This document shows, piece by piece, positions 1 to 39,555 of a stretch of 39,555 nt of DNA. Source of the DNA: a virus. The stretch's first letter is position 1; the number at the start of each line of letters is the position of its first letter. The notes beneath the pieces are model-generated. The model worked only from the letters and a program-made list of their open reading frames with translations, was not told the origin of the DNA and searched no databases. Where the stretch lies: positions 1 through 39,555 of IMG/VR virus record IMGVR_UViG_3300032235_000249. One strand, given 5' to 3'. The position numbers and the translations under genes were made by a program.

Positions 1-123
1 CGCAAATCTCTGCCGATCTGGCATCGGTGGCATCGGGCAAAGGCTCGGACCTTGTTGCCAATGTGCAACGCGTTTGGGATGTGACACGCTACGGCGCTGT
101 CGGTAACGGCACGGCAGACGATA
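1..123. repeat. Terminal overlap, left copy
   Basis: These 123 bases recur exactly at 39433-39555. The overlap lies inside one continuous reading frame of the tailspike gene, so the ends should be joined into a circle of 39,432 bp. An overlap of this kind is usual when an assembler closes a circular or circularly permuted genome. A true short direct terminal repeat is less likely, because it would cut the tailspike gene in two and P22-type phages package by headful. Confidence 0.95.
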
Positions 124-2480
124 CGGCGGGTATTGTGGCGGCTATTGCAGCGGCAACTAGCGGCGGGGTTATCCTGTTCCGCACGGGCCGCACGTTCATG
201 ACGGATTACATCACCATCAATAAGAAGGTGCATATCCTGATTGAAGAAGGCGCGGTTCTTAAGCAGCGCATTCCAGCCAATCCAGCGACCACACTTGATG
301 CGCATTGGGGCATCTTTAAGTTTGTCGCTGGTTCCGAAGGCTCGGTCGTCGAAGGCGGAACGATGGACGGCAACCGCGCTGCATTGGCACCGTATTACAT
401 CGGGCACACCCGTTTGGGCCAAGACAACCACTGGTGGGGTATTCGCACCGAGTACGTGGACGACATCACCATTCGCAACATGAAGTTCCGCAACTTCTTT
501 AGCGAAGCGTTTTATGCGTTCAACGGGCAACGGTTCCAAGCGCTTGATGTGGACATTGCAGATTGCGGCGTGGCGTTCCAAGCGCAGGGCATCAATGAAT
601 TTAGCGATGGCTGGGTGATCCGTGCGACTTGCCGGAACATCGGCAACATCATTGACGGCGTTGCGTACTACATATTTCAGCATGGCTTGACCGTTGGCAA
701 TCTGAACGCGGGCATCATTGATGTGACGATGGACGGATTCTGCGGCTCCAAGCTGGGCACGGATGGCGTTTCAACGGGCGGCGGTAAAGAGCCTGTGCCG
801 ATTGCGATGAACCTTTACCTTTTGGAAAGCCCATCGCTGAATCTCTCGGTGCGCGATTACACAACACCGGCTGGCCTGACATCGATCCATACGGCGGTTA
901 ACTTCTCGACGGTCAACAATGCCAGCGGGCGCATTTCGGTCTTCGGTCTTGAGCAAGCCTTGAGCGTTTCAACCGCATCGGGCGGCACGTTGGATGTGGA
1001 CTTCGACGGCGCTTATGTGAACGCGGCAGGATTCCCACGCCAAGGCGTGCTATTGACGTTCGGCGGTGTTTCGCCGGTCAATGGCGCTGGTCTGGCGGGT
1101 GAAGCGGGATCAAACCAGATTGCCCGCGATATGGTCTTGCGCGGCACTGTGAAGCGCTTTGGCATCGGCGTGCGGGACGAGGGCGAAGGCAACGACCTTG
1201 GCGGCTTGTCAGTCTATGGCAACGTCACGGACGGCGTTCAACTTGTCGTCGCTGCGGGTGATAGCGCGTCTTATCCTGCCACCCGTCGCCGTGCATCGGG
1301 TTCGCGCGATCTGGTAGGCGTACAGGTTACGGCCAACGGTAACGCGGGCGTAATCTATACCGGTGGCACGGGCGACCGCATTATGTCTGGCTTTATCCGC
1401 GACAATGGGCAGACCATCGGAAGCACAGCGCAACCCTACAACATCGCTGTTGTGGCGGATAGTGGCGAAGGCGTGGCGCTGCAAATCGCTGACAACGATG
1501 TGGATGTAACGCCCGCAATCACGTTGGTTAACGAGGTTTCGTATGTCCCCGGCACTGCGGTGGCAAAGCCTGCACTGCGGACCTATACGACCGGCACGGC
1601 GCTGACGCACACTTACCCGTTCGTCATGCGCAACGTGAACCAGTACCGTGTTGGTGAGATCATCCGGCTCAAGGCCGTGGCGGGTGGCTCCGATGCTGAC
1701 GGCAAGGTGATCGATATTGCGCAAGACGTGGTGACGATGGCGTTCACGTCGGCGGTTACGTTTACTGCGGTACTCGACACGCTGACCGGCACCGGCACGA
1801 CATCGGGCACGACGCTAACCGGCGTGGGCACGTTGTTCACGACCGAGGTAGACTTCCCTGCTTACCTCAAGAGCGGCTCGGAATATCGCCGGATTGTCTA
1901 TGTGACTTCAAACACATCGGCGGTGATTGATAGCCCATTCACCACAAACCTGTCTGGCGCGGCTTTGCAGGTCGTTCGCGCTGATGTGGATACGGGCATT
2001 GTCAAAGCGGTTTCGGGCCTGAACGTGAACGGCAATGTCACTGTCGGGCCGATGCTGTTGCGCGATAACGTGGCTTACAACGTGGACAACTTCATTAACG
2101 CGGCTTCGTTCCCCGGCATCGCGGCGGGTTCACGCTTTGATGTGACATATTCGCTGGCCATGACCGGCACCGTCCTGAGCAATACGCTTGTGACCGGCCT
2201 GCCTGCTTGGACGCAAGTTTCGGCGGTGAAGCTGTTGAACGTGACGGCTGTTACCGGCGTATCCGGCTCGGTCAACGTGACTGTGAACAACAGCGGCGGC
2301 ACGGTGATTGCAACGCCTGTAACCGGCGCGACCCTGACACTCGCAGCGGTCAATCGTGGCGCTATCCCTGAAAACCCTGCCTTTGGCGCGGTGGGTGGTT
2401 CGATCCGGTTCGTGTCGAGCGCGGGCAATCCTACGGGCACCGTGCGCGTGCAGACGACTATGAATAAGCTGGTGTGGTGA
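1..2480 (+). CDS. Tailspike protein, C-terminal 825 or so residues (5' part is at 39147-39555)
   Basis: This is the receptor-binding and probably polysaccharide-degrading tail protein. The frame is open from base 1; joined to 39147-39555 it gives 921 residues. Numbered on the joined protein, residues 1-95 are a P22-type head-binding domain (in the other piece). Residues 119-165 hold the start of a pectate-lyase-3-like beta-helix, with the signature WDVTRYGAVGNGTADD. A long serine/threonine/glycine-rich beta-solenoid follows to about residue 620, then a beta-rich C-terminal region probably used for trimerisation. No catalytic residues can be assigned by eye. The gene lies directly after the third ejection protein, as P22 gene 9 lies near the end of its late operon, and is followed by the lysis genes. 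The ATG at base 27 is internal and is not the start. Confidence 0.9.
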   Translation, partial: QISADLASVASGKGSDLVANVQRVWDVTRYGAVGNGTADDTAGIVAAIAAATSGGVILFRTGRTFMTDYITINKKVHILIEEGAVLKQRIPANPATTLDAHWGIFKFVAGSEGSVVEGGTMDGNRAALAPYYIGHTRLGQDNHWWGIRTEYVDDITIRNMKFRNFFSEAFYAFNGQRFQALDVDIADCGVAFQAQGINEFSDGWVIRATCRNIGNIIDGVAYYIFQHGLTVGNLNAGIIDVTMDGFCGSKLGTDGVSTGGGKEPVPIAMNLYLLESPSLNLSVRDYTTPAGLTSIHTAVNFSTVNNASGRISVFGLEQALSVSTASGGTLDVDFDGAYVNAAGFPRQGVLLTFGGVSPVNGAGLAGEAGSNQIARDMVLRGTVKRFGIGVRDEGEGNDLGGLSVYGNVTDGVQLVVAAGDSASYPATRRRASGSRDLVGVQVTANGNAGVIYTGGTGDRIMSGFIRDNGQTIGSTAQPYNIAVVADSGEGVALQIADNDVDVTPAITLVNEVSYVPGTAVAKPALRTYTTGTALTHTYPFVMRNVNQYRVGEIIRLKAVAGGSDADGKVIDIAQDVVTMAFTSAVTFTAVLDTLTGTGTTSGTTLTGVGTLFTTEVDFPAYLKSGSEYRRIVYVTSNTSAVIDSPFTTNLSGAALQVVRADVDTGIVKAVSGLNVNGNVTVGPMLLRDNVAYNVDNFINAASFPGIAAGSRFDVTYSLAMTGTVLSNTLVTGLPAWTQVSAVKLLNVTAVTGVSGSVNVTVNNSGGTVIATPVTGATLTLAAVNRGAIPENPAFGAVGGSIRFVSSAGNPTGTVRVQTTMNKLVW

Positions 2481-2485
2481 GCAAC

Positions 2486-2677
2486 ATGAATGACGCTTGG
2501 GAACATGTACCAAACGGTTTGAAGCACGCTGTAGACCTCCTTTCAATTGCAACTTTGTTGGGGAGTTTGGTCAGCATGTTGCCTGCCGTCGCTTCTGTGC
2601 TCACAATCATTTGGACGCTAATCCGCATATTCGAAACCGAAACGGTGGGCCGAATGATTGGACGGAAAAAGCCATGA
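2486..2677 (+). CDS. Small membrane protein, holin-like
   Basis: The product has 63 residues. It has an amphipathic N-terminus (MNDAWEHVPNGLKHAVD) and a hydrophobic stretch from about residue 17 to 50 (LLSIATLLGSLVSMLP, then AVASVLTIIWTLIRIFE) that can form two membrane spans separated by a proline turn. The tail is short and basic (GRMIGRKKP). The gene follows the tailspike stop by 5 nt, and its own stop overlaps the next start (ATGA). Size, topology and place just before an endolysin fit a class II holin or pinholin. GTG codons at 2474 and 2477 are alternative starts, but the ATG is the simpler choice. There is no direct proof of holin function. Confidence 0.65.
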   Translation: MNDAWEHVPNGLKHAVDLLSIATLLGSLVSMLPAVASVLTIIWTLIRIFETETVGRMIGRKKP

Positions 2678-2886
2678 CACTCAAGCAACGCTGGCAAGCG
2701 ATGTGGCAGCTTTGGAGCATCCGCCTCGGTGTTGTAGCGTCGGGCTTCATTGCTTGGATTGCCGCTTATCCGCAAGACTGGCAAACGCTGGTAGAGAAGC
2801 TCCCTGAGGGCGTCCGGCCTGTTGTGGGCGTTATTGCCTTCGCCGCTATCGCATACACTCGTATGAAGCCGCAGGGGGCGAAATAA
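2674..2886 (+). CDS. Small membrane protein of the lysis cassette
   Basis: The product has 70 residues. The N-terminus is basic and tryptophan-rich (MTLKQRWQAMWQLWSIRLG). A first membrane span lies at about residues 19-32 (VVASGFIAWIAAYP) and a second near residues 48-60 (VVGVIAFAAIAYT), with a basic tail after it. The start overlaps the upstream stop (ATGA) and the stop overlaps the endolysin start (TAATG), so translation is coupled. The pattern resembles small phage proteins that sit between holin and endolysin (DUF7940-like, from memory). It may be the holin itself, with the preceding gene as antiholin or pinholin. Which of the two makes the hole cannot be decided from sequence. Confidence 0.6.
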   Translation: MTLKQRWQAMWQLWSIRLGVVASGFIAWIAAYPQDWQTLVEKLPEGVRPVVGVIAFAAIAYTRMKPQGAK

Positions 2887-3380
2887 TGGCTATTCAGCCT
2901 ATGCAACAACCGAAGGGCAACTCGCGGCTTGTAAAGACGGTCGGCGCGGGTGCTGCTGCTACCTTGCTGCTGTTTGTTAGCGCATGGGAAGGCAAGTCGA
3001 ACGATCCGTACAAAGACATCGTTGGTGTCTGGACGGTCTGCTATGGCGAAACCCGTGTTCAAATGCGCCGATATTCCGATGCCGAATGCAAGGCCATGAA
3101 GGCCGACGCGCTGGTAGACTTTGCCGAACCGGTGCTGAAACGGAATCCAGAACTGCGCGGGCGTGATAACCAATTGGCGGCGGCTGTGTCGCTGGCATAC
3201 AACATCGGCAGCGCGGGATATAACCGTTCAACTGTTGCGCGCCGATTCAGCCAAGGACGTTGGCGCGAGGCTTGTGATGCGTTCCTGTTGTGGAACCGTG
3301 CAGGCGGTAAGGTTGTGCGCGGGCTTGATAACCGCCGCCGTGCAGAACGCGCCCTATGCCTGCGAGGTCTTCCTGCATGA
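2886..3380 (+). CDS. SAR endolysin, GH24 lysozyme
   Basis: The product has 164 residues and cleaves the glycan strands of peptidoglycan. The GH24 catalytic triad spacing is exact: E35, D44 and T50 (E-x8-D-x5-T) inside WEGKSNDPYKDIVGVWTVCYG. The N-terminus has a basic start and a weakly hydrophobic, Ala/Gly-rich segment (residues 18-33, TVGAGAAATLLLFVSA) directly before the catalytic glutamate. This is the signal-anchor-release arrangement of P21-type endolysins, which reach the periplasm through Sec and are activated when released from the membrane. The ATG at 2886 overlaps the upstream stop. The single-holin-like context and the SAR segment together suggest a pinholin/SAR lysis mode (inference). 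Confidence 0.92.
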   Translation: MAIQPMQQPKGNSRLVKTVGAGAAATLLLFVSAWEGKSNDPYKDIVGVWTVCYGETRVQMRRYSDAECKAMKADALVDFAEPVLKRNPELRGRDNQLAAAVSLAYNIGSAGYNRSTVARRFSQGRWREACDAFLLWNRAGGKVVRGLDNRRRAERALCLRGLPA

Positions 3381-3889
3381 TCTGGGCATCAATCACCGCT
3401 AACCTATGGCGCGCGGCCTGTGCGGTCCTTGTGGGCCTTCTGCTGGCGCTATGGGTGCAACTCCACGGCCTGCCCATCATCGGCGGCGGTGTGCTGCAAG
3501 AACTGGCCGACGCACGGGGCACAATCGAATCCATTCGCAACGCGCAAAGCCAAGCCACGGCGGCACAGGTTGCGGCTAATGCCGAACCGGCGTACAAGAG
3601 CGGCAAGATTGCAGAGGTGAACAATGCGACGGCTCCTGAGTATTACGACCGTGTGCGGCGCGCTTCTGCTGACAGCGTGCGGCCAGCGCCTCGATGTGCG
3701 GCCAGCCCTGCCAGTGTGCCCGCAACCGATAGTCCTGCCGAAGTCAATGACGGTGATGCCGCTGCTTCCGTCATGGTTTCCGCTACCGACTACGCCAGCC
3801 TTGCCGAAGCAGCCGGACAAGCCGTTATGTGTGTCACCGCAGGCCGCGCGCTAATCGCGTCCGGTGTGGCAGTAGAGGGAATTGAATAA
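3377..3889 (+). CDS. Rz: Rz-like inner-membrane spanin
   Basis: The product has 170 residues from the ATG that overlaps the endolysin stop (ATGA at 3377-3380). An N-terminal membrane anchor (about residues 10-30, LWRAACAVLVGLLLALWVQL) is followed by an alanine/glutamine-rich, probably coiled-coil periplasmic region (about 40-75, QELADARGTIESIRNAQSQA). The C-terminal half is low in complexity because it is overprinted by a second gene, the Rz1-like lipoprotein at 3624-3854. The i-spanin links inner and outer membranes and fuses them at the last step of lysis. The call rests on topology, place after the endolysin and the nested lipoprotein gene. An upstream ATG at 3356 is in frame, but would place seven residues before the coupled start. 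Confidence 0.8.
   Translation: MIWASITANLWRAACAVLVGLLLALWVQLHGLPIIGGGVLQELADARGTIESIRNAQSQATAAQVAANAEPAYKSGKIAEVNNATAPEYYDRVRRASADSVRPAPRCAASPASVPATDSPAEVNDGDAAASVMVSATDYASLAEAAGQAVMCVTAGRALIASGVAVEGIE
3624..3854 (+). CDS. Rz1: Rz1-like outer-membrane spanin lipoprotein, nested within Rz
   Basis: The product has 76 residues and is read in another frame, wholly inside the Rz gene. It has a signal peptide with a clear lipobox (LLLTACG; acylated cysteine at residue 19) and a proline-rich mature part (PALPVCPQPIVLP and later prolines), both hallmarks of o-spanins. It would be lipid-anchored in the outer membrane and bind the periplasmic end of Rz. The upstream sequence GCAGAGGTGAACA gives a plausible ribosome site (AGAGGTG). 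Complete nesting is the lambda arrangement, which is less common than overlapping or separate spanin genes. Confidence 0.85.
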   Translation: MRRLLSITTVCGALLLTACGQRLDVRPALPVCPQPIVLPKSMTVMPLLPSWFPLPTTPALPKQPDKPLCVSPQAAR

Positions 3890-6192
3890 TGCAAATCGGT
3901 CTTGGACTTTGGCTTGGCACTAGGCAAGTTGGCGGCTTTAATCCCGCTGCTGTGCTATTCGGCGCGGGCGAACAAGGCGGGTGGTATGATCCATCCGATA
4001 TCAGCACGCTATTCCAAGACACGGCGGGCACTACACCGGTCACTGCTGCGGGACAGACTGTTGCACGGATTAACGACAAGTCTGGACGCGGCAACCACCT
4101 GACGCAAACCACGGCGGCAAGCAGGGCGCAATACCAGATTGATGCACTCGGACTGCCGTTCTTGCTGTTTGACGGTACAGACGATTGGTTCGTATCCCCC
4201 ACCATCACCCCGGGGATCGATAAGGCGCAAGTCTTTGCGGGCGTGTTGAAGCAGTCCGACGCTTTGCGTGGGGCTATGCTTGGGATGTCTATCGCGCCGA
4301 ACGCAAACAACGGCACGATTGAACTGTTCGCCCCCGGTGTCGACGCCACACCAGATTATCGCTTTATATCTCGGGGCACAGCTAACGCCACCGCGCTATC
4401 TGGGACAGTAGCAGCACCCGCCACTAACGTGCTTACGGGCATCGCCGACATCTCTGCCGACGTTTCCACTATCCGTGTTAACGGGGTGGCCACAACCTCC
4501 TCCACTGATCAAGGCACCGGCAACTTCCTAGCGTATCCGATTTATATCGGTCGACGCGGCGGTACATCGCTGGCATTCAACGGGCGCATGTATCAGCTGA
4601 TCGTACGGTTTGGCGCAAACCTCGATGCCTCTACGATTGCGGCAACGGAAGCCTTCGTGAACAGCAAAACGGGCGCTTATGGCTTTGCGGCTGCTCCATC
4701 CAACTACGACGCGATATTCTTCGGTGATAGTCGCACTGAAAACGGGTTTGCGCCGAACGTCAACACGGGTGGCTATGCTGCGAACCTGAATAACGTCGGC
4801 GTTGCTGCACAGCTTGGGCCAATGACCGGCCACCGCTTGCGTGTAGGCAAGTTTGGCAACTTCGGTATTGGCGGCGGTACGTCTATTCAGGCCGCGTTTG
4901 ATCCACGCCAAGCAGCATCGGGCAGTGTCACAACCGGTCAATGGTGGCGCGGTGGGCAGACCGATAGCCCGACAAACTCAGGCTCAAGCAACAAGTCTAT
5001 TTCAGACGCGATCGCGCGCCCTGCCGGTATCGTGGTTATGCTGATGAACACGAACGACGGGCCGACAAACTGGCCGGTCAACTCGCGCACAGCCATGACG
5101 ACCATCATCAATGCGCTGACTGCGGCGGGCAAGGTGGTCGTGCTGTTGAACGAAACACCGCGCGGGGTAAATTCAGCCGGTGCTCTGCAAAGTGATCTAT
5201 CAGCGGCGAACATGGCGCTGTTTAAAGACCTGTCCGATTGGTTGAGCAAGTGGGACTATGCAAGTGGTGACGTGCTGGCAAACCCGCGTGTGATCGTAAT
5301 CGATAGCTGGAATGAGTTTTACGATCCGGCAACCGGCGCGAACTATTACAACAAAGTCGGCTATCTACACGACGGGCTGCACTTCACCCCGTTTGCATCA
5401 AAGCGCCTTGCCCAAATGATTGACAGCAAACTTTCATCGGTTTGGCGTCAATATGCGGCATTGCCACGCCGTCGCACTTTGCCAACTGCCAACGGTTTTG
5501 CGGCGATTACCAACACAACGCCTTACCTCAATTCAAACCCCATCTTCACACCGGGCACGAATGGTACGGTATCGGGCACATGGGGTAGCGCGCCAACGGC
5601 TGCGACGGTTTGCCAAGGCTGGACGATTGCAGGGTCCGGCACGATCAGCGGTATCAATCTCGTTGCGGAAAAGGGCGTCGATACTGATCCCGATGGCTTC
5701 CCAGTGCAAAAGTTGACTGTCACGGGCGGCTCTCTGGCAGACTTGGGCACCGCAACGGTCATCCTGCAACAGTCGTTTACCAACATCGCGGCATTGACCA
5801 GTGCGGGTATGTTGTCGCTAACGTCCAAACTGCGGGCTATGGCGCGCGTTAAGATCGATGCAGGATCAAACCTGCTATCCTCGGTCAACGTGTCTCTGAC
5901 GGTCTTTGCGGACACCACAGCGAAGAATCTGACGGCACGTACCATGCGCACCTCGTCATTCCTGCCGCTTAATCGCGTTGTCGATATGGCCGATGCCGAA
6001 TGGTACGATTACGTGACCGAGTTGCTGGATATCGCCGAGCCGAACATGACAGCAAGTCCCGGCAATCCGTTATTGATCACAAGCATGGTGTTTACGGTCA
6101 ACATGCAGTTCGACAACCGGACCGGCACGACTGCTACACCGTCTGCGGTGGTAAGGATTGCGCGTGCTGGTCCTTATGTGACGGCGGATTAA
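3889..6192 (+). CDS. Virion-associated SGNH (GDSL) esterase, tail fibre or depolymerase-like
   Basis: The product has 767 residues. The N-terminal part (about 30-265) looks like a concanavalin/LamG-type jelly roll: DPSDISTLFQDTAG, then WARINDKSGRGNHLTQ-like residues, as often seen at the front of phage appendage proteins. The middle (about 273-515) is an SGNH hydrolase: block I GDSR at 279-282 carries the nucleophile serine, NTND near 388-391 gives a block III-like asparagine, and DGLHF near 494-498 gives the catalytic Asp/His of block V. The C-terminal 230 residues are beta-rich and unassigned. The likely role is de-acetylation of capsule, O-antigen or other surface glycan during adsorption. 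The start overlaps the Rz stop (TAATG). It lies after the lysis genes rather than beside the tailspike. Confidence 0.82.
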   Translation: MQIGLGLWLGTRQVGGFNPAAVLFGAGEQGGWYDPSDISTLFQDTAGTTPVTAAGQTVARINDKSGRGNHLTQTTAASRAQYQIDALGLPFLLFDGTDDWFVSPTITPGIDKAQVFAGVLKQSDALRGAMLGMSIAPNANNGTIELFAPGVDATPDYRFISRGTANATALSGTVAAPATNVLTGIADISADVSTIRVNGVATTSSTDQGTGNFLAYPIYIGRRGGTSLAFNGRMYQLIVRFGANLDASTIAATEAFVNSKTGAYGFAAAPSNYDAIFFGDSRTENGFAPNVNTGGYAANLNNVGVAAQLGPMTGHRLRVGKFGNFGIGGGTSIQAAFDPRQAASGSVTTGQWWRGGQTDSPTNSGSSNKSISDAIARPAGIVVMLMNTNDGPTNWPVNSRTAMTTIINALTAAGKVVVLLNETPRGVNSAGALQSDLSAANMALFKDLSDWLSKWDYASGDVLANPRVIVIDSWNEFYDPATGANYYNKVGYLHDGLHFTPFASKRLAQMIDSKLSSVWRQYAALPRRRTLPTANGFAAITNTTPYLNSNPIFTPGTNGTVSGTWGSAPTAATVCQGWTIAGSGTISGINLVAEKGVDTDPDGFPVQKLTVTGGSLADLGTATVILQQSFTNIAALTSAGMLSLTSKLRAMARVKIDAGSNLLSSVNVSLTVFADTTAKNLTARTMRTSSFLPLNRVVDMADAEWYDYVTELLDIAEPNMTASPGNPLLITSMVFTVNMQFDNRTGTTATPSAVVRIARAGPYVTAD

Positions 6193-6214
6193 ATGAAAAC
6201 CGGAGCGTTTTAAT

Positions 6215-6550
6215 ATGTTGTCTTGCGTCCTAATCCTCCCCGTCGATCAAGTCGCCACCGGTAACGCTGTAGGCGAAGCTATGGGCTGGGGGCCGAACTC
6301 GTACAGTGTGCCCCTGTCTGCCGATGGCACCGATCCCGCCACGCATTACGGCCTTCACGCATGGGTCACAGAGGAGTTTCAAGCCTTGATCGAAACGGGC
6401 GTGTATCCTCCGCAAGTCGAAGCTGCGGGCATCACGCAAGCAGACTACGATGCGATGATGGCCGTGCTGATCTCGTCATTCTGGCCGGACTACGTGGATC
6501 ACTTTGCGACGGTCTGTGCGGACAATGGCTTGGTGGTGGTTGTGGAATAG
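6215..6550 (+). CDS. Hypothetical protein, end of the late operon
   Basis: The product has 111 residues, soluble and acidic, with no motif I recognise. The N-terminus is a hydrophobic strand (MLSCVLILPVDQV), followed by an aromatic-rich middle (WVTEEFQALIETG) and a valine-rich end. A Shine-Dalgarno-like GGAG lies about 10 nt before the ATG. It is the last gene before a pair of hairpins and the convergent early operon. Small proteins in this place, after a fibre or esterase gene, are common in phages and are sometimes fibre-assembly chaperones; nothing in the sequence shows that here. Confidence 0.65.
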   Translation: MLSCVLILPVDQVATGNAVGEAMGWGPNSYSVPLSADGTDPATHYGLHAWVTEEFQALIETGVYPPQVEAAGITQADYDAMMAVLISSFWPDYVDHFATVCADNGLVVVVE

Positions 6551-6554
6551 AAAA

Positions 6555-6614
6555 GGGCGGCACAACGGTTAATCCCTGTGCCGCCCCAACTATTGAGTAA
6601 AAGTTAATAGTTGG
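6555..6614. terminator. Two tandem hairpins between convergent operons
   Basis: A perfect 10-bp stem (GGGCGGCACA at 6555-6564 with TGTGCCGCCC at 6577-6586) is followed at once by a perfect 9-bp stem (CCAACTATT at 6586-6594 with AATAGTTGG at 6606-6614). There is no clear T-run. The position just after the last late gene suggests transcription termination or protection of the mRNA 3' end. Confidence 0.6.
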
Positions 6615-6803
6615 ATGGTCCCCGCTGGTGCGCTTCACTACTTGCCTGATCAGGGCTTTCGCATCGAGAGGCGTGCGGGGCTCGTGGCCTGATGTTAACA
6701 GAAAGCCGTTTCGCTAACAAGAATCGGGTTTGATGTTGTGCCGCCCGATACGTCCCTTGGAATCCCAAGGGACCCCATCCCCGCGATTATGTCAAAGGGG
6801 TGA
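6615..6803. other. Non-coding spacer between convergent operons
   Basis: No supported gene lies here. It contains a 9-bp inverted repeat with a 4-nt loop (GTCCCTTGG at 6752-6760, CCAAGGGAC at 6765-6773), well placed as a terminator for the minus-strand operon, though no T-run follows on that strand. A weaker complementarity (CCCCGC near 6619 with GCGGGG near 6675) could fold the left part into a structured RNA, but I cannot assign it to a family. Confidence 0.45.
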
Positions 6804-7016
6804 TCATGACGCGGATTGCTCCCACAAGTCGCGGTCGATTGTCATGTCGGCAAGTTCGGCGCGTAGGCGGGTGATGGTTTGCCCTGCTTCGTCACAAAGC
6901 CTAGCAACATTCGCAATTGCACTAGCTTGCGGCATATCTCCGTTGCGGATCATGCTTACTGCAAGTTCAAGGCCACGCGCTGCACTGTGCATAGTGTCGG
7001 CGGTTAACTCACTCAT
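6804..7016 (-). CDS. Hypothetical protein, last gene of the small-gene operon
   Basis: The product has 70 residues and is predicted alpha-helical, with an acidic, heptad-like C-terminal half (ARLCDEAGQTITRLRAEL), probably a short coiled coil. The ATG start overlaps the end of the upstream gene by 8 nt. It has no recognisable domain. It is the promoter-distal gene of the minus-strand operon. Confidence 0.65.
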   Translation of the reverse strand: MSELTADTMHSAARGLELAVSMIRNGDMPQASAIANVARLCDEAGQTITRLRAELADMTIDRDLWEQSAS

Positions 7017-7395
7017 CGCCGGTTCCTTTCGCGGCTAGGGATGCAAGAACCTCGCGGACATAGATACCGCACAGTTCTTCACTCAAACCGCCGCGAGAGG
7101 CATTTTTAAGCGCCCACTTCGCACGCTCCACAGTCACATCATCCGGCTGCACTGCGAAAGCCTGCGATCCCGGCTCCGGTTCCCATGCCTTGCTGTCCGC
7201 GAGAGAATGGCCACGGCACTTGCCTGCGCACAACATGCACGTTGGCTGTTCCGGCTGCACTGCGACAAGCTGGCCGGTACGGTAAAGATTGACCAATCGG
7301 TCCTTTAGCTGCTCAAGCGGTTCGTTTGCATCTTGACCGTCACGCCAAGCAATACCGTATGCAGCCGCGCTCAATTGATCAAGTGTCTGTGTCAT
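7009..7395 (-). CDS. Hypothetical protein with a CxxC pair
   Basis: The product has 128 residues. The N-terminal third is helical (MTQTLDQLSAAAYGIAWRDG). A small cysteine cluster (CMLCAGKCRGH, about residues 53-63) could bind one metal ion. The C-terminal part (VERAKWALKNASRGG, then LCGIYVREVLASLA) is again helical. It is coupled to both neighbours: its start lies at the 41-residue gene's stop and its end overlaps the next gene by 8 nt. The function is unknown. Confidence 0.65.
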   Translation of the reverse strand: MTQTLDQLSAAAYGIAWRDGQDANEPLEQLKDRLVNLYRTGQLVAVQPEQPTCMLCAGKCRGHSLADSKAWEPEPGSQAFAVQPDDVTVERAKWALKNASRGGLSEELCGIYVREVLASLAAKGTGDE

Positions 7396-7517
7396 GGCTT
7401 TGGCTCCGGTTTAAGCAGTGTGTCTTGCCCACATTTTCGGCATATACCTCTGAAGCACCAATCACCCTTCGTGATCGGTTCATGCTTGCAGGCCGCGACC
7501 TGCTGCTCAGTTAGCAT
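7392..7517 (-). CDS. Small zinc-ribbon-like protein
   Basis: The product has 41 residues. It carries C10, C22, C27 and C30 plus a histidine at 12 (ACKH, then WCFRGICRKCG), a spacing that could hold one zinc ion. Its stop overlaps the next start (ATGA). A strong ribosome site AAGGAG lies 9 nt before the ATG, in the motif AGGAGCAAGCCGATG that recurs at the gene starting at 8118. The function is unknown. Confidence 0.65.
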   Translation of the reverse strand: MLTEQQVAACKHEPITKGDWCFRGICRKCGQDTLLKPEPKP

Positions 7518-7666
7518 CGGCTTGCTCCTTCAAATCTAAAGCCGTGGTGCAACCTGTCGGACAACTTGTGACATGCGATTTGTATTGCGTAGATTGGTCT
7601 GAACCGTTCGTGCTTACCACCCCGTTGGGTGTTACAAATCAAAATGTCTCCGCCAATTACCACCAC
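7511..7666 (-). CDS. Possible small gene with GTG start
   Basis: The open frame codes for 51 residues from a GTG preceded by AAGGGG, and ends overlapping the start of the zinc-ribbon gene by 7 nt (ATGCTAA), which is typical of coupled phage genes. The product would be basic (TQRGGKHERFRPIYAIQ). It lies in the same frame as the upstream HTH gene, directly after that gene's TAA, so it may instead be the decayed C-terminus of a once longer HTH protein. No other explanation for this 170-nt gap is visible. Confidence 0.35.
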   Translation of the reverse strand: MVVIGGDILICNTQRGGKHERFRPIYAIQIACHKLSDRLHHGFRFEGASRC

Positions 7667-7687
7667 GACTACCCCTTGCGGGATTGG

Positions 7688-7885
7688 TTAAACTCTATTG
7701 TCTCGGCCCGATGTGTTTCCACGGTTCATCCGATGACTGATGCCAAGTTCGCGGCACTTCTTTTGGGCCGCCCGAAGGCATACACCGATGCGATCAGCAC
7801 ATTCCAAGGTTGATGCACCTTGCGCACGTAACTTTTTCAACGCGTCAATCATTGCGTTGTCCCATTGGGTCTTAGGATAGGCCAT
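7688..7885 (-). CDS. Small HTH protein, GcrA-like N-terminal fold
   Basis: The product has 65 residues. The pattern W-x9-LKKLRAQGASTLECADRIG-x-x-x-RAAQKKCRELGI resembles the N-terminal helix-turn-helix of GcrA-type regulators and similar sigma-region-4-like domains, which bind DNA in Alphaproteobacteria. The chosen ATG has AAGGA upstream; a longer form from 7912 would add nine basic residues. The basic tail (SHRMNRGNTSGRDNRV) ends at a TAA, after which the frame stays open for 50 codons. The role is probably regulatory and the target is unknown. Confidence 0.6.
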   Translation of the reverse strand: MAYPKTQWDNAMIDALKKLRAQGASTLECADRIGVCLRAAQKKCRELGISHRMNRGNTSGRDNRV

Positions 7886-7890
7886 GATGA

Positions 7891-8118
7891 TTATCCTTCG
7901 TCGTTTGCGCATGCCTTACCAGCCAGCGGAAGGCCGCTCTCAGCTTCCATCGCCATCTGCATGAACAGGTCGGCACGGCATCGGGCCAAGTGCCAATTGC
8001 TGCGTAGAATGCGCTTGCCCGCTGCGTCTGGTGTCTGAAGCCCGCGCTCTGCTATCTTGACAGCAAGGCGGTCCTCTATGGCAGACAGGCGGCGCAAGAG
8101 TGTTGCGTCATCATCCAT
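7891..8118 (-). CDS. Hypothetical helical protein
   Basis: The product has 75 residues and is mostly helical (LLRRLSAIEDRLAVKIAERG, then NWHLARCRADLFMQMAMEAE). It starts at an ATG preceded by AGGAG in the recurring leader AGGAGCAAGCCGATG. It overlaps the upstream gene by 8 nt. There is no recognisable domain; it may form a small helical bundle or coiled-coil dimer. Confidence 0.6.
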   Translation of the reverse strand: MDDDATLLRRLSAIEDRLAVKIAERGLQTPDAAGKRILRSNWHLARCRADLFMQMAMEAESGLPLAGKACANDEG

Positions 8119-8335
8119 CGGCTTGCTCCTGAAGGATTGCGCGGACTTCGAGGCCAAGGGGGCGGAACTTGAGCAATTGTTGGCCGTGTTTGCCGGTTGC
8201 CCAATAGACCAGCCCGAGACGCTCAAGGCCTCTGTCAACGCGTGCTGTCCAGTGTTCGGCAATCATCGCGTGACGTTGCGGCTCTGTCAGCACCGCGATA
8301 GTTGTCATCTTATCCATCCGCTTTGGCGTTTTCAC
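8111..8335 (-). CDS. Hypothetical, possible winged-helix-like protein
   Basis: The product has 74 residues from a GTG at 8335. This start is preferred because GGAGG lies 7 nt upstream and the GTGA overlaps the upstream stop; ATGs at 8350 and 8317 lack a ribosome site. The sequence LTEPQRHAMIAEHWTARVDRG followed by LERLGLVYWATGKHGQQLLKF looks like the last helices and wing of a small winged helix of the type found in many phage accessory proteins. The next upstream gene has the same flavour. The function is unknown. Confidence 0.6.
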   Translation of the reverse strand: MKTPKRMDKMTTIAVLTEPQRHAMIAEHWTARVDRGLERLGLVYWATGKHGQQLLKFRPLGLEVRAILQEQADG

Positions 8336-8565
8336 CGTCCCGCCTCCCATGTTCTTGTGATGCGCTGTAATATTCTCAAGCCATCGTCGGTCAGTCGTGA
8401 AAATCCGATTGGGTTTTTCTTGATTAAACCCATTTCTCTCAACCGTTTGTGTGTGGCAGGCTTCATCGGTTCATTTCTAAGGGCGCGTTTAAGTCCTGCG
8501 ATTAAAACGCCGGATAGCTCATTGATGACAACTGGCCTTTGTGATCTTGGGCGACGCCTATCCAT
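8332..8565 (-). CDS. Small winged-helix-like protein
   Basis: The product has 77 residues. The segment KRALRNEPMKPATHKRLREMGLI, then FSRLTDDGLRILQRI, reads as helix-turn-helix plus wing, like phage proteins that help bind DNA. The ATG at 8565 has GGAGG upstream and overlaps the preceding gene by 8 nt. It is very basic at the N-terminus (MDRRRPRSQRP). It could be a nucleic-acid-binding regulator, but the target is unknown. Confidence 0.6.
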   Translation of the reverse strand: MDRRRPRSQRPVVINELSGVLIAGLKRALRNEPMKPATHKRLREMGLIKKNPIGFSRLTDDGLRILQRITRTWEAGR

Positions 8566-8773
8566 TTCTTTCCGCCTCCCATGCTTCCTTACGTGCCGCG
8601 AATTCCTTGCGCATTTGCTCGGTGGCGCGGGCAATGTCGATGCGCTCCACGGCGATATCACGCCATCCGTTAGGTTGGTCATGCGCTGGCAATTGATCCA
8701 GTGGCACCGATGCGGGCGCTGCGATCTGGCGCAAGGCTTCAAGAAAAAGCGCCTCACGGTTCGTATCAGTCAT
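8558..8773 (-). CDS. Hypothetical helical protein
   Basis: The product has 71 residues and is highly charged. The C-terminal half is a continuous helix with heptads (ERIDIARATEQMRKEFAARK). The ATG has AAGGGG upstream and overlaps the preceding stop (ATGA). No family is recognised. Confidence 0.65.
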   Translation of the reverse strand: MTDTNREALFLEALRQIAAPASVPLDQLPAHDQPNGWRDIAVERIDIARATEQMRKEFAARKEAWEAERNG

Positions 8774-8916
8774 GGGTTCCCCTTTGCTCGTTTGGCGTCA
8801 CGCTTACGGCATCGATCCCATATACGGCGATGTTCAGCGCGCAGTGTTTGATGCTCCACCTTGATTGCGGCAAGGCGGTCGCGTTCTTGATCGGTTAAAT
8901 GATGTTTCCAACTCAT
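8770..8916 (-). CDS. Hypothetical basic protein, possibly a zinc-ribbon protein with an unusual start
   Basis: From the first in-frame ATG the product has 48 residues, basic and helical (LTDQERDRLAAIKVEHQTLR). The frame stays open upstream back to the TAA of the next gene and there encodes APCGNPCNLCGMSW, a cysteine cluster that looks like real coding sequence but has no ATG, GTG or TTG in frame. Either translation starts at a rare codon (an ATA sits before NNPLAPCG), or the start has been lost by mutation or sequencing error. The stop overlaps the next start (ATGA). Confidence 0.5.
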   Translation of the reverse strand: MSWKHHLTDQERDRLAAIKVEHQTLRAEHRRIWDRCRKRDAKRAKGNP

Positions 8917-8985
8917 TCCGCATAAATTGCACGGATTTCCGCACGGTGCAAGCGGATTGTTTATTTGATGGGCTTTTGATTGCCC

Positions 8986-9075
8986 TTACCGGCGACTGCC
9001 GTCGTCGTATCCGTGGATGTAGCCCAATCCGAAAAAGATCAGGCATGTGATGATTGCCACTACGGTCTGGCTCAT
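8986..9075 (-). CDS. Very small single-span membrane protein
   Basis: The product has 29 residues: one membrane helix (TVVAIITCLIFFGLGYI) followed by a charged tail (HGYDDGSRR). The start overlaps the stop of the upstream gene (ATGA), which is the main reason to accept so short a frame. The C-terminal tail of the form GY-DG-RR resembles other tiny phage membrane proteins. The function is unknown. Confidence 0.6.
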   Translation of the reverse strand: MSQTVVAIITCLIFFGLGYIHGYDDGSRR

Positions 9076-9311
9076 GGCACGTTGGCCCTCACCGCTGCGT
9101 CCTTGGCTTCAAGCAACTTGCGCAAAGCAACAGTGCGCTCGGCATTGCGTGGCAGTGTGGTGACAATATGCGCTGCCAGTTCACAGAAAGGACGCGATGC
9201 TGCCTGCAATGTTGCTGGCAAATGAGTGTAGTGAAAATAGCGCAGGATCGGGTCAACGTCCAAAAGCTGCTGTGAAAATTCAACGGGGGCGGGGTGAATT
9301 GCATCGGTCAT
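9072..9311 (-). CDS. Hypothetical protein, Acb2/DUF7681-like
   Basis: The product has 79 residues and is helical. The pattern LRYFHYTHLPATLQAASRPFCELAAHIVTTLPRNAERTVALRKLLEAKDAAVRA closely follows a widespread small phage family recalled for the form FxYHxLP-x3-Q...R...LA..L....P...ER..AL..L..A..AA.RA. Members of that family have been shown to act as the anti-CBASS protein Acb2, which sequesters cyclic nucleotides. I recognise it by pattern only. If correct, the gene counters a host CBASS defence. It is coupled to both neighbours. Confidence 0.7.
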   Translation of the reverse strand: MTDAIHPAPVEFSQQLLDVDPILRYFHYTHLPATLQAASRPFCELAAHIVTTLPRNAERTVALRKLLEAKDAAVRANVP

Positions 9312-9511
9312 GTTCGTTCTCCGGTTGCGAGGCGCTCGGCCATCGTTTCAATGTAAATCGCGGTGTCTCGTGGTGATCTGCCGTGTAGTTTGCCGATGCC
9401 AAGGCAGAGCGTTTCAAGGATTACCCATTGATCGGCCTCAGTTTTGGCGTGGTCTGTTATCAATCGCAGCATTGGTAGGATTGCCGCGTTGTGGGCTTCT
9501 GAGGCGTTCAT
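9308..9511 (-). CDS. Hypothetical helical protein
   Basis: The product has 67 residues in three or so helices (LRLITDHAKTEADQWVILET, then DTAIYIETMAERLA). It is directly upstream of, and overlaps (ATGA), the Acb2-like gene, so it could share a role in counter-defence; nothing in the sequence proves it. No family is recognised. Confidence 0.65.
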   Translation of the reverse strand: MNASEAHNAAILPMLRLITDHAKTEADQWVILETLCLGIGKLHGRSPRDTAIYIETMAERLATGERT

Positions 9512-9693
9512 TGCGTGACGCCTTTCTCGATAGTGTGTTCTCTGCCGTCTAGGCTGTTGTGTATCCAGACGGCAGGCTCTTCAACGTCTGACACGGGATT
9601 GCACCAGCACGTAGATTTGCTTTCATGGGGGCGTAGATCGTTCATAGGGACGACATGCCAGCCATCTGACGAAGCGTCATTGAACGCGCTCAT
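9508..9693 (-). CDS. Hypothetical conserved phage protein with CWC motif
   Basis: The product has 61 residues from an ATG that overlaps the preceding stop (ATGA). The sequence WHVVPMNDLRPHE followed by CWCNP and AVWIHNSLDGREH matches a small protein I recall from many phages (W-HVVP-DL-PHE, CWC-P, W-H-SLDGRE). Cysteines and histidines may bind a metal ion. Its function is unknown to me. Confidence 0.7.
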   Translation of the reverse strand: MSAFNDASSDGWHVVPMNDLRPHESKSTCWCNPVSDVEEPAVWIHNSLDGREHTIEKGVTQ

Positions 9694-9851
9694 GGCAGTA
9701 ACCCATGCGCATGTAGCGCCCGCATCACGTCGTTCTCGGCTTGCATACCCTCGCTGATGGCGTTCTCGTCGTAATCGCCGTTGGTGAGTTTTTCCAGCGC
9801 GATGTCGAAAGCCTCCGCGCGCTTGCGGTCGGCCCATGTTTCAAACGTCAT
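9690..9851 (-). CDS. Hypothetical small acidic protein
   Basis: The product has 53 residues (starts MTFETWADRKRAEAFDIALE). A strong GGAGG lies 9 nt upstream of the ATG. The gene overlaps both neighbours, with an ATGA junction downstream. It is helical and shows no recognisable motif. Confidence 0.6.
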   Translation of the reverse strand: MTFETWADRKRAEAFDIALEKLTNGDYDENAISEGMQAENDVMRALHAHGLLP

Positions 9852-10089
9852 CTCTAACAACCTCCACTGTGATCTTACAGGCGAACCCGTCGTTGAACTT
9901 GATTGACCGCTCTACCGTTTGCGTCTGGCCATCGGCGGACAAGTCCGCGCACAGGCACAACAGCACATCGTTGGTCACGTCCTTGATTGGCACGATGGCC
10001 TGACGGAACTTCTCGTGCGTCAGCCATATCGTGCCGTCCTCGGCCTTGGCGCGAATGTGAAAGTGCTTTGGGTTTAGGACGACTTTCAT
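9841..10089 (-). CDS. Hypothetical beta-rich protein
   Basis: The product has 82 residues. It alternates short strands (KVVLNPKHFHIRAKA, TIWLTHEKFRQAIVPI, VLLCLCADLSADG, SIKFNDGFACKITVEVV), so it is probably a small beta-barrel or sandwich. The start overlaps the upstream stop (ATGA). No family is recognised. Confidence 0.6.
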   Translation of the reverse strand: MKVVLNPKHFHIRAKAEDGTIWLTHEKFRQAIVPIKDVTNDVLLCLCADLSADGQTQTVERSIKFNDGFACKITVEVVRDDV

Positions 10090-10250
10090 ACCAGCCCCTT
10101 ATGCTCACATGTCTTGCGCAAACATGCCTTGATGCCATCGGCGCGGATTGAGGCGTTGCAATAGTCGCACCAAATGAATGTGCTGCGGTCTGATTTTGGT
10201 TTGGTCATTTCGAAAGTATCTAGCGTTAGCGTAAGGTTGTTAACCGACAT
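10086..10250 (-). CDS. Small zinc-finger-like protein
   Basis: The product has 54 residues from the ATG at 10250, which overlaps the end of the IbrA-like gene by 11 nt; an ATG at 10208 gives 40 residues. The second half holds WCDYCNASIRADGIKACLRKTCEHKG, that is CxxC followed by two further cysteines and a histidine, consistent with one zinc site. It directly follows the IbrA/IbrB cassette and may or may not belong to it. Confidence 0.55.
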   Translation of the reverse strand: MSVNNLTLTLDTFEMTKPKSDRSTFIWCDYCNASIRADGIKACLRKTCEHKGLV

Positions 10251-11445
10251 TTGCGCGTTCTTTCTTGATTTGCAGATAACGGCCATACGCTTCAGACTTT
10301 GGTTGCGTTAGTCCAAGCCCCTTACACCACCAGTCGTTACGTAAAAGTACCTTGCACAACCGGCGATAGGACGGTGCCCAGTGTTGATCCTCTAGTATCT
10401 TAGGGGCTTCATCTGGAATGACGCTATAACCTCGCCCATACCATCCTTTCAGCCAACTACGGAACCGCACAATGTAATGCTCCCGCGTTGGTTTTGGCAG
10501 CGACATTAGCAAGAGGTTGCAAAACGACTTCCACGAATGCCCATCGGGCTTAACAATCTTGTTGTAGCCCATAATGTTGCCCATTTCCTGCACATACAAC
10601 GCGCCGGAGTTTGCGCCATTCACGCGAGCAATCAGCTTGAACCATGTTTCAGGCTCTAGAACGTGATAGAGCCACAATCCTTTGCGCTGGTCATCGCCAT
10701 AAGGCTGGCACAAGCGTTGCTGGCTAAGCGGGACACCTGCTTGCTGCATTAGGTCATAAACGTGATTGTGTGGCTTATCTGGAAACCGTGCATGGTAGCG
10801 CCAAATATCCTGCGTTCGCCAATCATAAATCGGGTAGACGTTGTAAGTCTCGCCAATGATATGAGTGGTGTAACGCTTGCCGCCGTGCATCTTCTTATCA
10901 AACACGGCAATAGTGCGAAAACGGTTTAGGCTTTCATCGGCGCGAATGCCGACAAAACCACCACATGGTTGACCTTGCCCATACCATTCACCAAACAGGA
11001 CGACAAATTCCTCAAACTCCATTCCTGGCTGAAAGAATGGATAGAACGCCGGATCAATGATTGCCTCTTTGGCGGGTTGGCGAACCCAAATGTCTTTGCA
11101 TTCTGGATCCCAACATGTCCAACGCGGCTCGTAGTTGGTGACAGCGTTGCGCAGCGACATTGGCAAGCAAACCCAATGCAGGTCTATATAATCCCGATAT
11201 AGGTCTACCATTTCCTGCAAATGCGTATCTGTGGCGGTGTATTGCGCCTCAAGGTCAATGATAAGCACAGCCACCTTGCGGCCACGCTTTATCGCCTCGT
11301 CCATAACAAGGTGCAGCATGACACTGCTATCCTTGCCACCTGAAAAGCTAACGTAAATGCGCTCAAAGCTGTCAAACGCATAAGCTACGCGATCACGCGC
11401 TGCATCAAGCACATTCTGCTCGCGATAAATCTTTCTGTCAGTCAT
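10240..11445 (-). CDS. ibrA: IbrA-like PAPS reductase / ATP-pyrophosphatase family protein (DUF3440-like)
   Basis: The product has 401 residues from the ATG that overlaps the upstream stop. The ATP-pyrophosphatase loop SGGKDS lies at residues 35-40 (YVSFSGGKDSSVMLHL), followed by an adenylate-binding fold of the PAPS-reductase type. Other conserved-looking segments are GGFVGIRADESLNRF and YPIYDWRTQDIWRY, typical of the IbrA/DUF3440 branch. Family members activate a substrate with ATP and act in sulfur chemistry, as DndC does in DNA phosphorothioation; IbrA itself is known as a regulator of immunoglobulin-binding proteins in E. coli. The substrate is unknown. It is the third gene of a cassette with a 141-residue protein and an IbrB-like ParB protein. 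The cassette appears poorer in GC than its neighbours. The longer frame from 11547 is not supported. Confidence 0.85.
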   Translation of the reverse strand: MTDRKIYREQNVLDAARDRVAYAFDSFERIYVSFSGGKDSSVMLHLVMDEAIKRGRKVAVLIIDLEAQYTATDTHLQEMVDLYRDYIDLHWVCLPMSLRNAVTNYEPRWTCWDPECKDIWVRQPAKEAIIDPAFYPFFQPGMEFEEFVVLFGEWYGQGQPCGGFVGIRADESLNRFRTIAVFDKKMHGGKRYTTHIIGETYNVYPIYDWRTQDIWRYHARFPDKPHNHVYDLMQQAGVPLSQQRLCQPYGDDQRKGLWLYHVLEPETWFKLIARVNGANSGALYVQEMGNIMGYNKIVKPDGHSWKSFCNLLLMSLPKPTREHYIVRFRSWLKGWYGRGYSVIPDEAPKILEDQHWAPSYRRLCKVLLRNDWWCKGLGLTQPKSEAYGRYLQIKKERANVG

Positions 11446-11870
11446 CAGTAAAGGTCCGCCTGTGTTTTTCCGAGAGCATCTTCCATTCCGATTTGCGGAT
11501 AGCCGTTGCGAAGCATCCAAAGGTTTATGGTGTCCAATGCGATCCAATCGGCATGTTTCTGCTGCAATTCGTTAAGCAGGAAATAGCCACCACAAAAAAA
11601 CTTAGAAACGCCCGTCTCTTTGCACATGGCTGTTTGACCCATCCATGCAATGCGGTTCATGCGCTCATTGGTGAGGTAATGCTCGCAGCTATACTGCCAT
11701 TCGTTAATGACGTTTTGTGCAGCACTAGAAAAGCGCACATCATCTTTCAGGAAGTCCGCATACATCCGCTTGCACTGGTCAATGGTCATGTTTTTGTGCG
11801 GTGGCTTAGTGTTGTAGAAGCCCGCAGGGAAGCATTCCCACTTGTCCCATGTGTGATATATGCGCTCCAT
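11445..11870 (-). CDS. Conserved middle protein of the IbrB-IbrA cassette
   Basis: The product has 141 residues from the ATG at 11870 (TGATG overlap with ibrB; GAGGAG upstream). It is rich in aromatic residues and cysteine: WDKWECFPAGFYN near the N-terminus, then VINEWQYSCEHYLTNERMNRIAWMGQTAMC. I recall proteins of the same pattern beside PAPS-reductase and ParB genes in other phages, but no functional name. It lies between the two enzymes with overlaps of a few bases on either side, so the three are almost certainly co-translated and probably work together. It could be a substrate adaptor; this is inference. Confidence 0.75.
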   Translation of the reverse strand: MERIYHTWDKWECFPAGFYNTKPPHKNMTIDQCKRMYADFLKDDVRFSSAAQNVINEWQYSCEHYLTNERMNRIAWMGQTAMCKETGVSKFFCGGYFLLNELQQKHADWIALDTINLWMLRNGYPQIGMEDALGKTQADLY

Positions 11871-12532
11871 CAAACTTGCTCCTCTGGCGCGTCCACAAGG
11901 TCAAAGTCATCAATGTCCCATGATTGCGAAAAATCCTCGTCCGCGAATAGATCGGCAATTCCGCTAATTTGGCAAAGGCGCAAAACTTCATCCGGCTCCA
12001 TGCCAAGGTTTTTAGAGATTTTCTCGTCTGACCAGTTCCGCTTTTTAAGTTCAATCACAATGTCAGACATTGCCTCAACGCGGTGTTTGCCGCGTGCGCG
12101 ATTGTGGCGGATTGTGGACGCCATGCGGTCCGTTTTGTCGGCTTGACTTTCGCGTATCTGCACAAGCGGCAAATAACCATGAACGCGGCTCTGAATGTCC
12201 GCACATTCCTTGCCGACACGGTGACGGTGGAAGCCGTCAATAACCTCAAACGTGTCGTCTGGATCAGCCATCGACACAATGGGTTGTGTGTATCCGTCTG
12301 CGTCAATCGAAAGGCGCAGCAGCTCCATTTCAGGCGGCGCAACGCTGTTTGGGTTGTAATCGTTGGAATGCACCAGCGTGTTAGGAACCCATCGCACAAA
12401 GTCCACCGGCTCACTTTTGAACGGGCTAACTTCATGTAAAGCCTCACGGGTTGCGTTCAATGCTTTAACACGCTCTTCAAGCGGCAACTCCGCAAGGCTA
12501 GCGATATAAGCCTGAATGTGATCTGGCAACAT
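11870..12532 (-). CDS. ibrB: IbrB-like ParB/sulfiredoxin-fold protein
   Basis: The product has 220 residues. The ParB/Srx-type nucleotide-binding motif reads FEVIDGFHRHRVGKE (about residues 94-108), preceded by the LRLSIDADGYTQPIVS strand-helix unit that opens this fold. A helix-turn-helix-like segment follows (IVIELKKRNWSDEKISKNLG), and the C-terminus is acidic. ParB-fold proteins bind and hydrolyse CTP or ATP; the IbrB branch is found next to IbrA-like genes. AAGGAA lies just upstream of the ATG. It is the first gene of the cassette, separated by 25 AT-rich bases from the gene before, one of the few gaps in this operon. Confidence 0.85.
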   Translation of the reverse strand: MLPDHIQAYIASLAELPLEERVKALNATREALHEVSPFKSEPVDFVRWVPNTLVHSNDYNPNSVAPPEMELLRLSIDADGYTQPIVSMADPDDTFEVIDGFHRHRVGKECADIQSRVHGYLPLVQIRESQADKTDRMASTIRHNRARGKHRVEAMSDIVIELKKRNWSDEKISKNLGMEPDEVLRLCQISGIADLFADEDFSQSWDIDDFDLVDAPEEQV

Positions 12533-12557
12533 TCTATATTCCTTAAATTATAGTTGG

Positions 12558-12689
12558 TTACTTGCGCCCGAGCAGCTTGGCTATCTTATCCAGCAAATCC
12601 ACGGCTTCGAAATAGCCTTTTGGGTTACGGTCTAGATATGCCAGATGCTCCGCATTAACGCGGGCGCGGGTCCATTGTTCAAGCGTCAT
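12558..12689 (-). CDS. Hypothetical small protein
   Basis: The product has 43 residues, helical and basic (MTLEQWTRARVNAEHLAYLD, then FEAVDLLDKIAKLLGRK). It overlaps the preceding gene by 11 nt. It shows no recognised motif. It ends just before the ibrB leader, which holds a TATAAT sequence (12547-12552, read on the minus strand) without a good -35 box. Confidence 0.55.
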   Translation of the reverse strand: MTLEQWTRARVNAEHLAYLDRNPKGYFEAVDLLDKIAKLLGRK

Positions 12690-12828
12690 GGCGCTTCATC
12701 CATTCCTTCATTGGCACGGGAGACTTTACGCGGTCTGTGGCGAACATCCATGCGGGGCCGGTGACTGGCTTGCCGTTGTGCGGGTCAATGCGCGTCACTG
12801 TGGCGACTTTGCGAAGGGCGGGCTTCAT
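12679..12828 (-). CDS. Hypothetical small basic protein
   Basis: The product has 49 residues (starts MKPALRKVATVTRIDPHNG). GGAG lies 9 nt upstream of the ATG, which overlaps the preceding stop (ATGA). Short beta-strands then a basic C-terminal helix (MKEWMKRHDA). The function is unknown. Confidence 0.6.
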   Translation of the reverse strand: MKPALRKVATVTRIDPHNGKPVTGPAWMFATDRVKSPVPMKEWMKRHDA

Positions 12829-13328
12829 TTCACATTCTCCAAAGCATGAAGAAGCACTCGCATTTGCTCGGTGTCATCCAAGCCGCCGCTGTCCACGATT
12901 GATGCTTTGCCGATCTGGCCTTCGCTGCGAAGTGCGTCGGCCCATACCTTGCGCGCCTTGATAATCTTGGTCGATATCATCAATTCGGGAAACCGCTTGA
13001 TTGCGTCTGCCTTGAATGCGCGCAGTTCATTTAGTTCATCGTTCAGGACTGACTTTGGCAATGGCTTAGGGCCATGCGGATGCGGAACGCGCTCTGCAAA
13101 GGGCTTGCCGTTTGGCACGTACACGGCACCGCTTCTGCCTGTTTTGGTGCAAGCGCGGCTTCCTGCTTTTTTTGCCAGTCCCTCTTTGACAAAATGGCTA
13201 AGGCGGCTTGTTGCGCTGGCCTTATCGCCTTCGTCGTCGAGCAAATCGATCAGTTCGAAACTGGTCAAGCCTTCGGGGAATTGGCGGAAGACATTGAATG
13301 TCTTTTCGTATCCGGTGATTTCAGTCAT
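12825..13328 (-). CDS. Winged-helix DNA-binding-like protein
   Basis: The product has 167 residues from the ATG that overlaps the preceding stop. Residues 10-70 read as a winged helix: FRQFPEGLTSFELIDLLDD (first helices), SATSRLSHFVKEGLAKKAG (recognition helix) and a wing with GRSGAVYVP. This is the layout of phage proteins related to MarR/replication-initiator winged helices. The C-terminal half is helical and charged (LNELRAFKADAIKRFPEL). It may regulate transcription or assist replication; the sequence does not tell which. Confidence 0.65.
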   Translation of the reverse strand: MTEITGYEKTFNVFRQFPEGLTSFELIDLLDDEGDKASATSRLSHFVKEGLAKKAGSRACTKTGRSGAVYVPNGKPFAERVPHPHGPKPLPKSVLNDELNELRAFKADAIKRFPELMISTKIIKARKVWADALRSEGQIGKASIVDSGGLDDTEQMRVLLHALENVK

Positions 13329-13429
13329 GCGAGCGGTCCTTCCATAACACTTGCCACCATCATGGCGGCGATAATTGCGACGATGAACGCGGCGGCAATG
13401 ATGGCCGTTTCTTTGATAACGCGGGCCAT
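13325..13429 (-). CDS. Very small single-span membrane protein
   Basis: The product has 34 residues. After MARVIKE comes one membrane helix (TAIIAAAFIVAIIAAMMVAS) and a short tail. Start and stop both overlap neighbouring genes (TGATG and ATGA), which supports the gene despite its length. The function is unknown. Confidence 0.6.
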   Translation of the reverse strand: MARVIKETAIIAAAFIVAIIAAMMVASVMEGPLA

Positions 13430-13632
13430 CACCGCACCCCCAACTTCGCCAGTGCGCGCGACATCTGCCACTTGTGCTGATAATCGCGTATCTCGCGGCC
13501 AAGTTCGGCAATGTTGGCACCGAATACAGTCACGCCTTTATCAAGGTGGCTGGCGGTCCAAGGATCGGATATGCCGTCATCCTTGAATGAGACTTCCCAG
13601 CCTAGCGGGTTGGGGAACGGGTCGCCGCTCAT
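13429..13632 (-). CDS. Hypothetical protein
   Basis: The product has 67 residues (starts MSGDPFPNPLGWEVSFKDDG). The N-terminal half looks like a small beta-unit and the C-terminal half is helical (NIAELGREIRDYQHKWQMSR). It is coupled at both ends to its neighbours. No family is recognised. Confidence 0.6.
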   Translation of the reverse strand: MSGDPFPNPLGWEVSFKDDGISDPWTASHLDKGVTVFGANIAELGREIRDYQHKWQMSRALAKLGVR

Positions 13633-13946
13633 GCTCCACCAACCTTCACCAACACGGTGGCAATGCGTTCAAGGCGGCGCTCTACGCTGTCAGAGGTGGG
13701 CGGGTGGCGTAGGTCGGACTGGTATTGATAGGCCAGTTCGAGCAACTCTTTGCTTGCTGCCATCGCCTTAGCGTCGGCCTCGGTGCAAATGCCGCTGACC
13801 AGCATGTAGTCGTCACCATTTACGCCACGGCAAAGTTCAACCGGATGATCTAAACCGATTGACCAACGTGACCCCCATGCTTCGATATCGCGCTTTTGGG
13901 CTTCGTTCTGGAACGCGATCCAGTTGCCTGCGGTTAGCGCGCTCAT
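13629..13946 (-). CDS. Hypothetical protein
   Basis: The product has 105 residues from the ATG that overlaps the preceding stop (ATGA); a GTG at 13955 is possible but less economical. N-terminal strands (WSIGLDHPVELCRGVNGDDY) are followed by two long helices (EADAKAMAASKELLELAYQY and VERRLERIATVLVKV). The function is unknown. Confidence 0.6.
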   Translation of the reverse strand: MSALTAGNWIAFQNEAQKRDIEAWGSRWSIGLDHPVELCRGVNGDDYMLVSGICTEADAKAMAASKELLELAYQYQSDLRHPPTSDSVERRLERIATVLVKVGGA

Positions 13947-14302
13947 GCCACGCACTCCCGAACCTGTGCCCGAACCTTAGCGCGGTGCTTGGCGGCTGCT
14001 TCAATGGCGGCGGTGATGGCCTTGCCGAGTTCTTCCGCCGTTTCTGTGTCAAGCTGGTCGCCGGACAGGTTCAGCACGGTATCGCACGTCAAGCAGTCAA
14101 AGCCGCTTACGTAGACCGTGTTGCCGCATACTTCACAGACGTGATCCATGCCGTAGCAATCATCACATTCGATCTCGGGGTATGGATCATCAATGGTCGG
14201 GCGGCGATGGCTGGCAACCATGCCGGTGTCGTCGCATGTCGAGCAATGGCCAACGCCTGACTGGCGGCACCATGCGTTGAGTTGTTCAATCAGGTCGGTC
14301 AT
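13943..14302 (-). CDS. Zinc-binding protein with several CxxC motifs, first gene of the early leftward operon
   Basis: The product has 119 residues. Eleven or so cysteines lie within the first 75 residues in CxxC pairs (HCSTCDD, ECDDCYG, VCEVCGN, DCLTCD), the layout of a DnaJ-type or rubredoxin-like zinc protein. The C-terminal 40 residues form a helix (TAEELGKAITAAIEAAAKHR). A GAGGA ribosome site precedes the ATG. It is the first gene after the divergent control region at 14303-14388 and so should be expressed first in this operon. It may bind nucleic acid or act as a chaperone; unproven. Confidence 0.7.
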   Translation of the reverse strand: MTDLIEQLNAWCRQSGVGHCSTCDDTGMVASHRRPTIDDPYPEIECDDCYGMDHVCEVCGNTVYVSGFDCLTCDTVLNLSGDQLDTETAEELGKAITAAIEAAAKHRAKVRAQVRECVA

Positions 14303-14388
14303 TTCCGGTTCCTCGTTGCTATGCCTATTGACGTAACGCGGCTTACGGGGTAAGTCAACTAAGCATTTGCAAAAAAGTGAGGCGCAAA
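14303..14388. promoter_or_regulatory. Divergent early control region with overlapping promoters and dyad operator
   Basis: Two -35-like TTGAC boxes face each other: TTGACG at 14328-14333 (plus) and TTGACT at 14358-14353 (minus). With 17-bp spacing the -10 box of each (TAAGTC, TACGTC; both weak) falls on the -35 box of the other. The boxes are the arms of an imperfect dyad (TTGACGTA 14328-14335, TAAGTCAA 14351-14358), which encloses a perfect small palindrome CTTAC-GGG-GTAAG (14342-14354). The P22-Cro-like gene starts 31 nt to the right, and the leftward small-gene operon to the left. It probably serves as operator for that Cro-like protein. Confidence 0.6.
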
Positions 14389-14547
14389 ATGAAAACGATG
14401 GACGTTGTAAAACGATACGGAAGCAAGGCAGCGGTTGCCCGCGCGCTTGGCATTACACAAAATGCCGTGGTGCAATGGGGTGAGACTGTGCCGATTTTTC
14501 GCCAGTACCAGCTTCGGGAATTGGAAGCGAAGGACAAGCCCGCATGA
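14389..14547 (+). CDS. cro: P22-Cro-like transcriptional regulator
   Basis: The product has 52 residues. The sequence VVKRYGSKAAVARALGITQ followed by AVVQWGETVPIFRQYQL matches the small P22-type Cro fold (compare P22 Cro, with HFGTQRAVAKALGIS and AVSQWKEVIP). The helix-turn-helix spans about residues 12-32. It would bind the dyad in 14303-14388 and control both the leftward early operon and its own rightward operon. GAGG lies upstream of the ATG. No CI-like partner is visible, so whether it takes part in a lysogeny switch is open. Confidence 0.85.
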   Translation: MKTMDVVKRYGSKAAVARALGITQNAVVQWGETVPIFRQYQLRELEAKDKPA

Positions 14548-14624
14548 CCCGCCCCATCTACATCCCGCGCTGGTTGTGGGAAATCCGCAACGCATGGCAT
14601 CAGGTACAGGAGAGCGGGCAGTGA
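14544..14624 (+). CDS. Very small protein in the cro operon
   Basis: The product has 26 residues (MTRPIYIPRWLWEIRNAWHQ and six more). Start and stop overlap the flanking genes (ATGA and GTGA). Such strict coupling supports translation, though the frame could also only serve to couple its neighbours. Tryptophan-rich; function unknown. Confidence 0.5.
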   Translation: MTRPIYIPRWLWEIRNAWHQVQESGQ

Positions 14625-14725
14625 CCGACCACAACTACCGTGCGCGATTCTGGCGCATTGCAATCACCCTGTTTGTTTGTTTTTGGCTGGCTGTAGCGGC
14701 TGGCGGTTGGAGTGCTTTGAAGTGA
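14621..14725 (+). CDS. Very small single-span membrane protein
   Basis: The product has 34 residues from a GTG start. One membrane helix (IAITLFVCFWLAVAAGGW) follows a charged head. It is coupled by GTGA overlaps on both sides. The function is unknown. Confidence 0.5.
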   Translation: MTDHNYRARFWRIAITLFVCFWLAVAAGGWSALK

Positions 14726-15000
14726 GAGAGTTCCACACCACACCCGAAGACATGGTTAAGTGCCTCGTCCAGTACATGCCTTGTGATAAGCAGGTGCAGC
14801 GCGAGATTTATGCCAGCCTGAATAGCAAGATCGATCTGCGCACGATCCAAGCATTCCGCGCGCAGTGGCAACGGCGTATGATGCGCACGCCACTGGATCA
14901 GGATAACACCGTCGTCTGGATGGATGACCGTTACACCCGCGACATGGTGAAGGCTTCCGAACGGCTGGCGCTGGCGATTATGAAGGCAAGATCAGCGTGA
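14722..15000 (+). CDS. Hypothetical basic protein, possible HTH
   Basis: The product has 92 residues from a GTG start that overlaps the preceding stop. The segment DLRTIQAFRAQWQRR looks like a recognition helix of a short helix-turn-helix, preceded by a cysteine-containing N-terminal region (MVKCLVQYMPCDKQVQREIY). The C-terminus is helical. It may be a DNA-binding protein of the Cro operon; no family is recognised. Confidence 0.6.
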   Translation: MREFHTTPEDMVKCLVQYMPCDKQVQREIYASLNSKIDLRTIQAFRAQWQRRMMRTPLDQDNTVVWMDDRYTRDMVKASERLALAIMKARSA

Positions 15001-15263
15001 TAGACACCTATCTTTGCGGCCACCCCAATACGCCGGAAAACACCGTCATGAACGGGCGTAATCATAACGGGCGTTGCGCGATCTGTAAGCAGGCTATCAA
15101 CAAAGCGCGCTATCATTCCGTTCCAAAAGAGAGCCGCCAGCTTGAGAGCCGTATGCGCCGCTTGCCTGCATTGCTTACAAAGGCGCGCAAGCATGTTGCC
15201 ATGCTGGAATCCGAAGCGCGCCGTTATGGCATGGATGAACTGTTTAGAGAGGATGTAGCATGA
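14997..15263 (+). CDS. Hypothetical protein with a zinc-finger-like N-terminus
   Basis: The product has 88 residues from a GTG start (GTGA overlap). The first 35 residues hold CGH and CAIC with neighbouring histidines and asparagines (YLCGHPNTPENT, then GRCAICKQAINKARYH), a pattern seen in phage proteins related to HNH or recombination-associated zinc proteins. The rest is a long basic helix (SRMRRLPALLTKARKHVAML). The function is unknown. Confidence 0.6.
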   Translation: MIDTYLCGHPNTPENTVMNGRNHNGRCAICKQAINKARYHSVPKESRQLESRMRRLPALLTKARKHVAMLESEARRYGMDELFREDVA

Positions 15264-15499
15264 CACACCTAACCCAACTTGCAGACCGCCTGAAAACCAT
15301 CACCTTGGCTTATTGCGAAACCGTGCCCGTTCCGATTATCACCGGCCTGATCACAGACGAAACACCGATGCCCATTGCGGACAGGCTCGGTGTGCTGGTC
15401 GAGGACTACCCCGCTGGCGTGCCGGTGGAACTGGTCGATATTGAGCGCCGCAGGGTTAGCGAGTTTGCGCATATGGTGGCGGAGGGGTTAGTCGAGTAA
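15260..15499 (+). CDS. Hypothetical protein, last gene of the cro operon
   Basis: The product has 79 residues and is acidic (LITDETPMPIADRLGVLVED). It is coupled to the preceding gene (ATGA). Its last 44 nt overlap the end of the VRR-NUC gene on the other strand, an antisense overlap between two convergent operons. The function is unknown. Confidence 0.6.
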   Translation: MTHLTQLADRLKTITLAYCETVPVPIITGLITDETPMPIADRLGVLVEDYPAGVPVELVDIERRRVSEFAHMVAEGLVE

Positions 15500-15815
15500 T
15501 CTGCTCCCGCGCGTCGGCTGCACCGTAGCAAACTAGCACGGTGTGGCCCACGCTTCTTAGATACGAATGCCAATCAGATTGCACCGCAGACACCACACCG
15601 CCTTGCGTGCGTTTCATCTCGATCCAGACATTCCAAGCGGGAATGTAAAGATCAGGCACGCCAGCGCTAACGCCTTCAACCTTTAATCGCGCTCCGGTGG
15701 TTTTAGAGCGTTGCTCACCATTCGGCACGGCAAATATCCGCACCGGCCTAAATGTCTGGCGAAACCAGCTAACAACCTCGCGTTGTTCCTCATGCTCGGT
15801 TCTAATGCGCTCCAT
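15456..15815 (-). CDS. VRR-NUC domain nuclease
   Basis: The product has 119 residues from the ATG at 15815, which overlaps the preceding stop (TGATG). The VRR-NUC motifs are clear: IFAVPNGEQR (residues 27-36), GVPDLYIPAWNVWIEMKR (52-69; D55, E66 and K68 are the metal-binding and catalytic core), then Q79 and W82. These phage proteins are structure-specific endonucleases, thought to resolve branched DNA during replication and recombination. It is the distal gene of the recombination operon. The longer frame to 15902 runs into the upstream gene and is not needed. Confidence 0.9.
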   Translation of the reverse strand: MERIRTEHEEQREVVSWFRQTFRPVRIFAVPNGEQRSKTTGARLKVEGVSAGVPDLYIPAWNVWIEMKRTQGGVVSAVQSDWHSYLRSVGHTVLVCYGAADAREQITRLTPPPPYAQTR

Positions 15816-16006
15816 CAGAACGGCACCTCTCTTTGCCAAACGGGGCACGCGCCTTCTGTTTGCGTAAACTCTGCCGGTGGCTCTTGCCCATTCAAAAGGC
15901 ACTCCCCGTTGCCGCCGTAGTTGTCGCAGTTAAAGCAAAAGCGTGGCGGACCCTTTGCCATCCATTCTTCGTAAAGCGTTAGCGCCACTGGCTTAGGCTG
16001 TCTCAT
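15815..16006 (-). CDS. Small cysteine-rich protein
   Basis: The product has 63 residues from the ATG that overlaps the helicase stop (ATGA). The cysteines (FCFNCDNYGGNGECLLNG, then ACPVW) resemble a small metal site or iron-sulfur site. I recall similar proteins between helicase and VRR-NUC genes in other phages, but have no function for them. It probably acts with the recombination module. Confidence 0.65.
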   Translation of the reverse strand: MRQPKPVALTLYEEWMAKGPPRFCFNCDNYGGNGECLLNGQEPPAEFTQTEGACPVWQREVPF

Positions 16007-17577
16007 TTCCAAGTCCTTTTCAAAACGCGATGGAACTTGCCATCTTTGCGAAACTCAATCTCTGTCGGTGGCGTTGCGTCGTTCAATGCGTCTGCACTCT
16101 CGGTCAGCGTGTTACCCAAAATCGCACCAGCATTGGTGGCAAGCGTCGATAACAAGCGCATGGCTTTATCGCCCGCGTAACCTTCATGGAGTACGGTGAG
16201 GTACTCTGTCACAGGCGCGTCTGACAATGATCCGTAGTAAGTCACTGCCAGCATATCCTTGCCGGACGTGCGGCTAGTATGTTCCCGCCAGTGCCAGCTA
16301 GTGACATCCAGCGTTTCCCCGTCGATCCCCATGATGTCGTCATTGCGCAGAGTAAAGCCCGACTTTTCCGAGACAGGAAACGGGGTTCCGCACGCGGGGC
16401 AAATCATCACGCTGATATGAACCAACTCGTCGCACGCTTCGCAGACCTTCATTGGCACTTCGCCCGAACCCTCACCTTTCCGCTTTGGTGGCTGGACGGC
16501 GGTGATCGGGCCATGTGTCTGCACCACACCTGCAAAGTCCAGAACGCGGCAATCCTCTTTGCCCGGTGCAACACGCATCCCACGCCCTGCCATCTGGACA
16601 TAAAGGCTGGCGCTCATAGTGGGCCGGAGCATGACTAACAAATCAATTCTTGGCGCGTCAAAGCCTGTTGTTAAAACATTGGCGTTCGTAAGGGCGCGAA
16701 GTTCTCCGGCCTTAAACGCTGAAATCGTTTCCTCTCGTTCTTTCTTGCCCGTGCCGCCCGTAATACAGCCCGTAGGGATGCCGTGCGCCCGTAGCGTCTC
16801 GGCGATGTGTTCCGCGTGCTGCACGCCAGCGCAGAAGAACAACCACGAACGCCGGTTGCCAGCAAGCGCGATAGTTTCCCGCACAACTTCCTCGTTGTTC
16901 AAATCGGTGTCTACTGCCGCCTGTAGTTCGGCTTCTATAAACTCCCCGCCTCTTTTATGGACGCCGGAAGTATCAAGGCGCGCTTTCGTCCGCTTAGATC
17001 GCAGCGTTGACAGGTGGCCTTTAAAAACCAGTTCCTCGATTGTCACCGGCTCAATTAGCCCGTGAAACAATGCAGGCGCATCAGTGATCAAACCATGCCC
17101 AAGGCGGTAGGGCGTGGCTGTGAGGCCAATGACGCGCAAGGATGGGTTAATGGCCGTCAGCGCCTGCAAGAGCGTTCTATAGCCTCCCTCATCTTTGTGA
17201 CTAACCAGATGGCATTCATCAATCACTACTAGGTCAACGTGGCCAATCTCTTGCGCCTTGGTGCGAATGGATTGGATGCCTGCAAACGTGATTGGTTCGC
17301 CCAAGTGCTTACGTCGAAGGCTAGCGCTGTAAATGCCCATCGGCGCACCCGGCCAATGCTGGCGCATCTTTTCAGCATTCTGCTCGATCAATTCCTTAAC
17401 GTGCGTCAGCATAAGGATGCGGGTTTCCGGCCAGTTCTGCAAAGCATCCTTGCATAGTGCGGCAACGATATGCGACTTGCCCGCACCGGTTGGCAGGACA
17501 AGGCATGGGTTCCCCGCGTGCGCTTCGAGCCACGCGTAAAGCTGGTCAAGGCTGCGCTTCTGATAGTCCCGAAGCAT
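16003..17577 (-). CDS. Superfamily 2 DEAD/DEAH-type DNA helicase
   Basis: The product has 524 residues. Motif I LPTGAGKS lies at 28-35, motif II DECH at 120-123, motif III TATP near 160 (GLTATPYRLG), and motif VI QMAGRGMR near 325-335. A zinc-ribbon follows (CEACDELV and MICPACGTPF, about 385-405). This matches phage helicases of the RAD25/SSL2-like type that unwind or remodel DNA in replication and recombination. The start overlaps the stop of the PD-(D/E)XK nuclease gene (TAATG), so the two are co-translated and may form a resection pair. Confidence 0.9.
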   Translation of the reverse strand: MLRDYQKRSLDQLYAWLEAHAGNPCLVLPTGAGKSHIVAALCKDALQNWPETRILMLTHVKELIEQNAEKMRQHWPGAPMGIYSASLRRKHLGEPITFAGIQSIRTKAQEIGHVDLVVIDECHLVSHKDEGGYRTLLQALTAINPSLRVIGLTATPYRLGHGLITDAPALFHGLIEPVTIEELVFKGHLSTLRSKRTKARLDTSGVHKRGGEFIEAELQAAVDTDLNNEEVVRETIALAGNRRSWLFFCAGVQHAEHIAETLRAHGIPTGCITGGTGKKEREETISAFKAGELRALTNANVLTTGFDAPRIDLLVMLRPTMSASLYVQMAGRGMRVAPGKEDCRVLDFAGVVQTHGPITAVQPPKRKGEGSGEVPMKVCEACDELVHISVMICPACGTPFPVSEKSGFTLRNDDIMGIDGETLDVTSWHWREHTSRTSGKDMLAVTYYGSLSDAPVTEYLTVLHEGYAGDKAMRLLSTLATNAGAILGNTLTESADALNDATPPTEIEFRKDGKFHRVLKRTWK

Positions 17578-18581
17578 TAGCCTACGACCTCCGCTCCGGG
17601 GAATTCCGCCTTAGCGGCCTCTACCCATTCATTCCCGCACGCTTCTGGATTTGCCACGATCTCACGCGACTTGTAACCGCCGGGGCCGTTCACAATGGCG
17701 CTTTCACCAATGCGCCAAGTAACGCTCAGGCCGTCCTCTGAACATTCCATTTCCCACGGCACAAGATCGGGATGCAGTACATGGTCATCACAGCCCTGCT
17801 CTTGGAAATCAGTCGGAATAACGTCATCCCATCTTGCGCAATGCACGTCGTTTTCCCGCACCGTCACATGGGCGCAAGTTCGGCAATTAGCAAAGCGCGT
17901 TGGTTTGGATTGGTGGCACATATCATAAGCTGTGCAAAACTTACATTGGAACCAGCTAGGGTCCGTCGATATTGGCGGGGGCATTCGGTCGGCCATTGTG
18001 ATGGCGTGCCCGCGTGCGACTAGCTTTGCCGCTGCCTCTTTGTCATACCGCACTCGCTCGGTGTATAGCCGGTCATCATCCTTACATATCGCCACATACA
18101 AGGCGCGGTCAATCGCGGTCCCGTGCATGTATACTTGCATCTGTGCCCAGTGCATTGGCTTGGACTTTTCAACGCCGTTCTTCTCAAGGTCATTAAATGA
18201 CTTTAGAGAATGCGTCTTAAACTCTGCCACATGCCGCTTGGTTGGCGCTTCAGGAACGCCGGATTGAATAACGCCGTCTAGTGATCCAGAGACGTGTTTA
18301 CCGAAATTCACACGGGTTTGGCTGTCTCGAATGTCAATGCCGATCCTACGAAGGTCTGAGACAATAACCGCTTCCTCATTATGCCCACGGCGGAACAGGC
18401 GAAGCATACGGCCTGAAAAGTCCTCGCGCGCGGCCCATCGGAATGACAGCCACAACCATCGGTCACACGGGTGACCCAAAAGACTAGCGCCAAGGTGTGC
18501 GCGGGGTTTGTCGGGTTTAGAAGCGTGCGCTTCGTCTACAAGACGTGCTATCGTAACGGCAGGTTCTGGAATGAGTGCCAC
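17577..18581 (-). CDS. PD-(D/E)XK nuclease, Cas4/exonuclease-like
   Basis: The product has 334 residues from a GTG with GGAG upstream. The nuclease core is H68/E70 region (RRGHNEEAV), GSLDG (99-103; D102), AEFKT (119-123; E120, K122) and a downstream glutamine/tyrosine helix (WAQMQVYMHG). Cysteines C-x2-C-x6-C (CKFCTAYDMC) and more cysteines after it may hold a zinc ion or an iron-sulfur cluster, as in Cas4/AddB-type nucleases. It would make the single-stranded ends used by the Sak4-like annealing protein. A strong terminator separates it from the Sak4/SSB genes. Confidence 0.85.
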   Translation of the reverse strand: MALIPEPAVTIARLVDEAHASKPDKPRAHLGASLLGHPCDRWLWLSFRWAAREDFSGRMLRLFRRGHNEEAVIVSDLRRIGIDIRDSQTRVNFGKHVSGSLDGVIQSGVPEAPTKRHVAEFKTHSLKSFNDLEKNGVEKSKPMHWAQMQVYMHGTAIDRALYVAICKDDDRLYTERVRYDKEAAAKLVARGHAITMADRMPPPISTDPSWFQCKFCTAYDMCHQSKPTRFANCRTCAHVTVRENDVHCARWDDVIPTDFQEQGCDDHVLHPDLVPWEMECSEDGLSVTWRIGESAIVNGPGGYKSREIVANPEACGNEWVEAAKAEFPGAEVVG

Positions 18582-18596
18582 TCGGCTTACTCCGAT

Positions 18597-18620
18597 AAAA
18601 GGGAGCGCCGAAGCGCCCCC
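18597..18620 (-). terminator. Intrinsic terminator with UUCG tetraloop
   Basis: Read on the minus strand: an 8-bp stem (GGGGGCGC with GCGCTCCC, one G-U pair) closed by a TTCG loop and followed by TTTT (18600-18597). It lies 8 nt after the stop of the SSB-like gene and before the nuclease gene. It should reduce expression of the nuclease, helicase and VRR-NUC relative to Sak4 and SSB. Confidence 0.85.
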
Positions 18621-18627
18621 TTAGTAA

Positions 18628-19101
18628 TTAACGCTTCGCCCAAGGTGGAGCCGCGCCAGTCGCGGGTGCTGTCGTTGTCACTGGCTTTGGTGGAGCGCTG
18701 CCGTCAATGGCCTTGAAGCCTGACACTTCATTGCGCGCTTCGTAACCGTTTTCGGCTGGTTTGGTCTTGACCTTAACCGCCAAGTTGCCGCCGATCAGTT
18801 CATCACTGTCTTGCACCTTCGACAAACCGATGGCGCGCATGATCTCTCCCAACTGTTGACGGCCAATTTCCTCGGCCTTCTGGGATTGGTTGCGGATATT
18901 GACCGAACCGAAGATTACGCGCCCTTGATGCGTCGGGCCGGTGATGTCGTATCGAATGTCGATCTTCTTGCCGGTTCCTGACTTCGTGTCCCCAAGCGTA
19001 GCTTGCGAGATTGTCACGTTATACCAGCCATCGGGCAGAAGGTCATAAGACCGGCCTTCGGGCAGGTTTTCAGTTTCGTATGTTTCACCAAGAAAAGCCA
19101 T
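18628..19101 (-). CDS. DUF669-like single-stranded-DNA-binding protein
   Basis: The product has 157 residues. The pattern LLPDGWYNVTISQATLGDTKSGTGKKIDIRYDI, then GRVIFGSVNIRNQSQKAEEIGRQQLGEI, matches the DUF669 family of phage proteins, which act as OB-fold SSB proteins next to recombinases. The C-terminus is low in complexity (Pro/Ala/Thr) and ends in APPWAKR. Unlike cellular SSB it lacks an acidic tip. It lies downstream of Sak4 and the DUF7173-like gene. Confidence 0.85.
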   Translation of the reverse strand: MAFLGETYETENLPEGRSYDLLPDGWYNVTISQATLGDTKSGTGKKIDIRYDITGPTHQGRVIFGSVNIRNQSQKAEEIGRQQLGEIMRAIGLSKVQDSDELIGGNLAVKVKTKPAENGYEARNEVSGFKAIDGSAPPKPVTTTAPATGAAPPWAKR

Positions 19102-19102
19102 G

Positions 19103-19492
19103 TTATGCGTCCTTTACAGAAATGGAGAATGAAGGTCGGCCTGGTTCTGCGGTGATTGCAGGCGCAAGCGGTGTCGTTATCGCCTTGTCGGTTGCCTTCC
19201 ACACCGAAAGGTTAAGCTCTGGCTTCCAGCGGAATAGACTAGAGAGGTGGTCGGAAAGACCAGATTCGGCGGCGAGTTCCTGAAGGCGCTCACTGTCCAC
19301 CTTGCGCGTTATCCGCCCCGTCACCTTGATCTCAAAGCCGGAGGGTGTGGCTTTCTCAACACCTTCGAGGTTTTCAGGCACGCCCATCAATGACCGCATT
19401 TGATCCTCTAGGGCGCGTCGGGCAGTAATAGCCGCAGCTTCGGCAGTCTTTGCCTTAAGCCATTGCTTGGCTAATGCTGAAAGATCGGTCAT
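19103..19492 (-). CDS. DUF7173-like phage protein
   Basis: The product has 129 residues. A helical N-terminus (ALAKQWLKAKTAEAAAITAR) leads to a beta-rich core with FEIKVTGRITRKVDSERL and FRWKPELNLSVWKA. This pattern is the DUF7173-type protein I recall between Sak4 and DUF669 genes in phage recombination operons. The role is unknown; probably a partner of the recombinase. It overlaps the Sak4 gene by 4 nt. Confidence 0.75.
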   Translation of the reverse strand: MTDLSALAKQWLKAKTAEAAAITARRALEDQMRSLMGVPENLEGVEKATPSGFEIKVTGRITRKVDSERLQELAAESGLSDHLSSLFRWKPELNLSVWKATDKAITTPLAPAITAEPGRPSFSISVKDA

Positions 19493-20160
19493 GACGCCAT
19501 CTTTCCAATGATTGCGCCAAGGTCGGGAGCCTCCCAGCTTTCCAACTTACCAGAACGATCCTTGGCCAGCCAAACGCCGTCGCTGTCACACATCAAAGCG
19601 CGTTGCGTCACGCCTTCGGCATCTTTCTCAACGCGCAAAGCCAGCACTTCGTCAAAAAAGTACGGCAAGCCTTGCGTCAAAGACTTACCCGGCATTCCCG
19701 GATTATAGAGCATCTTGCCCATTTCATCCTGCGACTTTTCGAGCTTTGCCGACATATAGACGTGCTTGCCCGGTAGATCGCGAAAGCTGCGAATAAGCTC
19801 TTGCATGACGGCGCTCAATTCGCCGTAAGCTGCGCGCCCGTCTTTGTTGCGCTTAAGTTCGTAAGCAAGAACAACCTCTGCTACCTCACTTATTGAATCC
19901 AGCGCCACAGACTGAAATGCGGCTGCCTCGGCGCTGCTTGAAACCCATTCATAGGCTTCTTTCAAAGCATCCATCGAATTGACCTCAATATATGGAAGGT
20001 CGGCGTCTTGAATGGATAAAAGGCCACCCTCGGCAGAAAATACGATAGGGTCGGGAAGAGTGCGAATTAACGAGGTTTTGCCCGCGCCTGCTGCACCGTA
20101 AACCAATAGCTTGACGCCGTTAGATGACAGCGTTCCTGTTCGCTTTAGATTAATCGCCAT
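19489..20160 (-). CDS. Sak4-like RecA-fold recombination ATPase
   Basis: The product has 223 residues from the ATG at 20160 with GGAG upstream; the frame is open further up, but that stretch is the control region. Walker A is GAAGAGKTS (22-30); Walker B-like residues lie in SVALDSISEVAE. A conserved phage signature follows (RDLPGKHVYMSAKLEKSQDE). Sak4 proteins are a short RecA-like family that anneals single strands with the help of SSB. It is the first gene of the recombination operon. Confidence 0.88.
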   Translation of the reverse strand: MAINLKRTGTLSSNGVKLLVYGAAGAGKTSLIRTLPDPIVFSAEGGLLSIQDADLPYIEVNSMDALKEAYEWVSSSAEAAAFQSVALDSISEVAEVVLAYELKRNKDGRAAYGELSAVMQELIRSFRDLPGKHVYMSAKLEKSQDEMGKMLYNPGMPGKSLTQGLPYFFDEVLALRVEKDAEGVTQRALMCDSDGVWLAKDRSGKLESWEAPDLGAIIGKMAS

Positions 20161-20264
20161 GTTGTTTGTCTCCAGCCTGTCGGGGTATCCGGTCGGCCTT
20201 GAATGTTTCTTTACAAATGAAGCGTTCACTGTCAATAGTGAAAAACAAACAATAGGAGATTGCA
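20161..20264. promoter_or_regulatory. Second divergent control region with operator palindrome
   Basis: A perfect palindrome TTCACT-N6-AGTGAA lies at 20225-20242. On the minus strand TTGACA (20235-20230) and TAAAGA (20213-20208), 16 bp apart, form a good promoter for Sak4. On the plus strand TTTACA (20210-20215) and AATAGT (18 bp further) form a weaker promoter for the HTH gene, which also has AGGAG before its ATG. The palindrome covers the minus -35 box and the plus -10 box. The neighbouring 56-residue HTH protein is the likely ligand. Confidence 0.65.
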
Positions 20265-20435
20265 ATGCTGGAATGGATTAGAGAACGCCTTGCAGATCGC
20301 AGGCCGGGGGTTGTGGCTGATTTAACCGGACTGCACGTCAACACCGTCATTCGGATTCGGGATGGCAAGGAAGAAAACCCGAAGCTGGAAACGCTTAAGC
20401 GGCTGGAAACCTATTTGAAGGGCGGCGCACTGTGA
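20265..20435 (+). CDS. Small HTH (XRE-like) regulator
   Basis: The product has 56 residues. It is a compact helix-turn-helix: PGVVADLTGLHVNTVIRIRDG (about residues 14-34), then EENPKLETLKRLETYL, as in minimal XRE proteins. It starts just right of the divergent operator and overlaps the primase-helicase start (GTG inside its stop region), so it is probably an autorepressor that also controls Sak4 and replication. AGGAG upstream is strong. No dimerisation or cleavage domain of a CI repressor is present. Confidence 0.8.
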   Translation: MLEWIRERLADRRPGVVADLTGLHVNTVIRIRDGKEENPKLETLKRLETYLKGGAL

Positions 20436-22435
20436 CAGACCTGACCAATATCCTCGGCGGGCCTTGGTCACCGCCTGCAAAGATCGAGCCTGATCCACCG
20501 GAAATACAACTCAAAAGGGCGATGGAAGCGGCTGGATTGACACCGCCCGCTCAGGTGGTGCTGGACGGAAAGCTGCACCGATTCCAATCGGGCACAAAGG
20601 GAACGGCGGGCAAAGGCGACAAGTCGGGCTGGTACGCGGCCTTTAGCGATGGCGTGCCCGCTGGCCGGTTTGGATGTTGGCGCATGGGGATGGAAGTGCC
20701 GTGGCGCGCTGACATTGGCAGATCGCTTACGCCAGCCGAAGAAATGGCGAATGCCCGACGGATGGCAGAAGCCAAGCGTTTAAGAGATGCCGAAGATGCG
20801 CGGGGCCGTGAAGTGGCAGCGTCAACTGTTGCGCAGATTTGGGCCGATTGCACGGGTGCTGATGCTGGTCATCCATACCTAATGCGCAAAGGTATCCAGC
20901 CGAACGGGGCAAGGGTGACAGGTGACGGGCGGCTGGTCGTTCCGCTCTACAACCGCGATGGCGCGCTAACCTCGCTGCAATACATCGATCCAGAAGGCGG
21001 CAAGCTATACCATAGCGGCGGTCAAACCGGCGGTTGCTTCTGGATGATCGGCACAATGGACGAACCGGGCGTTGTGTATGTTGCCGAAGGTTTTGCCACT
21101 GCCGCGACAATTCACGAAGCCACAAACCGTCCGTGCGCGGTGGCCTACAGTGCATCTAACCTGCCAGCCGTGGCCGAAGCGCTTGGCGGGGACGTGACAA
21201 TCGTCGCTGATAACGACGCTTCAGGCGTTGGGCAGAAGTACGCCGATCAGGCCGCAGCAAAGCATGGTGCGCGCGTTGTAATCCCTCCCGCGCTTGGCGA
21301 TGCAAACGACTATGCGCAAGCGGGCGGTGATCTCACGGCCTTACTTACTCCGGCCGTAGACGACTGGCTTATACCAGCGGACGACTTCGCCACAAAGCCC
21401 GCGCCAATCCGGTGGCTTGTTAAGCACTGGCTGCAAGAGCAAGCCCTAATAATGGTGCATGGGCCAAGCGGTGGGGGAAAGACTTTTGTCGTTCTCGATT
21501 GGTGCCTGACAATCGCTGCGTCGTTAGCGGATTGGAATGGGCACCGCGTAAAGTCTGGCGCGGTGGTCTACTTAGCCGGTGAAGGTCACCACGGTTTGCG
21601 GTCCCGTGTGGCAGTGTGGAAGCAAGAGCGGCATAAAGGCGCATTGGCAATGTGGCTTTCCCGTGCCGGTTGTGATCTCAACACGGCAGAAGGTTACAGG
21701 CGTGTAGTGGATGCCGTGCGCGCATTGCCGGAGTGTCCTAGTTTAATCGTTGTGGACACGCTGCACCGCTTTCTCGCGGGGGATGAGAATAGCGCGCAGG
21801 ATGCCAAGACAATGATAGACGCTTGCGGGGCACTTATGGCGGAGTTTGGATGCTCGGTGCTGCTAGTCCACCATACAGGCGTAAGTGATGAGGCACAACA
21901 CCGAGCGCGTGGCTCTAGCGCATGGAAGGGTGCATTAGACATTGAGGTGTCAATCATACCAGGACGCAATGGACAGCCAATGCAGATCGTTCAACGCAAA
22001 AGTAAGGACGCCGAGGAAGCCGCGCCGATTTACGCCGAACTACGCAGCGTGGCGATTAACGGTTGGTTTGACGAGGATGGCGAAGCGGTAACAAGCGCCC
22101 TCGTGGTTCCGGTGGACGCGCCAGCAGAGAGGGTGAAGGATAGTCCGCTGGATAAGCACAAGCGTATTTTCGAAAATGCTTGGTGGGCTTCAGGGGCAGA
22201 AGATCGCGACTGCACGCCGTACCTCTCGCGGTCGGCATTTATCGCCTACTTGCTAGATGCAGGGTTGGTAAAATCGGAAGCCAGCGCGAAGCAATATGCG
22301 AAACCAAGTGTGCCAGAAAAGCCGATTGGCGCTCTTACAATGGCTGGGATAATTCATCCTTTTGAGCATGGTTGGGCGGTAACTTGCGACGTTTTTGCCA
22401 GCGCGCTGATGATGGCTCGAAATGGTGGCCAGTAA
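20432..22435 (+). CDS. Replication protein: Toprim primase fused to RecA-like helicase
   Basis: The product has 667 residues from a GTG overlapping the HTH gene. An N-terminal region (1-150) resembles phage P4/plasmid primase-type domains. The Toprim domain lies at about 205-290, with YVAEGFATA (214-222) and VADNDASG (257-264) as metal-binding motifs. A RepA/RecA-like ATPase follows: Walker A GPSGGGKT at 344-351, Walker B VVDTLHR near 440, and LLVHHTG near 480 as sensor. The C-terminal part (560-667) is unassigned and may bind DNA. This single protein could make primers and unwind the origin; the GGTAAC cluster that follows is a candidate target. Confidence 0.9.
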   Translation: MTDLTNILGGPWSPPAKIEPDPPEIQLKRAMEAAGLTPPAQVVLDGKLHRFQSGTKGTAGKGDKSGWYAAFSDGVPAGRFGCWRMGMEVPWRADIGRSLTPAEEMANARRMAEAKRLRDAEDARGREVAASTVAQIWADCTGADAGHPYLMRKGIQPNGARVTGDGRLVVPLYNRDGALTSLQYIDPEGGKLYHSGGQTGGCFWMIGTMDEPGVVYVAEGFATAATIHEATNRPCAVAYSASNLPAVAEALGGDVTIVADNDASGVGQKYADQAAAKHGARVVIPPALGDANDYAQAGGDLTALLTPAVDDWLIPADDFATKPAPIRWLVKHWLQEQALIMVHGPSGGGKTFVVLDWCLTIAASLADWNGHRVKSGAVVYLAGEGHHGLRSRVAVWKQERHKGALAMWLSRAGCDLNTAEGYRRVVDAVRALPECPSLIVVDTLHRFLAGDENSAQDAKTMIDACGALMAEFGCSVLLVHHTGVSDEAQHRARGSSAWKGALDIEVSIIPGRNGQPMQIVQRKSKDAEEAAPIYAELRSVAINGWFDEDGEAVTSALVVPVDAPAERVKDSPLDKHKRIFENAWWASGAEDRDCTPYLSRSAFIAYLLDAGLVKSEASAKQYAKPSVPEKPIGALTMAGIIHPFEHGWAVTCDVFASALMMARNGGQ

Positions 22436-22440
22436 CAAGC

Positions 22441-22584
22441 GGTAACTTTTAGAAGTTACCGATGAAATGTAATGTTTTCAGGCATTTATCATATTAGGTA
22501 ACAAAGGCGGTAACAAAATGGGGGCAGAAGTGAGGGCGGTAACGTACGGTAACAACCCCCTTTAGGGGGTGTTACCCTGTTACC
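22441..22584. repeat. Iteron-like cluster of GGTAAC repeats (candidate origin or regulatory site)
   Basis: Eight copies of GGTAAC in either direction lie within 144 bp: plus at 22441, 22497, 22509, 22538 and 22548; minus at 22455, 22571 and 22579. Many extend to GCGGTAACA. Two more occur inside the end of the primase gene (22087 and 22378). One pair forms a hairpin (22548-22576; arms GGTAACA-A-CCCCC with GGGGGTGTTACC, loop TTTA) that could also terminate transcription. Repeats just after a replication gene suggest an origin; an operator is the alternative. Confidence 0.65.
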
Positions 22585-22635
22585 GCTCGATGCTCACGCC
22601 TATTTCACACTCCGTACCAGCCCGCAAAATAACCA

Positions 22636-22663
22636 TTGACACCCCCTCGCATAATGCTAGTGT
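22636..22663 (+). promoter_or_regulatory. Putative promoter
   Basis: TTGACA (22636-22641) and TAGTGT (22658-22663) are 16 bp apart; a TAATGC stretch lies between. It precedes the 57-residue gene at 22702 and may feed the late genes. The -35 box is consensus and the -10 is weak. Confidence 0.5.
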
Positions 22664-22701
22664 GTGGTTATTGGGATTGACCCAGCCGAAAGGATTTTGA
22701 G

Positions 22702-22875
22702 ATGGAAATTACAACGCTTCGTTCACGGGTTGGAACTTATCACAAGGGCTACACTCAAGGTAGCGCATTTTGTAATTCACGGATGGGCGTTTCTGTCGCT
22801 ACCGCAAACGATGTAGCGCGTGCTGCTGATCACATGTTTTGTGAAAAGTGTTTTCCAAACGGGAGGCCAGCATGA
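22702..22875 (+). CDS. Hypothetical small protein with CxxC
   Basis: The product has 57 residues, with AAAGGA upstream of the ATG. The last part holds FCEKCFPNG, and a further cysteine occurs at 24 (AFCNSRMG), so it may bind a metal ion. It is coupled to the next gene (ATGA). No family is recognised. Confidence 0.6.
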   Translation: MEITTLRSRVGTYHKGYTQGSAFCNSRMGVSVATANDVARAADHMFCEKCFPNGRPA

Positions 22876-23072
22876 CCCCCACCCAATTCAAAGCCGGACG
22901 CAACGCCCTCGGCCTATCCCAACACGCAATGGCCCGCGCTCTCAACATGGGCACACACGGCTGGCAGTCTATCCTCCGCTGGGAAAAAGACGGCACAACA
23001 GTACCAGGCCCTGCACAAGTCGCTATGCGGTTTATGCTGCGGGATGCTGGGGTAACGGTGGAGGGGTTGTGA
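22872..23072 (+). CDS. Small HTH (XRE-type) protein
   Basis: The product has 66 residues. The pattern FKAGRNALGLSQHAMARALNMG, then GWQSILRWEKDG, is a classic XRE helix-turn-helix (compare LGLSQ-x-MA-x-ALN and I-RWE). It probably regulates transcription of the late or middle genes. The start overlaps the preceding stop, and the stop overlaps the next start. Confidence 0.8.
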   Translation: MTPTQFKAGRNALGLSQHAMARALNMGTHGWQSILRWEKDGTTVPGPAQVAMRFMLRDAGVTVEGL

Positions 23073-23227
23073 TGGGCGATGTTGTCGGATTTGTTGCAAG
23101 CGATGCCTACAAGCGTGAGCAGCGTGAACATAACAAGCGCGTTAGCTTTTTGGTGGAGCAATTTAAAAATCACACGCCGTCACAATTTGACGAATACGAC
23201 CGATCTGATTCTGACAAACAAATTTAA
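23072..23227 (+). CDS. Hypothetical small charged protein
   Basis: The product has 51 residues from an ATG overlapping the upstream stop (TGATG), with GAGGGG upstream. It is highly charged and helical (SDAYKREQREHNKRVSFLVE), ending in an acidic tail. It shows no motif. Its stop codon lies in the first of the two hairpins that follow. Confidence 0.6.
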   Translation: MGDVVGFVASDAYKREQREHNKRVSFLVEQFKNHTPSQFDEYDRSDSDKQI

Positions 23228-23283
23228 CCCGCGTCACTCCCGAACGGGTTAAACGGGCCAGCTATCCCCCGAATGGCTGGCCC
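23224..23283 (+). terminator. Two tandem hairpins before the late genes
   Basis: TTAACCCG (23224-23231) pairs with CGGGTTAA (23245-23252), and GGGCCAGC (23255-23262) with GCTGGCCC (23276-23283). Both stems are perfect 8 bp. There is no T-run. They separate the early small genes from the strong ribosome site AGGAGGT of the first late gene. Confidence 0.55.
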
Positions 23284-23300
23284 CACTTGCAGGAGGTGGT

Positions 23301-23897
23301 ATGAGTGTCTTTGATCCATACATCCAAAATGGCTTAGGTGTTCGCAGCGCTGTGGCGCAGAAAGCGTATCATGATGCGCAGGCTCAATCTGGGCTGCAAA
23401 ACGCGGTGGCATATCAGAACGCTTTGCACGGCTTGGCGCAGGCCGACCCATACCGGAACGCAGGCGGATTAGGCTTAGGTCTGCAACTTAGCAGCCGTGA
23501 AGGCCATATGACGCTACCAAACGCAGGCACGGGCGTAATTACCGAGACGCCCAAAGGCCATCGCACGCCAGAAGAGATACAAGCACAGCTTGAAGCGCGG
23601 TATGCTGAAATGGAAGCGGAAGCTGAGCGTATGGCTAAGGCAGCGTTGACAGCTTGCAGCACTTGCCGGTGGCGCCACGGGGCCTTTTGTAAACAACCAT
23701 TGGTAACCGGAGTGAAGCCCAAAGCAATCCTAACAGTTGACGCTTGGAAACCTAAAGGTGACGAGGCATATCTCTGCGGCCCTGAAAAAGCACTATGGGA
23801 GCCAAAGCTAACACGCTGGCAGAAATTCATGGAATGGATGCACCGCATGATCGACCGCTTGGAAGCCCCACTTGCATTAACGAGCGGGAAGGGGTAA
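23301..23897 (+). CDS. Hypothetical protein before terminase, with cysteine site
   Basis: The product has 198 residues from an ATG with AGGAGG upstream. The N-terminal half is glutamine/alanine-rich and helical (VAQKAYHDAQAQSGLQNAVA). A second helix (EEIQAQLEARYAEMEAEAER) leads to a cysteine region (ACSTCRWRHGAFCKQP and YLCGPEKALW). The C-terminus is tryptophan-rich. The position just before terminase small suggests a packaging or head-related role, but I recognise no family. Confidence 0.65.
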   Translation: MSVFDPYIQNGLGVRSAVAQKAYHDAQAQSGLQNAVAYQNALHGLAQADPYRNAGGLGLGLQLSSREGHMTLPNAGTGVITETPKGHRTPEEIQAQLEARYAEMEAEAERMAKAALTACSTCRWRHGAFCKQPLVTGVKPKAILTVDAWKPKGDEAYLCGPEKALWEPKLTRWQKFMEWMHRMIDRLEAPLALTSGKG

Positions 23898-23907
23898 GTT
23901 TGGCGTT

Positions 23908-24246
23908 ATGACCGATGTCAATAAACAAGTGACGGATACTGGAAAGCGCAAACCCCCTGCCGCTGGCAAAGGCCGTCCAAAAGGCGCGGTGAATAAGCTG
24001 ACCAAAACAATCCGTGAAGCTGTCGAAATTTCTTTCGCGCAAGTTGGCGGCGCTGATTACCTTGCACAGATGGCGGTAGAGCAACCCGTCGCTTACATGA
24101 CGTTGCTAGGCAAGATTATCCCGCAGCAAGTCGAGATGTCCGGCAAAGACGGCGCGGCAATCCAACTGGAGCAGGTTAAGAATGACGCAGCAGCTTTCAC
24201 CAGCGCAGTTGTTGGCCTCTCTGCCCGAAGCGGAACGGCAGGCTAA
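23908..24246 (+). CDS. terS: Terminase small subunit-like protein
   Basis: The product has 112 residues. A basic, proline/glycine-rich N-terminus (GKRKPPAAGKGRPKGAVNKL) resembles the AT-hook-like start of many small phage terminase subunits. It is followed by helices (IREAVEISFAQVGGADYLAQ, then VAYMTLLGKIIPQQVEM) as in DUF5681-like or similar proteins. It overlaps the large subunit gene by 65 nt. It would recognise the packaging site. The call leans mainly on position and the basic N-terminal pattern. Confidence 0.75.
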   Translation: MTDVNKQVTDTGKRKPPAAGKGRPKGAVNKLTKTIREAVEISFAQVGGADYLAQMAVEQPVAYMTLLGKIIPQQVEMSGKDGAAIQLEQVKNDAAAFTSAVVGLSARSGTAG

Positions 24247-25513
24247 ACTTGACGCGCTGCCGGACGCTGTAAAAGCACAACTCCGGTGGCATTGGCCATT
24301 TTGGGCGCGACCAAACCAGCTTGCACCTGATGGCGATTGGCGAACGTGGCTAATCCTTGCAGGCCGTGGATTCGGCAAGACCGAAGCAGGCGCGCAATGG
24401 GTTAGGGACCGTGTCGAGAATGGCGCGCGATCCATCGCACTTATCGCAGAGACGCAAAAAGACTTGGAGGAGGTCATGGTTGCGCGGTTGCTTAAGATCA
24501 GCCCGCCACACATGATGCCAAAGGTCCGCTACAAGCCGGTGCGATTGATATGGCCAAACGGTGCGGAGGCGTTGGGATACAACGGGACCGAGCCTGACCA
24601 GTTGCGCGGGCCGGAGTTTGACACCGCATGGGTAGATGAACTAGCGAAGTACCGCTATGCCCGCGAGTTGTGGGATATGCTGCAATTCACCATGCGATCA
24701 GGTGATGACCCCCGCGTTCTGGCGACGACGACGCCTCGTCCTATCCCTGTCTTGCGTGAGATCATGGCGAACCCGTCAACGATTATCACTCGCGGTTCGA
24801 CGATGGACAACAAGGACAACCTTGCCGAAGCGTTTATCGATGCCGTGGTGTCTAAATACGCGGGCACAAGGCTTGGCAGGCAAGAGCTTGACGGCGAGAT
24901 ACTAGACGACGTTCCCGGCGCATTGTGGACGCGTGCGATGTTGGAAAACGCTGTAGCGGATAGCGTGCCTGAAATGTCGCGTGTTGTTGTCGCTATCGAT
25001 CCATCGGGAACGGATGGCGCAAGTGATGACGGTGATAGCGTTGGCATCGTAGTTATAGGGCGCGGCATTGATGGGCGCGGATATGTGCTTGAGGATTTAA
25101 CCTGCAAGCTATCGCCTGATGGCTGGGCAAGGCGTGCATGTGAGGCGTATCATCGTTGGGGCGCTGACAGGCTGGTAGCAGAGCGCAACTTCGGTGGCGC
25201 AATGGTCAAGAGCGTTATTCGCACGGCTGATGCGACGGTGGCTTACAAGGAAGTGACTGCAAGCCGTGGCAAGACAGCACGGGCAGAGCCAATCGCCGCG
25301 CTGTATGAGCAAGGCCGTGTGTCGCATGTGCGGGGATTGGCAGAGCTTGAGGATCAAATGACGCTGATGACCATGAGTGGTTATGCCGGTGAAGGTTCGC
25401 CTGATAGGGTTGACGCGATGGTGTGGGGATTGACCGAGGTAATGCTTGGGCACCAGAAACCGCAGATCGAACGAGCCGACGCTGCCCCCCTTCCAACGGC
25501 GAGTAAGTGGTGA
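24182..25513 (+). CDS. terL: Terminase large subunit
   Basis: The product has 443 residues. The ATPase holds LAGRGFGKT (Walker A, 59-67) and AWVDE (Walker B, 149-153). The nuclease domain begins with VVAIDPSG (about 270-276), has a second acidic cluster near VLEDLTC (about 304), and ends with DRVDAMVWGL (about 407-416). These are the standard motor and endonuclease motifs of TerL. It drives headful packaging into the procapsid. The ATG lies inside terS, with GGAG upstream. Confidence 0.95.
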   Translation: MTQQLSPAQLLASLPEAERQAKLDALPDAVKAQLRWHWPFWARPNQLAPDGDWRTWLILAGRGFGKTEAGAQWVRDRVENGARSIALIAETQKDLEEVMVARLLKISPPHMMPKVRYKPVRLIWPNGAEALGYNGTEPDQLRGPEFDTAWVDELAKYRYARELWDMLQFTMRSGDDPRVLATTTPRPIPVLREIMANPSTIITRGSTMDNKDNLAEAFIDAVVSKYAGTRLGRQELDGEILDDVPGALWTRAMLENAVADSVPEMSRVVVAIDPSGTDGASDDGDSVGIVVIGRGIDGRGYVLEDLTCKLSPDGWARRACEAYHRWGADRLVAERNFGGAMVKSVIRTADATVAYKEVTASRGKTARAEPIAALYEQGRVSHVRGLAELEDQMTLMTMSGYAGEGSPDRVDAMVWGLTEVMLGHQKPQIERADAAPLPTASKW

Positions 25514-25524
25514 TATAGGGGGTG

Positions 25525-25630
25525 TGCTGCGGCGCGATGGCTGAGAGGTTTAAGGCATAGTTCGCGACTAGGGGCAGGAAGGGGCGTCCCTTCGGCATCC
25601 GTGGGTTCGAATCCCACTCACGTTGCAGCA
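25525..25630 (+). tRNA. tRNA-like element, type II (Ser-like) but degenerate
   Basis: Acceptor-like strand GGCGCGA (25531-25537), then TGGCTGAGAGGTTTAAGGC as D-arm (T8 G9, stem GCT/GGC), a long variable arm (AAGGG-gcgt-CCCTT, 25579-25592), and a perfect T-arm (GTGGG-TTCGAAT-CCCAC, 25601-25617). The 3' strand TCACGTT pairs with two wobbles and one mismatch. A further six bases on each side (TGCTGC and GCAGCA) extend the helix to 13 bp. The anticodon arm is not canonical: TAGT-tcgcg-ACTA has a 5-nt loop, while the alternative 7-nt loop TTCGCGA has a poor stem. CCA is not encoded. It may be a relic or a structural RNA. Confidence 0.5.
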
Positions 25631-25648
25631 ACCAAAGAGGAACCAGAT

Positions 25649-25855
25649 ATGAGCATCTTTCCGTTGTATGACGTTGGATTTTGGGGTTCAAACACACCAG
25701 AGCCAACGGATAGGATTATGCAGGTTTCTGCTGGTGAAAGAACTTTGCATTTAGCTATACCTGTTGGCGTAAGTGATTGTGACGCTATCAAGGCTGCTCA
25801 TTCTCGTGGTTGGTGCGTGTATCCCTTGAAACCAGCAAACTTGCCACCCGCCTAA
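25649..25855 (+). CDS. Hypothetical protein between terminase and portal
   Basis: The product has 68 residues from an ATG with AGAGGA upstream. Beta-strands predominate (SIFPLYDVGFWGSNTPEP, then ERTLHLAIPVGVSD), followed by a short helix. No family is recognised. The tRNA-like element precedes it, so both were perhaps inserted together between terminase and portal. Confidence 0.55.
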   Translation: MSIFPLYDVGFWGSNTPEPTDRIMQVSAGERTLHLAIPVGVSDCDAIKAAHSRGWCVYPLKPANLPPA

Positions 25856-25911
25856 CACCGTGCTAAACACAAGCGCCCATCGTCGCGATGACAGACGGGC
25901 CAGAGGTGTAA

Positions 25912-27951
25912 ATGGCGCGACCTTCCAAGACCGAACGCGAGCAATCCGTACTAACGGAAGCCAAGGCGCAGTTTGACGCCACGCAATCCGCAAACCGCGA
26001 TGAACGTCGCCAATGTGTTGAGGATAGGCGCTTCTATTCGATCACCGGCGCGCAATGGGAAGGCCCTCTAGGTGAGCAGTTCGAGAACCGCCCCAAGCTG
26101 GAAAACAACAAGGTCCATCAAGGCGTTCTGCGGATTATCAATGAGTACCGCAACAACCGCATTACCGTGGACTTCGTGGCCAAGGATGGCAGCGAGGACG
26201 ATCTAGCGGACGTATGCGACGGGCTTTACCGCGCTGATGAACAGGACAGTTGCGCTGAGGAAGCTTACGACAACGCTTTTGAGGAAGCGGCTGGCGGTGG
26301 CTTTGGTGCATGGCGTCTGCGCACGGTTTACGAAGACGAATACGACGACGAGAACGACAAGCAGCGCATTCGGATTGAACCGATCTATGACGCTGACACG
26401 TCCGTCTATTTCGATGTAAACGCTAAGCGGCAAGACAAGTCCGACGCAAAGCACGCGTTTGTTGTTTACAGCATGGCGCGCGATGCGTTCAAAGAAGAAT
26501 ACGGCGATGATCCGGCAACGTGGCCTAAGGACGTAAACACGACGTTCTTCGATTGGAACACGCCTGACGTAACGTACCTGGCCGAATATTACCGCGTTGA
26601 GGAAGTCCGCGAGACTGTCCGCACGTTTGCCACCGAAGAGGGTGACGCGGTAAAATACACCGACGACGAACTCGACGACATGGGCGAAAAGCTCATTGGC
26701 GAAGAACCGGACGACGACGCAACCGCTATTGAAGCTGCTCTGGCCGATCTTGAACGGAAGGGGGTGATCGAGGTTAAGGCGCGCAAGGTCAAACGCAAGA
26801 AAGTGCGCAAGTACATTCTTTGCGGCGCGCGTATTCTTGAAGACTGCGGTTACATCGCTGGCAAGAACATTCCCATCGTTCCGGCATACGGCAAGCGGTG
26901 GTTTGTCGATAACATTGAACGCTGCATGGGCGCGGTGCGATTGGCGAAAGACCCGCAGCGCGTTTATAACATGGTCATTTCAACTACCGCAGAGCTTGCC
27001 GCGTTGGGTTCGCAGCGCTTGCCGATATTCCTGTCCGAACAAGTGGCAGGCTTGCAGCAAGAGTGGGCAGACGCGAACCTTAAGCGTTATCCGTTCATGC
27101 GGATTAATTCGATTGAGGGCGCTGACGGTTCGGTTCAACCGGCCGGACCTGTCGGTTATCTGGATCCGCCTGTAATGCCTCCCGTGCTGGTTGCATTGAT
27201 CCAGCAAATGTCGGCAGACATGAACGAGCTTTTGGGCATGAACCAAGGCGCGGAACAGTTGGTATCGAACATCAGCGGTAAAGCCGTTGAAATGATCCAG
27301 CAGCGTCTGGATATGCAGTCCTACATCTTCATGTCGAACTTCGCCAAGGCAATGCGCCGTTGCGGTGAGATATGGCTATCGATGGCCAAAGACATTTACG
27401 TTGAAGACGAGCGCGCCATGAAATCCATAGGCGAGCAAGGCGATGTTTCGACGGTCAAACTTGCCGTGCCGGTGCTGGATGACACTGGCGCAGAGGTGGT
27501 CAAGAACGACCTTGGCAAAGCAGACTTCGACGTTGCGGTAGACGTTGGACCTTCGTTCACATCGCGCCGTGATGCTTTGGTGCGGATGTTGACCGGCCTG
27601 TTGCAAATGACCAGCGATCCGCAAGATGCCAAGGTTATTCAAAGCCTGATTATGATGAACGCGGAAGGCGAAGGCTTGGCCGACGTTAACCGGTTCTACC
27701 GCAAGCAGCTTGTCGGAATGGGTGTGATTGAGCCTAACGACGAGGAGCGCGCTGCAATGGCTGCACAGGCCGAGCAGGAAGTGCCACCGGCTGCGGGTGA
27801 TCAGTTGGCTATGGCAATGGCAGGCAAAGAGCAGGCGCTTACGCAAAAGGCTGTTGCTGACACTGAAAAGTCGATTGCCGATGCTGAAAAGACGCGGGCA
27901 GAGACTGTCGAGATTATGACCGGCCTCGGTCGGGATATGGGTAGCGCTTAA
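25912..27951 (+). CDS. P22-type portal protein
   Basis: The product has 679 residues, close to the 725 of P22 gp1. The P22-portal signature is visible: DRRFYSITGAQWEG near the N-terminus, RPKLENNKVHQGVLRIINEY, then FVDNIERCMGAVRLAKDPQR and the clip/wing region. The C-terminal 60 residues form a barrel-like helix (EQALTQKAVADTEKSIADAE), as in the P22 portal barrel. It forms the 12-subunit ring through which DNA enters. It is followed closely by the scaffold gene. Confidence 0.93.
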   Translation: MARPSKTEREQSVLTEAKAQFDATQSANRDERRQCVEDRRFYSITGAQWEGPLGEQFENRPKLENNKVHQGVLRIINEYRNNRITVDFVAKDGSEDDLADVCDGLYRADEQDSCAEEAYDNAFEEAAGGGFGAWRLRTVYEDEYDDENDKQRIRIEPIYDADTSVYFDVNAKRQDKSDAKHAFVVYSMARDAFKEEYGDDPATWPKDVNTTFFDWNTPDVTYLAEYYRVEEVRETVRTFATEEGDAVKYTDDELDDMGEKLIGEEPDDDATAIEAALADLERKGVIEVKARKVKRKKVRKYILCGARILEDCGYIAGKNIPIVPAYGKRWFVDNIERCMGAVRLAKDPQRVYNMVISTTAELAALGSQRLPIFLSEQVAGLQQEWADANLKRYPFMRINSIEGADGSVQPAGPVGYLDPPVMPPVLVALIQQMSADMNELLGMNQGAEQLVSNISGKAVEMIQQRLDMQSYIFMSNFAKAMRRCGEIWLSMAKDIYVEDERAMKSIGEQGDVSTVKLAVPVLDDTGAEVVKNDLGKADFDVAVDVGPSFTSRRDALVRMLTGLLQMTSDPQDAKVIQSLIMMNAEGEGLADVNRFYRKQLVGMGVIEPNDEERAAMAAQAEQEVPPAAGDQLAMAMAGKEQALTQKAVADTEKSIADAEKTRAETVEIMTGLGRDMGSA

Positions 27952-27966
27952 AGAGGAGTTACGCGC

Positions 27967-28758
27967 ATGGACGAAGACGAGGTTATTGATACGCCCGAAG
28001 CTGAAACGCTTGATCCTGTAACGGAAGCGCCGGTTGAACCGGAAGGCGATCTGGTTGTTCAAATTGGCGACGAGGAGCCGGAAGCGGAACCGGAACAAGC
28101 GCCGGAATGGGTGCGCGATCTACGCAAGCGTGACCGTGAAAACCAGAAGCGCATTAAAGAGCTTGAAGCGCAACTGAATAAGCCCGCCGAAGTGTCCGCG
28201 CTTCCTGCTAAGCCAAAGCTGGATGATTTCGATTACGACACGGACGCATTCGAAGTGGCGCTTGAAGGGTGGTATGATGCCAAGCGGGCGCATGACCAGC
28301 GTGAATCCGATGCTCAGCGCGAGGTAGAACGGGCGCAGCAATCATGGCAAGCCAAGGTGCAGACGTACACCGAAGCTAAGGCCAAGGTTCCGTTCCCTGA
28401 CTTTGATGATGCCGAAGCGTTCGTCCAAGACACGTTCGATGTGACGCAACAGGGCCTGCTGATCAAGGTTGCCAAGGATGCGCCAACGCTGATCTATGCG
28501 TTGGGCAAGAATCCAAAGAAGGCGGCGGAACTTGCAGGCATCAAGGACTATGCCGAATTTGTGGCTGAAGCTGTGCGATTGGAATTGAACGTGAAGACGA
28601 CCCGCAAGCCTGCAACATCGCCTGAGCGCACGGTTTCCGTCCCCACCGGCACAGGCGTTGCCAGCACAGACAACACGCTTGAGCGGTTGCGTGAAGATGC
28701 TGCCAAAACCGGCGACTTTAGCAAGGTGATGGCTTACAAGAGGTCGATGCGGGCCTAG
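27967..28758 (+). CDS. Scaffolding protein
   Basis: The product has 263 residues. The N-terminus is very acidic (about residues 1-50), followed by a coiled-coil helix (DLRKRDRENQKRIKELEAQL) and further long helices (WYDAKRAHDQRESDAQREVE). The C-terminal end is short and basic (AYKRSMRA), as in P22 gp8, where such a tail binds the coat. It lies between portal and coat, the P22 position. A GAGGAG-like site precedes the ATG. Confidence 0.85.
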   Translation: MDEDEVIDTPEAETLDPVTEAPVEPEGDLVVQIGDEEPEAEPEQAPEWVRDLRKRDRENQKRIKELEAQLNKPAEVSALPAKPKLDDFDYDTDAFEVALEGWYDAKRAHDQRESDAQREVERAQQSWQAKVQTYTEAKAKVPFPDFDDAEAFVQDTFDVTQQGLLIKVAKDAPTLIYALGKNPKKAAELAGIKDYAEFVAEAVRLELNVKTTRKPATSPERTVSVPTGTGVASTDNTLERLREDAAKTGDFSKVMAYKRSMRA

Positions 28759-28768
28759 CTTGCACTGC

Positions 28769-28893
28769 GGGGCGATGCGTGTTAAACATCGCCCCAAGCC
28801 TTCGCGCGGCTATAAACGCGCAGTCCATAGGTAGCCGCCGACCTGAATAGGCGAGTTCCGAACCGGGCATCTAAGCCCTTTTCCGTTCTCGCC
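28769..28893 (+). promoter_or_regulatory. Structured leader of the coat gene
   Basis: A perfect 9-bp hairpin (GGGGCGATG 28769-28777, CATCGCCCC 28787-28795) lies just after the scaffold stop. A second, nested structure follows: GGCGAG (28850-28855) with CTCGCC (28888-28893) outside and GGGC (28865-28868) with GCCC (28875-28878) inside. AGGAG then precedes the coat ATG. It could act as processing or stability element to raise coat expression over scaffold. Confidence 0.5.
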
Positions 28894-28910
28894 AATTTAG
28901 GAGACACCTC

Positions 28911-30170
28911 ATGGCGAACAATTTTTCGAAGGAAGAGCGCGTAGCGTTTGAGAGCATTCTCGAAGGCTTTAACGACGCAATGGTTATCTCGCGCAATGTT
29001 GCCAAGTTCGGCACCAACGGCGAACTGATGGAGCGCGCAAACGACACCATTTGGCGTCCAATGCCCTACATCCTGACCAGCCAAAACCGCACAATGGGTT
29101 CGGCTGTCACTCCGCAGGACGCAACACAGCGTTCGGTCCCTGCCCGCCTTAATGAAGCCAAGAACGTTTCTTGGAACATGGATGCGCGCGAACTGCGTGA
29201 TGCTTTGCAGGAAGGCCGTCTCGGTACTGCTGCATATCAGCGCCTTGCATCGGACATCAACACTTCGGTCCGCAACGTCGCTTCGCTTCAGGGCACGCTC
29301 GTTGTTCCGATCACTGGCGCGGCTGGTGATTATGATGACATCGCGCTCGCTGAAAGCGTCATGAACGAGCAGGGTGTTGCTGAAGGCGACCGTTACCTTG
29401 CACTGACGACCCGCGATTACAACGGCCTTGCTGGCAATCTGGCATCACGTCAGACCATGACTGGCAAGCCAACGACCGCTTACGAGCGTTCGTATGTTGG
29501 CACGGTTGCTGGTTTCGAGACGTACAAGATCGATGCTGGCCGTCGCATCACTGCGGCTGCTGGTGGTGGTTCGATCACCATTGCGACCAACGGTGCGCAG
29601 GTTCGTTACGTTCCTGACAACGTGGACGCCAACGGTAACAACGTTGACAACCGCTATCAGACTGTGACGGTTTCCAGCACGACCAACGTGGTTGCCGGTG
29701 ACTGCTTCACCATTGCTGGTATCGAAGCGGTTCACCAGATCACCAAGGAAAGCACGGGACAGCTCAAGACGTTCCGCGTTATCTCGGTGACCAACAGCAC
29801 CACGATGGTTATCAGCCCGCCGATGGTTGGTGCCAACTCGTCGCCAACGGCTGCCGAGCTTGCATACAAGAACATCAACGTTGCTTCGACTTCGGCCACT
29901 GCCGCAATCGTATGGCGCAACGCCAATGCCACTGGTGCAAACCCGTTCTGGCACAAGGACAGCATCGAACTGCTGCCCGGACGCTATGCGGTTCCAGATG
30001 GCCAGGGCGTGGATATCATGCGAGGCACGACCGATCAGGGCATCGAAGTTGTGATGGGCAAGAAGTTCGATAACTCGACCTTCACCAGCCTTTACACGCT
30101 CGACGTTCTTTATGGGGTGGTTAACACCAATCCCGAAATGAACGGCGTGATTCTTTTCGGTCAACCGTAA
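28911..30170 (+). CDS. P22-type major coat protein
   Basis: The product has 419 residues, near the 430 of P22 gp5. Matches recalled from P22 gp5 include the ELRDALQEGRLGTAAYQRLA segment, RYVPDNVDANGNN then VDNRYQTVTVSSTT (P22: VDNRFATVTLSATT) followed by GDCFTIAGI, and the C-terminal LYGVVNTNPEMNGVILFGQP (P22: LWYGVNATRPEAIGVGLPG). It has the HK97 fold with the extra I-domain of P22. It should be the most abundant virion protein. Confidence 0.95.
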   Translation: MANNFSKEERVAFESILEGFNDAMVISRNVAKFGTNGELMERANDTIWRPMPYILTSQNRTMGSAVTPQDATQRSVPARLNEAKNVSWNMDARELRDALQEGRLGTAAYQRLASDINTSVRNVASLQGTLVVPITGAAGDYDDIALAESVMNEQGVAEGDRYLALTTRDYNGLAGNLASRQTMTGKPTTAYERSYVGTVAGFETYKIDAGRRITAAAGGGSITIATNGAQVRYVPDNVDANGNNVDNRYQTVTVSSTTNVVAGDCFTIAGIEAVHQITKESTGQLKTFRVISVTNSTTMVISPPMVGANSSPTAAELAYKNINVASTSATAAIVWRNANATGANPFWHKDSIELLPGRYAVPDGQGVDIMRGTTDQGIEVVMGKKFDNSTFTSLYTLDVLYGVVNTNPEMNGVILFGQP

Positions 30171-30177
30171 GGTTGGG

Positions 30178-30213
30178 ATGGGGTGGTGTTATCCTCTTTC
30201 ACCACCCCATTTT
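30178..30213 (+). terminator. Terminator-like hairpin after the coat gene
   Basis: A perfect 10-bp stem (ATGGGGTGGT at 30178-30187, ACCACCCCAT at 30201-30210) is followed by TTTT. It starts 7 nt after the coat stop. It may give partial termination so that coat is made in excess of the tail genes. Confidence 0.75.
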
Positions 30214-30227
30214 AAAGAGGAATAGCA

Positions 30228-30404
30228 ATGGCCAAAAAGCCTTCAAAGTCCGAAGCTAAAATCGCCAAGGTTATGGGCGAATACAAGCGCGGCACGCTTC
30301 ACGCTGGCATTGATCCCAAAGGCGCGAAAAGGGCTGCAAAGCCAAAGAGCCGCAAGCAGGCGATTGCCATTGCATTAAGTGAAGCGCGGAAGGTGAAGAA
30401 ATGA
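30228..30404 (+). CDS. DUF6496-like small basic protein
   Basis: The product has 58 residues. The pattern IAKVMGEYKRGTLHAG, then SRKQAIAIALSEARKVKK, is typical of the DUF6496 phage proteins I recall (KVM-EYK-G-L, KQAIAI-LSEA). It is very basic and may bind DNA or be packaged. AAAGAGG lies upstream. Its stop overlaps the next start (ATGA). Confidence 0.75.
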   Translation: MAKKPSKSEAKIAKVMGEYKRGTLHAGIDPKGAKRAAKPKSRKQAIAIALSEARKVKK

Positions 30405-30727
30405 CAGACTTTCCTACCATCGTTTACAAGACCCCCGGTATTCACGGTGGGCCTGATGGTTCAACTTTTGACTATATGGGCGTTGACGACGCGGGCGCAT
30501 TGGACGCGGCAATCAAAGCAGGCTGGCGATTGACGTTGCCGGAAGCGATTGCAGGCGTAAAAGCCAAAGCCGTCATCCAAGAGGTTATCGAAGCTCAAGA
30601 GGCTATCGACGATGTATCGCCTGCCACCCGCGACGAATTGGAACAGAAGGCCCGTGAACTGGGCATCGGGTTCAACGCGCGAACAAGTGACACGGTTCTG
30701 GCGCAACGCATTGCAGGGGCGATCTAA
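30401..30727 (+). CDS. Structural-operon protein with HeH/LEM-like C-terminus
   Basis: The product has 108 residues. The C-terminal 35 residues (RDELEQKARELGIGFNART followed by SDTVLAQRIAGA) form a HeH/LEM-like helix-extended-loop-helix unit, which occurs at the end of many small phage head proteins. The N-terminal part resembles small beta-units of head-tail genes (YKTPGIHGGPDGSTFDY). It may bind DNA in the head; uncertain. The neighbours are coat and gp4-like genes. Confidence 0.7.
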   Translation: MTDFPTIVYKTPGIHGGPDGSTFDYMGVDDAGALDAAIKAGWRLTLPEAIAGVKAKAVIQEVIEAQEAIDDVSPATRDELEQKARELGIGFNARTSDTVLAQRIAGAI

Positions 30728-31203
30728 TGGGATACACCCGCCGCGACTTCATTAACGGGGCGCTTGAGGAGATTGGCCTCGCGTCTTACGCCTATGATGC
30801 GACGGCGGAAGAGCTAACCGGCGCTATGCGGCGATTGGATGGCATGATGGCAGAGTGGAACGCCAAGGGTATCCGTATCGGTTATCCTATCCCTAGCGGC
30901 CCTGCTACCGGCTCTCTGACAGACGAAACCGCCGTGCCGGATAGTGCATGGGAAGCGGTTGTCTTGAACCTCGCAGCACGCCTTGCGCCAAGCTACGGCA
31001 AGCAGGTGATGGCTGCGACAAACGCGGGTGCAAAGCGGGCATTTAACGCGCTGCTTAACCTTCATTCGGCACCGGCTGAAATGCAATTGCCGGCCATGCC
31101 AGCGGGGGCGGGTAATAAGCCTTGGCGCTATGACGGCACGTATCTGCCTGATCCGCGTGACAGACTTACGGCTGGCCCTGATAGCCTTTTGGAGTTCAAA
31201 TAA
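30727..31203 (+). CDS. P22 gp4-like tail accessory factor (head-completion protein)
   Basis: The product has 158 residues (P22 gp4 has 166). The N-terminus TRRDFINGALEEIGLASYAYD and the segment RRLDGMMAEWNAKGIRIGYP match the P22 gp4 family (recalled: ALRKAGVASYATLTA, AL-RM-AMMAEW). It would bind beneath the portal and carry gp10 and the needle. Start and stop overlap both neighbours (TAATG). Confidence 0.88.
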   Translation: MGYTRRDFINGALEEIGLASYAYDATAEELTGAMRRLDGMMAEWNAKGIRIGYPIPSGPATGSLTDETAVPDSAWEAVVLNLAARLAPSYGKQVMAATNAGAKRAFNALLNLHSAPAEMQLPAMPAGAGNKPWRYDGTYLPDPRDRLTAGPDSLLEFK

Positions 31204-31535
31204 TGGCGACGATTAACCAGCTTTCTGCGGTGGATGCGGTAACGGCAAGCGATCAAGTGCCGCTGTGGTCGTCATCACAAGGTGACAGCCGCAAGTTCTC
31301 GCTAACGACGCTTGTGACGTTCCTGAGCACGGCGTTTAGTTCGCTGCGGGCAGTGTCATACATCGCCACCAATGCGACAACGGTTGCCAATCTGCCAACG
31401 GCTGCGTCGGCTGGAGCAGGTGCACGGGCGTTTGTGACTGATGCCAATTCGACAAGTTTTAACGCCTCGCTGGTTGGCGGTGGCTCAAATGCCGTTCCGG
31501 TATTTTCGGACGGTTCCGCATGGAAGGTAGGCTGA
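31203..31535 (+). CDS. Hypothetical small virion protein
   Basis: The product has 110 residues. The N-terminal TINQLSAVDAVTASDQVPLW, then SRKFSLTTLVTFL, is a motif found in many phage tail or fibre-associated proteins. The C-terminal part (ARAFVTDANSTSFNASLVGG) is beta-rich and resembles the collar of fibre proteins. It lies between gp4-like and gp10-like genes, an insertion compared with P22. A virion role is likely but the specific function is unknown. Confidence 0.65.
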   Translation: MATINQLSAVDAVTASDQVPLWSSSQGDSRKFSLTTLVTFLSTAFSSLRAVSYIATNATTVANLPTAASAGAGARAFVTDANSTSFNASLVGGGSNAVPVFSDGSAWKVG

Positions 31536-31861
31536 TGGAACGTCCTTTTACACCCGCATGGGGTTCGACAACTTCGGTTGTAAACGCCACTAGCGCCACG
31601 TCTGCGGTAGTCTTGCCGAAAGACCGCGACGGCATTGTGTTGACCAATACCAGCGCCACTGCCCGCGTGCATGTGATGCTGACGACGTATGACAGTGAGG
31701 CATCACCGCCCGCAGGCACCGCGCCTACTACGTCAACGGGAATGCCGATTCTGCCAAACACTCAAATCCGAATCTATGTCGGTTCGGGCTTGAAAGTGTT
31801 GCGCACGATTGCAACGGCTGCTGACGGCAATCTGCTGATTACACCGGGTAGTGGTCTGTAA
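31535..31861 (+). CDS. Hypothetical small virion protein
   Basis: The product has 108 residues from an ATG overlapping the preceding stop (TGATG). It is beta-rich with alternating Thr/Val strands (TSATSAVVLPKDRDGIVLTN). I see a resemblance in pattern to the 112-residue protein at 34010, which may mean both are small beta-sandwich decoration proteins; this is tentative. The upstream ATG at 31520 would give extra residues not needed. Confidence 0.6.
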   Translation: MERPFTPAWGSTTSVVNATSATSAVVLPKDRDGIVLTNTSATARVHVMLTTYDSEASPPAGTAPTTSTGMPILPNTQIRIYVGSGLKVLRTIATAADGNLLITPGSGL

Positions 31862-33267
31862 TGCAAATCCCGCTTCTGACTGGCATCTACGCGGATGGTG
31901 ATCCGGCTTTGCGCACGTCGCTGCCGGTTAACCTCGTCCCTGTGCCAAAGGATAGCGGGGTTTCCAAAGGCTATCTAAGGCCTGCTGATGGTTTGGTGCA
32001 GTGGGCCACACCTTCGGGCGTATGCCGTGGTACAATCGTCTGGAATGGCGTTCTGTATGCGGTCAACGGTAGCAACCTTTGCACGATGGACGAGGACGGT
32101 AACGAGACGGTTATCGGCTTTGTCGGCAATGATCCGACACCGGCAACGATGGACTATGGATTTGATGATCTAGCCGTGTCATCCGATGGCAAGTTGTGGC
32201 TGTATAATCCGGTCGCTGGATTGCGCCAGAACACGGATACTGACCTTGGATTGGTCAATGACGTGCTTTGGGTTGACGGCTATTTCATGACGACCGACGG
32301 GGAGTTTCTGGTTGTTACCGAGTTGGGCGATCCGTTGTCGGTTAACCCGCTTAAATACGGTTCGTCTGAAGCCGATCCCGATCCGGTGGTTGCTATCCTG
32401 AAGCTGCGCAATGAGGTTGCGGCGCTTAACCGGCACACGGTGGAGTTCTTTGACAACATCGGCGGTGATCTATTCCCGTTCCAGCGTATCGAAGGCGCGC
32501 AAATCGAAAAAGGCTGCATCGGCAAAGATGCGTGTTGCGTTTACATGGAGGCGATTGCCTTCCTAGGTAGCGGTTTCAACGAACAGCCATCGGTCTACAT
32601 CGGCGCAAACGGTAACGCGCTCAAGATCAGCACGCATGAAGTGGACACGCTTCTAGAGGCGTACACCGAGGAACAGCTTTCCACGGCTATCCTTGAGGCG
32701 CGCAATGAAGGCTCGCACAACTTCCTATATCTGCACTTGCCAGACCGGACGCTGGTTTACGATGCGATGGCCAGCCAAGTGCTGCAAGAACCTGTTTGGT
32801 TTGTGCTGACAACGGCGCTTGAAGGCTTTGCGCAGTATCGCGGGCGGCACTTTGTCTATGCCTATAACCAATGGGTTTGCGCCGATCCATTGGCGGCACG
32901 GATGGGCACGCTAACCCGCACAATCTCCACGCATTACGGCGATAAGGTGCGTTGGGAATTTGGCACCATGATCGTGTACAACGAAGGCGCGGGCGCATTG
33001 TTCAACCGGCTGGAATTGTTCGGGCTTACCGGTTCCGTTGCGCTTGGCATCGATCCGGTTATCTCGACTTCGTACAGCATTGACGGGCGTTCGTGGTCTA
33101 TCCCGCGTACAATCAGCGCAGGCGTTCAAGGCGCTACATCCAAGCGATTGGTGTGGCTCCGGCAAGGCAAGATGAACGATAGGCGCGTACAGCGCTTTCA
33201 GGGCACTTCTGACGCGCATATCTCGTTCGCACGCTTAGAAGCCACGTTAGAGCCGTTGGCATGGTAG
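31861..33267 (+). CDS. P22 gp10-like DNA-stabilisation / tail hub protein
   Basis: The product has 468 residues (P22 gp10 has 472). Recognisable family segments include LPVNLVPVPKDSGVSKGYLRP at the N-terminus, RNEVAALNRHTVEFFDNIGG, KGCIGKDACC, and LLEAYTEEQLSTAILEARNE then FLYLHLPDRTLVYDA (compare P22 LRSYTADEL and LIIHLPRHVLVYDA). It forms the hexameric ring below gp4 that holds tailspikes and needle and prevents loss of packaged DNA. Confidence 0.93.
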   Translation: MQIPLLTGIYADGDPALRTSLPVNLVPVPKDSGVSKGYLRPADGLVQWATPSGVCRGTIVWNGVLYAVNGSNLCTMDEDGNETVIGFVGNDPTPATMDYGFDDLAVSSDGKLWLYNPVAGLRQNTDTDLGLVNDVLWVDGYFMTTDGEFLVVTELGDPLSVNPLKYGSSEADPDPVVAILKLRNEVAALNRHTVEFFDNIGGDLFPFQRIEGAQIEKGCIGKDACCVYMEAIAFLGSGFNEQPSVYIGANGNALKISTHEVDTLLEAYTEEQLSTAILEARNEGSHNFLYLHLPDRTLVYDAMASQVLQEPVWFVLTTALEGFAQYRGRHFVYAYNQWVCADPLAARMGTLTRTISTHYGDKVRWEFGTMIVYNEGAGALFNRLELFGLTGSVALGIDPVISTSYSIDGRSWSIPRTISAGVQGATSKRLVWLRQGKMNDRRVQRFQGTSDAHISFARLEATLEPLAW

Positions 33268-34001
33268 GACAATTACGCCTATCCCGTAATCAGATTGCGC
33301 GCTTTGTCGGCAATGATCCTGAAGCCATCAAGGCCATCGAGGGGTTGTTCTCGCAACAGACGACGAACGACACATCGTTTCAAGACGTTGACGTTTCTGC
33401 CGGTGTTGCCAATGCCAGCGCAAACGATGCTTTAGCACAATTGCAGCGCATTGCTGACACGTTGGACTTGATAGCGTCCGCGCCTTCTGTCGAACTTGTG
33501 CAACCTGTCGATTGGCTTGAACCGGTTACGCAAAGCCATGTGAAGCGCAATGCTTATGGCTGGTTCTGGTCTACTGCCGATCAGACAGCGGCGTCAATCA
33601 ATACCGCTTATGGCATGACGTTCAACGCCACTGGTGAAGCGCAAGACGTTCGTATCGGCACGCCTGCAAGCCGTGTTTATGTTGAGCGTCAAGGTATCTA
33701 CAACATCCAATTTTCGGCGCAGTTTCAAAACACGGCGGGCGGCACACATCAAGCATGGGTATGGCTGCGGGTAAATGGCACGGATATTGCTAACAGCGCC
33801 ACGGTGCTTAGGATTGCCGGAAACAACACCGAGCAAGTGGCTGCGTGGAACTTCCTGCAAAGGATGGAACCGGGCGACTATTTCGAATTGATGTGGGAAG
33901 TCACAGACACCTCTTTGGGATTGTATGCCGATCCTGCCACGGCGGTTCATCCTGCTATTCCGTCTGTGCTTTTGTCTGTGACTGACAACATTAGCGAATG
34001 A
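33261..34001 (+). CDS. Candidate tail needle or plug protein with jelly-roll domain
   Basis: The product has 246 residues. N-terminal SRNQIARFVGNDPEAIKAIEG could bind the tail hub, then a helical linker (DALAQLQRIADTLDLIASAP). Residues 100-245 read as a C1q/TNF-like jelly roll (YNIQFSAQFQNTAGG, HQAWVWLRVNGTDI, LQRMEPGDYFELMWEVTD). The location directly after gp10 is that of the needle gene 26 in P22, and the phage Sf6 needle carries a TNF-like knob. So this is the best candidate for that role. It lacks an obvious long coiled coil, which argues for a different plug. It overlaps gp10 by 7 nt. Confidence 0.6.
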   Translation: MVGQLRLSRNQIARFVGNDPEAIKAIEGLFSQQTTNDTSFQDVDVSAGVANASANDALAQLQRIADTLDLIASAPSVELVQPVDWLEPVTQSHVKRNAYGWFWSTADQTAASINTAYGMTFNATGEAQDVRIGTPASRVYVERQGIYNIQFSAQFQNTAGGTHQAWVWLRVNGTDIANSATVLRIAGNNTEQVAAWNFLQRMEPGDYFELMWEVTDTSLGLYADPATAVHPAIPSVLLSVTDNISE

Positions 34002-34009
34002 GGTGATTT

Positions 34010-34348
34010 ATGGCCGTAAATGTTAAACCGCTTGTGCCTGCCAAGTTTGCCGAAAACGCGCAAACAACGCAGTACGTATCGCCAACGGGAACGCGTGCGA
34101 TTATCGACAAGGCGACGATCACCAACACGACTGCCACAACGGCGACGTTCTCCGCTAACCTTGTGTCAAATGGTGGCGCGGCAAGCGATGCCAACCTGAT
34201 TGTTGACGCGCGGGCGATTGCATCGGGTGAGTGCTACACCTGCCCTGAACTGGTCGGGCACATTCTCGAACCGGGCGGATTTATCTCCACGCTGGCAAGT
34301 GCGTCCAATACGTTGACGCTGCGGATTAGCGGTCGTGAGGTGACTTGA
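34010..34348 (+). CDS. Hypothetical small virion protein
   Basis: The product has 112 residues, beta-rich and threonine/alanine-rich (RAIIDKATITNTTATTATFS, ending in LTLRISGREVT). The pattern fits a small beta-sandwich. AGGTGA lies upstream of the ATG. It is the last gene before a terminator and a 200-nt gap, in the position of the less-conserved genes between gp26 and gp14 in P22. Confidence 0.6.
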   Translation: MAVNVKPLVPAKFAENAQTTQYVSPTGTRAIIDKATITNTTATTATFSANLVSNGGAASDANLIVDARAIASGECYTCPELVGHILEPGGFISTLASASNTLTLRISGREVT

Positions 34349-34375
34349 CAGCGATCTGCGAACGGGGGTAGGAAA

Positions 34376-34436
34376 TTCATGCGACGACTCCGGCAAGATG
34401 AATCGCATGAAGCCCCGGCCCCTGTGGTCGGGGTTT
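34376..34436 (+). terminator. Hairpin pair including an intrinsic terminator
   Basis: A perfect 9-bp stem (TTCATGCGA 34376-34384, TCGCATGAA 34403-34411) is followed by a second stem (AAGCCCCG 34410-34417, CGGGGTTT 34429-34436, one G-T pair) and the tail CGTTTATG. The stems overlap by two bases, so they may be alternative folds. Confidence 0.7.
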
Positions 34437-34563
34437 CGTTTATGTAGACCACTTGATCCCGCGTCTATGGCGTGTTACAGTGTCGCCACTGAGTATCTGG
34501 CCAGCCAGTAGGCCACCTGTGAAAGGTGACAGATGCTCCAATCCCTTAAAGGTTTGAACTGAT
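34437..34563. promoter_or_regulatory. Leader of the ejection-protein genes
   Basis: No gene is supported here. The stretch holds a palindrome CTGGCCAG and a short hairpin CACCT-gtga-AAGGTG just before the ejection genes. A promoter could lie here since a terminator precedes it, but I see no convincing -35/-10 pair. AAAGG upstream of the ATG at 34564 is the probable ribosome site. Confidence 0.4.
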
Positions 34564-35412
34564 ATGCTAGGCGCACTCATTGGCGCTATTGGCTCGATTG
34601 GTGGTGCTATTCTTGGTGGCAATGCATCAAGCAAAGCTGCCAAGCAAGTCGCTGCCGGTAATGCAGCAGCCATTGCAGAGCAACGTCGCCAATTCGACAA
34701 GGTGCAGCAATTGCTTGCGCCATATGTGCAAGGCGGCAACACCGGTCTGCAAGGCTTGCTTTCGCTGTCCGGTGCGGGTGGTGGTGCATTTAGTCCGGCT
34801 GCATACCTTGCGCAGAATCCCGATGTAGCAGCCGAAGCGCAGCGGCTTGTCTCGACTGGCGAAATTCAGACGCCGGAACAGTATGCGCAAATGCACTATC
34901 AGCAGTTTGGGCAGGCTGAAGGGCGCGCGGCTCCGACCGGCTTTGATGCGCAACAGCAGTATATTTCGCAGCTTGAAAACAGCCCGATGTTTCAGGCTTT
35001 GGCGCGGCAAGGTGAACAAGGTATTTTGCAGAACGCCAGCGCAACTGGTGGCCTTCGTGGTGGCAACGTGCAAGGCGCATTAGCGCAGTTCCGCCCTGCC
35101 ATGCTTAACCAGCAAATCCAGCAACAGCTTGCACAGTTTGGCGGCATTGCATCGCTAGGCCAGAACGCGGCGGGTGGTGTTGGTAACGCTGCAATGCAAT
35201 CAGGCCAAAACATTGCTTCATTGATGCAAAACACCGGACAGGCTCAAGCGGCTGGTACGATTGGACGTGCTAACGCGCTTGGTGGTGCGTTTAGCGCGCT
35301 TGGCGGTCTTGCTGGTACAGCGTTTGGTGGTGGTATGCCTAACGTCAGTCAAATCATGTCAGGCGCTAACGCAAGCCTTAGCGCTGGCACTCCCGGCATG
35401 GTGAGGTTCTAA
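34564..35412 (+). CDS. DNA-ejection protein, gp7-like
   Basis: The product has 282 residues. A glycine-rich N-terminal hydrophobic stretch (MLGALIGAIGSIGGAILGG) can insert into membranes. About residues 76-121 hold YLAQNPDVAAEAQ then YAQMHYQQFGQAEGR, a repeat unit I recall from many podovirus ejection proteins. The C-terminal part is Ala/Gly/Gln-rich. It should leave the virion with the DNA and help form the channel through the envelope. It is the first of three ejection genes in the order of P22 7-20-16. Confidence 0.85.
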   Translation: MLGALIGAIGSIGGAILGGNASSKAAKQVAAGNAAAIAEQRRQFDKVQQLLAPYVQGGNTGLQGLLSLSGAGGGAFSPAAYLAQNPDVAAEAQRLVSTGEIQTPEQYAQMHYQQFGQAEGRAAPTGFDAQQQYISQLENSPMFQALARQGEQGILQNASATGGLRGGNVQGALAQFRPAMLNQQIQQQLAQFGGIASLGQNAAGGVGNAAMQSGQNIASLMQNTGQAQAAGTIGRANALGGAFSALGGLAGTAFGGGMPNVSQIMSGANASLSAGTPGMVRF

Positions 35413-36380
35413 TGGCAGTCGGTCCATACGACTTTAACACGAACATGCCCGATCCGGGGCAGGCTTTTGCGCAAGCATTCCAGCAAGCGCAGCAACAGCG
35501 CGTATTGCAGCAACAGCAGCAAGCGCAAATGGATCAGCAACAGCGTTTTGCGCAATGGCAAGAGCGCCTTCGTACTGATTATAGACCAGAAACCTTGGCG
35601 CAATTCGGCCTTGAATTTCCACAGCAAGCCAAAGCTGTGCAAGAGGCATTCGCGCCATTGCAAAAGGCAGAGCGTGAAAACCGGTTTAAGTTCAATTCGC
35701 AAGTGTTTGACGCGCTTTCGAAAAAGGACGTTGGGCGCGCAAAAGAGATTCTAACGCAACGTATCGCAGCGGCTAAAAACACGATGGGCCGAGATCAAGA
35801 AGTTGCGGAGTTGGAATATTGGCTTCCTGAATTAGACCGCGATCCAGACGCGGCTATTTCAGCGTTGGCCAAGACCATGTATTTTGATGATGCTGATGCT
35901 TACAAGGCGCTGTATGCCACTGGCAAAGGCGAAATGACTGGATTCCAAAAAGACCTTATCGCGGCTGGCGTCGATCCGACCAGCGAAGAAGGCAAGGCCA
36001 AGGCCAAGGAATACGTTAGCCTTAAGGTCGATCCGATCGTGCAAATGCCGACACCAAACGGCGGGCAGTTTATCGGGCGTCAGTCTGAATATTATCGCAT
36101 GTTTGGTGGTGGCGCTCCTGCACCGCAACCCAAGCCGATCCCTATCGTTGGTGAGGTAAAGAACGGCTATCGCTTCAACGGTGGTGATCCGTCAAAGCCT
36201 GCCAACTGGTCTAAGGTATCCGACAAGCCTTTAAATGGCGTACCTGCCCCTAAAACGGGTGAAGACGGTATGCCTGCAACACTTACACCCGCGCAATATA
36301 GGGCAACGGTACAATCGTTGGGCAAGGCAAAGACTGACGACTGGATGCGCCGGAACAACATTACAGTGAGTGGGCGTTAA
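35412..36380 (+). CDS. DNA-ejection protein, gp20-like
   Basis: The product has 322 residues. The N-terminal region is rich in glutamine and alanine (FAQAFQQAQQQRVLQQQQQA), predicted to form long helices; the rest is helical and charged up to a proline/lysine-rich C-terminal segment. This matches the general composition and position of P22 gp20 but I see no sequence signature. It is coupled to its upstream gene (TAATG). Confidence 0.75.
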   Translation: MAVGPYDFNTNMPDPGQAFAQAFQQAQQQRVLQQQQQAQMDQQQRFAQWQERLRTDYRPETLAQFGLEFPQQAKAVQEAFAPLQKAERENRFKFNSQVFDALSKKDVGRAKEILTQRIAAAKNTMGRDQEVAELEYWLPELDRDPDAAISALAKTMYFDDADAYKALYATGKGEMTGFQKDLIAAGVDPTSEEGKAKAKEYVSLKVDPIVQMPTPNGGQFIGRQSEYYRMFGGGAPAPQPKPIPIVGEVKNGYRFNGGDPSKPANWSKVSDKPLNGVPAPKTGEDGMPATLTPAQYRATVQSLGKAKTDDWMRRNNITVSGR

Positions 36381-36381
36381 C

Positions 36382-39147
36382 ATGGCCGAACCGCAAGCAA
36401 TGCCTTGGGAAGAATACCAGTCCACACCTACGGGTGGCGGGCAAGGTGTGGTTATCCCTGCCGGTCCTAAAGACGTTGCGGCTGAAAACCGCGCTAACAC
36501 TGGCACGGAAATTAACGTTTCAGAGGAAGCACGCGCGGGCCGAAAAGAGCAATTCGACGTTGCAAAGAACTTGCGCGATGAAGTCCGTAAGGCTCCTGAA
36601 AGCGTAAATTACGAAACGGTAATGCGGCAGTTTGCTTCGGCGCTTGATGCCAAGCCTACGCCAACCGGCGACCAGTTGCTGATTACGGCATACGCCAAGA
36701 TGCTTGATCCGGCTTCGGTCGTTCGTGAAGCTGAATTTAACATTGTGCAGGCCGGTGATAGCATTATCGGGCAAAAGGTTGCGCAACTGCAAAAGACGCT
36801 TGGCGTAGACGATAGCGGCTTGATCCGTCCCGAAGTGCGCAACCGTGTGCTTACGGAAATGCGCAATTTGGTCGATAATTATCGCCAGTCTTATGACCGC
36901 ATTCGCACGGACTATGAAGGCCTTGCTGGAAACTATGGCGTCGATCCAAAGCTTGTTTTGGGTTCGCGCATTGATGATCCGTACAACGCCAAGATTGAAA
37001 AAGCATGGTCGGCCAAAGGCATTGACGCAACCGCAGACCAGCAACTAGCCCTAACCGCTGGCGAGAACTTCTCGACGGAACAGGACAAGGCGCACGCTGA
37101 TGCACTGACGCAAGCGGTGCGTAATGGCGCAAGCCTTGAAGAGTTGGTCGCGATCTCACAAGGTTTTGGCGCTACGCTTTCGCCAGACGATATTGCGTCA
37201 TTCAATCAGGCGATCAATGTCCGCTCACAAGGTGGACCTGTTACATTTAGCCCGCAAAAGAGCGGCACGCGTTCGCCTATCGCGCAAGCGGCTGGTGAAG
37301 CATTGATGACGCCAGCGGGCACGGCTCTAACGGGCGCTGTCAATGCGGCTGGCATTGGCGCGTTGTCACAGTTTGCAGGCGATCAAGTGCAAGGCCTTGA
37401 GGCGCTTAATCCTAAATCGGCATTGCTTGGCGAAGTGGCAGGCTCGATGCTTGGCACTGCGGGGCTTGCTAAGGGCACAAGCGCGGCGTTGGGCGCTGTT
37501 GCACCTGGCATTGCGTCTCGCGTTGCTGGCGGCGGTCTGGCCGGCGCTGTAGGCCGCGAGGTGCTGACAGAAGGCGCTTACGGCGGATTGTATGCAGCCA
37601 ATACCGGCGAGGACATTGCTACCGGCATTGGTCTTGGCGCGGCTGGTTCGCTTGGCGGACAGGCTTTAGCGGCTGGCGCTCGTCGCGTTGCACCTGCCGT
37701 TGGTCGTTTGATGGGCCGTGGCGACGTTCCGCCCGATGGTGGCGTACCTCCTGTGGGGGGTGGCGGCGCACCGGAAGGTATGGCACCACAAGGCGCAATG
37801 CCTGCTGCTGGCGCTCCTGCTCAAACTATGGGCGCAATGGCAGACGAACCTTTCGCGCCTACCACTACGACGTTTCGTGGCGGTGGTGCTGAGGGTACGT
37901 CGCTAACATCGCAGCGCATTAATCAGGCTGAAGGCTTGCCGGTTCCGGTGTCACTGACATCCGGTGCAGCCACTCGCGATGCTGAGCAATTGGCTTTTGA
38001 GAAAGAGAAAATCTTCGGCGCGCTTGGCGGTCCGTTGCGTAAACGTGCTGACGAGAACAACCTTCAGGTTTTGGAAAACTTTGACCGGTTCATCGATCAG
38101 ACCGGCGCTACCGCAACAGAGAACATTGCCGATAGCGGAAACGCTGTCATTAAAGCACTGTCCAACGGCTATCAGGCTGCAAAGAACAAGGTCAACGTCG
38201 CATACAAACGCGCTGAAGCATCTGAAGGCGCGCAAGAACCTGTAGACTATGCCGAACTCAAGGCGTTCATCGACGGGCAGGACGAAGCAACCAAAGAACT
38301 AGCGCCTGTCCTGAAAAGCGTGCAGCAACAGATTGCGAAAAATGATCCCGATGGCACCGGTCAAATCACGGTTGCCACTATGGAAAACATCCGCAAACTG
38401 ATCACGAAGAACGCGCAACAAGGCACGCCATCTTCAGTTTATGGCGGTGAAATGAAGGGTATCATTGACAGCCTGACAGCGGATAAAGGTGGCGAGCTAT
38501 ACAACAAGGCTCGCAAACTTCGCGTTGAACAAGCCCGCAAGTTTGAAAACCGCGCCATCGTTGCGCGCCTTGTTTCCAATGTCAAAAACATGGATGATCC
38601 CAAGGTTGCTGCGGACGAAGTGTTCAAAAAGTCGATTATGAATGAATCGCCGGAGGACATTAAGTTCTTGCGCCAAACGCTGCGCACGTTGGGGCCGGAA
38701 GGTCGCCAAGCATGGAGCGAACTGCAAGGCGCGACGGTTCGTGACATTGCCAGAAAAGCGACTGCTAACTCTCGATTGACCGCTGATAATCAGCCTGTCA
38801 TTTCGGCTGCTGGCCTCGACAAAGCTATTAAATCTTTGGATGAGAATGGCCGCATCGATACCATCTTTAACCCAAAGATGGCGCGGCAATTGCGTGATCT
38901 GCGCGACGTTGTGTTGTATATTAACACGGTTCCTCCGGGAACGTCGATTAACAACAGCGGCACCGCCAGGACGATTGCAGCCATGATGGGTGAAATGGCT
39001 GTAACTGGAGGTGCGACTGCATACCTTACCGGTAGCACGGTCCCTGTTCCTATCGTGACCGGCCTTAAAATGATGATCAAGGCGTCCAAGGACAACGAAA
39101 TCAAAAAGAAAATTGCCCGTTCGCTTCTCCCACCGGAGCAAAACTAA
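36382..39147 (+). CDS. Large DNA-ejection protein, gp16-like
   Basis: The product has 921 residues from the ATG at 36382; the GTG at 36370 has no support. The N-terminal 300 residues are helical and charged. About 305-445 form a long hydrophobic Ala/Gly segment (GSMLGTAGLAKGTSAALGAV and similar), suited to membrane insertion. About 450-520 is a Pro/Gly linker, and the C-terminal 400 residues are helical, ending in a basic helix (LKMMIKASKDNEIKKKIARS). Position and size point to the gp16 role of forming the trans-envelope channel. No lytic transglycosylase motif is evident. The stop overlaps the tailspike start (TAATG). Confidence 0.8.
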   Translation: MAEPQAMPWEEYQSTPTGGGQGVVIPAGPKDVAAENRANTGTEINVSEEARAGRKEQFDVAKNLRDEVRKAPESVNYETVMRQFASALDAKPTPTGDQLLITAYAKMLDPASVVREAEFNIVQAGDSIIGQKVAQLQKTLGVDDSGLIRPEVRNRVLTEMRNLVDNYRQSYDRIRTDYEGLAGNYGVDPKLVLGSRIDDPYNAKIEKAWSAKGIDATADQQLALTAGENFSTEQDKAHADALTQAVRNGASLEELVAISQGFGATLSPDDIASFNQAINVRSQGGPVTFSPQKSGTRSPIAQAAGEALMTPAGTALTGAVNAAGIGALSQFAGDQVQGLEALNPKSALLGEVAGSMLGTAGLAKGTSAALGAVAPGIASRVAGGGLAGAVGREVLTEGAYGGLYAANTGEDIATGIGLGAAGSLGGQALAAGARRVAPAVGRLMGRGDVPPDGGVPPVGGGGAPEGMAPQGAMPAAGAPAQTMGAMADEPFAPTTTTFRGGGAEGTSLTSQRINQAEGLPVPVSLTSGAATRDAEQLAFEKEKIFGALGGPLRKRADENNLQVLENFDRFIDQTGATATENIADSGNAVIKALSNGYQAAKNKVNVAYKRAEASEGAQEPVDYAELKAFIDGQDEATKELAPVLKSVQQQIAKNDPDGTGQITVATMENIRKLITKNAQQGTPSSVYGGEMKGIIDSLTADKGGELYNKARKLRVEQARKFENRAIVARLVSNVKNMDDPKVAADEVFKKSIMNESPEDIKFLRQTLRTLGPEGRQAWSELQGATVRDIARKATANSRLTADNQPVISAAGLDKAIKSLDENGRIDTIFNPKMARQLRDLRDVVLYINTVPPGTSINNSGTARTIAAMMGEMAVTGGATAYLTGSTVPVPIVTGLKMMIKASKDNEIKKKIARSLLPPEQN

Positions 39148-39555
39148 TGCCAGTCGCAGTTAATCCATTCCCGTACTTCCCCGAAGCTGCAACCGGTGGC
39201 TACATCTACATCGGCGCAGCTAATCAGGACGCGCAAGCTAACCCTGTGACGGTCTATCGTGACGCGGCGCTTACGGTGGCATGGGAGCAACCCATTCGCA
39301 CGCTTGATGGCTATCCGGCGTATCAGGGCGCGGCTGAGGGCATATTCCTTGCCAATCCAAGCTATTCAATCAAGGTGCAAGACAGCAACCAGTTGACGCT
39401 GGTTAACGAATTGCTTGCAAGCGATCCGGTGGCGCAAATCTCTGCCGATCTGGCATCGGTGGCATCGGGCAAAGGCTCGGACCTTGTTGCCAATGTGCAA
39501 CGCGTTTGGGATGTGACACGCTACGGCGCTGTCGGTAACGGCACGGCAGACGATA
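39147..39555 (+). CDS. Tailspike protein, N-terminal 136 residues (continues at base 124 of this window)
   Basis: This is the 5' part of the tailspike gene, running off the window end. Residues 1-95 form a P22-type head-binding domain: NPFPYFPEAATGGYIYIGA, PVTVYRDAALTVAWEQPIRT, LDGYPAYQGAAEGIFLANPS, and YSIKVQDSN (compare P22 tailspike: ANGKIYIGKIDTDP, GYPVYNG, MAVYDAYG). The next segment (DLASVASGKGSDLVANV) links to the beta-helix. The ATG overlaps the stop of the ejection gene. The domain fixes the spike trimer to the gp4/gp10/portal tail machine. Confidence 0.92.
   Translation, partial: MPVAVNPFPYFPEAATGGYIYIGAANQDAQANPVTVYRDAALTVAWEQPIRTLDGYPAYQGAAEGIFLANPSYSIKVQDSNQLTLVNELLASDPVAQISADLASVASGKGSDLVANVQRVWDVTRYGAVGNGTADD
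39433..39555. repeat. Terminal overlap, right copy
   Basis: Identical to 1-123; see the left copy. The reading frame of the tailspike runs through it in the same phase on both sides. Confidence 0.95.

Follow-up and report, generated by a model that had tools for sequence, protein, structure and literature searches.

Phage IbrB and IbrA are accompanied by a third protein, encoded by a gene that we call mid (middle gene; the name is coined here). The genes ibrB, mid and ibrA are a genuine conserved unit, and mid is a real third part of the IbrA/IbrB system. All three were verified as minus-strand open reading frames in the 39,555-base virus record, referred to here as the window. The cassette and its features are as follows:

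12533–12557, minus strand: AT-rich leader before ibrB, 25 nt, with an AAGGA ribosome-binding site.
11870–12532, minus strand: ibrB, 220 aa from an ATG start; ParB/sulfiredoxin-fold protein with a C-terminal helical or HTH-like region.
12218–12238, minus strand: DGFHRHR motif of IbrB, residues 99–105.
11445–11870, minus strand: mid, 141 aa from the ATG at 11870; all-helical protein.
11835–11855, minus strand: N-terminal HTWDKWE motif of mid, residues 6–12.
10240–11445, minus strand: ibrA, 401 aa from the ATG at 11445; PP-loop ATP-pyrophosphatase (PF01507) with DUF3440 (PF11922).
11326–11343, minus strand: PP-loop SGGKDS of IbrA, residues 35–40, a sequence motif.
10243–10497, minus strand: C-terminal domain of IbrA, residues 317–401, which is a free ORF beside mid in phages Gaia and XCL1123.

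A 435-aa version of ibrA with a TTG start was rejected as overlong, the ATG at 11445 being preferred. The two gene junctions, TTTGATGG and CTGATGAC, are each a one-base stop/start overlap, in keeping with an earlier sequence-only reading of this DNA, which had described three genes overlapping by a few bases behind an AT-rich leader. The leader is also present: 25–28 nt ahead of ibrB have a GC content of 21% and contain AAGGA, a plausible ribosome-binding site. No promoter-like site above chance was found for the cassette, and no structured RNA or tRNA was found in the window. A replication and recombination block encoding a resolvase-like protein, a helicase, a Cas4-type exonuclease, SSB, Sak4 and a primase lies ~3 kb from the cassette. 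Two small minus-strand ORFs adjoin it: one at 10086–10286 overlaps the 3′ end of ibrA, has a CxxC...C zinc-ribbon-like pattern and is without a match in the nearest cassette relatives, and one of 43 aa at 12558–12689, immediately upstream of ibrB, has its only counterpart, at 52% identity, in the nearest relative (L001).

Linkage of the three genes was seen from both directions, in locus sets that include some near-identical contigs and a few contigs common to several sets. A scan of IMG/VR with mid alone returned 46 loci, in 46/46 of which ibrB precedes mid and ibrA follows it, all in the same orientation, and a distant mid query from Pseudomonas phage Amjad_SA returned 16 more, with both genes in 16/16; together, the two queries give 62/62 viral loci with both ibrB and ibrA. 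A scan with an IbrA alignment, blind to mid, found ibrB in 80/80 loci and mid in 76/80, this set being the best 80 of 434 confirmed relatives by similarity and thus describing the near clade. When the IbrA set was reduced to 90% identity, mid was present for 110 of 124. The co-occurrence implied by the earlier description of a cassette is therefore strong in phages, and the intact cassette recurs in more than 100 phage sequences, many of them otherwise unrelated.

Among cultured phages, the mid family was found only in Mwe-JY13, XCL1123, Amjad_SA, Gaia and Nebkiss, with ibrA and ibrB both present in 4/4 of those whose regions were examined. Scans with the XCL1123 and Gaia mids added no relatives except Gaia itself. 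Cellular genomes are nearly devoid of mid. A pattern scan of the whole collection located it on four MAG contigs; in 273 further cellular genomes of the class of genome G002, mid was found in none and DUF3440 in one. A contig binned in a genome of candidate division WWE3 (CPR) carries a fused IbrB~mid together with IbrA (L053), and may represent a CPR phage or misbinning.

Five arrangements were observed: ibrB-mid-ibrA (71 loci), an ibrB~mid fusion followed by ibrA (55 loci), mid-ibrA-ibrB (15 loci), ibrA-ibrB...mid (Gaia and XCL1123), and ibrA/ibrB pairs without mid. In the most frequent of these, the spacing is at most 20 nt between ibrB and mid in 70/71 loci and between mid and ibrA in 64/71. 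The 55 fusions join mid to the C-terminus of IbrB, and the distribution of the fused state on the IbrA tree, a quick tree with some long branches, corresponds to at least five fusion/fission changes along well-supported branches. Six related loci (L068, L072, L076, L077, L078 and L081) have an extra mid-ibrA gap of similar length, ~340 nt, and the ORF in this gap is GNAT acetyltransferase-like by eye in L068 and L072.

Pairs without mid occur on enterobacterial and Vibrio plasmids and on a Salmonella contig, and among Firmicutes, Fusobacterium, Bacteroides and Flavobacterium copies. Four near-clade loci also lack it, among them L136, L144 and L152, which were checked directly and fall within the same IbrA clade; mid is thus dispensable. 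The enterobacterial IbrA/IbrB (immunoglobulin-binding regulators) belong to the same two protein families (about 41–46% identity for IbrA, 43–47% for IbrB copies) and are likewise encoded by adjacent, overlapping genes, but these lie on plasmids and islands in the order ibrA-ibrB, without mid and with no other shared linked gene. Plasmids of Klebsiella and E. coli very often carry IbrA homologues, with 586 records reaching E 1e-20, and the annotated plasmid regions examined around them hold ibrA-ibrB pairs without mid. In Lactobacillus, Fusobacterium, Streptococcus and Flavobacterium phages (L055, L057, L059 and L061), the mid-less ibrA-ibrB pair adjoins a ~400-aa SNF2-type helicase and a small gene of ~110–126 aa.

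No fourth constant gene was found, the best neighbour family being helicase-like and present in 16/109 loci. Neighbours that recur without being constant resemble helicase, ERF-type annealing protein, DnaB, SSB and YqaJ, as judged by eye or by annotation. These surroundings bear on whether IbrB, mid and IbrA form a regulatory complex, a transcriptional switch for genes of the phage or of a resident prophage, in which ATP turnover by IbrA is the switch itself and not chemistry on a substrate. The likeness of IbrB to the DNA-binding proteins ParB and Noc is consistent with such a role, as is the position of several Firmicutes copies next to Cro-like and antirepressor genes; moreover, the sole published function of the family is the joint activation of eib genes in prophages, reported for E. 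coli IbrAB (Sandt 2002, as cited in PMC10434257 and PMC6008420). However, the genes that recur beside mid-bearing cassettes are those of replication, recombination or packaging and not repressor genes, and the complete PP-loop active site and the substrate-loop residues of IbrA are strictly conserved, beyond the need of a switch. We consider a regulatory complex less likely than the reading preferred below, but a serious rival to it.

IbrB and IbrA are 74–95% identical in L001, L002, L003, L046 and Mwe-JY13, whereas the flanks compared with those five have only two matches, the 43-residue ORF in L001 and a distant helicase in Mwe-JY13 (26%). Neither the complete Mwe-JY13 genome nor two other long contigs contain a match to the portal and capsid proteins of the window. 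The dN/dS values relative to L001 are 0.02–0.05 in ibrB, mid and ibrA. Synteny thus shows that the cassette moves horizontally between unrelated phages, and it is under strong purifying selection; similar IbrB and IbrA amid unrelated flanks, combined with low dN/dS, indicate that the unit is exchanged as a block and kept functional.

Base composition does not add to this evidence. The cassette is less GC-rich than its surroundings, as the sequence-only reading had noticed (50.0% vs. 55.6% elsewhere in the window, with only 1.2% of same-length windows as low), but its interpretation of low GC as a sign of acquisition did not hold. GC3 in the cassette (0.54–0.60) is inside the range of the other genes (0.535–0.681) and the deficit lies in codon position 2, so the low GC reflects amino-acid composition, and recent acquisition was rejected as an explanation for it. 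The same pattern is seen in most relatives (106/135).

Mobility between unrelated phages, together with mid-less relatives on plasmids, is typical of genes involved in inter-element conflict, and would fit a role in counter-defence or takeover, with a host protein as the target of adenylation by IbrA, or a nucleotide pool that the complex would deplete or edit. Kinases are among the ParB/Srx-fold proteins, one being SbnI, a weak profile match of IbrB, and a GNAT-like ORF (by eye) sometimes lies between mid and ibrA. Against this, no PADLOC model matched beyond the shared fold, and the parts show no toxin/antitoxin-like pairing; they all lie close together on a single strand, with strong conservation. 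This role seems rather unlikely to us, though it too is a serious rival.

The window copy of mid has no family match in Pfam, PHROGs, NCBIfam or PADLOC, and matches of its family to PHROGs are marginal and single only, bearing out the earlier impression that the middle protein is undescribed. In the literature searched, we found no report of mid, its strict linkage, its repeated fusion or its tie to the C-terminal domain of IbrA. AlphaFold2 gave a confident, all-helical model of mid (pLDDT 90, pTM 0.85). A Foldseek search with this model against the PDB gave no match under E 2.6, and the best VIA-align score was Z 3.4, to the helices of 14-3-3, a likeness that may be just a common helical arrangement. 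Assignment of mid to a known fold was abandoned for want of a standout match in either comparison, though this is not proof of a new fold. The sole clear match of the model in a viral library was A0A649V0K8, which we take to be the XCL1123 homologue.

The HTWDKWE motif of mid is invariant in the near family, and its glutamate, E12, is invariant in 60/60 of a wider set. The description of mid as a cysteine-rich partner is correct for this copy, which contains 5 Cys, and fails for the family as a whole, in which none is conserved throughout (best C62, 105/119); on this ground, a zinc or sulfur-carrier protein was ruled out. A further candidate, that the mid domain is the long C-terminus of phrog_2159, was rejected because the fused protein matched only positions 46–229 of 365.

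The arrangement in Gaia and XCL1123 provides a clue to the partner of mid. These phages encode a long-form IbrA, and a small ORF after mid is homologous to the C-terminal 60–80 residues of short IbrA (E 8e-13 and 2e-12):

L058 5823–6137: free IbrA C-terminal domain ORF of Gaia (gp107), following mid.
L049 5236–5592: free IbrA C-terminal domain ORF of XCL1123, following mid and without a CDS in the record.

This suggests that mid and the IbrA C-terminal domain work together. Pairwise mid distances correlate most closely with those of this domain (r 0.78, partial 0.46, rising to r 0.89, partial 0.68 in the unfused set) and most weakly with those of IbrB (r 0.34). The sequences being related, no p-value is attached to these correlations, and they do not amount to proof of contact. 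In the fused set, the difference in correlation with mid between the two parts of IbrA vanishes. From the fusions, the free domain and these distances, we infer that mid probably bridges IbrB, to which it is tethered or fused, and the C-terminal domain of IbrA, on which it would dock.

For IbrB, the ParB_N match of the window copy is weak (E 6e-4, below cut-off), and ParB_N was found in 38/48 of its relatives (best 5e-8). Profile comparison matched ParB (4umk, E 2e-5), Noc and, weakly, SbnI (E 0.016). The relatives and the 4umk match both place a ParB N-terminal fold in IbrB and, with DGFHRHR at residues 99–105, agree with its earlier identification as a ParB/sulfiredoxin-fold protein. Residues D99, G100, H102 and R103 are invariant in the 48 relatives and the D-G-F-H-R core is near-invariant. 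The window protein matches phrog_2159 at E 6e-67, and an HMM of viral IbrB retrieves plasmid IbrB at E 1e-51 to 1e-84. No ParA was found among the scanned window proteins.

IbrA scored 115.5 bits against PF11922 (cut-off 25) and 52.2 bits against PF01507 (cut-off 22.5); with both over cut-off and the adjacent IbrB homologous to plasmid IbrB, the pair belongs to the IbrA/IbrB families. SGGKDS and GIRADESxxR are conserved in IbrA relatives, and the recognition of IbrA as a PAPS-reductase-fold ATP-pyrophosphatase from its SGGKDS was sound. In the predicted model (pLDDT 86, pTM 0.82), residues 6–262 aligned by VIA-align with FAD synthase (Z 14.7, 3.8 Å, 179 residues), APS reductase (Z 14.2), PAPS reductase (Z 13.7) and CysD (Z 13.5). 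By this model, the fold appears effectively tied between sulfonucleotide reductases and adenylyl-transferases, and cannot tell the two apart. While IbrA shares the PP-loop fold with FAD synthase, CysD and CysH (Z 13–15), it differs from them in its conserved ParB-like and helical partners and in an extra C-terminal region (about 300–401), which lies outside all those PDB matches.

The sequence-only reading had raised the possibility of a sulfur-based, DndC-like modification, in which IbrA inserts or reduces sulfur in nucleic acid. Consistent with this are the PAPS-reductase fold, weak local DndC matches (E 2e-7, the best stretch covering only residues 165–240 around the GIRADES loop) and two near-invariant cysteines, C246 (116/124) and C374 (120/124); housekeeping desulfurases can serve as sulfur donors. 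However, IbrA scored 24.3 bits against the DndC equivalog TIGR03183, far short of its cut-off of 290.4, and none of its cysteines is strictly invariant: C374 is missing in 4/124, C246 is lost in long-form relatives, and C111 is present in 93/124. In counts of neighbour families, which bear on linkage of DndD, DndE or a desulfurase, none exceeds 16/109 loci, and no fourth gene such as a cysteine desulfurase is linked. The match of IbrA to folds of the CysD and FAD synthase type, which work without sulfur on the enzyme, is just as good. Given the missed equivalog cut-offs, the lack of an invariant cysteine and the lack of a linked gene, sulfur chemistry is not supported, and we judge it improbable. 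Dnd systems, by comparison, combine the cysteine dyad of DndC with a desulfurase that is either dedicated or borrowed (PMC10853773, PMC12839542).

The annotation of phage homologues as PAPS reductase would suggest an auxiliary metabolic gene for sulfate assimilation. The scores of IbrA against the CysH/PAPS-reductase equivalog (25.5 bits, cut-off 254.2) and CysD (30.0 vs. 396.6 and 32.9 vs. 195) are nevertheless far under the cut-offs, and that pathway has no place for a constant ParB-like partner or for mid. IbrA is thus not a plain sulfate-assimilation enzyme, and this explanation is highly improbable.

Our preferred reading, which we hold tentatively, is that the three genes encode one machine, swapped among phages as a cassette, that would act on nucleic acid and adenylate its target. 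IbrB, which presumably binds NTP and probably DNA, would be a ParB/sulfiredoxin-type NTP-binding protein that loads on the target and gates the reaction. IbrA would convert ATP to AMP and PPi, adenylating and so activating an acceptor; NTP gating, the adenylation step and the target are all drawn from family knowledge. The helical adaptor mid would be tethered or fused to IbrB at one side and docked at the other on the C-terminal domain of IbrA. Most likely the machine would be active on nucleic acid in the early or replication phase. IbrA would activate either a base or backbone group of the target or a group in a small donor, and the resulting modification would probably differ from the sulfur insertion of DndC.

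Our best guess at the target, nucleic acid, has three grounds: one partner is ParB-like, replication genes often lie nearby, and there is a parallel in DpdB and DndB, ParB-like proteins that accompany DNA-modification enzymes (PMC12839542 and PMC10853773, respectively). In Dnd phosphorothioation, a ParB-superfamily protein (DndB) is likewise paired with a PP-loop/PAPS-reductase-fold enzyme (DndC), whereas the phage cassette encodes an IbrA that is not DndC (24 of 290 bits) and has no strictly invariant cysteine, contains mid and lacks a recurrent fourth gene. In the Dpd 7-deazaguanine system, a ParB-like ATPase (DpdB) is coupled to the DNA-modifying enzyme DpdA (PMC12839542); the phage cassette differs in that no TGT-like enzyme is seen in it, the catalytic partner being a PP-loop enzyme. 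Against the preferred reading, the enterobacterial IbrA/IbrB pair works without mid, and no methyl-, glycosyl- or amino-donor enzyme that would explain an attached group is linked among the neighbour families of 109 loci. A more specific version, possible if somewhat doubtful, is a three-subunit phage nucleic-acid modifier consisting of a ParB-like NTPase, a new helical adaptor and a PP-loop adenylating enzyme directed to DNA or RNA, with a modification outside the phosphorothioate, deazaguanine and hydroxymethyl pathways.

IbrA and IbrB themselves belong to families already described; judging from the literature searched, what is new would be the third component, with its strict linkage, its recurrent fusions and its relationship to the C-terminal domain of IbrA. 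Since 2002, IbrA/IbrB have been known only as activators of prophage genes (the eib genes of Sandt 2002, as cited in PMC10434257), yet they are widespread in phages and plasmids. The three genes, with no other constant neighbour, define a minimal set for expression and assay. In most related phage copies, a third component that is fused or coupled, and that likely docks on the IbrA C-terminal domain, provides the first concrete handle on how this system is built.
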